NCBI GenBank assembly: GCA_905234785.1
Contig: CAJOIP010000016.1
Location: forward strand, 1-34,698
Length of the DNA: 34,698 nucleotides
Direction: 5' to 3'
Source: an uncultured Eggerthellaceae bacterium
GTDB lineage: Bacteria; Actinomycetota; Coriobacteriia; Coriobacteriales; Eggerthellaceae
Numbering within the stretch: the first letter of the stretch is position 1; each line of letters begins with the position of its first letter. The notes beneath the pieces were generated by a model. It was given only the letters and a program-made list of their open reading frames with translations. It did no database searches and was not told where the DNA came from. A program made the translations under genes and the position numbers. Positions 1 to 34,698 of this stretch are shown here, piece by piece.

Positions 1-58
1 AGAATTGTTCTTACTGATGTGAGCAGCCCTCCTCCGAGCGCCTTGGTGTAAGCGACGC

Positions 59-279
59 ATTTTTGCGAAATCGCACCCGATTTGACAATTTTTTTGATTT
101 TAGAGACAAAGTGCTTTTCCTTGGCTTGCAAAACCCCAGGTCACAGATGTGACCATCAAATGCGCTGCTGAGCCGAAGCGCCACGAGCCAACGTTTTGCC
201 TGTTGGGTAGAACGAAAACTCGTGCACCTTGTCTCTTAAAACGGAAAAATTGTCATCTTGGACGCCGTTTTGCAGAAGC
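59..279. repeat. 55-bp imperfect inverted repeat with ~110-bp centre
   Basis: Bases 60-114, compared with the reverse complement of 224-278, align without gaps at about 40 of 55 positions. There is an exact 11-base core (TGACAATTTTT) and a second strongly shared block (AGAGACAA then GTGC). Most differences are transitions. The whole stretch 1-388 holds no convincing gene: short open frames are present on both strands but none has family-like sequence. The repeat is AT-rich in a GC-rich genome. It could be the ends of a small non-autonomous element, two opposed copies of a dispersed promoter-like element (TTGACA is present at 82-87), or a long RNA hairpin. Alignment was done by eye. Confidence 0.5.
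139..154. promoter_or_regulatory. 16-bp perfect palindrome, possible operator
   Basis: GGTCACA and TGTGACC are perfect 7-bp inverted arms separated by GA. The site lies between the two arms of the larger repeat and 235 bp upstream of the AraC-family gene. The shape suits a dimeric regulator. The half-sites resemble Crp/Fnr-type TGTGA/TCACA elements but in the opposite order and spacing, so no regulator is assigned. Confidence 0.35.
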
Positions 280-388
280 ACGCATCTCGACGCCTGCTTT
301 TCGTGCTTGCAGACCCTGCACGAAGGCTGCGAGGACGTACAATGGCGCATATCCCACAATCACCTGCGTAGGAAGGAGGTGAGGCGAG

Positions 389-1261
389 ATGAATTGGATC
401 GACGATCTCAACCGCGCAATGGAATACATCGAAGAGCAGCTTCCCGGCGAAGTCGATGCGGCCGAAGTGGCGCGCCGGGCAGCCTGCTCGCAGTTCCACT
501 TGCAGCGCATGTTCCCCTATCTGACGGGCATGACGCTTGCCGAGTATGTGCGGAGGCGCAGGATGTCGCTCGCGGCAGCAGAGCTCGCAGCAGGCAGACG
601 CGTCATCGATGTGGCCCAAGAGTGCGGTTACGAAAGCCCGACTGCGTTCACCCGCGCGTTCAAAGCCGTGCAGGGCGCAAGCCCCTCGCAGGTCCAGCGT
701 GGCGAGGCCAAAGCCGTCCAGCATCCGCGCCTTGCCTTCACAGTCCAGGTGAAGGGAGATACCGCAATGGAGTACCGAATCATCGAGAAGCCGGCTTTCC
801 GCGTGGTAGGTCATGCCACGGGCGGCGATTGGACGCTGGAAACTGCCGGCGAGAAGGCAACCGCATTTTGGGAAGAGCTGAACCAAGACAACGGGCGGCG
901 CATCCATGAGGCGCTTTCGCTCATGGACGGCAGCGAGCCAGCCGGGCTTTTGGGCGTGTCGTTCTGCGACGAGGGCACGTTCAACGGTTACCTGGTGGGT
1001 GTTGCCACTTCGCAGCCATGCCCCGAGGGCATGGAGGAGCGCCAAGTGCCCGCCGCCACCTACGCCGTGTTCGACTGCGTGGGGCCGATGCCCGATGCCA
1101 TGCAGCGGCTGCAACACCGCATCCTGGCGGAATGGCTTCCCAGCTCGGGCTACGAGTGGGCGTCAAAATCCGACATCGAGCTGTACTCGGGACCGAACAT
1201 GACGGCAGAGGACTACAAAAGCCAGGTTTGGCTGCCCATCGAGAAGCGGCAAAACGCCTAA
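389..1261 (+). CDS. AraC-family regulator with GyrI-like effector domain
   Basis: This 290-aa protein has an N-terminal AraC/XylS DNA-binding domain (residues about 1-108) made of two helix-turn-helix motifs. The recognisable parts are the EYIEEQL start, the FHLQRMF helix, GMTLAEYVRRRR, and VAQECGYESPTAFTRAFK followed by G.SPSQ. Residues about 125-290 form a GyrI-like/AraC effector-binding domain (EYRIIEKPAFRVVGH start, A.YAVFDCVG, ...W...SGYE). This layout is typical of Rob/SoxS-like multidrug or stress regulators that bind small hydrophobic ligands. The start is supported by AAGGAGG at 374-380 before ATG 389. The gene stands alone and faces the convergent zincin-like gene 29 bp away, so its target is not shown by context. 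No terminator is evident in the gap. Confidence 0.9.
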   Translation: MNWIDDLNRAMEYIEEQLPGEVDAAEVARRAACSQFHLQRMFPYLTGMTLAEYVRRRRMSLAAAELAAGRRVIDVAQECGYESPTAFTRAFKAVQGASPSQVQRGEAKAVQHPRLAFTVQVKGDTAMEYRIIEKPAFRVVGHATGGDWTLETAGEKATAFWEELNQDNGRRIHEALSLMDGSEPAGLLGVSFCDEGTFNGYLVGVATSQPCPEGMEERQVPAATYAVFDCVGPMPDAMQRLQHRILAEWLPSSGYEWASKSDIELYSGPNMTAEDYKSQVWLPIEKRQNA

Positions 1262-1290
1262 CCCTCGGCTCCGCCTGCCGGCAATAGCAG

Positions 1291-2166
1291 CTAGAACGCC
1301 AGCAATGGCGCGCGCTTGAGGTCGAGCAAAAACGCAAACGGGTCGGCTGCTTCGGCCGGCCCGCTCATGCGCTCGATGCGCACGCAAGCGTCGTGCACTT
1401 CTGCAGCCACCTCGTCGATGCGGGCCTTCTGCTCGTCGTCGAGGTACTCCGTGAGCCGTCCTTCGGTAAAGCCGTCCGCAGAAACGCCCAGGAACCGCGC
1501 GGCCAACGCGGCATCGTAGCGCCCGGTAGCGGACAGCAGTCCCACCACGTCGGCGGTCACTTCGTCCCACACGCTCAGCACGTCATCGGGCATGATGCGC
1601 CGGCACACCACGTGGGCGCATTCGTGATGCAGCCGAATCTCGCGCGAAACGCGAACCCACTCCTCGGTCCCAAAAGGGGTCTCATCGGCGGACACATTGC
1701 TGTAAGGCCCTTCGGAAATGATCACCAGCTCGCTGCGAAACGCGCCCGGCTCCTTCGCGAGGCGCGCAAACTCGGAGCCCCAGTCATCTCCGCCCGACGC
1801 CAGATACGTCTCCTTCGCATTTGCCACCTTGCCCCAATCGGGAAGGCCCCGATAGGTGATGGCGCCCACCGTGCGCGCAATAGGAGCGGGGCTCGACTTG
1901 TGGCCGATAATCTGCAGGAACGTTTCGAAATCGCGGCGGTGCTCCAAGAACAGCACCTCGACTGGACCCGCTGGCGTGTCGACCTCGCGCAACTCGTCTT
2001 GCGGGCTGCCCTCGAAATGCGAGAGCGTCGCCCCTTCAGGGGCGATTCCCCGCCCAGCCGCAAGCCGATGAGCATCTTGCGCCCCCTCGGCCGGAGCCAC
2101 GTAAAGCTGCGGAAACCGCCGCGCCAAAACCTCCAGCGCGTCTGGGCCTTTCAAGCCTTCCACCAT
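1291..2166 (-). CDS. Putative zinc-metalloprotease-like (zincin) protein, unknown family
   Basis: This is a 291-aa protein with no signal peptide or membrane segment. Residues 181-185 read HECAH, fitting the HExxH zinc site of zincins. Twenty residues further on, E202 lies in DEVTAD, which resembles the third-ligand ExxxD helix of gluzincins. The flanking helix (EIRLHHECAHVV) is amphipathic, as expected. The N-terminal 170 residues have no family I recognise. The start ATG at 2166 sits immediately after AAGGGGGAG, so the adjacent GTG codon is an equally good start. The protein could instead be a non-proteolytic metal-binding protein. The gene is convergent with the AraC-family gene and has no obvious operon partner. 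Confidence 0.7.
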   Translation of the reverse strand: MVEGLKGPDALEVLARRFPQLYVAPAEGAQDAHRLAAGRGIAPEGATLSHFEGSPQDELREVDTPAGPVEVLFLEHRRDFETFLQIIGHKSSPAPIARTVGAITYRGLPDWGKVANAKETYLASGGDDWGSEFARLAKEPGAFRSELVIISEGPYSNVSADETPFGTEEWVRVSREIRLHHECAHVVCRRIMPDDVLSVWDEVTADVVGLLSATGRYDAALAARFLGVSADGFTEGRLTEYLDDEQKARIDEVAAEVHDACVRIERMSGPAEAADPFAFLLDLKRAPLLAF

Positions 2167-2366
2167 CTCCCCCTTACGTCGGGCTTTCCATCGATGCCGC
2201 CTTCATGTTCCATCGCATAGCATACGCGTTCGGCGCTTCGTTTTCGACGACTATGACTACACGGTTGACCATTTTTGTGCGTCATGGTCATGTTTTACCA
2301 GAACCAACGCAATTAAGCATGCGAAGACCGTCGTTGGAAACTGGCTCCGCCGCCTTAATCGGTCAC

Positions 2367-2831
2367 TCATTCCAGCAGGTCCTCCACCCGGCAGCCGATG
2401 GCATGCGCCAACCTGAGGGCCACCGAGGCAGCCGCTTTCGATAGGTCGTTTTGCCGCCGCTCGTAGAGCTGCACCATGCGCAGCGAGACGTCGGCCGCCC
2501 GGACGAGGTCGCGCTGGGTCATGCCGCGCTCCCTGCGCAACGTGGCGAGCTTGGTTGGGCTTTCGGGGCCGCGCCGCATCGCCTCGTCGGCAAGCGCGAC
2601 GAACTTGCTCACATCGGCTTCATGGTAGATGTAGCGCGCAATGACAGTGGAATGGACGAGGCCGCAGGCAGCCATGTCCGCAAACCGGACGGAGCGATAC
2701 CACTGGTAGTACGCCATGATCCAGCCCGTCCAGTACTCGGGGCTTTTATCGTGTGGCTGCGACGCCGGCGTGCCAATGCGCTCGCCGGCCACGCGGAAGC
2801 GCACCTCGCGGGCGAGCTCGACACCCGACAT
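2367..2831 (-). CDS. XRE-type helix-turn-helix regulator, probably N-terminally truncated
   Basis: This is a 154-aa protein. Its C-terminal residues about 95-154 form a Cro/CI-type HTH (LATLRRERGMTQRDLVRAAD, then VSLRMVQLYERRQND). The N-terminal half carries the motif SPEYWTGW.MAYYQWY, typical of an N-domain attached to XRE regulators in Coriobacteria and Firmicutes. The ATG has no good ribosome site. The frame stays open upstream for about 27 further codons (ending KFVAG just before the Met) without a start codon, then meets TAA near 2915. From memory, relatives of this family are longer at the N-terminus, so the first part of the gene may be lost. It lies head-to-head with a HipA-like kinase and is the obvious candidate for its partner or antitoxin. 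Confidence 0.65.
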   Translation of the reverse strand: MSGVELAREVRFRVAGERIGTPASQPHDKSPEYWTGWIMAYYQWYRSVRFADMAACGLVHSTVIARYIYHEADVSKFVALADEAMRRGPESPTKLATLRRERGMTQRDLVRAADVSLRMVQLYERRQNDLSKAAASVALRLAHAIGCRVEDLLE

Positions 2832-2951
2832 CCCAGCGACGAACTTGTGTGTGAGACACTTACCCAGGGTGAACGTCCCATTTGAGCTCCGGCATGCTCC
2901 GGGATGGTATGCTTACGGGGAAATGTCGGCATCGAGCGACGAGAAGGCCCG

Positions 2952-4109
2952 GTGGAAAAGCAGCACTACCTTATAAAGCTCTACGATCGGCCGATAGCCG
3001 CGTTCGACCTCGTGCGCGAGGGGCGCAACCCATGGTATGCCTGCGGCTTGGAAATCGACCCGGAGAAGCGCCGCCTGCTCCCGCTCAACCTCGCCGCAGA
3101 GCCAACCGACGACGAGCTCGGGAGGTTCCTGGGTTCGAGGCGCATCCCGAAGAACCGGGCATTCGCCCAGGAGGTGTTGCGGCCGTACGGAATTTCGCTC
3201 GACGATACGAAGGGCATCATCGACATCACGAAGGGCGCCTCGATCAACGACTCGTACCTGGTAATGGCTGAAGACGATCCCACGACGTTCGCCGAGTGCA
3301 ACCTGTACGACAACGACTTCAACATCGCCCTGCAAATCGCCGCCTACTCGGGAGTCATCTCGGGCGACGCGCTGCGCTCGGGCGGCGTGCCCAGCGAGCT
3401 CACGGCGAGCGGTTCGTTCCCCAAGGCATGGAGGGTCGTCGACGGCAAGCGGGTGCTGTACAAGGCCGGCGACGCAAGGCCCTTGGCGGGCAAACGCATC
3501 ACGCCCTTTTCCGAGCACCTCGCCTATCAGGTCGCAAAAGCCGCCGGAATCAACGCGGTGGCCTACCATCTCGAGCAATGGCGCGGCCAGACGTGCTCGA
3601 CATGCGAGCTCATGAACACGAGGGACGTTTCGTTCGTATCGCTCTACTCGGCGCTGACCCGCGGGCAAATCGCCCGATTCGGCCTCGATTCAGCGCTCGA
3701 GTTATTCTTCGCGATCTCGCCCGAAGCCTCGACGGCGTTCGTCTCCATGCTCGTGTTCGACTCGGTCATCGCCAACAAGGACCGCCACTTCGGCAACTAC
3801 GGGGTGCTCCGCGACAACGCCACCGGCGAGGTTTTGGGGATGGCGCCGCTATTCGACCACAACCTGTCGCTGTTCTGCGACGAGCCCGATTCCAGCCTTT
3901 CACTCGAGCAGCTCATCGAAGCCGAGAAGCGCTACGCGGCGGCCTTCGGGACGAACCTCCACGCGCAGATTGAAGACGTCATGGAACCCTCGCAGGTTCC
4001 CCTACTCGAGCGGCTCGTCGATTTCGAGTTCGCGCTCGACGACGAATACCTCGCCTTCGCCGCGCGCAATCCCGACGCGCCGGAGCTGAAAACCGACTAC
4101 GCGGCATAG
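2952..4109 (+). CDS. HipA-like serine/threonine kinase (toxin-type)
   Basis: This 385-aa protein has a HipA-like kinase fold. Visible features are an ATP-binding lysine region (VLYKAG), the catalytic loop NKDRHFGN (D277, H279, N282) and the metal-binding FDHN (D302). HipA kinases phosphorylate cytosolic targets such as glutamyl-tRNA synthetase and cause growth arrest when free of antitoxin; the target here is unknown. I chose GTG 2952 (MEKQHYLIKLYD...) because it follows GAGAAGG and gives an N-terminus like that of related proteins. An ATG at 2904 would add 16 residues of poor sequence. The XRE-type gene is divergent, 120 bp away, not in the usual hipBA operon order. Downstream DNA is degraded. 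A non-toxic regulatory kinase is the alternative. Confidence 0.8.
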   Translation: MEKQHYLIKLYDRPIAAFDLVREGRNPWYACGLEIDPEKRRLLPLNLAAEPTDDELGRFLGSRRIPKNRAFAQEVLRPYGISLDDTKGIIDITKGASINDSYLVMAEDDPTTFAECNLYDNDFNIALQIAAYSGVISGDALRSGGVPSELTASGSFPKAWRVVDGKRVLYKAGDARPLAGKRITPFSEHLAYQVAKAAGINAVAYHLEQWRGQTCSTCELMNTRDVSFVSLYSALTRGQIARFGLDSALELFFAISPEASTAFVSMLVFDSVIANKDRHFGNYGVLRDNATGEVLGMAPLFDHNLSLFCDEPDSSLSLEQLIEAEKRYAAAFGTNLHAQIEDVMEPSQVPLLERLVDFEFALDDEYLAFAARNPDAPELKTDYAA

Positions 4110-4123
4110 CCAACTATGACGGC

Positions 4124-4356
4124 TTATTTCAGGAAGCTCCGCCCTTTCACGACGACGTAGATCGCGAGCGCGATTCCGCACACGAGGCCGATGCCACCTT
4201 CAGCACCGCGCGCTTGAGCCCGTAGGCGTCGCCTTTGACCATGGCCGTCATGAGCTCCTCGAGCACGTCGCGCTGGCAAACTCGGCGCCGTCGTCTACGA
4301 GAGCTGAGCGCCTGGGACTGAGGATAGCGCACGATTCTGGATGCGATGTCACCCAA
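4124..4356 (-). pseudogene. Frameshifted remnant of a small membrane-protein gene
   Basis: On the minus strand, one frame gives a plausible stretch (DVLEELMTAMVKGDAYGLKR) that ends at a stop at 4147. A neighbouring frame continues with a typical transmembrane helix (GIGLVCGIALAIYVVVKG) and ends at TAA 4124-4126. Joining them with a one-base shift would give a C-terminus of amphipathic helix, membrane helix and a short basic tail. Upstream, the only start is TTG 4356 and the sequence is low in complexity (arginine run). I do not recognise the family. This is best read as a decayed gene between HipA and the MFS fragment. Confidence 0.35.
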
Positions 4357-4396
4357 CCGGGTCCCTTGCGCCCGGTACGCTCTGGATTGGCAAAAG

Positions 4397-4912
4397 CTAG
4401 CGAGCCATGCGCTGCATGCGGCCGATTGCGATTACCGTGACGATGGTGAGCGCCATGAGCGCGATGACGCCGACGAACATGGGCAGGAAGCTGTGCGTAG
4501 CGTCGATGACCGTGCCCCAGATGAACGCTGCGGCAGCATTGCTGATGGAGGCCACCATCGACACGCGCGAGTAGATTTGCGCGTAGTCGCGGTCGCCGAA
4601 GCTCTTGCGCGTGAAGATGGGCATCATGACGTTGGTGATGCCGTAGTACGCGCCGAAGAAGAGCGCCGCCGCGTAGAAGGCAATGACCGAGCCAGCCAGT
4701 GCGGCGAAGGCGGCCACGCCCGCTATGCCGAGCGAGAGCGCCACGATGGTCGACACTTGCGTGTGCCTCTCGCCCACGGCGCCGAGCGCGAGCTTCGAGA
4801 CGGTCTGCCCCGCCATGGCAACCGACGAGGCCGTGGCGCCGAGCAGCGGCAGCGCCGCGACGACGAGGTAGCCGAAGTGGATCTTTCCGCCCGATTCCTT
4901 CTCAGTTGCCAT
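4397..4912 (-). pseudogene. MFS transporter with internal deletion (first helix joined to last five)
   Basis: The 171-aa frame starts at ATG 4912 behind AAGGGA with a normal 7-base spacing. It begins KIHFGYLVVAALPLLG, which resembles the first transmembrane helix of oxalate/formate-type MFS proteins. It then passes directly to SSVAMAGQTVSKLALGAVGER, which resembles helix 8 and the following loop, and continues through helices 9-12 to a normal basic end. A complete MFS protein is about 400 aa, so roughly six helices are missing while the frame is kept. A functional half-size protein is possible but unlikely. It is divergent from the DUF1836 regulator, which probably controlled it. Confidence 0.6.
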
Positions 4913-4935
4913 GCGCATTTCCCTTATCGGTTTTT

Positions 4936-4975
4936 TATTATCCGTTATTCTAACGTGTATAATGCGCATTGCAAG
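4936..4975. promoter_or_regulatory. Divergent promoter with small operator-like palindrome
   Basis: Between the MFS remnant and the DUF1836 gene lies CGTTA-TTC-TAACG (4943-4955), a perfect 5-bp inverted repeat. TATAAT at 4958-4963 can serve as -10 for the plus-strand regulator. On the minus strand, TTGCAA and TAGAAT at 16-bp spacing form a plausible promoter for the transporter. The palindrome overlaps both, as expected for autoregulation by the DUF1836 protein. Confidence 0.4.
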
Positions 4976-4997
4976 AACTTGTTTGGGAGGATCGGCG

Positions 4998-5444
4998 ATG
5001 GCGCGTGAACCGCACACAAGAAAAGGGGGCTTTCGCTACCCGCTCTACGAGGAGCTGCCCGATGACCTCATGTTCGCGCGAGATCTCGTCGCCTATGTGA
5101 ACCGCGTGCACGAGCCGCTCGGCGACCGCGTGCGCCGCGGCAAGACGTTCACGACCGCGATGGCCACCAACTACGTGAAGGGTGGCCTGACGCCACCGGC
5201 CATCGGGCGCCGCTACGACCGCGACCACCTGGCGCTCATACTGTTCGCCGCCACCGCGAAGCTGTGCTTCTCGGCCGAGGAGGTCCACTGGCTCGCCGGC
5301 CAGCTGTTCGCAGGCGACGTCGCGGCCGCGCACGACGCCTTCGCACGCGCCGTGAACACCACGCTGGCGGGAGAGCCCGCACCGGGCCGCGAAGGGGCCA
5401 TCGCCCGCGCCCTCGCGTCGCGCATGCAGGCGCTTGCGGATTAA
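4998..5444 (+). CDS. DUF1836-family putative transcriptional regulator
   Basis: This is a 148-aa protein. The central part (KTFTTAMATNYVKGGLTPPA, then GRRYDRDHLALILF) matches the DUF1836 pattern, a helix-turn-helix-like domain in which T..M..NY.K.GL.P is characteristic. ATG 4998 follows GGAGG at the right distance; an earlier in-frame start would add an unlikely hydrophobic leader overlapping the promoter. DUF1836 members are thought to be DNA-binding regulators, but none with a known ligand comes to mind. It lies between two damaged MFS genes, one divergent and one convergent, which suggests it once controlled drug or metabolite export. No frameshift or key-residue loss is visible. Confidence 0.75.
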   Translation: MAREPHTRKGGFRYPLYEELPDDLMFARDLVAYVNRVHEPLGDRVRRGKTFTTAMATNYVKGGLTPPAIGRRYDRDHLALILFAATAKLCFSAEEVHWLAGQLFAGDVAAAHDAFARAVNTTLAGEPAPGREGAIARALASRMQALAD

Positions 5445-5510
5445 GAAGGCGGGGAACCGTGGTTTTCCATATCAGACGCGCATTGCCACATGACAGACGC
5501 CAGGCCCCTG

Positions 5511-6131
5511 TTACCTACTCGGCGAGCGGTAGAGCAGCATCGCGGCCAGGGCGAGGGCGTTGAAGATGGCGACGCAGAGCAGCATGTGCTGGTAGCCCGC
5601 AAGCCCGGGCGACGAGGCGATGAGCCCCACGTAGACCGCAGGCGCCAGCGACGTGCCGATCTGGCGGATGAGCGTGATGGCGGCGATGGCCGACGTGCTG
5701 TCCCCCTCGCCCGTGTTCTCCAGGATCATGTAGTTCGTCGGGGCGCCCATCGCAAGGCCCATGCCCGCGCCCACGATGGCCAGGCCCACCACGAACGTGG
5801 GCGCGCTCGGGGCCGCCACGGCAACGAGCGCGAGGTAGAGCAGGCCCGCGATGGAGACGGCGAGCCCCGAGACGAGCACCGGCTTGGGCCCCACCCTGTC
5901 GATGAGCTTGCCGCCCACCGGCGTGGTTATAAACGAGGTCAGCCCGATGGCGAGCACGTAGAAGCCGCCCGACCCGATCGGGTCGCCCATGGCGAACTCG
6001 GCGAGTTCGGGAACCAGCACGAGCGATATGACGAAGCAGCCGATGAAGAACGACACGATCATCGTGATGACGATGGGCCGGCTGTGGAAGCACTCGAGGT
6101 GGAACACCGGGTCGTCCGCGCGGCGCTCGAC
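5511..6131 (-). pseudogene. C-terminal half of a DHA2-like MFS transporter
   Basis: The frame encodes the end of the mid-protein loop (ERRADDPVFHLECF), which is characteristic of 14-helix (DHA2) drug:H+ antiporters, and then the remaining C-terminal helices, including the loop GGKLIDRVGPKP and GMGLAMGAPTN. An in-frame TAG at 6132-6134 blocks extension upstream, and no N-terminal half precedes it; the promoter of the EAL gene lies there instead. GTG 6107 is the only start and lacks a convincing ribosome site. About half of a normal ~450-500 aa protein is missing, so this is a truncated gene. It is convergent with the DUF1836 regulator. Confidence 0.65.
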
Positions 6132-6206
6132 CTATGCGCGCAACCGAGCCTGGCCCGGTGGAGTGGTATAACTATTGTCGAGAGTTTTATACGAGGAGTT
6201 GTGCGC

Positions 6207-7970
6207 ATGGTGTCGAACACAGCAGATGAAGCGCCACTGGCAGCCGCAGACGAGGTCGATCCCCTTACCGGTCTTCTCACGTTCGCGTCGTTTCGCCCGA
6301 AGGCCCAGGCGTTCCTGGACAACCCGCCGGCGCTTGGCCCGGCACCCAGCATCGTGTACTTCAATGTCGAGAACATGAAGCTGTACAACGAGCGGTTCGG
6401 GTTGGTGGCCGGCGACGAGCTGCTCGCGCACGTGGCGCGCGCCATCGAGTCATCGTTCCCGCAGGGCCTGGTATCGCGCGTGGGCGATGACCGCTTCGTC
6501 CTCATCACGTGCGACGACAGCCTCGCCGACGGAATCGAGCGCGTCTACCACGAGGTCCGCGACCACAACGATGCCATGCAATCGATCATCCGCGCGGGAG
6601 TGTACGAGCACGACGGGCATGCAGACGTAACGCTTTCATGCGACCGCGCCAAGATGGCATGCGATCACATACGGGGCCGCTACGACGTGTTCTGGCGCCA
6701 GTACGACGAGGCGCTGTTCGAATCGATCGAACGCAGGCAGCGCATCCTCGGCAAGTTCGATGACGCCATGCGCCTCGGCCATATTCAAGTGTATTTCCAG
6801 CCGATATTCCGCACCATCGGCACGAAGGTCTGCGAATTCGAGGCCCTTGCACGCTGGATCGACCCTGACGAGGGCTTCATCTCGCCCGCCGATTTCATTC
6901 CCGTGCTGGAAGATGCGCGCCTTATCCACCGTTTCGACCTGCATATCATCGAGACAGTCTGCCGGCAGTTCAGCATCGTGCTGAAAGAAGGATATCCGCT
7001 CGCGCCCGCGAACGTGAACCTGTCGAAGCTCGACATGGAGCTGTGCGACATAGTGGCGGAAACCGACCGCCTCATGCGCATGTACAACGTGCCGGCAAAC
7101 ATCCTGAACATCGAGATTACCGAAAGCGTGTTCTCGAACGACAACGAAGTGCTGCAAGATACGATCCGCCGCTTCCATGACCTGGGCCTGCAGGTGTGGA
7201 TGGACGACTTCGGCAGCGGCTACTCGTCGCTGAACGCGCTGCGCGACTACCCCTTCGACGTCGTGAAGTTCGACTTGGCGTTCTTGCGCAACAAGGACGC
7301 CGAAAGCGCCGCCAAGGCGCGTCTGATGCTCTCGCACGTGACCTCGATGATGAAGGACCTTGGCTACCAGACGCTGGCCGAGGGCGTGGAAACCAAAGAG
7401 CAGCTCGACTTTCTGGCGGAGATAGGCTGCGAGAAGGTGCAGGGCTTCTATTTCGCCAAGCCCGCGCCACTCGGCGAGTTCGCCAAGCGCGTCATGTCGG
7501 GCGAGTTCGAAGTAGAAGCGGAAAGCCAGCGCGCCTACATGAACGAGGTGGGGCGCGTGAACCTCATGGCCACCTCCACGGTCGGCCTGAACCTGGACCG
7601 CGGCATGGAGCTGTCGAGCAGCGTTCCCGCGTCTATCGTGGAATTCCACGCCGGCACCGTGCGCTACCTCGCGTGGAACGACTCGTACGTGGAGTACCTG
7701 CGCGATATAGGCATGAACTCCATCGAGAACTCCACCGTCCAGATGAACGACAAGACGCGCACGCAATCGCAGGGTTTCTTCGCCGCCTCGGAAAAGCTGC
7801 GCGGCAAGCCCGACTGGATGGACATCGCATTTTACGAGGAAGACGACTTGTGCACGGGCCGCGCACGCTGCATCGCCTACGACGAGCAGGCCGACACGTG
7901 CGCGTTCGTGTTCGTAGCCACCAACATTTCCAAGCTGCTGGCCAGGGCCGGCTACAACTTGGGCGCTTAG
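6207..7970 (+). CDS. Cyclic-di-GMP phosphodiesterase, degenerate GGDEF + EAL, C-terminal PAS-like region
   Basis: This is a 587-aa cytosolic protein. Residues about 18-165 are a GGDEF domain (DPLTGLLTFASF, VAGDELLAHVA), but the signature is GDDRF (93-97) instead of GG[DE]EF, so cyclase activity is improbable; it may bind GTP. Residues about 190-435 are an EAL domain with an apparently complete set of catalytic motifs: EALAR (E212), NVNLSK, EITES, DDFGSGYSS, VKFD, AEGVET and QGFYF. It should therefore hydrolyse c-di-GMP. Residues about 455-587 resemble a PAS-like sensor (FHAGTVRYLAWNDSYVEYLR). ATG 6207 has GAGGAG 8 bases upstream. It is monocistronic and contains no membrane helix, so the signal is cytoplasmic. 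Confidence 0.9.
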   Translation: MVSNTADEAPLAAADEVDPLTGLLTFASFRPKAQAFLDNPPALGPAPSIVYFNVENMKLYNERFGLVAGDELLAHVARAIESSFPQGLVSRVGDDRFVLITCDDSLADGIERVYHEVRDHNDAMQSIIRAGVYEHDGHADVTLSCDRAKMACDHIRGRYDVFWRQYDEALFESIERRQRILGKFDDAMRLGHIQVYFQPIFRTIGTKVCEFEALARWIDPDEGFISPADFIPVLEDARLIHRFDLHIIETVCRQFSIVLKEGYPLAPANVNLSKLDMELCDIVAETDRLMRMYNVPANILNIEITESVFSNDNEVLQDTIRRFHDLGLQVWMDDFGSGYSSLNALRDYPFDVVKFDLAFLRNKDAESAAKARLMLSHVTSMMKDLGYQTLAEGVETKEQLDFLAEIGCEKVQGFYFAKPAPLGEFAKRVMSGEFEVEAESQRAYMNEVGRVNLMATSTVGLNLDRGMELSSSVPASIVEFHAGTVRYLAWNDSYVEYLRDIGMNSIENSTVQMNDKTRTQSQGFFAASEKLRGKPDWMDIAFYEEDDLCTGRARCIAYDEQADTCAFVFVATNISKLLARAGYNLGA

Positions 7971-8042
7971 GTCTGCGGGGTTTGTAAAAACGGACGGAAA
8001 ACGTTACTTTCAAGTTTGCAAAAGCTCGGGAAGGTTACGTTC

Positions 8043-8165
8043 ATGGTGAAACAGCGCACGTTCAAACTGGAAAGCACGTATCCCGCGGCTTCGTTCGCGG
8101 GCGCCATCCGCAGCGTTAAGGGCTACGAAAGCGCAAACGAGCGCTTGGTCATAACCTATATATGA
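8043..8165 (+). CDS. Possible 40-aa small protein or 5' end of a truncated gene
   Basis: ATG 8043 follows GGGAAGG with good spacing. The 40 codons (MVKQRTFKLESTYPAAS... ending LVITYI) have normal composition for this genome. No family is recognised. The last 17 bases overlap the convergent short LRR gene, whose own C-terminus seems cut at the same point, so both may have been shortened by one deletion. The rest of the gap 7971-8148 shows nothing else. Confidence 0.3.
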   Translation: MVKQRTFKLESTYPAASFAGAIRSVKGYESANERLVITYI

Positions 8166-8826
8166 GCTCACCTCGTGCGTGCAGGCAACCGCATTCGTCG
8201 ACGAAATACGCCGCGTTTCGAGCATCGATGCAAAACGTTGCGCCTGCACCGGAATGCTGTACGTTCGTGCGCTCGGCGACCGAGCGGCCCAAGCGCGCGA
8301 CGGATGCGGGAATTCGCAGCGTTTCGAGCGAGGAGCATGCGAACGCGTCGGCGCTTATGGCTTCGAGCTTTCCGGGCAAGACGAGCTCTTCCATCGAGGG
8401 ACAGGACGCTATCCAGCTCGACGAGAAATCACCCGTCTCGGCCGGCAGCACCAGACGCCGCAGGTTCGGGCACCTTCGAAACGCATACGGCCCTATCCGC
8501 TCGATTACGTCAGCGCATACGATTTCGCGGGGCGACTCGAGGCCCGAAAGCGCTTCGGCGTCTAACTCGAGCACCGGATATCCTTCAAGCTCGCCAGGCA
8601 CCGCGAGCGTTTCGCATTCGGTTTCGCAGCCGCATACGCGCGCGAAACTGCCATCGACCACGATGTAGGCCCACTCCGTCCCATACGCGTCGACGAACAC
8701 GCGCTCATCCGAGAGGCGCGCGAGCTCTTTCGCGCGCCTGAGCGCCGCCGCCTCGCGCTTGCGCGCGAACTCGCGCTCCATCTGCACTAGCTGCTCTTTT
8801 GTCGCATTCGCGTCGAATTGCCCCAT
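8149..8826 (-). CDS. Short BspA-like (LRR_5) leucine-rich repeat protein, related to the 751-aa LRR protein
   Basis: This is a 225-aa cytosolic protein without signal peptide. It has an N-terminal charged coiled coil (about 8-42), a small module with W.Y..VDGSF.RV and L.VPGELEGYPV, and then LRR_5/BspA-type repeats (AFRRCPNLRRLVLP, MEELVLPGKLEAISADAF, LETLRIPAS). The same order of parts occurs in the large LRR protein of this cluster, so they are paralogues. The sequence stops soon after the segment corresponding to residue ~390 of the large one (CIDARNAAYFVDECG), so it could be C-terminally truncated. It is last in a minus-strand run behind the MoxR-type ATPase gene, with a 94-bp gap holding a repeat. 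It may be a substrate-recognition or scaffold partner. Confidence 0.75.
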   Translation of the reverse strand: MGQFDANATKEQLVQMEREFARKREAAALRRAKELARLSDERVFVDAYGTEWAYIVVDGSFARVCGCETECETLAVPGELEGYPVLELDAEALSGLESPREIVCADVIERIGPYAFRRCPNLRRLVLPAETGDFSSSWIASCPSMEELVLPGKLEAISADAFACSSLETLRIPASVARLGRSVAERTNVQHSGAGATFCIDARNAAYFVDECGCLHARGELIYRL

Positions 8827-8867
8827 TGCAGCGGCCTTTCAAATGTAAATCCAGCAACCTTGACTAT

Positions 8868-8909
8868 CGGGCAAAGCCCGAGATTCCTCGCTTCGCTCGG
8901 AATGACAAT
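8868..8909. repeat. REP-like intergenic repeat
   Basis: CGGGC-AAA-GCCCG (8868-8880) is a small hairpin, followed directly by ATTCCTCGCTTCGCTCGGAAT (outer arms ATTCC/GGAAT) and GACA. This 'TTCGCTTCGCTCxGAATGACA' type of sequence is familiar as a dispersed intergenic repeat in many bacterial genomes. Only one copy is seen in this window. It lies in the gap between the MoxR and short LRR genes, where an mRNA hairpin could lower expression of the last gene. Confidence 0.5.
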
Positions 8910-8920
8910 GGAAGTGTGGT

Positions 8921-10537
8921 TTACTTCGTCGGCTTCGCGTTGGAATCGGAATGGCCGAGCCCGGCGGCACCGCCCATGTCGAGGGCCTGCGTCTCGAGGA
9001 ACTGCGCGCTCTCGATCTCCTCCTTGATTTCGGAGAGCTCGCGTACGCGCGCCGTGAGGCTCTTGCGCGCCTCGTCGACCTTCAGCTCGTCGTTGCGCGC
9101 GTAGTAGGCGTCGCTGCCGAAGTGCGATATGAACCGCGTCGTCACCGTGCGAGTGGAAAGCTCGGCCAAGAACACGAGCATCTCGCGGCTGTTGCCGAAG
9201 CAGTCCTCGACGAACGTGATGGCGTTCTCGATGTGGCGCTGCCCTTCCTGCACGAGCGGCTCGATGGCGTCGACTTCGTCGCGATACGCTGCGCTGACGG
9301 CGTCGAACGCAGCGGGGCCTTCCTCGGCCTGCGCCGCGCGGGCGGAATTGGCCACATCGCGCATCTTGCGGATGAGGAGGTTCTCGGCGCGGGCGAACGA
9401 CTGCGACGCCGTATTGCCCGAAACCTTGCGCGCTAGGTCCTCCTCGCGTTTGCGCAACGGTGCCATGATGGCGTCTTCAAGCGTCGCGCCTTCCAGCAGC
9501 TCGGGTTTGGCACGGCGCAGCTCGTCGCGCAGGGCGAGCACGAGGCCTTCCTGGTCGAGCGCCGCTAGACACGATACCGAAAGCGCGTCTAAGATCAAGC
9601 CCAGAAGCGCCACGCGCTCGTCGAACAGGGCCGCTTTCGCACGGTCAACCACCTCGCGGCTGGCGCTGCCGTCGAGCACCTTCGAAATCTGGTAATCGGA
9701 ACGGTACTTCTCGAACAGCGTATAGTACACCGAGAACTTGTCGGCGATGTCGTCATCGCGCAGGAACTGGCTGAACAGCACCTCGTCGCAGGGAATCCCC
9801 TCGGCCTCGTACAGCGTGACAACGCGTGCCAAATCCTCCCACCCGCGGGCGGTGACGAAGCTCTTGCCGCCGCCGGGCTTGCTTTCAACCTTGTAGAAGC
9901 AGTCGGGCTTGGCCTGCAAGAACGTGGTCACGGCAGGATGCAGCCCCTTCTCGGTGGCATAGCGGCGCCACACGGCGTAGTCGGGCTCGACGTCGAGCTC
10001 GCGCAGGCGGTCGAGCGTCACGACGTCGAACTCGTGCACCGACTTGTTGTACTCGGGCGGGTTGCCGGCACAGACGATCACCCAGTCCTCGGGAACCTTG
10101 TGACGGCCGAACGTCTTGAACTGAAGGAACTGCAGCATGCTGGGATACAGCGTCTCGGACACGCAGTTGATCTCGTCGAGGAACAGGATGCCCGCACGCT
10201 CGCCGGTTGCTTCCATGTAATCGTAGATCGACCCCACGATCTCGCTCATGGTGTACTCGGACGAGTCGTACTCGTAGCCCTCGAAATTCCGGCGGATGAT
10301 CTGCGGAAGCCCCAGCGCGCTTTGGCGCGTGTGGTGCGTCATCGAATACGACACCACGCCGATTCCGAGCTCCTGGGCGATCTGCTCGATGATGGCCGTC
10401 TTGCCGATGCCCGGCGCGCCCACCAGAAACATCGGTCGCTGCTGCACCGGCGGAATCATGTACATGCCGGCATCGTCCCGGCGCATGTACGCGCGCACCG
10501 TATCCTTGATCTGCTGTTTCGCTGTTGCGATATCCAT
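8921..10537 (-). CDS. MoxR-type AAA+ ATPase
   Basis: This is a 538-aa protein. Residues about 5-260 form a MoxR-like AAA+ module: Walker A GAPGIGKT (40-47), Walker B ILFLDE (117-122), sensor-1 asparagine in CAGNPPEYN (N159) and an arginine-rich VTLDRLREL box. The rest (about 260-538) is mostly helical, with a coiled-coil-like end (ELSEIKEEIESAQFLETQALD). MoxR ATPases act with VWA-domain proteins as chaperone-like machines that load metals or remodel complexes. ATG 10537 is preceded by GGAGGAACA; a GTG at 10597 overlapping the upstream stop has no ribosome site. It lies 59 bp behind the VWA gene. The C-terminal extension is larger than in minimal MoxR proteins (~320 aa) and may bind the LRR partners. 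Confidence 0.9.
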   Translation of the reverse strand: MDIATAKQQIKDTVRAYMRRDDAGMYMIPPVQQRPMFLVGAPGIGKTAIIEQIAQELGIGVVSYSMTHHTRQSALGLPQIIRRNFEGYEYDSSEYTMSEIVGSIYDYMEATGERAGILFLDEINCVSETLYPSMLQFLQFKTFGRHKVPEDWVIVCAGNPPEYNKSVHEFDVVTLDRLRELDVEPDYAVWRRYATEKGLHPAVTTFLQAKPDCFYKVESKPGGGKSFVTARGWEDLARVVTLYEAEGIPCDEVLFSQFLRDDDIADKFSVYYTLFEKYRSDYQISKVLDGSASREVVDRAKAALFDERVALLGLILDALSVSCLAALDQEGLVLALRDELRRAKPELLEGATLEDAIMAPLRKREEDLARKVSGNTASQSFARAENLLIRKMRDVANSARAAQAEEGPAAFDAVSAAYRDEVDAIEPLVQEGQRHIENAITFVEDCFGNSREMLVFLAELSTRTVTTRFISHFGSDAYYARNDELKVDEARKSLTARVRELSEIKEEIESAQFLETQALDMGGAAGLGHSDSNAKPTK

Positions 10538-10596
10538 TGTTCCTCCGTTTCCCGATTCATTGCGCCAATCTGGGCAGTCCACTTTGGCGCGCTTCA

Positions 10597-12303
10597 CTAG
10601 TATTCGCTCTTAAGCCTGTTGATTCCCTCTTCGTCTATCAGCACGCGCATCGCCCAAGGCGGCACGTTGGGTATATCGGCCGCCCCGTCATCCATGAACA
10701 CGAAGGCGGCGTCGTATTCCGGCGGCTTGTCGGGGAAAGTCCCCAGGCCGTCGGTGAAGTAGATGAGGCCTTTCATGTCGGGCAGCTCGCCGCTTTCAAC
10801 AAGCGAGTTCACGTAGGCGAACGCCGGGCGGAAGTCGGTGCCGCCCATTCCGCGGATGGTGAAGCCCTCCATGAACCGGTCGACGTCGCGCAGGTCGGTG
10901 ATCTTCACGTCGGACTGCACCTTGGCGTCGCATTGCACGATGTGCACGTTTATGGCGTGCGCGTAGTCTTCCTGTTTCTTCATGATGTTGAAGGTGTGCT
11001 CGACGAACTTGCGCACGAGTTCGCCCTTGCACGACTCCGACGTGTCGATGCAGATCGCGAAATCGCGGATGCGCTGCGTCTCCTTGTATTCCAGCGGCTC
11101 GATGAGCGGAAGGTTGCCGTACAGCCTAAGCCCGTAGGTGTAGTAGACGTAGTCGAACTCGTCGTCGTTGATCTTCATCTCCTCGGACAGCGCCGCGAAC
11201 CGACGCAGGAAGTCGGTGTAGTCGTACTTCTTGCGGTTCGAGATGGCCAAGCTCTTCATGAAGCCGCCGGCCTCGATGCCCCAGTCGGCTGAGAACGTCT
11301 CGAGGTCCATCTCGACCTGCTTGGCGATTTCCTCCCAGGTGCGCTCCTCTTCGGATTTCTCGTCGCGCACCTCGGCGTCGTCTTCCAGCTCGTCGTCTTC
11401 GGCAGAGTTGCCGCTGAAGTCGCCTTCGCCGTTGCGCGCGTTGTCCGCCTCTTCGGCCTCGCCGCCCTCGTCCTCGGCGTCGTCGGAAGAGCCTTCCGCC
11501 TCGTCATCGGCGTCCTGCGAGTAGTCGGAGTCGGGGTCTTCCGACTCGCGTGCGGCCGTCGGGTCCCAGATGTCTTGCTTCTCCTCGTCGGATTCGGTCG
11601 ACTCGCCGTCGGGCATCATGTCGCGCCCGTCAGATTCGCGCTTGTCCTCGCCGTCTTCTTTCGGCTCGGCAAGCTCGTCGATGCCGCCCGGCGGCGGTCC
11701 CGCGTCATAGGCCGGCCATGCTTGGTGGTTATCGCGCTCGAAGAGCACCTTGTACTCGTTCAGGCGACCGCCGCTCACAGCGCCCTCAGGCGCGTCAATG
11801 GCGGCCCGAACCGAACGCAGGAACACGCCGTACAGGTTGGCAGGCGTCAGCTTGCCGCCACACAGCTGCGTGAGCTCGTCTATCGCCTCGCGCCGCTCGA
11901 CGTCGAGCGAACTGGCGAAACGGTCACCGCACAAATCCATCGCGGCACTTTCGGCGATGACGTCGCATGCGAGCCACCAGGCATCGGTGCTCATGCGGCC
12001 CTTCTCGAACGGGTGCCTGAACAGGCAGTGCATCACGATGTGCAGGTAGTCGCGCACTACCTCGTCGAACCCCGCATCGAACCGGCCGATGACCGTGTAC
12101 GGCTCGTAGTATGCGTAGAATCCGTCGGTGGCCAGGGTGAAGCGGCCCTGCACGACGGTCGGGCGCAAGTCCATCTTCCAAAGGGCCACGTCGAGGAAGC
12201 GGAACTTCAACATGAGCTGCACGCGCGCCTCTTCGACGACCTCGAGGGCTATGCGCTGCGCTCGCTGGAAGCGGTCTTCCACTTGCTCGGTTTTCTCGGG
12301 CAT
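10597..12303 (-). CDS. VWA-like protein with DUF2201-type N-terminal domain, MoxR partner
   Basis: This is a 568-aa protein. The N-terminal ~170 residues match the DUF2201 'putative metallopeptidase' type (LMLKFRFLDVALWKM, then DYLHIVMHCLFRHPF). Residues about 200-345 are a highly acidic, low-complexity linker. The C-terminal ~200 residues are a VWA-like domain with a MIDAS motif DTSES (about 420-424), GMGGTDFRPAF and IYFTDGLG. No HExxH is present, so peptidase activity is doubtful. ATG 12303 is preceded by AAAGGAGGGGAGA. The adjacent MoxR gene makes this the usual ATPase/metal-dependent adaptor pair. The acidic linker could carry or recruit basic clients. Confidence 0.9.
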   Translation of the reverse strand: MPEKTEQVEDRFQRAQRIALEVVEEARVQLMLKFRFLDVALWKMDLRPTVVQGRFTLATDGFYAYYEPYTVIGRFDAGFDEVVRDYLHIVMHCLFRHPFEKGRMSTDAWWLACDVIAESAAMDLCGDRFASSLDVERREAIDELTQLCGGKLTPANLYGVFLRSVRAAIDAPEGAVSGGRLNEYKVLFERDNHQAWPAYDAGPPPGGIDELAEPKEDGEDKRESDGRDMMPDGESTESDEEKQDIWDPTAARESEDPDSDYSQDADDEAEGSSDDAEDEGGEAEEADNARNGEGDFSGNSAEDDELEDDAEVRDEKSEEERTWEEIAKQVEMDLETFSADWGIEAGGFMKSLAISNRKKYDYTDFLRRFAALSEEMKINDDEFDYVYYTYGLRLYGNLPLIEPLEYKETQRIRDFAICIDTSESCKGELVRKFVEHTFNIMKKQEDYAHAINVHIVQCDAKVQSDVKITDLRDVDRFMEGFTIRGMGGTDFRPAFAYVNSLVESGELPDMKGLIYFTDGLGTFPDKPPEYDAAFVFMDDGAADIPNVPPWAMRVLIDEEGINRLKSEY

Positions 12304-12351
12304 TCTCCCCTCCTTTCAAGGTTGGAACTGCGTACCTGTCGCCTGTTTCGG

Positions 12352-14607
12352 CTACAGGTCGTAGTCATGGGTCCGTCCTCCGAACCGCTCGCGCTTGGCC
12401 TCGAGCAAATACGCCGAAGAGGCTGCGTCGCGCAGGGTGGTCACGCGCTCGATGATCTCGTCGAGGTTGCCCGCGTTTATGTAGCCGCGCTCTATGAGCT
12501 TGTCGAACACGTCCCTGTCGTCATGCAGTGCCACGTCGACGCATATCTGCTGAATGTGGTTGCGAAGCAGGCGCTCCATCATGTCGCGCGTTCCCTTCGT
12601 CAGCATGACGGGATCGTCGAGCCTCTCGAGGATGAACCGCGCCTGCTCGTAGGCGCTGATGTTGCCGGGCTTGCGCGGGGCGTTGTAGTCGTGCGCGTTC
12701 GCCAGGCAGATGTCGCGCTGCTCGACGATGCCGCGCACGTTCACCCAGCTCGCGCCCCCAAGGCCAATCGATATGGCGCGCACGGCGCTTTCGGAATCCG
12801 GGAACGTGAAATCGTACACGAGCCTGCCTTCCACGGGCTTTTGCAGCTCGACGTGAATATGGCGTATGCGGCAGCGGGTGGAAAACCCGTTCGCCCCTAT
12901 GGTGGCCAGCCGCGGGTTCAACGACAGGTACTCGATGCCGTGCGCGTTCGAGAACGCGAATTCCTCGACGCGCGTTATGTCTTCCGGCAGCACGACGTGC
13001 GGCTCGGCGCTCGTGAACACGACGACGCTCGCTCCGTCAGCGGTCCTACGGCACAGCATGCCGCACGTGACGAAGAACGCCTCGTTTCCCGGCGCTACTT
13101 CCACATGCGCGAGCGAGGGCATCTTGTTGCCATAATGGGCTCCGTACGTGACGAGCGCACGCTCGCCGAGCACGCGCAGCGCAGCAGGAACGCGGAACTG
13201 CTCGATGTTCGTGTCGAAGAACGCCTCGTCGCCGATCTCCTCGACGGAATCGGCGAGCTCGATGCGCCGCAGCGCCTTGCAGATGCGAAACGCCGATTTG
13301 CCGATTGACCGCACCGAACCGGGCACGCGGACAGACGCGATGCGGTCGTGGTAGGCGAACGCGAGCGGGTCGATGGCAACCGCGCCGTCCATCACGTCGT
13401 AGCTTTCCATGTCGGCGTCTACGAGCTGCACGAGGTGGGGGCCGTCGGCCTCGCGCCGGTACAGGCCGCCTTCGCCGTCGAGGAAATGCCGCTCGCATCC
13501 CTCGTCGATGGTGAGCGTGCAGTTCGGCCCCGAATGCACGACGCGGGTATGACGCGTCACCGAAGCGCCGAGATGGCGAATGCTCGCGGGCATCGCCAGC
13601 GCCGAAATGCCCGAGCCCTCGAACGCGGAATCGCCGATGAACTCGAGGCCCTCGTTCAGGCGCACGCGTTCGAGCGCGCGGCATTGCATGAAGGCCTTGT
13701 CGTCTATCGTCGTGAGCGCCGCCGGCGCGTCGAAGGAGCGGATGCCCGTGCCCGCGAACGCGAACGGCCCGATCTCGGCGACGCTTGGCGGCAGCTGCAC
13801 ATCCTCTAGCGCGGTTGCGCCATGGCAGCACTTGCGCGCGACGGCCGTGCAGCCCGGTTTCACGGCGAGCTTCTGCACGGGGCGAACGAGCGCCAGCAGC
13901 ACGCTTCCATCTTTAGCGTACAGCGCATCGCCGTCGGTCATGAGGTACGGGTTGTCTTCATGCACCGTGAACTCCACGAGGCAAGACCCTTGGAAGGCGC
14001 CGGGCTCGACTTCGCGGGCGGCCCGGCCCACGACAAGGCGCGCCAGCTTGTCGCTCGCGAACACGCCACGGCCGATGGTTTCGAGCATGTCGGGCAGCAC
14101 GAGCTCCTGAAGCGCCGTGCATTGGGCTATCCAGCTGGGGTCGAACGTGGCGACGTTCGACGGCAACACGAGGCGGCAAAGCGCGGTGTCGCCCCGAAAC
14201 GCCCCCGTGCCGATGTTCGCCACGCCATCGGGGCAAATGATCTCGCGGATGCGGTCGTTGAGCGCGAATGCGGCAGGCCCTATGGCCACGACCGGCAATC
14301 CGTCGATATCGCCTGGGACATGCAGCACGCCCGCGGACCCCGCATACGCATCGATGCGCACGAAAGCCCCGTCAAGCACTGCGTAGGACCATGTGCCGCC
14401 ATCTTCATCCGACCACGCGCCCCTGCGCGTGACCGCACCGGCCGCCGCCTCGTTCTGGCGTAACGCCATTTCGCGGCGACGCTCGGCAAATTCGTCGATG
14501 TAGGCGATCCTCTCCTGCGACAGCACGACGCCCACGCCCTTTTCGGCTGTGGCATCGAACGTCATCAGAGGATGAACGACCTCGGGAGTACCCTCGCCTA
14601 TCGCCAT
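12352..14607 (-). CDS. Large BspA-like (LRR_5) leucine-rich repeat protein
   Basis: This is a 751-aa protein with no signal peptide, membrane anchor or sorting signal, although most characterised BspA-like proteins are surface exposed. An N-terminal charged helix (about 25-60) precedes a module with W.YAVLDGAFVRI and VPGDIDGLPVVAIG. Two sets of LRR_5 repeats follow (for example LQELVLPDMLETIG, LERVRLNEGLEFIG, LRRIELADSVEEIG, IEYLSLNPRLATIG). The last ~150 residues are non-repeat and helical (ARFILERLDDPVMLTKGTRD). ATG 14607 follows AAGGAG. It is 48 bp upstream of the VWA gene in the same direction and is probably co-transcribed. A cytosolic target-recognition or scaffold role for the MoxR/VWA machine is inferred only from context. 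Confidence 0.88.
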   Translation of the reverse strand: MAIGEGTPEVVHPLMTFDATAEKGVGVVLSQERIAYIDEFAERRREMALRQNEAAAGAVTRRGAWSDEDGGTWSYAVLDGAFVRIDAYAGSAGVLHVPGDIDGLPVVAIGPAAFALNDRIREIICPDGVANIGTGAFRGDTALCRLVLPSNVATFDPSWIAQCTALQELVLPDMLETIGRGVFASDKLARLVVGRAAREVEPGAFQGSCLVEFTVHEDNPYLMTDGDALYAKDGSVLLALVRPVQKLAVKPGCTAVARKCCHGATALEDVQLPPSVAEIGPFAFAGTGIRSFDAPAALTTIDDKAFMQCRALERVRLNEGLEFIGDSAFEGSGISALAMPASIRHLGASVTRHTRVVHSGPNCTLTIDEGCERHFLDGEGGLYRREADGPHLVQLVDADMESYDVMDGAVAIDPLAFAYHDRIASVRVPGSVRSIGKSAFRICKALRRIELADSVEEIGDEAFFDTNIEQFRVPAALRVLGERALVTYGAHYGNKMPSLAHVEVAPGNEAFFVTCGMLCRRTADGASVVVFTSAEPHVVLPEDITRVEEFAFSNAHGIEYLSLNPRLATIGANGFSTRCRIRHIHVELQKPVEGRLVYDFTFPDSESAVRAISIGLGGASWVNVRGIVEQRDICLANAHDYNAPRKPGNISAYEQARFILERLDDPVMLTKGTRDMMERLLRNHIQQICVDVALHDDRDVFDKLIERGYINAGNLDEIIERVTTLRDAASSAYLLEAKRERFGGRTHDYDL

Positions 14608-14641
14608 GCGCCTTTCTCCTTATCGCCAAAACCCATATCGT

Positions 14642-14965
14642 CTACTTCCTCAAACGTCCCGCCACATCATGTGGCCGCAGCGGCTCTATCTCATCGGAAT
14701 GCAGGACGCAGTACCGCAAGCCCTTGGACGTGACAACGACCTGCGCCACCATGTTCGCTCCCGCATTGCCGTGCTTGAACGGCTTGTACGTCAGAAGTTC
14801 GCGTTCGATCATGGCCTGGTAATCCGGGTTGCCCTCGACTTTTGAAACCAGCATATTAGTCGCCTGCCGCCCGTATTCGTCTTGACGAAGCGCCAAGTTG
14901 TACAGTACAAGCTCCTGACTTTCGGTCAGACGCCCCTCGCTCAGAATTTCCTCGTCAGTAGCCAT
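14642..14965 (-). CDS. Hypothetical 107-aa protein in the LRR-VWA-MoxR cluster
   Basis: A small soluble protein with no family I recognise. ATG 14965 has AGGAGG five bases upstream. Helices dominate the first half (ESQELVLYNLALRQDEYGRQ), followed by a strand-rich part (MVAQVVVTSKGLRYCVLHSDEI) that would suit a small winged-helix or a beta-hairpin fold. It lies 42 bp after the radical SAM gene and 34 bp before the large LRR gene, all on one strand, so it is probably part of the same transcript. Confidence 0.7.
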   Translation of the reverse strand: MATDEEILSEGRLTESQELVLYNLALRQDEYGRQATNMLVSKVEGNPDYQAMIERELLTYKPFKHGNAGANMVAQVVVTSKGLRYCVLHSDEIEPLRPHDVAGRLRK

Positions 14966-15007
14966 AGCAACCTCCTGCTTTAAACAACCGCCTGGTCATC
15001 TGCCCCG

Positions 15008-15976
15008 TTACATCGCCTTCGGCACCCACGTGCGCAGGCTTCGGAACATGTCCTCGTCGCCCTCTTCGATCGTCTTCGAAATCGCCGCGATGAGCTCTTC
15101 CTTCTCGTCGGGCAGAATAGCCCGGAACCCCTGCGGGAACGTGGAGTGCTTCGCGGCGAATATGGTGCTGGCATTCACACGCTCCACGAATGCGCGCATT
15201 TCCTCGTAGCGCTCGATCTCGCCGGCTTCCGTGAACTCCCCACGGTCGACTGCATACTTCAGCGGCGCGTACATCTTCGTGTAAGGGTCGAAGATCAGCG
15301 TCATCGACACGGCGCCCGTGATGTCGGGCTGCGCGAAGTTGATGAAATCGGCGGACTTCTCGGCATGGCCGAACCCATAACCATGGCCACCCATGCCGAA
15401 CATGATGGTGCACGCCCACTGAAGGGCGGATTCCCTCAGCTTGCCGCCCGCTTCGTACAGCTCTGCCGAATCGTAGCCCTTGCTCATAAGCGCAAGCAGG
15501 TTGTCGTCGGCGCTCTCCACGCCGAAGAACAGCCTGTCGTAACCGGCGTCTTTCAGCGCGTTCAGCTGCTCGACCGATTTGTCGCGCAAGTCATCGATGC
15601 GCCCGTAACTGCCGATGGACTCGAGGTTCGGCAGATACGTGTAAATGAGCTCGGAGATTTCCATGAGCTCGTCGTAGCTCAGGTGCATAGCGTTCGAGCC
15701 CTGCAGGAAAATGCGCTTCACCGGCATGTCCTTATCGCCGTTCGCAATGAACCGCAGATAAAACGCCACTTCATCGAGATCGACTTTCCCGTAGGGCACG
15801 TTCTTGAAGAACGTGCAGTAGCGGCAAGCATTATGCGAGCAGCCGCGCGTGACCTGCAAGAACTGCGTATCGTCGCGCCACTCGTACGACGGCGAGTTGA
15901 CCGGACTGGCAAAGCGCGGTCCGAACTTGAATTCATTGCGCGATTGCCACGAGCTTTCCTTCTCATTGAACTGCAT
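15008..15976 (-). CDS. Radical SAM protein (COG1032-like)
   Basis: This is a 322-aa protein with a [4Fe-4S]-binding motif TRGCSHNACRYC (C46, C51, C54). The spacing is C-x4-C-x2-C, one residue more than the canonical CxxxCxxC, a form I associate with COG1032-type B12-less radical SAM proteins. Further radical SAM features are FLQGSNAM (strand after the SAM loop), SIGSYGRI, and GYDRLFFGVESADD. No cobalamin-binding domain precedes it. ATG 15976 follows GGGAGG. Its substrate is unknown. It leads the run of minus-strand genes ahead of the LRR-VWA-MoxR cluster and is 62 bp behind the large activase gene; it could belong to either set. Confidence 0.88.
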   Translation of the reverse strand: MQFNEKESSWQSRNEFKFGPRFASPVNSPSYEWRDDTQFLQVTRGCSHNACRYCTFFKNVPYGKVDLDEVAFYLRFIANGDKDMPVKRIFLQGSNAMHLSYDELMEISELIYTYLPNLESIGSYGRIDDLRDKSVEQLNALKDAGYDRLFFGVESADDNLLALMSKGYDSAELYEAGGKLRESALQWACTIMFGMGGHGYGFGHAEKSADFINFAQPDITGAVSMTLIFDPYTKMYAPLKYAVDRGEFTEAGEIERYEEMRAFVERVNASTIFAAKHSTFPQGFRAILPDEKEELIAAISKTIEEGDEDMFRSLRTWVPKAM

Positions 15977-16038
15977 AGCGAGCCTCCCAATCTTCGATGA
16001 ACGATTTCCCGAAGCGCACGGTTCCCACGTATCCGCCT

Positions 16039-19000
16039 TTATTTCCTCAAGCTCTCTCGCTCCTTTGCCACGAAGCGCGGCGACGAGTCGAGGTCAAACT
16101 CGAATCCCTCTTCCAACAGCGCCTCTACCAGCAGGCGGTTTTCGCCTCCGATTTCCTCGCGCGGGACCAGCGACACGATGCGCCGGTGCGTCGTGTCGAA
16201 GAAGATCTTGCCGCCCGTGTTTCCGGTCTTGCCTGTCGTCGTGGCATCGGGATCGACCTTTCCAGCGTATTCGCGCAGCGCCTCTTCCAGGCTTCCGACG
16301 CTCGAACTGCGCTTGTACGGCTCGATTCGGACCGGTCGCGCTGCGTCATGGCGTTTCGCGGCCTCCACGGCAAGCCGTATCCTGTTCTCGCGGTTGAGGG
16401 CGGAAGAATCGGAATCGTAGTCGACGATCGTGATGGGCATGCTCGGATACCGCATGGCAAGCTCATGCGCCGCGCCACGCGATTGCACATGCCCCTTCAG
16501 GCAGCCGAAGCTCTGCAGGTAAATAACCGCGTCGACACCCGCCTTGCTGAAGCGGTCGAGCTGGTCGAGGTAGCGCACATCGTCGACGTAAACGAGGTCG
16601 TGCTCGGGCATGACCACGCTGCAGCCAAGCCCCTCGAGCATGTCCACGATGCCTTCGTTCATGTCCTCGTCGAACACGAGCAGGGGGTTGCCAATCAAGC
16701 CGATGCGCGTGACGTCGCCCTCCGCAGACGCCGCTTCGGCAACACGCGGCTCCTCGGCCGCGCTATCAGCCGTCTCCGCCCCCTTCCGGCCAACCAAAGA
16801 CGCCAAGAGCCTAATGAACGAACTGCACTTCGGCTTGCCCGCCTCTTGCTTTGTTGCCTCCTGACCTGAAGCCCCGGCTTCGCGCTCCGCGAAATACGTC
16901 AGGCACTTCACACACGTTTCGGGGACGTCCTCGCCGGCATTCGCCCGCGACATGAGTTCGCGCAACGTAGAGCACGCGTCCGGAAGCGTAAGCGCCATTT
17001 CGGCCATGTCGCGCGACAGGGCGCTTTCGCGGCCCTTCCGCAGCCCGCGCATCTCGGCGAGCGTGCGCAAGCGGATCTTGATATGCGACGTGTCCACCAT
17101 GTCGTCTATCTTCAACTCGGTGAACGAGTGCGCGCGACGCGCGTCGGCGAAACCAGCCGCATCGTAGCCGCATCCGAACGAGCGGATGGCCACCACGTCG
17201 ATTTGCGGGTTGGCATCTGCGAAGGCAATCGCCGTGCGCAGGTTAAAGGCCGCATCCCATCCACCATCGCGCGCGGGCTTGAACGAATCGTCTATGCCGG
17301 CAGGCGTGATAACGGCGAAACCGAGTTTTTGGAGCATCTCGTCGATGCCGTGCATCACGGCAGAATCTATGTGATACGGGCGGCACGCAAGCACCGCAGC
17401 ACGGCGGCTCGGGTCGGCTGCGAGCCATTCAAGCACGCGGCCCGTTTCGCCAAGCAGCTTCTCCCGGAAATCGGCCTGCGCGCCAAACGCCGCGTGTAGG
17501 GCTTCGCCAAATTCTTCGCGCGTGAACGCATCAGCTGCTGCTGACAGGAACGAGAGTTCCTTGAACAGCACGTCTTGCGCGGCGGTATCGTCAAGCATGG
17601 CATGCAGGCTCTTGCAGGGCAGAAGCGGCGCGATAAGCCTCTCGGCGCCGACGTTGTCGCGCAGGGCAGACGCGTACATATGCGACACGGCGCAATGGCG
17701 CCCTCGCAGGTACCGTGGCATGAAGACCACGTCGCATCCGTCTGCAAGCAGCCCCTGGTAGCGCAGATGGGAAAGCTTCGCGGGGCTGCACACGCTCTCG
17801 GATGGAACGGTTTCAGCTGCTAGGTTCTCGAGCTGCGGGTATCCGTTACCATTCGGCATGCGTACCGAGAATCCCAACTTGGTAAGCAGCGTATGCCAAA
17901 ACGGCGTATGCTCGTAAGCGTCGAGCGTGTTGGAAAGGCCCACCGTTACGGAACCGCGCGGCGAAGCCGATTCGGTAGTAGCGTACTCGGCAAGCAGCTC
18001 GCGTTCTATTTGGGCCATGTTGGGAACCTGCGACCATTCCGTCTCGCTGGCGGCACCAGTCGACGAGAACACCTTGTCGCACTTGTTCCCACTCGCGAAG
18101 CGGCGGCCGCCGCCGAAATCGACGAGCGTCACTTGGCAGCTGTTCCCGCAACCGTTGCAGCGCACAGAGCGGCGCTCGGGGTCCATCTGCATTAGTTCCT
18201 CGGCGCTCACCAGGCCCGACACCGAAGCGCGCCCCGAAGCATCCCGTTGCTCGACCCATGCGTCCCGCGCGAGCAACGCAGCGCCATAGGCGCCCATGAG
18301 GTGCGCAATGTCGGGGCGTATGACCTCGCAGCCCGTCACTTTCTCGAACGCCCGCAAAACGGCATCGGACTTGAAGGTGCCGCCTTGCACGACGGCGACC
18401 GGCCCCATGCTCGAGGCCCGTTCCTCGCCGACGATGCGCACGAGCGCGTTGTTCACGACCGCATACGCGATGCCTGCGGCGATATCGGGTTTCTCGGCGC
18501 CGACCTTTTGCGCATGGCGCACGCGCGACGTCATGAACACAGTGCATTTCGTGCCGAGGTCGATGGGTCGTTTCGCCTGCAGGGCCACCCCGTTGAACGC
18601 CTCCTGGCTCATCTTGAGCGAGCGGGCGCTTCCCCCGACGAAGGCGCCGCAGCCGCTCGAACACGCTTCGTTCAGCACGGCGTCGACCACCACGCCATCG
18701 CGCACCCACAGCGCCTTCATGTCCTGTCCGCCGATATCGAGCACGAACGTGGCATCGGGCCGAAGCTCCAGAGCTGCGCGCAAATGGGCGGCCGTCTCGA
18801 CCACGCCCGCATCGAATCTCAGACCGCATTTCAGCATGTCCTCGCCGTAGCCCGTGACAACCGCCCGCCCGACGCGCAAAGGCTCGGATCCTTCCGTCTT
18901 CGCGCTGATCATGCGCAGCGATTTGGCGATCATATCGCGGGCAACCTCCAGCGTATCGCCTTCGGCTTCTTCGTATTCCGAGGACAGCAGGTTGCCTTCC

Positions 19001-20046
19001 TTGTCGATGACCGCACACTTGACGGTAGTCGAACCCGCATCTAACCCGATGAACACCTCGTCACGCGCATCGCTGTAGTTGCCCAACCGCACATGCCCTT
19101 TGGAATGGCGCGCTTTGAAATCGGCAAGCTCGTCTTCGTTTTCGAACAGCGGCTCGAGCCTCTTCAGGTCTTCCTTGAACTCCACGGTCTTGCGAATACG
19201 CCAGTTCAATTCCTCCAAATCGACCTTCTCGGCAGTGCGCGCTTCCATAGCGCAGCCAAGCGCAGTGGCAAGATGCGGACGCGTGGGGACGATGATGCGT
19301 GCGTCCATGTCCTTCAACACGTGCGTGAACGATAGGCGCGCAGCAGGGTTCATCGCTATGACGCCCCCGAGGAGCACGACGTTGCCCCTGATGGGCCTGC
19401 CGCACGCAAGCCCGCTGACCGCCTGGCGGGCAACGGCTTCCAGCGCGCTGGCCGCGATATCCGCTTTGTCGACGCCTGCGTTCAAAAGCGGGCGGATGTC
19501 GTTTTGTGCGAACACAGCGCAACGCGATGCGATGGGATAAATATGATGCGATGCGAGGGCGAGGTCGCTTACCTCGTCGGTATGCAGGCCCACCATGTGC
19601 GCAGCTGTTTCGACGAAGCTGCCCGTGCCGCCGGCGCACGTGGCGTTCATGCGCTGCTCGATGCCCTCAGGGCCGGACAGGTATATGATCTTCGAATCCT
19701 CACCGCCAAGCTCGATGACAACATCGGCATCGGGCACCAGCTTCTCGACGGCGCCTGTCGTGGCAATGACCTCCTGGACGAAGGGGACGCCCAGCTGGCT
19801 GGCCAAATCGATGGCAGCAGAGCCCGTGAAGGCGACGCGCGCCTCTGTGATGCCGTTGCTTAACGACAACGTGCGGATAGTCCGTGCGATCGTCTCGCGG
19901 ACATCGAGGTTATGCCGCTCGTACAGGCACCCGACGATGACGTCGCGCTCGTCGATGACGACGCTTTTCACCGTCTTGGAGCCAGCATCGATGCCGATGC
20001 GCATCTCCCCGCTGACCTTCTTCAAGTTCGCATCGTCGAAAGCCAT
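16039..20046 (-). CDS. Tandem 2-hydroxyacyl-CoA dehydratase-type activase fused to dehydratase-related domains
   Basis: This is a 1335-aa cytosolic protein. Residues about 15-270 and 330-600 are two ASKHA-fold activase domains of the BcrA/BadF/HgdC type (GIDAGSKTVKSVV and GLDAGSTTVKCAV phosphate loops). Each keeps the two cysteines that hold an intersubunit [4Fe-4S] cluster in HgdC (CAGGTGSF with SRCAVF; CSSGCGAF with GTKCTVF). A Cys cluster follows (RCNGCGNSCQV, about 630-640), then DUF2229/COG3580-like (about 700-1050) and COG3581-like (about 1110-1335) regions, each with further cysteines. The family donates low-potential electrons to dehydratase-type proteins at the cost of ATP. It is divergent from the LysR gene. 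Large fused homologues are common in anaerobes, but their substrates are not established. Confidence 0.88.
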   Translation of the reverse strand: MAFDDANLKKVSGEMRIGIDAGSKTVKSVVIDERDVIVGCLYERHNLDVRETIARTIRTLSLSNGITEARVAFTGSAAIDLASQLGVPFVQEVIATTGAVEKLVPDADVVIELGGEDSKIIYLSGPEGIEQRMNATCAGGTGSFVETAAHMVGLHTDEVSDLALASHHIYPIASRCAVFAQNDIRPLLNAGVDKADIAASALEAVARQAVSGLACGRPIRGNVVLLGGVIAMNPAARLSFTHVLKDMDARIIVPTRPHLATALGCAMEARTAEKVDLEELNWRIRKTVEFKEDLKRLEPLFENEDELADFKARHSKGHVRLGNYSDARDEVFIGLDAGSTTVKCAVIDKEGNLLSSEYEEAEGDTLEVARDMIAKSLRMISAKTEGSEPLRVGRAVVTGYGEDMLKCGLRFDAGVVETAAHLRAALELRPDATFVLDIGGQDMKALWVRDGVVVDAVLNEACSSGCGAFVGGSARSLKMSQEAFNGVALQAKRPIDLGTKCTVFMTSRVRHAQKVGAEKPDIAAGIAYAVVNNALVRIVGEERASSMGPVAVVQGGTFKSDAVLRAFEKVTGCEVIRPDIAHLMGAYGAALLARDAWVEQRDASGRASVSGLVSAEELMQMDPERRSVRCNGCGNSCQVTLVDFGGGRRFASGNKCDKVFSSTGAASETEWSQVPNMAQIERELLAEYATTESASPRGSVTVGLSNTLDAYEHTPFWHTLLTKLGFSVRMPNGNGYPQLENLAAETVPSESVCSPAKLSHLRYQGLLADGCDVVFMPRYLRGRHCAVSHMYASALRDNVGAERLIAPLLPCKSLHAMLDDTAAQDVLFKELSFLSAAADAFTREEFGEALHAAFGAQADFREKLLGETGRVLEWLAADPSRRAAVLACRPYHIDSAVMHGIDEMLQKLGFAVITPAGIDDSFKPARDGGWDAAFNLRTAIAFADANPQIDVVAIRSFGCGYDAAGFADARRAHSFTELKIDDMVDTSHIKIRLRTLAEMRGLRKGRESALSRDMAEMALTLPDACSTLRELMSRANAGEDVPETCVKCLTYFAEREAGASGQEATKQEAGKPKCSSFIRLLASLVGRKGAETADSAAEEPRVAEAASAEGDVTRIGLIGNPLLVFDEDMNEGIVDMLEGLGCSVVMPEHDLVYVDDVRYLDQLDRFSKAGVDAVIYLQSFGCLKGHVQSRGAAHELAMRYPSMPITIVDYDSDSSALNRENRIRLAVEAAKRHDAARPVRIEPYKRSSSVGSLEEALREYAGKVDPDATTTGKTGNTGGKIFFDTTHRRIVSLVPREEIGGENRLLVEALLEEGFEFDLDSSPRFVAKERESLRK

Positions 20047-20061
20047 GAGCCTGCCTTTCCC

Positions 20062-20145
20062 TTTAAACCATCGATTTCACAGTACGATGGAGTTCTCGCT
20101 TGCGGAACTGCAAATATAGTTATAGTGTTTAAACCGTTGGTTTAA
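20062..20145. promoter_or_regulatory. Divergent control region with two inverted repeats (LysR operators)
   Basis: TTAAACC-GTT-GGTTTAA (20129-20145) is a perfect 7-bp inverted repeat. A degraded copy starts at 20063 (TTAAACCATCGATTT). A second repeat, CCATCG...CGATGG (20068-20073 and 20085-20090), overlaps it. TATAGT (20121-20126) and minus-strand TATAAC/TATATT elements supply AT-rich promoter parts in both directions. The layout is what is expected when a LysR protein controls itself and the divergent activase gene. Confidence 0.5.
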
Positions 20146-20173
20146 TCTAGCGGCTCACCTAGAGGAGATGCGC

Positions 20174-21070
20174 ATGTACGACAAACGGCTCGATGCCCTG
20201 ATTGCGACAGCCGACCTGGGAAGCTTCAGCAGAGCTGCCAAAGCGCTCGGCTACACGATACCCGCGCTATCAAAGCAGGTGAACGGCCTCGAGCAGGAAT
20301 TGGGCATCACCGTGTTCGAGCGCTCGAACAAGGGCGTGGAGCTCACGCCGGCAGGGCGCATGCTCGTCGAGGATGCGCGCGATATCGTGGAGCGCTGCAA
20401 CCGCGCGGTAAAGCGGGCAACGTGGAGTCAGAATCAGGAAAGCGACATCGTGCGCGTGGGCATATCCTTGTACCACACGGGCCAACCCGTTTTGAAGCTG
20501 TGCCAGGACCTGTACATGAAGGGCCTCGACCTGCGCATCCAGTTCGTGCCCGTCGCCGACACGCACGAGTCTTACCTTTACACCATCAAGCATTTCGGGG
20601 ACGAGGTCGACGTGCTTCCGAGCACTCGCCTCCCTACGGAGGATGAACGCGACTGCAACCTTACGATCATAGGCAACCCGTTCATTTGCCTTAACGTGGC
20701 GCTCGATGACGAGCTGGCCAACCGGGGCACGGTGGACGTGGAAGAACTCGAAGGGCGCAGCATACTCGTGCCGAAACGCGGCAACGCCTACACCGATTCC
20801 GCGCGCGACGAGATAACCGAGAAGGCGCGCGGCGTAGAGTTCATCGAGTTCCCCTACTATGACATGACGATATTCGACCGCTGCGCCATGGGAAACGAAG
20901 TGCTCCTGAGCAAGGAGATATGGCGCGGCATCCACCCGCTGCTCGCAACGGTCAGTGTCCGCTGGGGCAAGACGATTCCCTACTGCCTGTACTATTCCAA
21001 GAACCCGACGCCTGCCACGCAGAAGTTCATCGAGGCGGCTCAGCAGCTTATGGATGAAGGGGCCGACTAG
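20174..21070 (+). CDS. LysR-family transcriptional regulator
   Basis: This is a 298-aa protein. The N-terminal winged HTH (residues about 1-60: LIATADLGSFSRAAKALG, TIPALSKQVNGLEQELG, VFERSNKGVELTPAG) is textbook LysR. The remaining ~220 residues are a periplasmic-binding-protein-like effector domain. I prefer ATG 20174 because AGAGGAG lies six bases before it and directly abuts the earlier ATG 20168. It is divergent from the tandem activase and upstream of the HgdB-like and fusion genes, so it is likely to regulate the whole set. The co-inducer is unknown. Confidence 0.9.
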   Translation: MYDKRLDALIATADLGSFSRAAKALGYTIPALSKQVNGLEQELGITVFERSNKGVELTPAGRMLVEDARDIVERCNRAVKRATWSQNQESDIVRVGISLYHTGQPVLKLCQDLYMKGLDLRIQFVPVADTHESYLYTIKHFGDEVDVLPSTRLPTEDERDCNLTIIGNPFICLNVALDDELANRGTVDVEELEGRSILVPKRGNAYTDSARDEITEKARGVEFIEFPYYDMTIFDRCAMGNEVLLSKEIWRGIHPLLATVSVRWGKTIPYCLYYSKNPTPATQKFIEAAQQLMDEGAD

Positions 21071-21178
21071 CTCGGTGCGTGCCAAACAGGCAACGAACGC
21101 CAATCTTGGGGTATGCTAGGGGCGACCAAGGCAATCGGCGGGCCAGATGGGCGCCGCCGTCTCTAACGAAAGAAGACC

Positions 21179-22453
21179 ATGGACGTCGTCAGGACATTCG
21201 GCACTATTGTCAGCAACACGGCGCGCACCGATGCGGACCGAGCGCGCAAGCTGCTGCTATTCGGGTGGAAGGCGCAGATGCTGAAGCTGTGCGCCGCGCC
21301 CGACAAGCGGCTTCCCAAGTCGCGCCAGTACGCCGCGCAGGTGGCCATGCGAAAGGTGCTCGACGTGTACGCAGACCCCTCGCATGCCGCCGCCATGAGC
21401 GTGTTCGCGCCGTACGAGCCCTTGGGCGCAGCGGGCATCACGCCGTTTTCCGTCGAGCAGATATCGTGCTGGATGGCAGGGTCGCAGGCCGAGCGCTTCT
21501 TCCTGGACGCCGCATCCGATGCGGGTTTCACCGAGACCATGTGCTCGTACCACCGCACGTTTTTGGGCGCATGCGCAAGCGGCGTGCTGCCCAGGCCCGC
21601 ATTCGCCGTGTACACATCGCTCGCGTGCGATGGCAATCTCATCACCTTCCCCTGGCTGGGGCGCACCCAAGACATCCCCCGCTTCTGCATCGACGTTCCC
21701 TACGAGCGCAGCGAGCAATCGGTCGCCGACGTCGTGGCCCAGCTGCACGGTTTGGTCGACTTCGTGGGCGAGCAGGTGGGAAGGCCGGTTTCCGACGAAG
21801 CGCTGCGCACCACGTGCGAACGCAGCTGGAAGAGCGCGCTTGCCTGGCGGCGGTTCCTCGCCGCGTCTCCTGGCCGCAGGCTTCCCGCCGACATGACGAG
21901 CGAAATGTACGCGTTTTTGATGAACCACGTCGTGTTGGGCTCGCCTGAGTCGGAGCGGTTCTGCACGATGCTCGCCGACGAGATGGAAGGCGCGCGGCGA
22001 AGCGAGGGCCTGCGCATCGTCTGGCTACACACCATGCCGTTTTCGCAGGCGCCCGCCATCGAGCGGCTGAACTTCAACGACCGCGTGTTCATAACGGCGT
22101 GCGACCTGGCAAGCGATCCCATGCTGATAGACGTCGACCCCGCAGACCCCTATGACGCCATGGCCCGGCGCCTCGTGTACTCGTGCATGAATGGCCCCGT
22201 GCAGGCGCGCATCGACCGCGCGCTCGACATGGTCCGCCGCACGCAAGCCGATGGCGTCATCGTGTTCGGGCATTGGGGCTGCAAGGCCACGCTCGGCGCG
22301 TCTTCGCTCATCGCCGCCGGGCTCGAAGACGCAGGCGTCCCCTGCCTGGCCCTCGACGGCGACGGCATCGACGCCGTAAACCGCTCGGACGGGCAAACCG
22401 CCACCCGCTTAGACGCGTTCATCGAGCAGCTCGAGGCCGGGAGGCGCGCATGA
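21179..22453 (+). CDS. 2-hydroxyacyl-CoA dehydratase subunit/double-cubane-protein-like (HgdB family)
   Basis: This 424-aa protein has the HgdB/FldB-like organisation of two Rossmann-like halves and about ten cysteines. The C-terminal motif FGHWGCKAT is characteristic (family HWGC). Other conserved-looking sites are ETMCSYHR, ACASG, and SLACDGN. Members carry a [4Fe-4S] or double-cubane [8Fe-9S] cluster that accepts electrons from an ATP-driven activase and performs difficult reductions or dehydrations. The gene ends in a 4-bp ATGA overlap with the following fusion gene, showing translational coupling. Spacing from LysR is 108 bp, with TATGCT at 21112 as a possible -10. There is no gene here for a separate second subunit other than the fused one. 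The substrate is not evident. Confidence 0.85.
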   Translation: MDVVRTFGTIVSNTARTDADRARKLLLFGWKAQMLKLCAAPDKRLPKSRQYAAQVAMRKVLDVYADPSHAAAMSVFAPYEPLGAAGITPFSVEQISCWMAGSQAERFFLDAASDAGFTETMCSYHRTFLGACASGVLPRPAFAVYTSLACDGNLITFPWLGRTQDIPRFCIDVPYERSEQSVADVVAQLHGLVDFVGEQVGRPVSDEALRTTCERSWKSALAWRRFLAASPGRRLPADMTSEMYAFLMNHVVLGSPESERFCTMLADEMEGARRSEGLRIVWLHTMPFSQAPAIERLNFNDRVFITACDLASDPMLIDVDPADPYDAMARRLVYSCMNGPVQARIDRALDMVRRTQADGVIVFGHWGCKATLGASSLIAAGLEDAGVPCLALDGDGIDAVNRSDGQTATRLDAFIEQLEAGRRA

Positions 22454-24144
22454 TCTGCACCGTCTGCAAGTACACGCCGATAGAGCTGTTCGCCGGATTC
22501 GGCGAGGAGTGCAGCTTCCTGGAAGAGATGCCCGCATCGCTCGACCGTGCCGAGGCGGCCTCTCACGCCAACCTCTGCGGGTTCGGCAAGGCGCTCATCG
22601 AAGAGGCGCTGTCGGGTCAGGTTGAGCAAATGGTGCTCGTGAACTGCTGCGACGTCATGCGGCGCTGCCACGACGTCGTAGCGGCTGAGGCGGCGTGCGA
22701 CCGGCTTTTCCTCATGGACCTGCCACACACCTGCGGGCCCTGCCAGGTGACGTCGCTCGCCAGGTCCCTGAAGCAGCTGCGCGACGAGTACCGTGAAGCA
22801 ACGGGCATCGAATTCGACCTGAAGACCTGCCAGGCCGCTTTCGAAACGCGAGAGGCCGATCCTGGCACCTACGTCGCCATCCTCGGCGCACGCGCCGGCA
22901 AACAGCTCGAAGACGCCGTGCGCAATGCATTCGGCCTTGCGGTTCGAAACCTCACCTGCACGGGCACGCGTTCGCTTTCCATGCCCGGGCAAGCGCTTCT
23001 AACCGACGACGAGGACGAGTTCTTCGAGGCGTATGCCCAAGCGCTCCTTGCGCAGGTGCCCTGCATGCGCATGGACGACTCGGTTGGCAGGCGCGCGCTT
23101 CTGGAAGACCCGAACCTGGCGGGCATCGTGTACCACACCATGAAGTTCTGCGACTTCTACAGCGTGGAATACGCCGAAGTCGCAAGTCGCGCGCACGTGC
23201 CCGTGTGCAAGATAGAATCAGACTTCACCGCTCAAAGCACCGAGCAGCTCCGCACGCGCGTCGAGGCGTTCGCAGAGGCGCTCGGCTTCTCGGACGGGCT
23301 TTCAGGGTTCGCGCCCTCGACCAGCAAGGAGACTTTCGGCATGACACGGGAAACCGAGGCGCAAGGACGCTATTTCGCGGGTATCGACAGCGGGTCCACC
23401 AGCACCGACGTCGTCATCGTGGACGGCGACGGCACCATCATCTCGACCCTCATCGTGCCCACGGGCGCGGGCGCGTCGAAGAGCAGCGAGGCGTGCCTGG
23501 CATCCGCGCTTGAGCAAGCGGGCCTCACCCGGGAAGACCTCGCGCGCGTCGTGACGACGGGGTACGGCCGCGCCTACATCGGCGAAGGCGACGCCTCGGT
23601 CACCGAAATCACCTGCCACGCTGCCGGTGCCCGGCACCTCGACGCCACCGTGCGGACCATCATCGACATCGGCGGGCAGGACAGCAAGGTCATAAGCCTC
23701 GACGCCGACGGTCATGTTGCGAAGTTCGTCATGAACGACAAATGCGCCGCCGGTACGGGGCGCTTCCTCGAGATGATGGCGCGGGCGCTGCAAATATCCC
23801 TTGACGAGATGTCGGAGACGGGCCTTGCCTGGCGCGAGGACATCGCCATTTCCAGCACGTGCTCGGTGTTCGCCGAGTCCGAGGTAGTAAGCCTCGTCGC
23901 CCAGAACAAAGACGTGGACGATATCGTGCACGGCCTATGCGAATCGGTCGCCGCCAAGACGTCGACCCTCGTGAAGCGCGCAGGCGGGACCGGCCCCTAC
24001 ATGATGACCGGCGGCGTTGCGGCAAACGCCGGCGTGGTGGCGGCCATCGAGCGTCGCCTGGGCCAGAAGCTCATCGTCAGCGACAAGGCGCAGCTGTGCG
24101 GCGCTTTAGGCGCTGCCCTGCTGGCACGGGGAAATCCCTCCTAA
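22450..24144 (+). CDS. HgdB-like domain fused to HgdC/BadF-type ATP-dependent activase
   Basis: This is a 564-aa fusion. Residues 1-295 are a 2-hydroxyacyl-CoA dehydratase subunit-like domain (MICTVCKYTPIELFAGFG, LVNCCDVMRRCHD, HTCGPCQ, YHTMKFCDFY). Residues about 308-564 are an ASKHA activase: GIDSGSTSTDVVIVDG, DIGGQDSKVI, and the two cluster cysteines C432 (KCAAGTGRF) and C471 (TCSVFAE), 39 residues apart as I recall for HgdC. The upstream gene's stop overlaps this start (ATGA). Subunit and activator are usually separate genes, so the fusion implies fixed 1:1 supply. It probably works with the 424-aa protein as a complete reductive unit. No break is visible. Confidence 0.87.
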   Translation: MICTVCKYTPIELFAGFGEECSFLEEMPASLDRAEAASHANLCGFGKALIEEALSGQVEQMVLVNCCDVMRRCHDVVAAEAACDRLFLMDLPHTCGPCQVTSLARSLKQLRDEYREATGIEFDLKTCQAAFETREADPGTYVAILGARAGKQLEDAVRNAFGLAVRNLTCTGTRSLSMPGQALLTDDEDEFFEAYAQALLAQVPCMRMDDSVGRRALLEDPNLAGIVYHTMKFCDFYSVEYAEVASRAHVPVCKIESDFTAQSTEQLRTRVEAFAEALGFSDGLSGFAPSTSKETFGMTRETEAQGRYFAGIDSGSTSTDVVIVDGDGTIISTLIVPTGAGASKSSEACLASALEQAGLTREDLARVVTTGYGRAYIGEGDASVTEITCHAAGARHLDATVRTIIDIGGQDSKVISLDADGHVAKFVMNDKCAAGTGRFLEMMARALQISLDEMSETGLAWREDIAISSTCSVFAESEVVSLVAQNKDVDDIVHGLCESVAAKTSTLVKRAGGTGPYMMTGGVAANAGVVAAIERRLGQKLIVSDKAQLCGALGAALLARGNPS

Positions 24145-24479
24145 TCTCGAATTCACCCGATTGACGAAACGGCTTCTCTCCAATGTCGGCCCTTTTTCGC
24201 ATCGGGCATGATAGTCGTTTGCCCGAGGGCGGGTATATGCGCTTGCTAGGCAAAAATGGAATCGGCTCCACATTCATCTCGTGTTCACATTTCGCCCGTA
24301 GTATCACGGTGAAAAGACGAGCACGGCGTAATCGGTTTCGAGTAGCACAGTCCCGCACAGAGCACATCGAACAGAGCCTGGAGCAGACGGCCCTTGCCGT
24401 CATGCACCCTTTTTACGCCCAAGCGAGCACTGCGGCGCGGTCCGGCCCGCCGCTACACGAAGAAGAAACGGAGCACACG
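24145..24479. other. 335-bp gap, no gene recognised
   Basis: This stretch follows the activase fusion gene. It contains open frames on both strands but none with a good start or family-like sequence. No clear terminator with a T-run or strong sigma-70 promoter was found. A GC-rich area (GCCCGAGGGCGGG) could form a weak hairpin near 24220-24235. Confidence 0.4.
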
Positions 24480-24737
24480 ATGACGGAAACGACAAATCCG
24501 ATGAATGCGACGACCACCGAAGCGGCCGAGCGCGCCAAGTTCACGTACCTGGATTGCCTGCGCGGCGCAACCCCCGTGCCCAAGAACGTAAACGGGGCCA
24601 CGCTGATCAATTACTTCATCGTCGGGCCCATCGCCAAGCTGGTGTTCATCAACAAGATCTCGCCGTCGTACGGCCTTGGGCTTCTCGGCAACCTTGAGGC
24701 GCACGCTCCCACTCTCGCCCGCCTCCTCGGCTGCTAA
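24480..24737 (+). CDS. Hypothetical 85-aa protein, possibly a gene fragment
   Basis: ATG 24480 follows GGAG with normal spacing. The first half is polar (TTTEAAERAKFTYLDCLRG). A single hydrophobic stretch follows (LINYFIVGPIAKLVFI) and the protein ends LARLLGC. No family is recognised. The sequence looks like the start of a larger membrane-associated protein, and the DNA just downstream shows coding-like pieces in changing frames, so this may be a 5' fragment of a decayed gene. Confidence 0.4.
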   Translation: MTETTNPMNATTTEAAERAKFTYLDCLRGATPVPKNVNGATLINYFIVGPIAKLVFINKISPSYGLGLLGNLEAHAPTLARLLGC

Positions 24738-24782
24738 GATGGCGTTTAACCGACACCTTCGCCAACGACCCGAGGGAGACGG

Positions 24783-24872
24783 CATGGGTTCACCTGCCGA
24801 GCACAGCATCCCGACGGAGACCCCTACGAGAACGCCCGCAAGCTCGGCTTCTACTGCGAACAGTGCGGCTAA
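24783..24872 (+). pseudogene. Short coding-like remnant with CxxC end
   Basis: One frame reads HGFTCRAQHPDGDPYENARK, then LGFYCEQCG and a stop (TAA 24870-24872), which looks like the end of a real zinc- or iron-binding protein. It has no start or upstream continuation in frame. It precedes the CCG-type gene fragment and may be debris from the same rearrangement. Confidence 0.25.
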
Positions 24873-24932
24873 TGCGCCAGCGGGCCGAGCAAACGCATGT
24901 GATTTTACGCAAAAGAGAGAAAGGACGATACG

Positions 24933-25178
24933 ATGACCAGGGCTTTCTTCCCGGGGTGTAAGGTCAAGAAACGCTATCCCGAGGCGAGCACGTGGCTAGC
25001 CGAGCAGGTTATCGGGCGAGGCTATGCTGACGAAGTGACCGGCTGCTGCCGCACCGAGCACCAGAAGCTCACGCCCGACGATACCGCCGTGTGCATCTGC
25101 AACAACTGCATGGCCATGATCGACGAGGACGCCGACAACATGATCGAGCTCGTCTCCGGCAAGTTCCGCCAGGAGTAG
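24933..25178 (+). CDS. CCG-domain (heterodisulfide reductase HdrB-like) N-terminal fragment
   Basis: This is an 81-aa protein beginning MTRAFFPGCKVKKRYPEAS, followed by GCCRTEHQKLTP and CICNNCMAMIDED. PGC followed by GCCR and CxxC is the pattern of CCG-type Fe-S proteins, as in HdrB-like and related redox subunits. The ATG has AAAGGA seven bases upstream. Relatives continue well beyond this point with more cysteines; here the frame stops after FRQE, so it is probably truncated. The following 200 bp to the TetR gene hold no recognisable continuation. A small stand-alone protein is the alternative. Confidence 0.55.
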   Translation: MTRAFFPGCKVKKRYPEASTWLAEQVIGRGYADEVTGCCRTEHQKLTPDDTAVCICNNCMAMIDEDADNMIELVSGKFRQE

Positions 25179-25346
25179 CATCTGCGAGCGTTCAGCGCTG
25201 GAGATCTACGAGCTGATAGGTCAACAGGCACCAGCCCACGTTCTCGCAAACAGCCGGGCGTGCCGGCACCGTCTTCGGTTTCCGAATAGATGAGCGTTCC
25301 CATCGTGGCAACCCGCCTGCAGGGCTATGCGCGGGAACGCAAATTC

Positions 25347-25368
25347 CGTACACTATGTACGTTATTAT
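25347..25368 (+). promoter_or_regulatory. Promoter/operator of the TetR gene
   Basis: CGTAC-ACTAT-GTACG (25347-25361) is a perfect inverted repeat next to TATTAT (25363-25368), 18 bp before the TetR start codon. A palindrome at this place is the usual autorepression operator of TetR-family proteins. Confidence 0.45.
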
Positions 25369-25385
25369 TCGGAAAGGCGACTCCC

Positions 25386-25958
25386 ATGCGACGAGAATGG
25401 AAATACGAGACGGGAACCGACATCGCGGTGCAAGACGCCCTGCTCAGGCTGCTGTCGGAGAAGGCACTCGCCGATGTGACCGTGGCCGAGCTGGCACGCG
25501 AGGCCCACGTGAGCCGCTCGACGTTCTACGAGCACTACGGCAACCCGGCCGACGTGTACGACGATTTGGCGAAGCGCTTCTCGCGCGACCTGTCGCCCCT
25601 CATGGAACAGGTCGCCTGCACGCGCGAGCTCCAACCCGAGGGCAAGCCGTTCTGCATGCGCCTGCGCGAAAGCGGGCCGTTCGCCCCCGTCGTCAACGAC
25701 GACCGCTTCTTGGGAACGCTCCTCGCCGATGGCGGATACCTTGAAAAGCACGATCTCTACAACCTCGTGCGCGAAGCGGGCTATACCGATGCCCAGGCCA
25801 AGGCGCTCTGCTCGTTCCAGATGGCCGGCTGCTTCTCAGCCGCTCGGGCCTCGGGGGCGACGGACGCCGAATGGGACGACACGAAGGCGGTCATCGACCG
25901 TTTCATACTCGGCGGCATAGCCGCCCTGCTCGCCAGCAGAAGAAGCGCCACCAGATGA
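25386..25958 (+). CDS. TetR/AcrR-family transcriptional regulator
   Basis: This is a 190-aa protein. Residues about 12-58 form the TetR HTH (ALLRLLSEKALADVTVAELA, REAHVSRSTFYEHYGN). The C-terminal ligand-binding part (about 60-190) follows the TetR_C layout of the Coriobacteria/Firmicutes type, ending in helices with FILGGIAALLAS. ATG 25386 has GAAAGG upstream, and the palindrome just before it supports autoregulation. An in-frame start at 25290 would run through the promoter. No transporter gene adjoins it in the same direction, so its target is not visible here. Confidence 0.85.
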   Translation: MRREWKYETGTDIAVQDALLRLLSEKALADVTVAELAREAHVSRSTFYEHYGNPADVYDDLAKRFSRDLSPLMEQVACTRELQPEGKPFCMRLRESGPFAPVVNDDRFLGTLLADGGYLEKHDLYNLVREAGYTDAQAKALCSFQMAGCFSAARASGATDAEWDDTKAVIDRFILGGIAALLASRRSATR

Positions 25959-25995
25959 ACGGGAAGAGGCTCAGCGCGAAGGGGAACTAGCCCCG

Positions 25996-27171
25996 TCACG
26001 CGAACAAATCGCTCTTGCCGGAGAGGAAATCCTCGAGGGGGAATTCCCGCGAGCCCACGACCAGGGAACGCGCGCCCGGATTCCTCACGATGAACTCCGC
26101 CATGCCGCGGGTCGGTTTCACGCGGCCGCTCTTCACCTCGATGGCGCACACCTCATCCCCGCATGTGACGACGAAGTCGACCTCGAGGCTGCCATCGCGC
26201 CACCAAAACACTTCCACATCACTAGAATACGAGAGGTTGAGCAAGTACGCGCCGACCGCCGTTTCCACGAGCCTGCCGCGTAATTCCGGATCGGCGAGCA
26301 GCGAATCCCTCTTGCGTCCGAATGCAGCCGTCATGAGGGCCGTGTCGTGCACGAGAAGCCTTGGGGAGCTCGCCTTGCTGCGCAGCAGCTTGGGATCGTA
26401 TTTCTGGATGCCGCTCATGATGCCCGCATCGCCGAGCAGTTTCAGGTAATGCGCGATGGTGGCCGTGTTCCCGCGGTCGTCCAATTGCCCGAGCAGCTTC
26501 CTGTACGAGATCTCCTGGCCGGAATACGGGGCCCCCACGCTGAAGAGGCGCCGCATGAGCTCGGGATTGCGCACGTCGCTCAACCGCATGGCGTCGTTGA
26601 CGATGCTCGGCTCGATGACTGACGCGTTCATGTAGCGTAGCCAGCGGCGGCGGTCATGACGCAAGGGCGCCGCCCCGGGATAACCCCCGAAGAACAGGTA
26701 CTCGTCGAGGCTGTACCCGAACGCCTCGGCGCATTCGGGATACGTCCAATGCGTGCTCTCGATGAGCTCGAACCTGCCTGCGAGCGATTCGTCCAAGCCC
26801 TCCTGGATCAGCGTAGCCGAGGAGCCCGTCAAAAGCACGCGGAGGTCGAGCCCGGCCAGCGCGTCTTCGTCCCAGAGCGTCTTGACCACCGACGACCAGT
26901 TCGGAACGAATTGAACCTCGTCAACGACCAAAAGCGCAGGACCCGAATCGGCAAGTCGGCGGGCCTGGTACCACTGTGCCCGCAACCAGTCCGCACTCGA
27001 TTCTCCTTTTGTGGCTACGACCGAGAGGAACGGATGCGCAAAGCCTTCGAGCGCCTGCGAAACCGCCGTGGTCTTGCCCGTCTGCCGCGGGCCTATGACA
27101 ATCTGGATGAATCGGCGTTGTTCGTTTAATCGTTCTTTAATGACACTTACATTATGCCTCTGATATGCCAT
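25996..27171 (-). CDS. AAA_14/DUF4143 family ATPase
   Basis: This is a 391-aa protein. Walker A is GPRQTGKT (27-34) and Walker B is ALLVVDEVQF (D84, E85); LLTGSSATL is the sensor-1 region. The C-terminal ~200 residues match DUF4143, with the nuclease-like strand pattern EVDFVV...CAIEVKSG. This is one of the most common stand-alone ATPases of gut anaerobes, and its function is unsettled. ATG 27171 (MAYQRHNV) has AGGA upstream; ATG 27213 is less supported. It is monocistronic and convergent with the TetR gene. AT content rises just upstream of the start, consistent with a promoter. Confidence 0.88.
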   Translation of the reverse strand: MAYQRHNVSVIKERLNEQRRFIQIVIGPRQTGKTTAVSQALEGFAHPFLSVVATKGESSADWLRAQWYQARRLADSGPALLVVDEVQFVPNWSSVVKTLWDEDALAGLDLRVLLTGSSATLIQEGLDESLAGRFELIESTHWTYPECAEAFGYSLDEYLFFGGYPGAAPLRHDRRRWLRYMNASVIEPSIVNDAMRLSDVRNPELMRRLFSVGAPYSGQEISYRKLLGQLDDRGNTATIAHYLKLLGDAGIMSGIQKYDPKLLRSKASSPRLLVHDTALMTAAFGRKRDSLLADPELRGRLVETAVGAYLLNLSYSSDVEVFWWRDGSLEVDFVVTCGDEVCAIEVKSGRVKPTRGMAEFIVRNPGARSLVVGSREFPLEDFLSGKSDLFA

Positions 27172-27306
27172 TAAGCTTTTCCTATCTCGCAAATTTTTTC
27201 CATTATCTCCCATTTATTGCGAGCTTACAAGCATACTTGAACGGAGTTGAAGCGCAAAGCGCAGACAGGCGCCACCCAGGCATTCCCAAAAACGAGCCGC
27301 AACCCC

Positions 27307-27522
27307 CTACAGGCTGGCGATGAGGGCTTGGGCCAAGGCGAGCATGTTGGTGATGTAACCGGCGGGCTCCTCCGCGCGGACGGCGTCGAAGCTGGGGAAA
27401 TCCCGCCAGAACTCGGGCAAGAGCCCTGCGGTCCCGGTTTGGTTCATGGGCGCGAGCAGCGAGTTGCCAGCAAACGCCAGCGCCTCCGCGTAGTTTGTCC
27501 AAGTCTCTGCGGTGCGGGTCAT
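27307..27522 (-). pseudogene. N-terminal fragment of a TorD-like molybdoenzyme chaperone (tentative)
   Basis: This is a 71-aa frame with a strong start (AAGGA five bases before ATG 27522). The sequence ALAFAGNSLLAPMNQTGTAG, followed by LLPEFWRDFPSFD, resembles the beginning of TorD-type chaperones of Eggerthellaceae as I remember them. Those are about 200-250 aa. The frame stops at 27307 and no continuation is visible in the 135 bp beyond. TorD proteins fold and protect molybdenum-enzyme apoproteins. It is not adjacent to the molybdoenzyme of this window. If the family guess is wrong, this is a small hypothetical protein. Confidence 0.4.
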
Positions 27523-27637
27523 GGCAATCCTTCCCTCGACAGCTGTGCCCGAACATGATAGCCCATACCTGCTCGAGGCAACGAGCTGGGATTATACACC
27601 GTGGACCCCAATGGACAAGGGGTTGGGCCGCAATCGT

Positions 27638-27660
27638 CCGCCGTTAGCGGCGGGCCGAGG
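27638..27660 (-). terminator. GC hairpin downstream of the acetyltransferase gene
   Basis: CCGCCG-TTAG-CGGCGG (27638-27653) is a perfect 6-bp stem just after the acetyltransferase stop. No T-run follows on the minus strand, so it may only stabilise the 3' end or help termination. Confidence 0.3.
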
Positions 27661-27669
27661 CTTTGGCCC

Positions 27670-28263
27670 TTAACACGCCTTGATGAACTTGGCTGGCACG
27701 CCACCGACTACCGTGTTGGGGGCGACGTCCTTGGTCACGACCGCTCCTGCCGCCACGACCGCGCCATCGCCGATGGTCACGCCCGGCAGCACGGTAACGT
27801 TCGCGCCGAGCCACGCGTCACAGCCGATGCGCACGGGCGCCGGCAGCATGTTCGCGCGCTTTGCCGGGTCCATATCGTGGTTAAGCGTGGCGATGACGCA
27901 GTTGTGGCCGAGCAGCGCACGATCGCCTATGTAGATGCCGCCCTGGTCCTGGAACCGGGCGCCCGCGTTTATGAACACGCCTTCGCCCACGTGCGTGTTC
28001 AGCCCGCAGTCGGTCGTGAACGGCGGGAACACGCCCACGCCTTCCGGCAGCTCGCAGCGCCACAGCTCCTCGAGCTGCGCGCGCGTGTCAGACAGGCTGG
28101 AAAACGCCGCGTTCATACGCGACGTGATGCGCATCGCGCGCTCGGATGCCGCCGTCATCAGGCGATGCACGTCCGACCCCGCCTCCACCTCTTCCCCGCT
28201 GTTCATGCGCTCCAGGAAGTAGTCGATCTGCTCTTGCGTCAGGTCTTCGCCGTCTTCGTACAT
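27670..28263 (-). CDS. Sugar O-acetyltransferase (maltose/galactoside acetyltransferase family)
   Basis: This is a 197-aa protein. An N-terminal helical Mac-type domain (residues about 1-60, [18 protein letters not shown]) is followed by left-handed beta-helix hexapeptide repeats. Visible motifs are [26 protein letters not shown], the catalytic-histidine segment TLNHDMDP, and the end [20 protein letters not shown]...GGVPAKFIK. It transfers acetyl from acetyl-CoA to a sugar hydroxyl in the cytoplasm. ATG 28263 has GGAGG upstream. It is divergent from a LysR gene across a palindrome-rich 181-bp gap, so LysR control is likely. Confidence 0.92.
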
Positions 28264-28349
28264 GGCATGCCTCCGATTCTGGGAACCTGATCCTTCCCCA
28301 AGTTGTCCTTCTTCCAAGATACAGAGGCTGCATTTCAATAGCCAATGCC

Positions 28350-28386
28350 TATAATGTAAATCGTTACATGCTTTTTGGGCATGTAA
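28350..28386. promoter_or_regulatory. LysR promoter with two overlapping palindromes
   Basis: TATAAT (28350-28355) is a good -10 for the plus-strand LysR gene. ATGTAA-ATCG-TTACAT (28354-28369) and TTACATGC-N7-GCATGTAA (28364-28386) are perfect inverted repeats that share the half-site TTACAT. The sites sit over the likely transcription start, as expected for autorepression, and could also affect the divergent acetyltransferase gene. Confidence 0.55.
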
Positions 28387-28444
28387 CCAAGCAAAAGGGA
28401 GTATCCCCTCTGCTTCTGCTTGGACTCGTATGAAGGTGAGGACC

Positions 28445-29344
28445 ATGGAAATCCGCACGCTGAAATACTTCCTCGCCGTCGTGCAGGAAGGCAACATCAC
28501 GAACGCCGCTAAGCGCCTGCACGTGACGCAGCCCACGCTCTCACGTCAGCTGGCCGAGCTCGAAAAGGAGCTCGGGCGACAGCTGTACACGCGCGGGCAT
28601 GCGGGCATCACGCCGACCGAACACGGGGTGATGCTTGCCAACTACGCCGAGAACATCATCGCCTTGGCCGAGAAGGCAGAAGCCGACATCTCGCTGCCGT
28701 CGAAGACCGTGTCGGGCAGCGTGCACATCGCCGCCGGAGAGACGAAGGCCATGGGCTTGCTTTCCCGCGCCATGATGCGCGTGCGGGCGGAATACCCGGA
28801 AGTCGAGTTCGACCTGTACAGCGGCACGACCGCCGACCTCATGGACGGCCTCGTGCGCGGGCAGTACGACTTCCTGCTGGAATGCGAGATCCAGCCGCAC
28901 GTGAACCTGAACGTGCTGCAGCTGCCCGACAACGACGTATGGGGCGTGGTGGCGCTCAAGGACGACCCGATTGCCAAGCTGGAATCCGCAAGCCCCGCAG
29001 ACGTGGCCGGGCGCAAGGTGATAACATCGCGACAAGGCACCAAGGTGGGGCCGCTGGCGGAATGGCTCGGGGAATACGCCGATGAGGTCGAGGTCGTGGC
29101 CACCTACAGCTTGGGCATGAACGCGAAGTGGCTCATACGCGAGGGCTTCGGCATCGCCTTCGCCTACGACGAGCTCCTCGTGTCCGAGACGGGCGGTGGC
29201 CAGTCCGACCTCATCTTCATCCCGCTCGAGCCGCGCATCGAATCGCGCCACGGCCTGGTATGGCGCAAGACGCTTCCCACCCGCCAGGCCCAGGTGTTCC
29301 TCGATGCGGTTCGGGCAGAACTATCCGACGAGCACGGCGCCTGA
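28445..29344 (+). CDS. LysR-family transcriptional regulator
   Basis: This is a 299-aa protein. The winged HTH is clear ([55 protein letters not shown]), followed by the two-lobed effector domain ([27 protein letters not shown]). The subgroup resembles regulators common in Firmicutes and Coriobacteria. I chose ATG 28445, with GTGAGGA just upstream, over ATG 28430. It is divergent from the acetyltransferase and convergent (13 bp) with the cyclophilin-like lipoprotein gene. In such layouts the regulator often controls one of its flanking units. Confidence 0.9.
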
Positions 29345-29357
29345 TCTCGCTTTCCCG

Positions 29358-29915
29358 TTACGCCAACGCGAACGTTATCTCCACGTCCCCGTCGCCGAGC
29401 ATGGAAAGCAAACCTTCGCGCGTGGCACCGTCGATGTGGGCCAGGCGCGTGAAGCTCCAGGTGTTCTGGTCGTAATAGATCGTTATCTGGTTTCCCTGGT
29501 ACAGGATGACGTCACCCGGTTGCGTCGTTATCTGCTCATCGTTCGTGGGCAGGCTTTGCGGCAAGGGGCCGACTTTCTCGAAGTTGCCGTAGTCGTGCGC
29601 GCTCACCATGACGGGCCCCTCGCGCAGCATCTCGGCGAAGGCGCCAGCCGAGGAGTTGTCCTCGAGGGTCGCAGTCATCGTGGTTCCGTTCGCGGTTATG
29701 GCAAGCATTGCATTCTCCTCTGAGTTCGAGGCCGCGGAAGCTGACAAGCTGGGCGCCTCAGCTACAGCAGACGACGCAACCGGCGAGCTCGCCGCGGTCG
29801 ATTCCCCGGACGAAGAGCTCCCCTGCGGTTCGCTTGTGGCGCAACCGGTGGCAGCGAACGCGGCCACGAGCGCGCAGCAGACTGCCGCGCTTGCAAGTTT
29901 TGCCGCTTTCATCAT
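29358..29915 (-). CDS. Lipoprotein with cyclophilin-like domain
   Basis: This is a 185-aa protein with a lipoprotein signal peptide (AALVAAF-type h-region, lipobox ATGC, acylated C25) and a Ser/Ala-rich linker (about 26-65). The C-terminal ~115 residues match the 'cyclophilin-like' family: ITANGTTMTATLEDNSSAGAF, HDYGNFEKVGPLPQSLPTND, PGDVILYQGNQITIYYDQNT, WSFTRLAHID. This is a beta-barrel fold without proven isomerase activity. It should sit on the outer face of the membrane. The start has GGGAGG upstream. It is the last gene of a tight three-gene operon (9 bp behind the flavoprotein gene). Confidence 0.85.
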   Translation of the reverse strand: MMKAAKLASAAVCCALVAAFAATGCATSEPQGSSSSGESTAASSPVASSAVAEAPSLSASAASNSEENAMLAITANGTTMTATLEDNSSAGAFAEMLREGPVMVSAHDYGNFEKVGPLPQSLPTNDEQITTQPGDVILYQGNQITIYYDQNTWSFTRLAHIDGATREGLLSMLGDGDVEITFALA

Positions 29916-29924
29916 GCGCCTCCC

Positions 29925-30443
29925 CTACAGCGAGCTTCCAAACGCGCGCAGTTTCTCCTGCATCTCAGGCGACTTGGCCTGCGAGCCCACGGCCGTGAAC
30001 ACCCCCATGTCCTCGCAGCGGAAGTACCCCTGCACGAAGCCCTTGTAAATCGAGCGCGAAGCGTCGTACACGTCGGGGGCGCCCGAGCTTAAGACCATGG
30101 CCGTCTTCGTGCAGCGCTTGGGAATGCCGAGCGCGTAGGTGCGGTGCAGCGCGCAGGCCAGCTGGCCGGTGATTGACCCGTAGTAGATGGGGCTCGCCAA
30201 CACGAGCATGTCCATCTCGTCCCATACGTCGTAGATCGCCTGCATGTCGTCTTGCTGGACGCAAGCGCCATTTCCCTTGGTGTGGCAGTGCTCGCATCCG
30301 CGGCACCCCGCTATTTGCATGTTGGCCACATCGAAGACGACGACTTCGTGGCCCGCCTGCTCGGCGCCCTCACAAAATGCCGCGACCATGGCCGCCGTGT
30401 TGCCCTGCGTGCGCGCCGACCCGTTCAGTACCAAAATCTTCAT
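29925..30443 (-). CDS. Flavodoxin-fold NAD(P)H-dependent/iron-sulfur flavoprotein-like oxidoreductase
   Basis: This is a 172-aa protein with an FMN-binding flavodoxin-like fold: phosphate loop NGSARTQGNT and ASPIYYGSITGQ. The cysteines C47, C50, C53 and C61 give C-x2-C-x2-C-x7-C, which fits the compact [4Fe-4S] motif of archaeal/clostridial iron-sulfur flavoproteins. ATG 30443 has GAGGA upstream. It is the middle gene of an operon with two cyclophilin-like proteins (13 and 9 bp gaps). It probably transfers electrons between a small soluble donor and an unknown acceptor. A cluster-free NADPH:FMN reductase is the alternative. Confidence 0.88.
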   Translation of the reverse strand: MKILVLNGSARTQGNTAAMVAAFCEGAEQAGHEVVVFDVANMQIAGCRGCEHCHTKGNGACVQQDDMQAIYDVWDEMDMLVLASPIYYGSITGQLACALHRTYALGIPKRCTKTAMVLSSGAPDVYDASRSIYKGFVQGYFRCEDMGVFTAVGSQAKSPEMQEKLRAFGSSL

Positions 30444-30456
30444 TGCGATCCTCTTC

Positions 30457-30819
30457 CTACGCAAGCTCCACGTGCAGGTCGTACGACCCGCCGAGCGCCT
30501 GCACCTTGGCGAGCTCTTCGCCTTCCAGCCTCCCCATCACGACCTGGTCGCCGTAACGCTGCGAGTCTTCCTCACCACCGTAGAGAATCGCGAACCATCC
30601 TCCATGCGGGTTGTAGTTCACATCGCCGTTCGTCCAGCCGTTGTGAACTTGCGCTTCATCATATGGCAGAGAGAACGGCATCTGCCCGCAGAAGTCGATG
30701 CCGGTACCGCCCACGCGGATGGTCGTCGGCAACTTGCCTGCAAACGCTTTCGCAGTAGCCGTCTCGTTAAGTTCGGCGTACGCAACCGTGTCGCCGAAAG
30801 TCAGTTTGATCCTCGTCAT
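30457..30819 (-). CDS. Cytosolic cyclophilin-like domain protein
   Basis: This is a 120-aa protein lacking a signal peptide. It matches the short bacterial 'cyclophilin-like' (TM1367-type) family: IKLTFGDTVAYAELNETATAKA at the start, GG-WFAILYGGEED in the centre, and a final strand (YDLHVELA). ATG 30819 has AAGGAG upstream. It is the first gene of the operon with the flavoprotein and the lipoprotein. Structural members of this fold are known, but enzymatic proline isomerase residues are not evident. The gap upstream (30820-31013) holds a terminator and no gene. Confidence 0.8.
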   Translation of the reverse strand: MTRIKLTFGDTVAYAELNETATAKAFAGKLPTTIRVGGTGIDFCGQMPFSLPYDEAQVHNGWTNGDVNYNPHGGWFAILYGGEEDSQRYGDQVVMGRLEGEELAKVQALGGSYDLHVELA

Positions 30820-30949
30820 TCAGGCTCCTTGCTCAAACCCTTTCCATCGCATCATTTTCCGGCAGCCCCAGAAAATATTCCAATGCTTATTCTTTCTTCC
30901 GAGCCATGCCTCGTGAGCATAGCTGTATGTCAGAGGGCAGCAGGTCAGT

Positions 30950-30979
30950 AAAAAAGCCAGGGCCTTTCGTGGCCCTGGC
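30950..30979 (-). terminator. Rho-independent terminator of the molybdoenzyme operon
   Basis: On the minus strand, GCCAGGGCC and GGCCCTGGC form a perfect 9-bp stem with a 6-base loop, followed by six T residues. It lies 35 bp beyond the stop of the nonsense-interrupted gene at 31014 and would end transcription of the operon running from 34513. Confidence 0.85.
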
Positions 30980-31013
30980 CTCGCTTCGTTGCAAGACGGC
31001 TCACCCGCCGTCG

Positions 31014-31442
31014 TCAGCGGAACTCCGGAAAACAGCGTGCGAATTCGGGTTCGCCCGCGCGGATGGCTTCGATGACGCCCATCATGAGCTCGCGCGGCGG
31101 CAGCTTGCCGTTTCCCGACGAGAAGATCATGTCCTGCTCCTGGAGGTCGTCGACGTCGAGCGTCCAGCTCAGGTCCGTCTCGGGATCGCCTGAATAGGAA
31201 GCCTCCCACTCCTCGATCCTGCCGTCCTCGAAGATACGGCGAAACAACGCCTCGCCCTGCTCGAACGAGATCATGGTTTCCCTTTGGATGAGCTCGTCCT
31301 CTTCCGACTCGTCGTCTTCGACATCCTGGTAGATGTCCATCGAAAACCCGTCAGGCTTGCGCCACAGGTTGAACCACGTTTAGTCGAGGCCCCTTGAAAA
31401 GCTCAGACCCAGGATGCCCACCTTTGCAATGTCTGTTTGCAT
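31014..31442 (-). pseudogene. Gene interrupted by in-frame TAA at codon 21
   Basis: ATG 31442 has an excellent AAGGAGG site. The reading frame gives 20 codons (MQTDIAKVGILGLSFSRGLD), then TAA (31380-31382), and then continues in the same frame without any shift: TWFNLWRKPDGFSMDIYQDV and on to a stop at 31014 (121 codons). The post-stop part has good coding character with no start codon at its beginning, so a single-base nonsense change of a sense codon (for example AAA, CAA or GAA) explains it. Re-initiation at ATG 31274 (AAAGGGA upstream) could make an 86-aa C-terminal piece. The family is not recognised; the protein is acidic. It is 52 bp behind the small-subunit remnant and followed by a terminator. 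Confidence 0.7.
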
Positions 31443-31494
31443 GCTGCCTCCTTATACGGGGGCGTGTGCGGTTTTCCACACTTCCCCCATTTCC

Positions 31495-32196
31495 CTAGCC
31501 GAGCGGAATCATCTTGTACAGGCAGACCCTGCCCACGTTGGCGTCGGCGGCGGTGGCGTCGACGTCCGCGAGCTCGCGGGTCACGTAGCCATCGGCTTCG
31601 ACCCACAGGTGGTACTTCTTGCCCTCGACCTTGCGGAACCAGAAGTCGCCGAACTCGTCGGTCGTGGTCTTGAAGACCTCGGCCTCGGGGTTGCCCTCCT
31701 CCTGCATGGTGACGGTGGCGCCGATGATGACCTCGTCGACCATGGGGTCGATCACCTGGCCGGCAACCCAGCGCTTGGGAAGGTTCAGGTAGTACACGTT
31801 GGACTTGGGGTCGAGCTTCTCGGCCTTCGCGATCTCATCGGCGAATTCGGCCTCGTCGCCGAAGCGCAGGCCGCCCACCGCGCAGGCGTCCACGCAACGC
31901 GGCACCGTCCAGCCGTCGTCCAGCAGGTGCGCGCACCCCGTGCAGCCCTGCGGGATGTTCAGCTCGGCGTTCCAGTACACGCCCTCGAACTTCTCGGCGA
32001 GGTCTTCGCGGCCCTTCGCTTTCTCGGGGTCGATGACGATGAGGCCGTCCTCGCGCTCCTGCAGGACTTCGGGCGCGTACTCGCGGATGGCCTCGGTCTG
32101 CGCGCCGATTATGGGCATGTAAGTCATGTTCACCTTGGGCACGCTGCCGTGAACCTCTTGCTCCACCTTGCACCAGAACTGGCCGGTGTCGGACTG
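31495..32196 (-). pseudogene. Small Fe-S subunit of a pyrogallol-hydroxytransferase/catechol-dehydroxylase-type enzyme, 5' end missing
   Basis: The frame (234 codons) begins in the conserved interior segment QSDTGQFWCKVE, with no start codon and no N-terminal ferredoxin cysteines. It keeps one Fe-S set, QGCTGCAHLLDDGWTVPRCVDAC. A C-terminal transthyretin/CNA-B-like beta domain (GATVTMQEEGNPEAEVFKTT, FWFRKVEGKKYHLWVEADGY) follows, as in the small subunit of pyrogallol transhydroxylase. Where relatives have PCxHCxxAPC, this protein reads PIIGAQTEAI, and the CPYG position reads KFEG. A GTG at 32166 could start a 223-aa product. It directly abuts the large-subunit gene in another frame. Confidence 0.75.
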
Positions 32197-32197
32197 C

Positions 32198-34513
32198 TCC
32201 GCCGCGGTCGAGACCGCCCATGCCGGTGACGATGCTGTCGACGCGGGCGCCGTGGTCCTGGCTGATGACGGACGGGCGAATGCGCTCGGTCACGTACGCG
32301 CCGCCCAGCACGCTGCCGCGCTCGTTGAAGATGCGCACGATGTCGCCATCCTTGATGCCGAGGCGACGCGCGTCGACCGGGTTGATCCAAACGGGCTCGT
32401 ACTTGTAGCCGTCGGGGCCGGTGACCTTGCAGGTCTCGATCTCGCGCAGCCACGTGATGTCGTCGTGCTCGGCGTGGACGCGCCAGCGCGGGTGATTCGA
32501 CATCATGAGGAACGGATAGTCCTTGCCGCGGTCGTTCGTCAGGCGCTCGTGGTGCGCCTCGGACTCCTCGATCCACTTCGGTACCGGCGGGCGCTCGCCG
32601 TCGTCGCCCCAAACCTGTGCGATGCCGGTCGCGTAGAACTCGATCTTGCCAGTCGGCGTGGCCAGCGGGTTGTTCTCGGGGTCCTCGTAGAAGGCGCGCA
32701 TGCCGATGGGCTCCGCCTTCCACTTGTCCTCGTCCATGAAGCGGATGGGCAGGTAGCCCTTCTGCAGGAACTCGCCGTAGGGCATGTGCTCCTGGCAGCC
32801 GCCGAGCGTATAGCTGCGCAGCTGCAGCGAGTCGAAGCCCGGCTCGCCGAACACGTGCTCGGTAGATGTCACGTTTTCCTGCACGGCATCTCCCATGGCC
32901 TCCTTGCCGTCCATGGCATTCTGCTCGCCGAGCGTAGCCGTCATCGGCGGGTAGACCCAGTGCTCCCAGAGCTCGTCTGCCATACCCAGCTTCTCGGCGA
33001 TGGCGAGCACGGCCTCGGCGTCGGACTTGGCCTCGCCCACTTCCTCGACAGCCTTCTCCTCGAGCACGACCATGTCGTTCTCGCCGCACTGCGACGAGGT
33101 GACGATGTCGTGCTCCTCGAACTTCGTCGAGATCGGCAGGATGATGTCGCCGAACATGGTGTCGTTCTCCATCCAGGGGTGCTGCACCAGGTAGAACTCG
33201 ATCTCGGGGCTGCGCAGGGCCTCCTGCATGCGGTTGCCGCCGTTCCAGCAGGTCGACCAGCAGGGTGTGTCGGTCCAGATCATGTGGATGCGCGGGTCGC
33301 CCTTCATGGGGTACTGCCACTCGGTGAACTGGTCCTCGCGCGGTAACCCCGCGATGACGCGGCCGTACCAGGTCAGCGGGTGCTCCTCGTCGTAGTCGCC
33401 CAGGATGGCTTCGGGCACGAGCGTCTGCGGGATGAAGTTGATGAGGTCGGTGCCCGCCACGTGGCCCGTGAAGCCGGCCCACATGAACGTGCCCCACTCG
33501 GGATGCGGCAGAGGGTTCAGGCTGTTCATGCCGAAAATGCCCCACTCCATCATCTTGAACATGTTCTGGCCGGGCTTGCCCACGCCCTGCATGGCCAGCA
33601 GCGCGATCTCGAGGCGCGCCGGCTCGGTGGAGAAGCAGCTGCGGATGTAGCCGCCGCCGTTGCAGTGCACGGTCGAGACCTTGTGCGTAGCCCAGTAGTG
33701 CGCCAGCGCCTTGATGTCGGCGTGAATGGCCGCGCCGTAGTTCAGGTCGGGGCAGATGTAGATCTGCTTGATGCCGATTTCAGACCAGAAGTAGCTGATC
33801 TTGGAAGCCATCTGGCCGCCCCAGCCCCAGGGCGTGGTCTCGGGGTCGCAGCCCACGCAGATGACGGCGTCGGCGTTCTCGGAGATGTCCCAGAGGAGGT
33901 TGGACTGGTAGGCCTGCTGGCCGACCGGGTCCATGCCCCACATGTGCTTGGCGCCCCAGTACCAGCCTTCCCAGCTGTCGGGCTGGCGAGCCTGCAGCGT
34001 GAAGCCGCCGAGCAGGTTCATCAGGTGCGTGTTGCAGCCGTGGCCGCCGTGCATGATTTTCGTCTCTCCGTGGCCGTCGCCCTGGCAGAACACGGCCGGG
34101 TTGCCATACGTGTCGATGACGCGGCGGATCTCGTCGGCGCAGATCTGCGCCGCCTCGTCCCAGCTGATGCGCTCGTAACCGGAAATGCCGCGGTTCTGCG
34201 GGTTGCGCTCGCCGTTCGGGTCCCAGTCGACGCGCTTCAGCGGGTACGGCACGCGGTTCTTAGAGTACACGCGCTTCTTGTAACCGATCGCAAACGGCGG
34301 AAGCGTGGTGACGGTGCCGCTCGTCAGCGTGTGGCCGCGCACCTCGAGCTTCCACGGGTTCAGCTCTTCCTCGGTGTACTTGTCGTCCAGGTGCAGCGGG
34401 CGGATGCGCGCGATGCGCCCGTCCTTCACGTCGACGGCCGCTGTGTTCGAGCCCGAGCCGAAGCCGCAATGACCAGTTGTCTTGTACACGGTCTTGTCGG
34501 ATGTCTTGCCCAT
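32198..34513 (-). pseudogene. Mo-bis-MGD large subunit, pyrogallol hydroxytransferase/catechol dehydroxylase type, 3' end lost
   Basis: This is a molybdopterin oxidoreductase of the DMSO-reductase family, with ~772 sense codons from ATG 34513 (GAGGGAG upstream). It has no Tat signal and no N-terminal [4Fe-4S] motif, as in the transhydroxylase branch. QPDSWEGW (D179, S180, W181) and the histidine in QGDGHGE (H148) appear to match the Asp-Ser-Trp and His active-site residues of Pelobacter transhydroxylase, Ser being the Mo ligand. The end is GGLDRGG, after which the expected terminal region is absent and translation runs out of frame through the small-subunit sequence to 31835. The natural substrate in this group is usually a polyphenol or catechol; here it is unknown. 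Confidence 0.8.
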
Positions 34514-34635
34514 GTGTCTCCCTCTCATCGTGTTTTCACTCGTCGTGAGCGGAGGAAGCAGCCGGCGTGATCATCGTCTGCCCACTCCCCCGAGATGCTA
34601 GGGAAAGCTTAGAACGCACCTTGGCGATTGCGCTC

Positions 34636-34673
34636 CTATCACCCATCTATAGGGTGATAGACAGCTTCTATCA
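34636..34673. promoter_or_regulatory. Three-half-site operator upstream of the molybdoenzyme operon
   Basis: CTATCACCC-N7-GGGTGATAG (34636-34660) is a perfect 9-bp inverted repeat. Its right arm also pairs with TGATAG-N7-CTATCA (34655-34673), giving three spaced half-sites with the same 7-bp spacer. It lies about 120 bp before the large-subunit start codon. Regular spacing suggests a cooperative dimeric activator or repressor (for example LuxR or MarR type). The regulator is not in this window. Confidence 0.55.
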
Positions 34674-34698
34674 TCGCAAATGAACAAAGGGACGGAGG

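Follow-up and report, generated by a model that had tools for sequence, protein, structure and literature searches.

Close to its end, the window (the whole 34,698-nucleotide stretch of Eggerthellaceae DNA that was analyzed, contig C16) carries what is, with high probability, a recently inactivated two-subunit molybdoenzyme operon, damaged by two separate deletions at short repeats and set within a wider loss of molybdoenzymes from the lineage. The locus is an ordinary pseudogene, a case of ordinary gene decay, and the genome has a second molybdoenzyme locus in decay. A first-pass annotation of the same DNA had proposed that one clean deletion removed a few hundred bases, an interpretation that is partly supported. 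The deletions are very likely real, that is, present in the organism rather than in the assembly, and we read them as deletions at short repeats that erode dispensable catabolic genes.

A single open reading frame spans positions 34513 to 31835 on the minus strand. Its residues 1–773 (32195..34513, 773 codons without a stop) correspond to the large, molybdopterin subunit of a Pht-like enzyme (PF21423, PF00384, PF01568; PDB 4v4c_A, E = 2.7e-85), which lacks 70 codons internally and about 60 at its C-terminal end. The remainder of the frame (31835..32194, minus strand; 119 codons and a stop) is a wrong-frame reading of small-subunit DNA and matches relatives solely as out-of-frame translations containing stops. 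This tail had been put at 125 residues; its actual length is 119 (31838–32194). The remnant of the small, iron-sulphur subunit (31495..32205, minus strand; PF13247, PF13620; PDB 4v4c_B, E = 3.4e-24) has lost its N-terminal ~35–40 amino acids, including the first cysteine motif, and retains the Fer4 part and a C-terminal carboxypeptidase-regulatory-like domain. Elsewhere in the window, 16039–20046 (minus strand) and 22183–24144 (plus strand) each hold a large gene with BcrAD/BadFG ATPase domains, one of which also has DUF2229 and one an HGD-D domain; both are of the 2-hydroxyacyl-CoA dehydratase activase type. A BspA-type leucine-rich-repeat protein of 751 amino acids is encoded at 12352–14607 (minus strand), with a VWA-like (DUF2201) gene and the gene for a MoxR-like AAA ATPase beside it.

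The closest intact relative of the operon is found in an Eggerthellaceae metagenome genome (G001, contig C25, DFIX01000039.1; 88–94% DNA identity). Aligned with it, the window falls into three collinear blocks, 31496–32206, 32196–33721, and 33715–34698, whose joins overlap by 11 and 7 bp. Flanking the internal deletion, the two parts of the large-subunit remnant share 98% and 91% identity with the intact 900-amino-acid protein of this relative. The region upstream of the operon (34514..34698, minus strand) is conserved with the relative up to the end of the contig, which stops at 34698, 185 bp upstream of the operon start codon; identity is 93.6% over 33715–34698. Alignments with three further loci (L036, L038, and L050) agree with this picture.

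At the first join, the final codon of the large-subunit motif GGLDRGG occupies 32197–32195, and the small-subunit interior QSDTGQFW begins at 32196 in a different frame, as the first-pass annotation had described. Small-subunit homology extends three residues beyond QSDTGQFW (AAE, 32205–32197), so that the large- and small-subunit homologies overlap by 11 bp (32196–32206, minus strand). The offsets of the two flanking blocks differ by 432 bp, the DNA missing relative to G001, and in the intact sequence both ends of the deletion carry six exact bases, CGCGGC. Between these ends the relative carries the last part of the large subunit (NNLICPNATTSKNAPGEVTNGFLV...), then intergenic DNA, and then the beginning of the small subunit, including CNGCHNCQIACKDEHC. 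The large-subunit C terminus, the intergenic stretch, and the CxxCxxC start of the small subunit are all absent from the window. The distance from GGLDRGG to DTGQFW is 329–357 bp in other intact loci compared with 460 bp in G001, which suggests that the window's lineage lost between ~300 and 430 bp; judged by the spacing in most other relatives, the loss would be ~300–330 bp.

The large subunit had been thought to read correctly up to GGLDRGG. It does not: a second deletion lies at 33715..33721 (minus strand), where the blocks 32196–33721 and 33715–34698 share 7 bp (GCCGACA, minus strand) and 210 bp of G001 is skipped between them. GCCGACA occurs at both ends of the skipped 210 bp in the intact sequence. 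The earlier proposal of one clean deletion of a few hundred bases thus holds for the size of the first loss but not for the number of events. The second deletion removes 70 residues in frame (KWIAPLPNTDAALW...CGVPAAD), around residue 265. The lost segment opens with a conserved P-x-T-D-x-A-L stretch, which in enzymes of the DMSO reductase family lies in the cofactor-binding region; normal folding or cofactor binding of the shortened large subunit is therefore unlikely.

Both segments are kept in relatives, and in the intact sequence a short direct repeat stands at both breakpoints of each. Breakpoints placed at random in this DNA would show a repeat of at least 6 bases in ~0.4–1.4% of cases and of at least 7 bases in 0.1–1.0%. 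The joins suggest that one deletion, between short direct repeats, took the end of the large gene together with the intergenic DNA and the beginning of the small gene, that the other took 210 bp inside the large gene in the same way, and that both arose by RecA-independent slippage or annealing at these repeats. In E. coli, deletions are documented to occur at short direct repeats without RecA (PMC5426353). The outcome would be that no active enzyme is made. A literature search for microhomology deletions in gut metagenome assemblies found no report.

We searched for the missing DNA with three segments. The 70-residue segment was found in 25 of 25 public homologous loci, down to ~42% overall identity, and in the loci of the genus that have the gene. 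The large-subunit C terminus and small-subunit N terminus were found in nearly all complete loci, the exceptions being L048 and the truncated L054. None of the three segments was found in the window, which bears out the claimed absence of the large-subunit end, the intergenic region, and the cysteine-bearing start of the small subunit; alignment with intact homologues, the check proposed with that claim, likewise places these segments in the relatives and not here. Neither another copy of the operon nor the missing DNA was found in the genome's own assembly, and the idea that the pieces lie on another contig was rejected on this ground.

A second molybdoenzyme cluster of the same genome is also damaged. 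Positions 9206–18863 of contig C45 are collinear with contig C116 of genome G005 at ~83–95% identity except for three gaps: 5.8 kb is missing at 15505–15535, 122 bp at 16770–16782, where the overlap is 13 bp, and 34.4 kb at 17475–17597, where 122 bp of unmatched filler is present. At the 34.4-kb gap, a URO-D-like gene has lost its end and a molybdoenzyme gene its first half. Relatives of this molybdoenzyme gene are intact, ~800 amino acids long, and 96–98% identical. Within C45 15505–17597 (loci L126 and L157), the URO-D-like gene is joined to the second half of the molybdoenzyme. In a census made on stretches of the genomes, molybdopterin-oxidoreductase (PF00384) matches numbered 7 here (in 6 loci) versus 32 in G001 and 10–31 in other relatives at least 90% complete. 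MoaC is retained, and genome-wide loss of molybdenum cofactor synthesis was therefore rejected as the cause. The damage to the operon apparently belongs to a wider loss of molybdoenzymes in the lineage. A bolder reading, that the lineage is rapidly shedding molybdoenzymes through repeated short-repeat deletions concentrated in these catabolic clusters, so that members of the genus differ sharply in the phenolics they transform, is one we put forward only tentatively.

Comparable in-gene joins amount to a handful, in either direction, in ~100,000 residues aligned with G001, and a genome-wide epidemic of joins, as expected of a bad assembly, was rejected since it is not seen there. The pattern is local, not genome-wide: the two joins lie within 1.5 kb of each other and, such joins being rare in the aligned residues, form a cluster. 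One case runs in the opposite direction, with ~60 codons deleted inside a gene of G001 (L165, contig C28) relative to its counterpart here (L143, contig C26).

The foremost alternative is an artefact of assembly or library preparation, in which the operon is intact in the organism and the contig skips two segments. The genome is in 83 contigs and resembles a metagenome assembly; this fragmentation, the position of the locus at a contig end, and the closeness of the two joins would suit such an artefact. Short-read assemblers usually work with word lengths far above 7–11 bp. Overlaps of 7–11 bp are too short for the usual programs to join on their own, so some reads would be expected to span the joins. 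Moreover, no other part of the assembly contains the missing segments, comparable joins are rare elsewhere in the sample, and the 34-kb gap on C45 with its 122 bp of filler is unlike the pattern of a library chimera. We consider an artefact improbable. Less probable still is a mixed population in which intact and deleted alleles coexist and the assembly displays the deleted one: the conserved coding sequence flanking the joins suggests a very young event, but the assembly holds no intact copy, and finding both deletions on the same molecule points to more than one passing event.

The remnants themselves speak to the age of the decay. Omega relative to G001 is 0.155 in the large-subunit remnant and 0.17 in that of the small subunit, and no stops or frameshifts beyond the two joins were seen in either gene. 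Because the remnants are open, omega is low, and other disruption is lacking, the deletions look young relative to the split from G001. The long open frame and low omega might instead be taken to mean that the enzyme works in a new, shortened form, which is hardly credible given a large subunit that ends in 119 wrong-frame residues from small-subunit DNA and lacks a 70-residue segment kept in all 25 public loci, and a small subunit without its first cysteine motif. Relaxed selection on the window's branch appeared with one outgroup only (~36 non-synonymous and 54 synonymous changes, against 6 and 41 on the G001 branch); three outgroups gave no clear excess, and it is not used as support. Synonymous divergence (dS) from G001 is 0.34–0.41 for the operon (31496–34698) and 0.75–1.14 for genes on the same contig (8921–21070), although gene order is the same as in G001 along the contig. 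The lower dS of the operon makes it likely that it was exchanged between lineages before it was damaged.

The large subunit has an AhtL-like first domain followed by molybdopterin domains (PF21423, PF00384, and PF01568, all above cut-off), and next to it lies a ferredoxin-type small subunit with a C-terminal beta domain (PF13247, PF13620). Pocket residues of Pht are partly conserved in the large-subunit remnant. By homology, the remnants derive from a pyrogallol-hydroxytransferase-like (Pht, AthL/AthS) enzyme. The catechol dehydroxylases have acetylene hydratase as their nearest relative and stand apart from Pht (PMC7028382). By this criterion membership in the catechol dehydroxylase clade was rejected, since the window protein matches Pht (4v4c) at E = 2.7e-85 and acetylene hydratase only at E = 2e-4. 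Of the proposed abolition of a polyphenol/catechol-type reaction, the loss of function is a safe assumption, but "polyphenol/catechol" was a guess; as far as the evidence goes, the lost activity would be a phenol-ring reaction and no narrower. Literature searches found no report of pseudogenised dehydroxylases in Eggerthella or of pyrogallol transhydroxylase in Eggerthellaceae.

With one open frame of nearly 900 residues, the locus may be misnamed an intact molybdoenzyme by automatic annotation. If the decay is real, presence or absence of phenol-transforming enzymes scored from gene names would be wrong for such strains. The locus would also show, in a young case, how Eggerthellaceae lose their large sets of molybdoenzymes.

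A likeness in mode of loss is seen in a host-adapted lineage of Streptococcus agalactiae (ST260–261) undergoing reductive evolution through deletions both small and large, in which gene loss was driven by non-homologous, RecA-independent recombination and genes were inactivated, as here, with no insertion sequences (PMC3637634); there it was shown with several strains and sublineages, here in one genome. With Pht/AthLS of Pelobacter acidigallici (PDB 4v4c), the operon shares the pairing of a large with an iron-sulphur small subunit and an AhtL-like first domain. The small subunits both have a C-terminal beta domain. Also conserved are the DSW motif, which presumably surrounds the Mo-ligand serine, and a histidine that we take to be an active-site residue. 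However, overall similarity is weak, the alignment shows no conservation of the Pht residues Y152, R153, and W354, and both genes are truncated here. The catechol dehydroxylases of Eggerthella and Gordonibacter (Dadh, Hcdh, Cadh, Dodh, Cldh, and Eadh), which are expanded in the same bacterial family (PMC7028382, PMC12771579), likewise belong to the DMSO-reductase superfamily; unlike them, the window protein is nearest to Pht.
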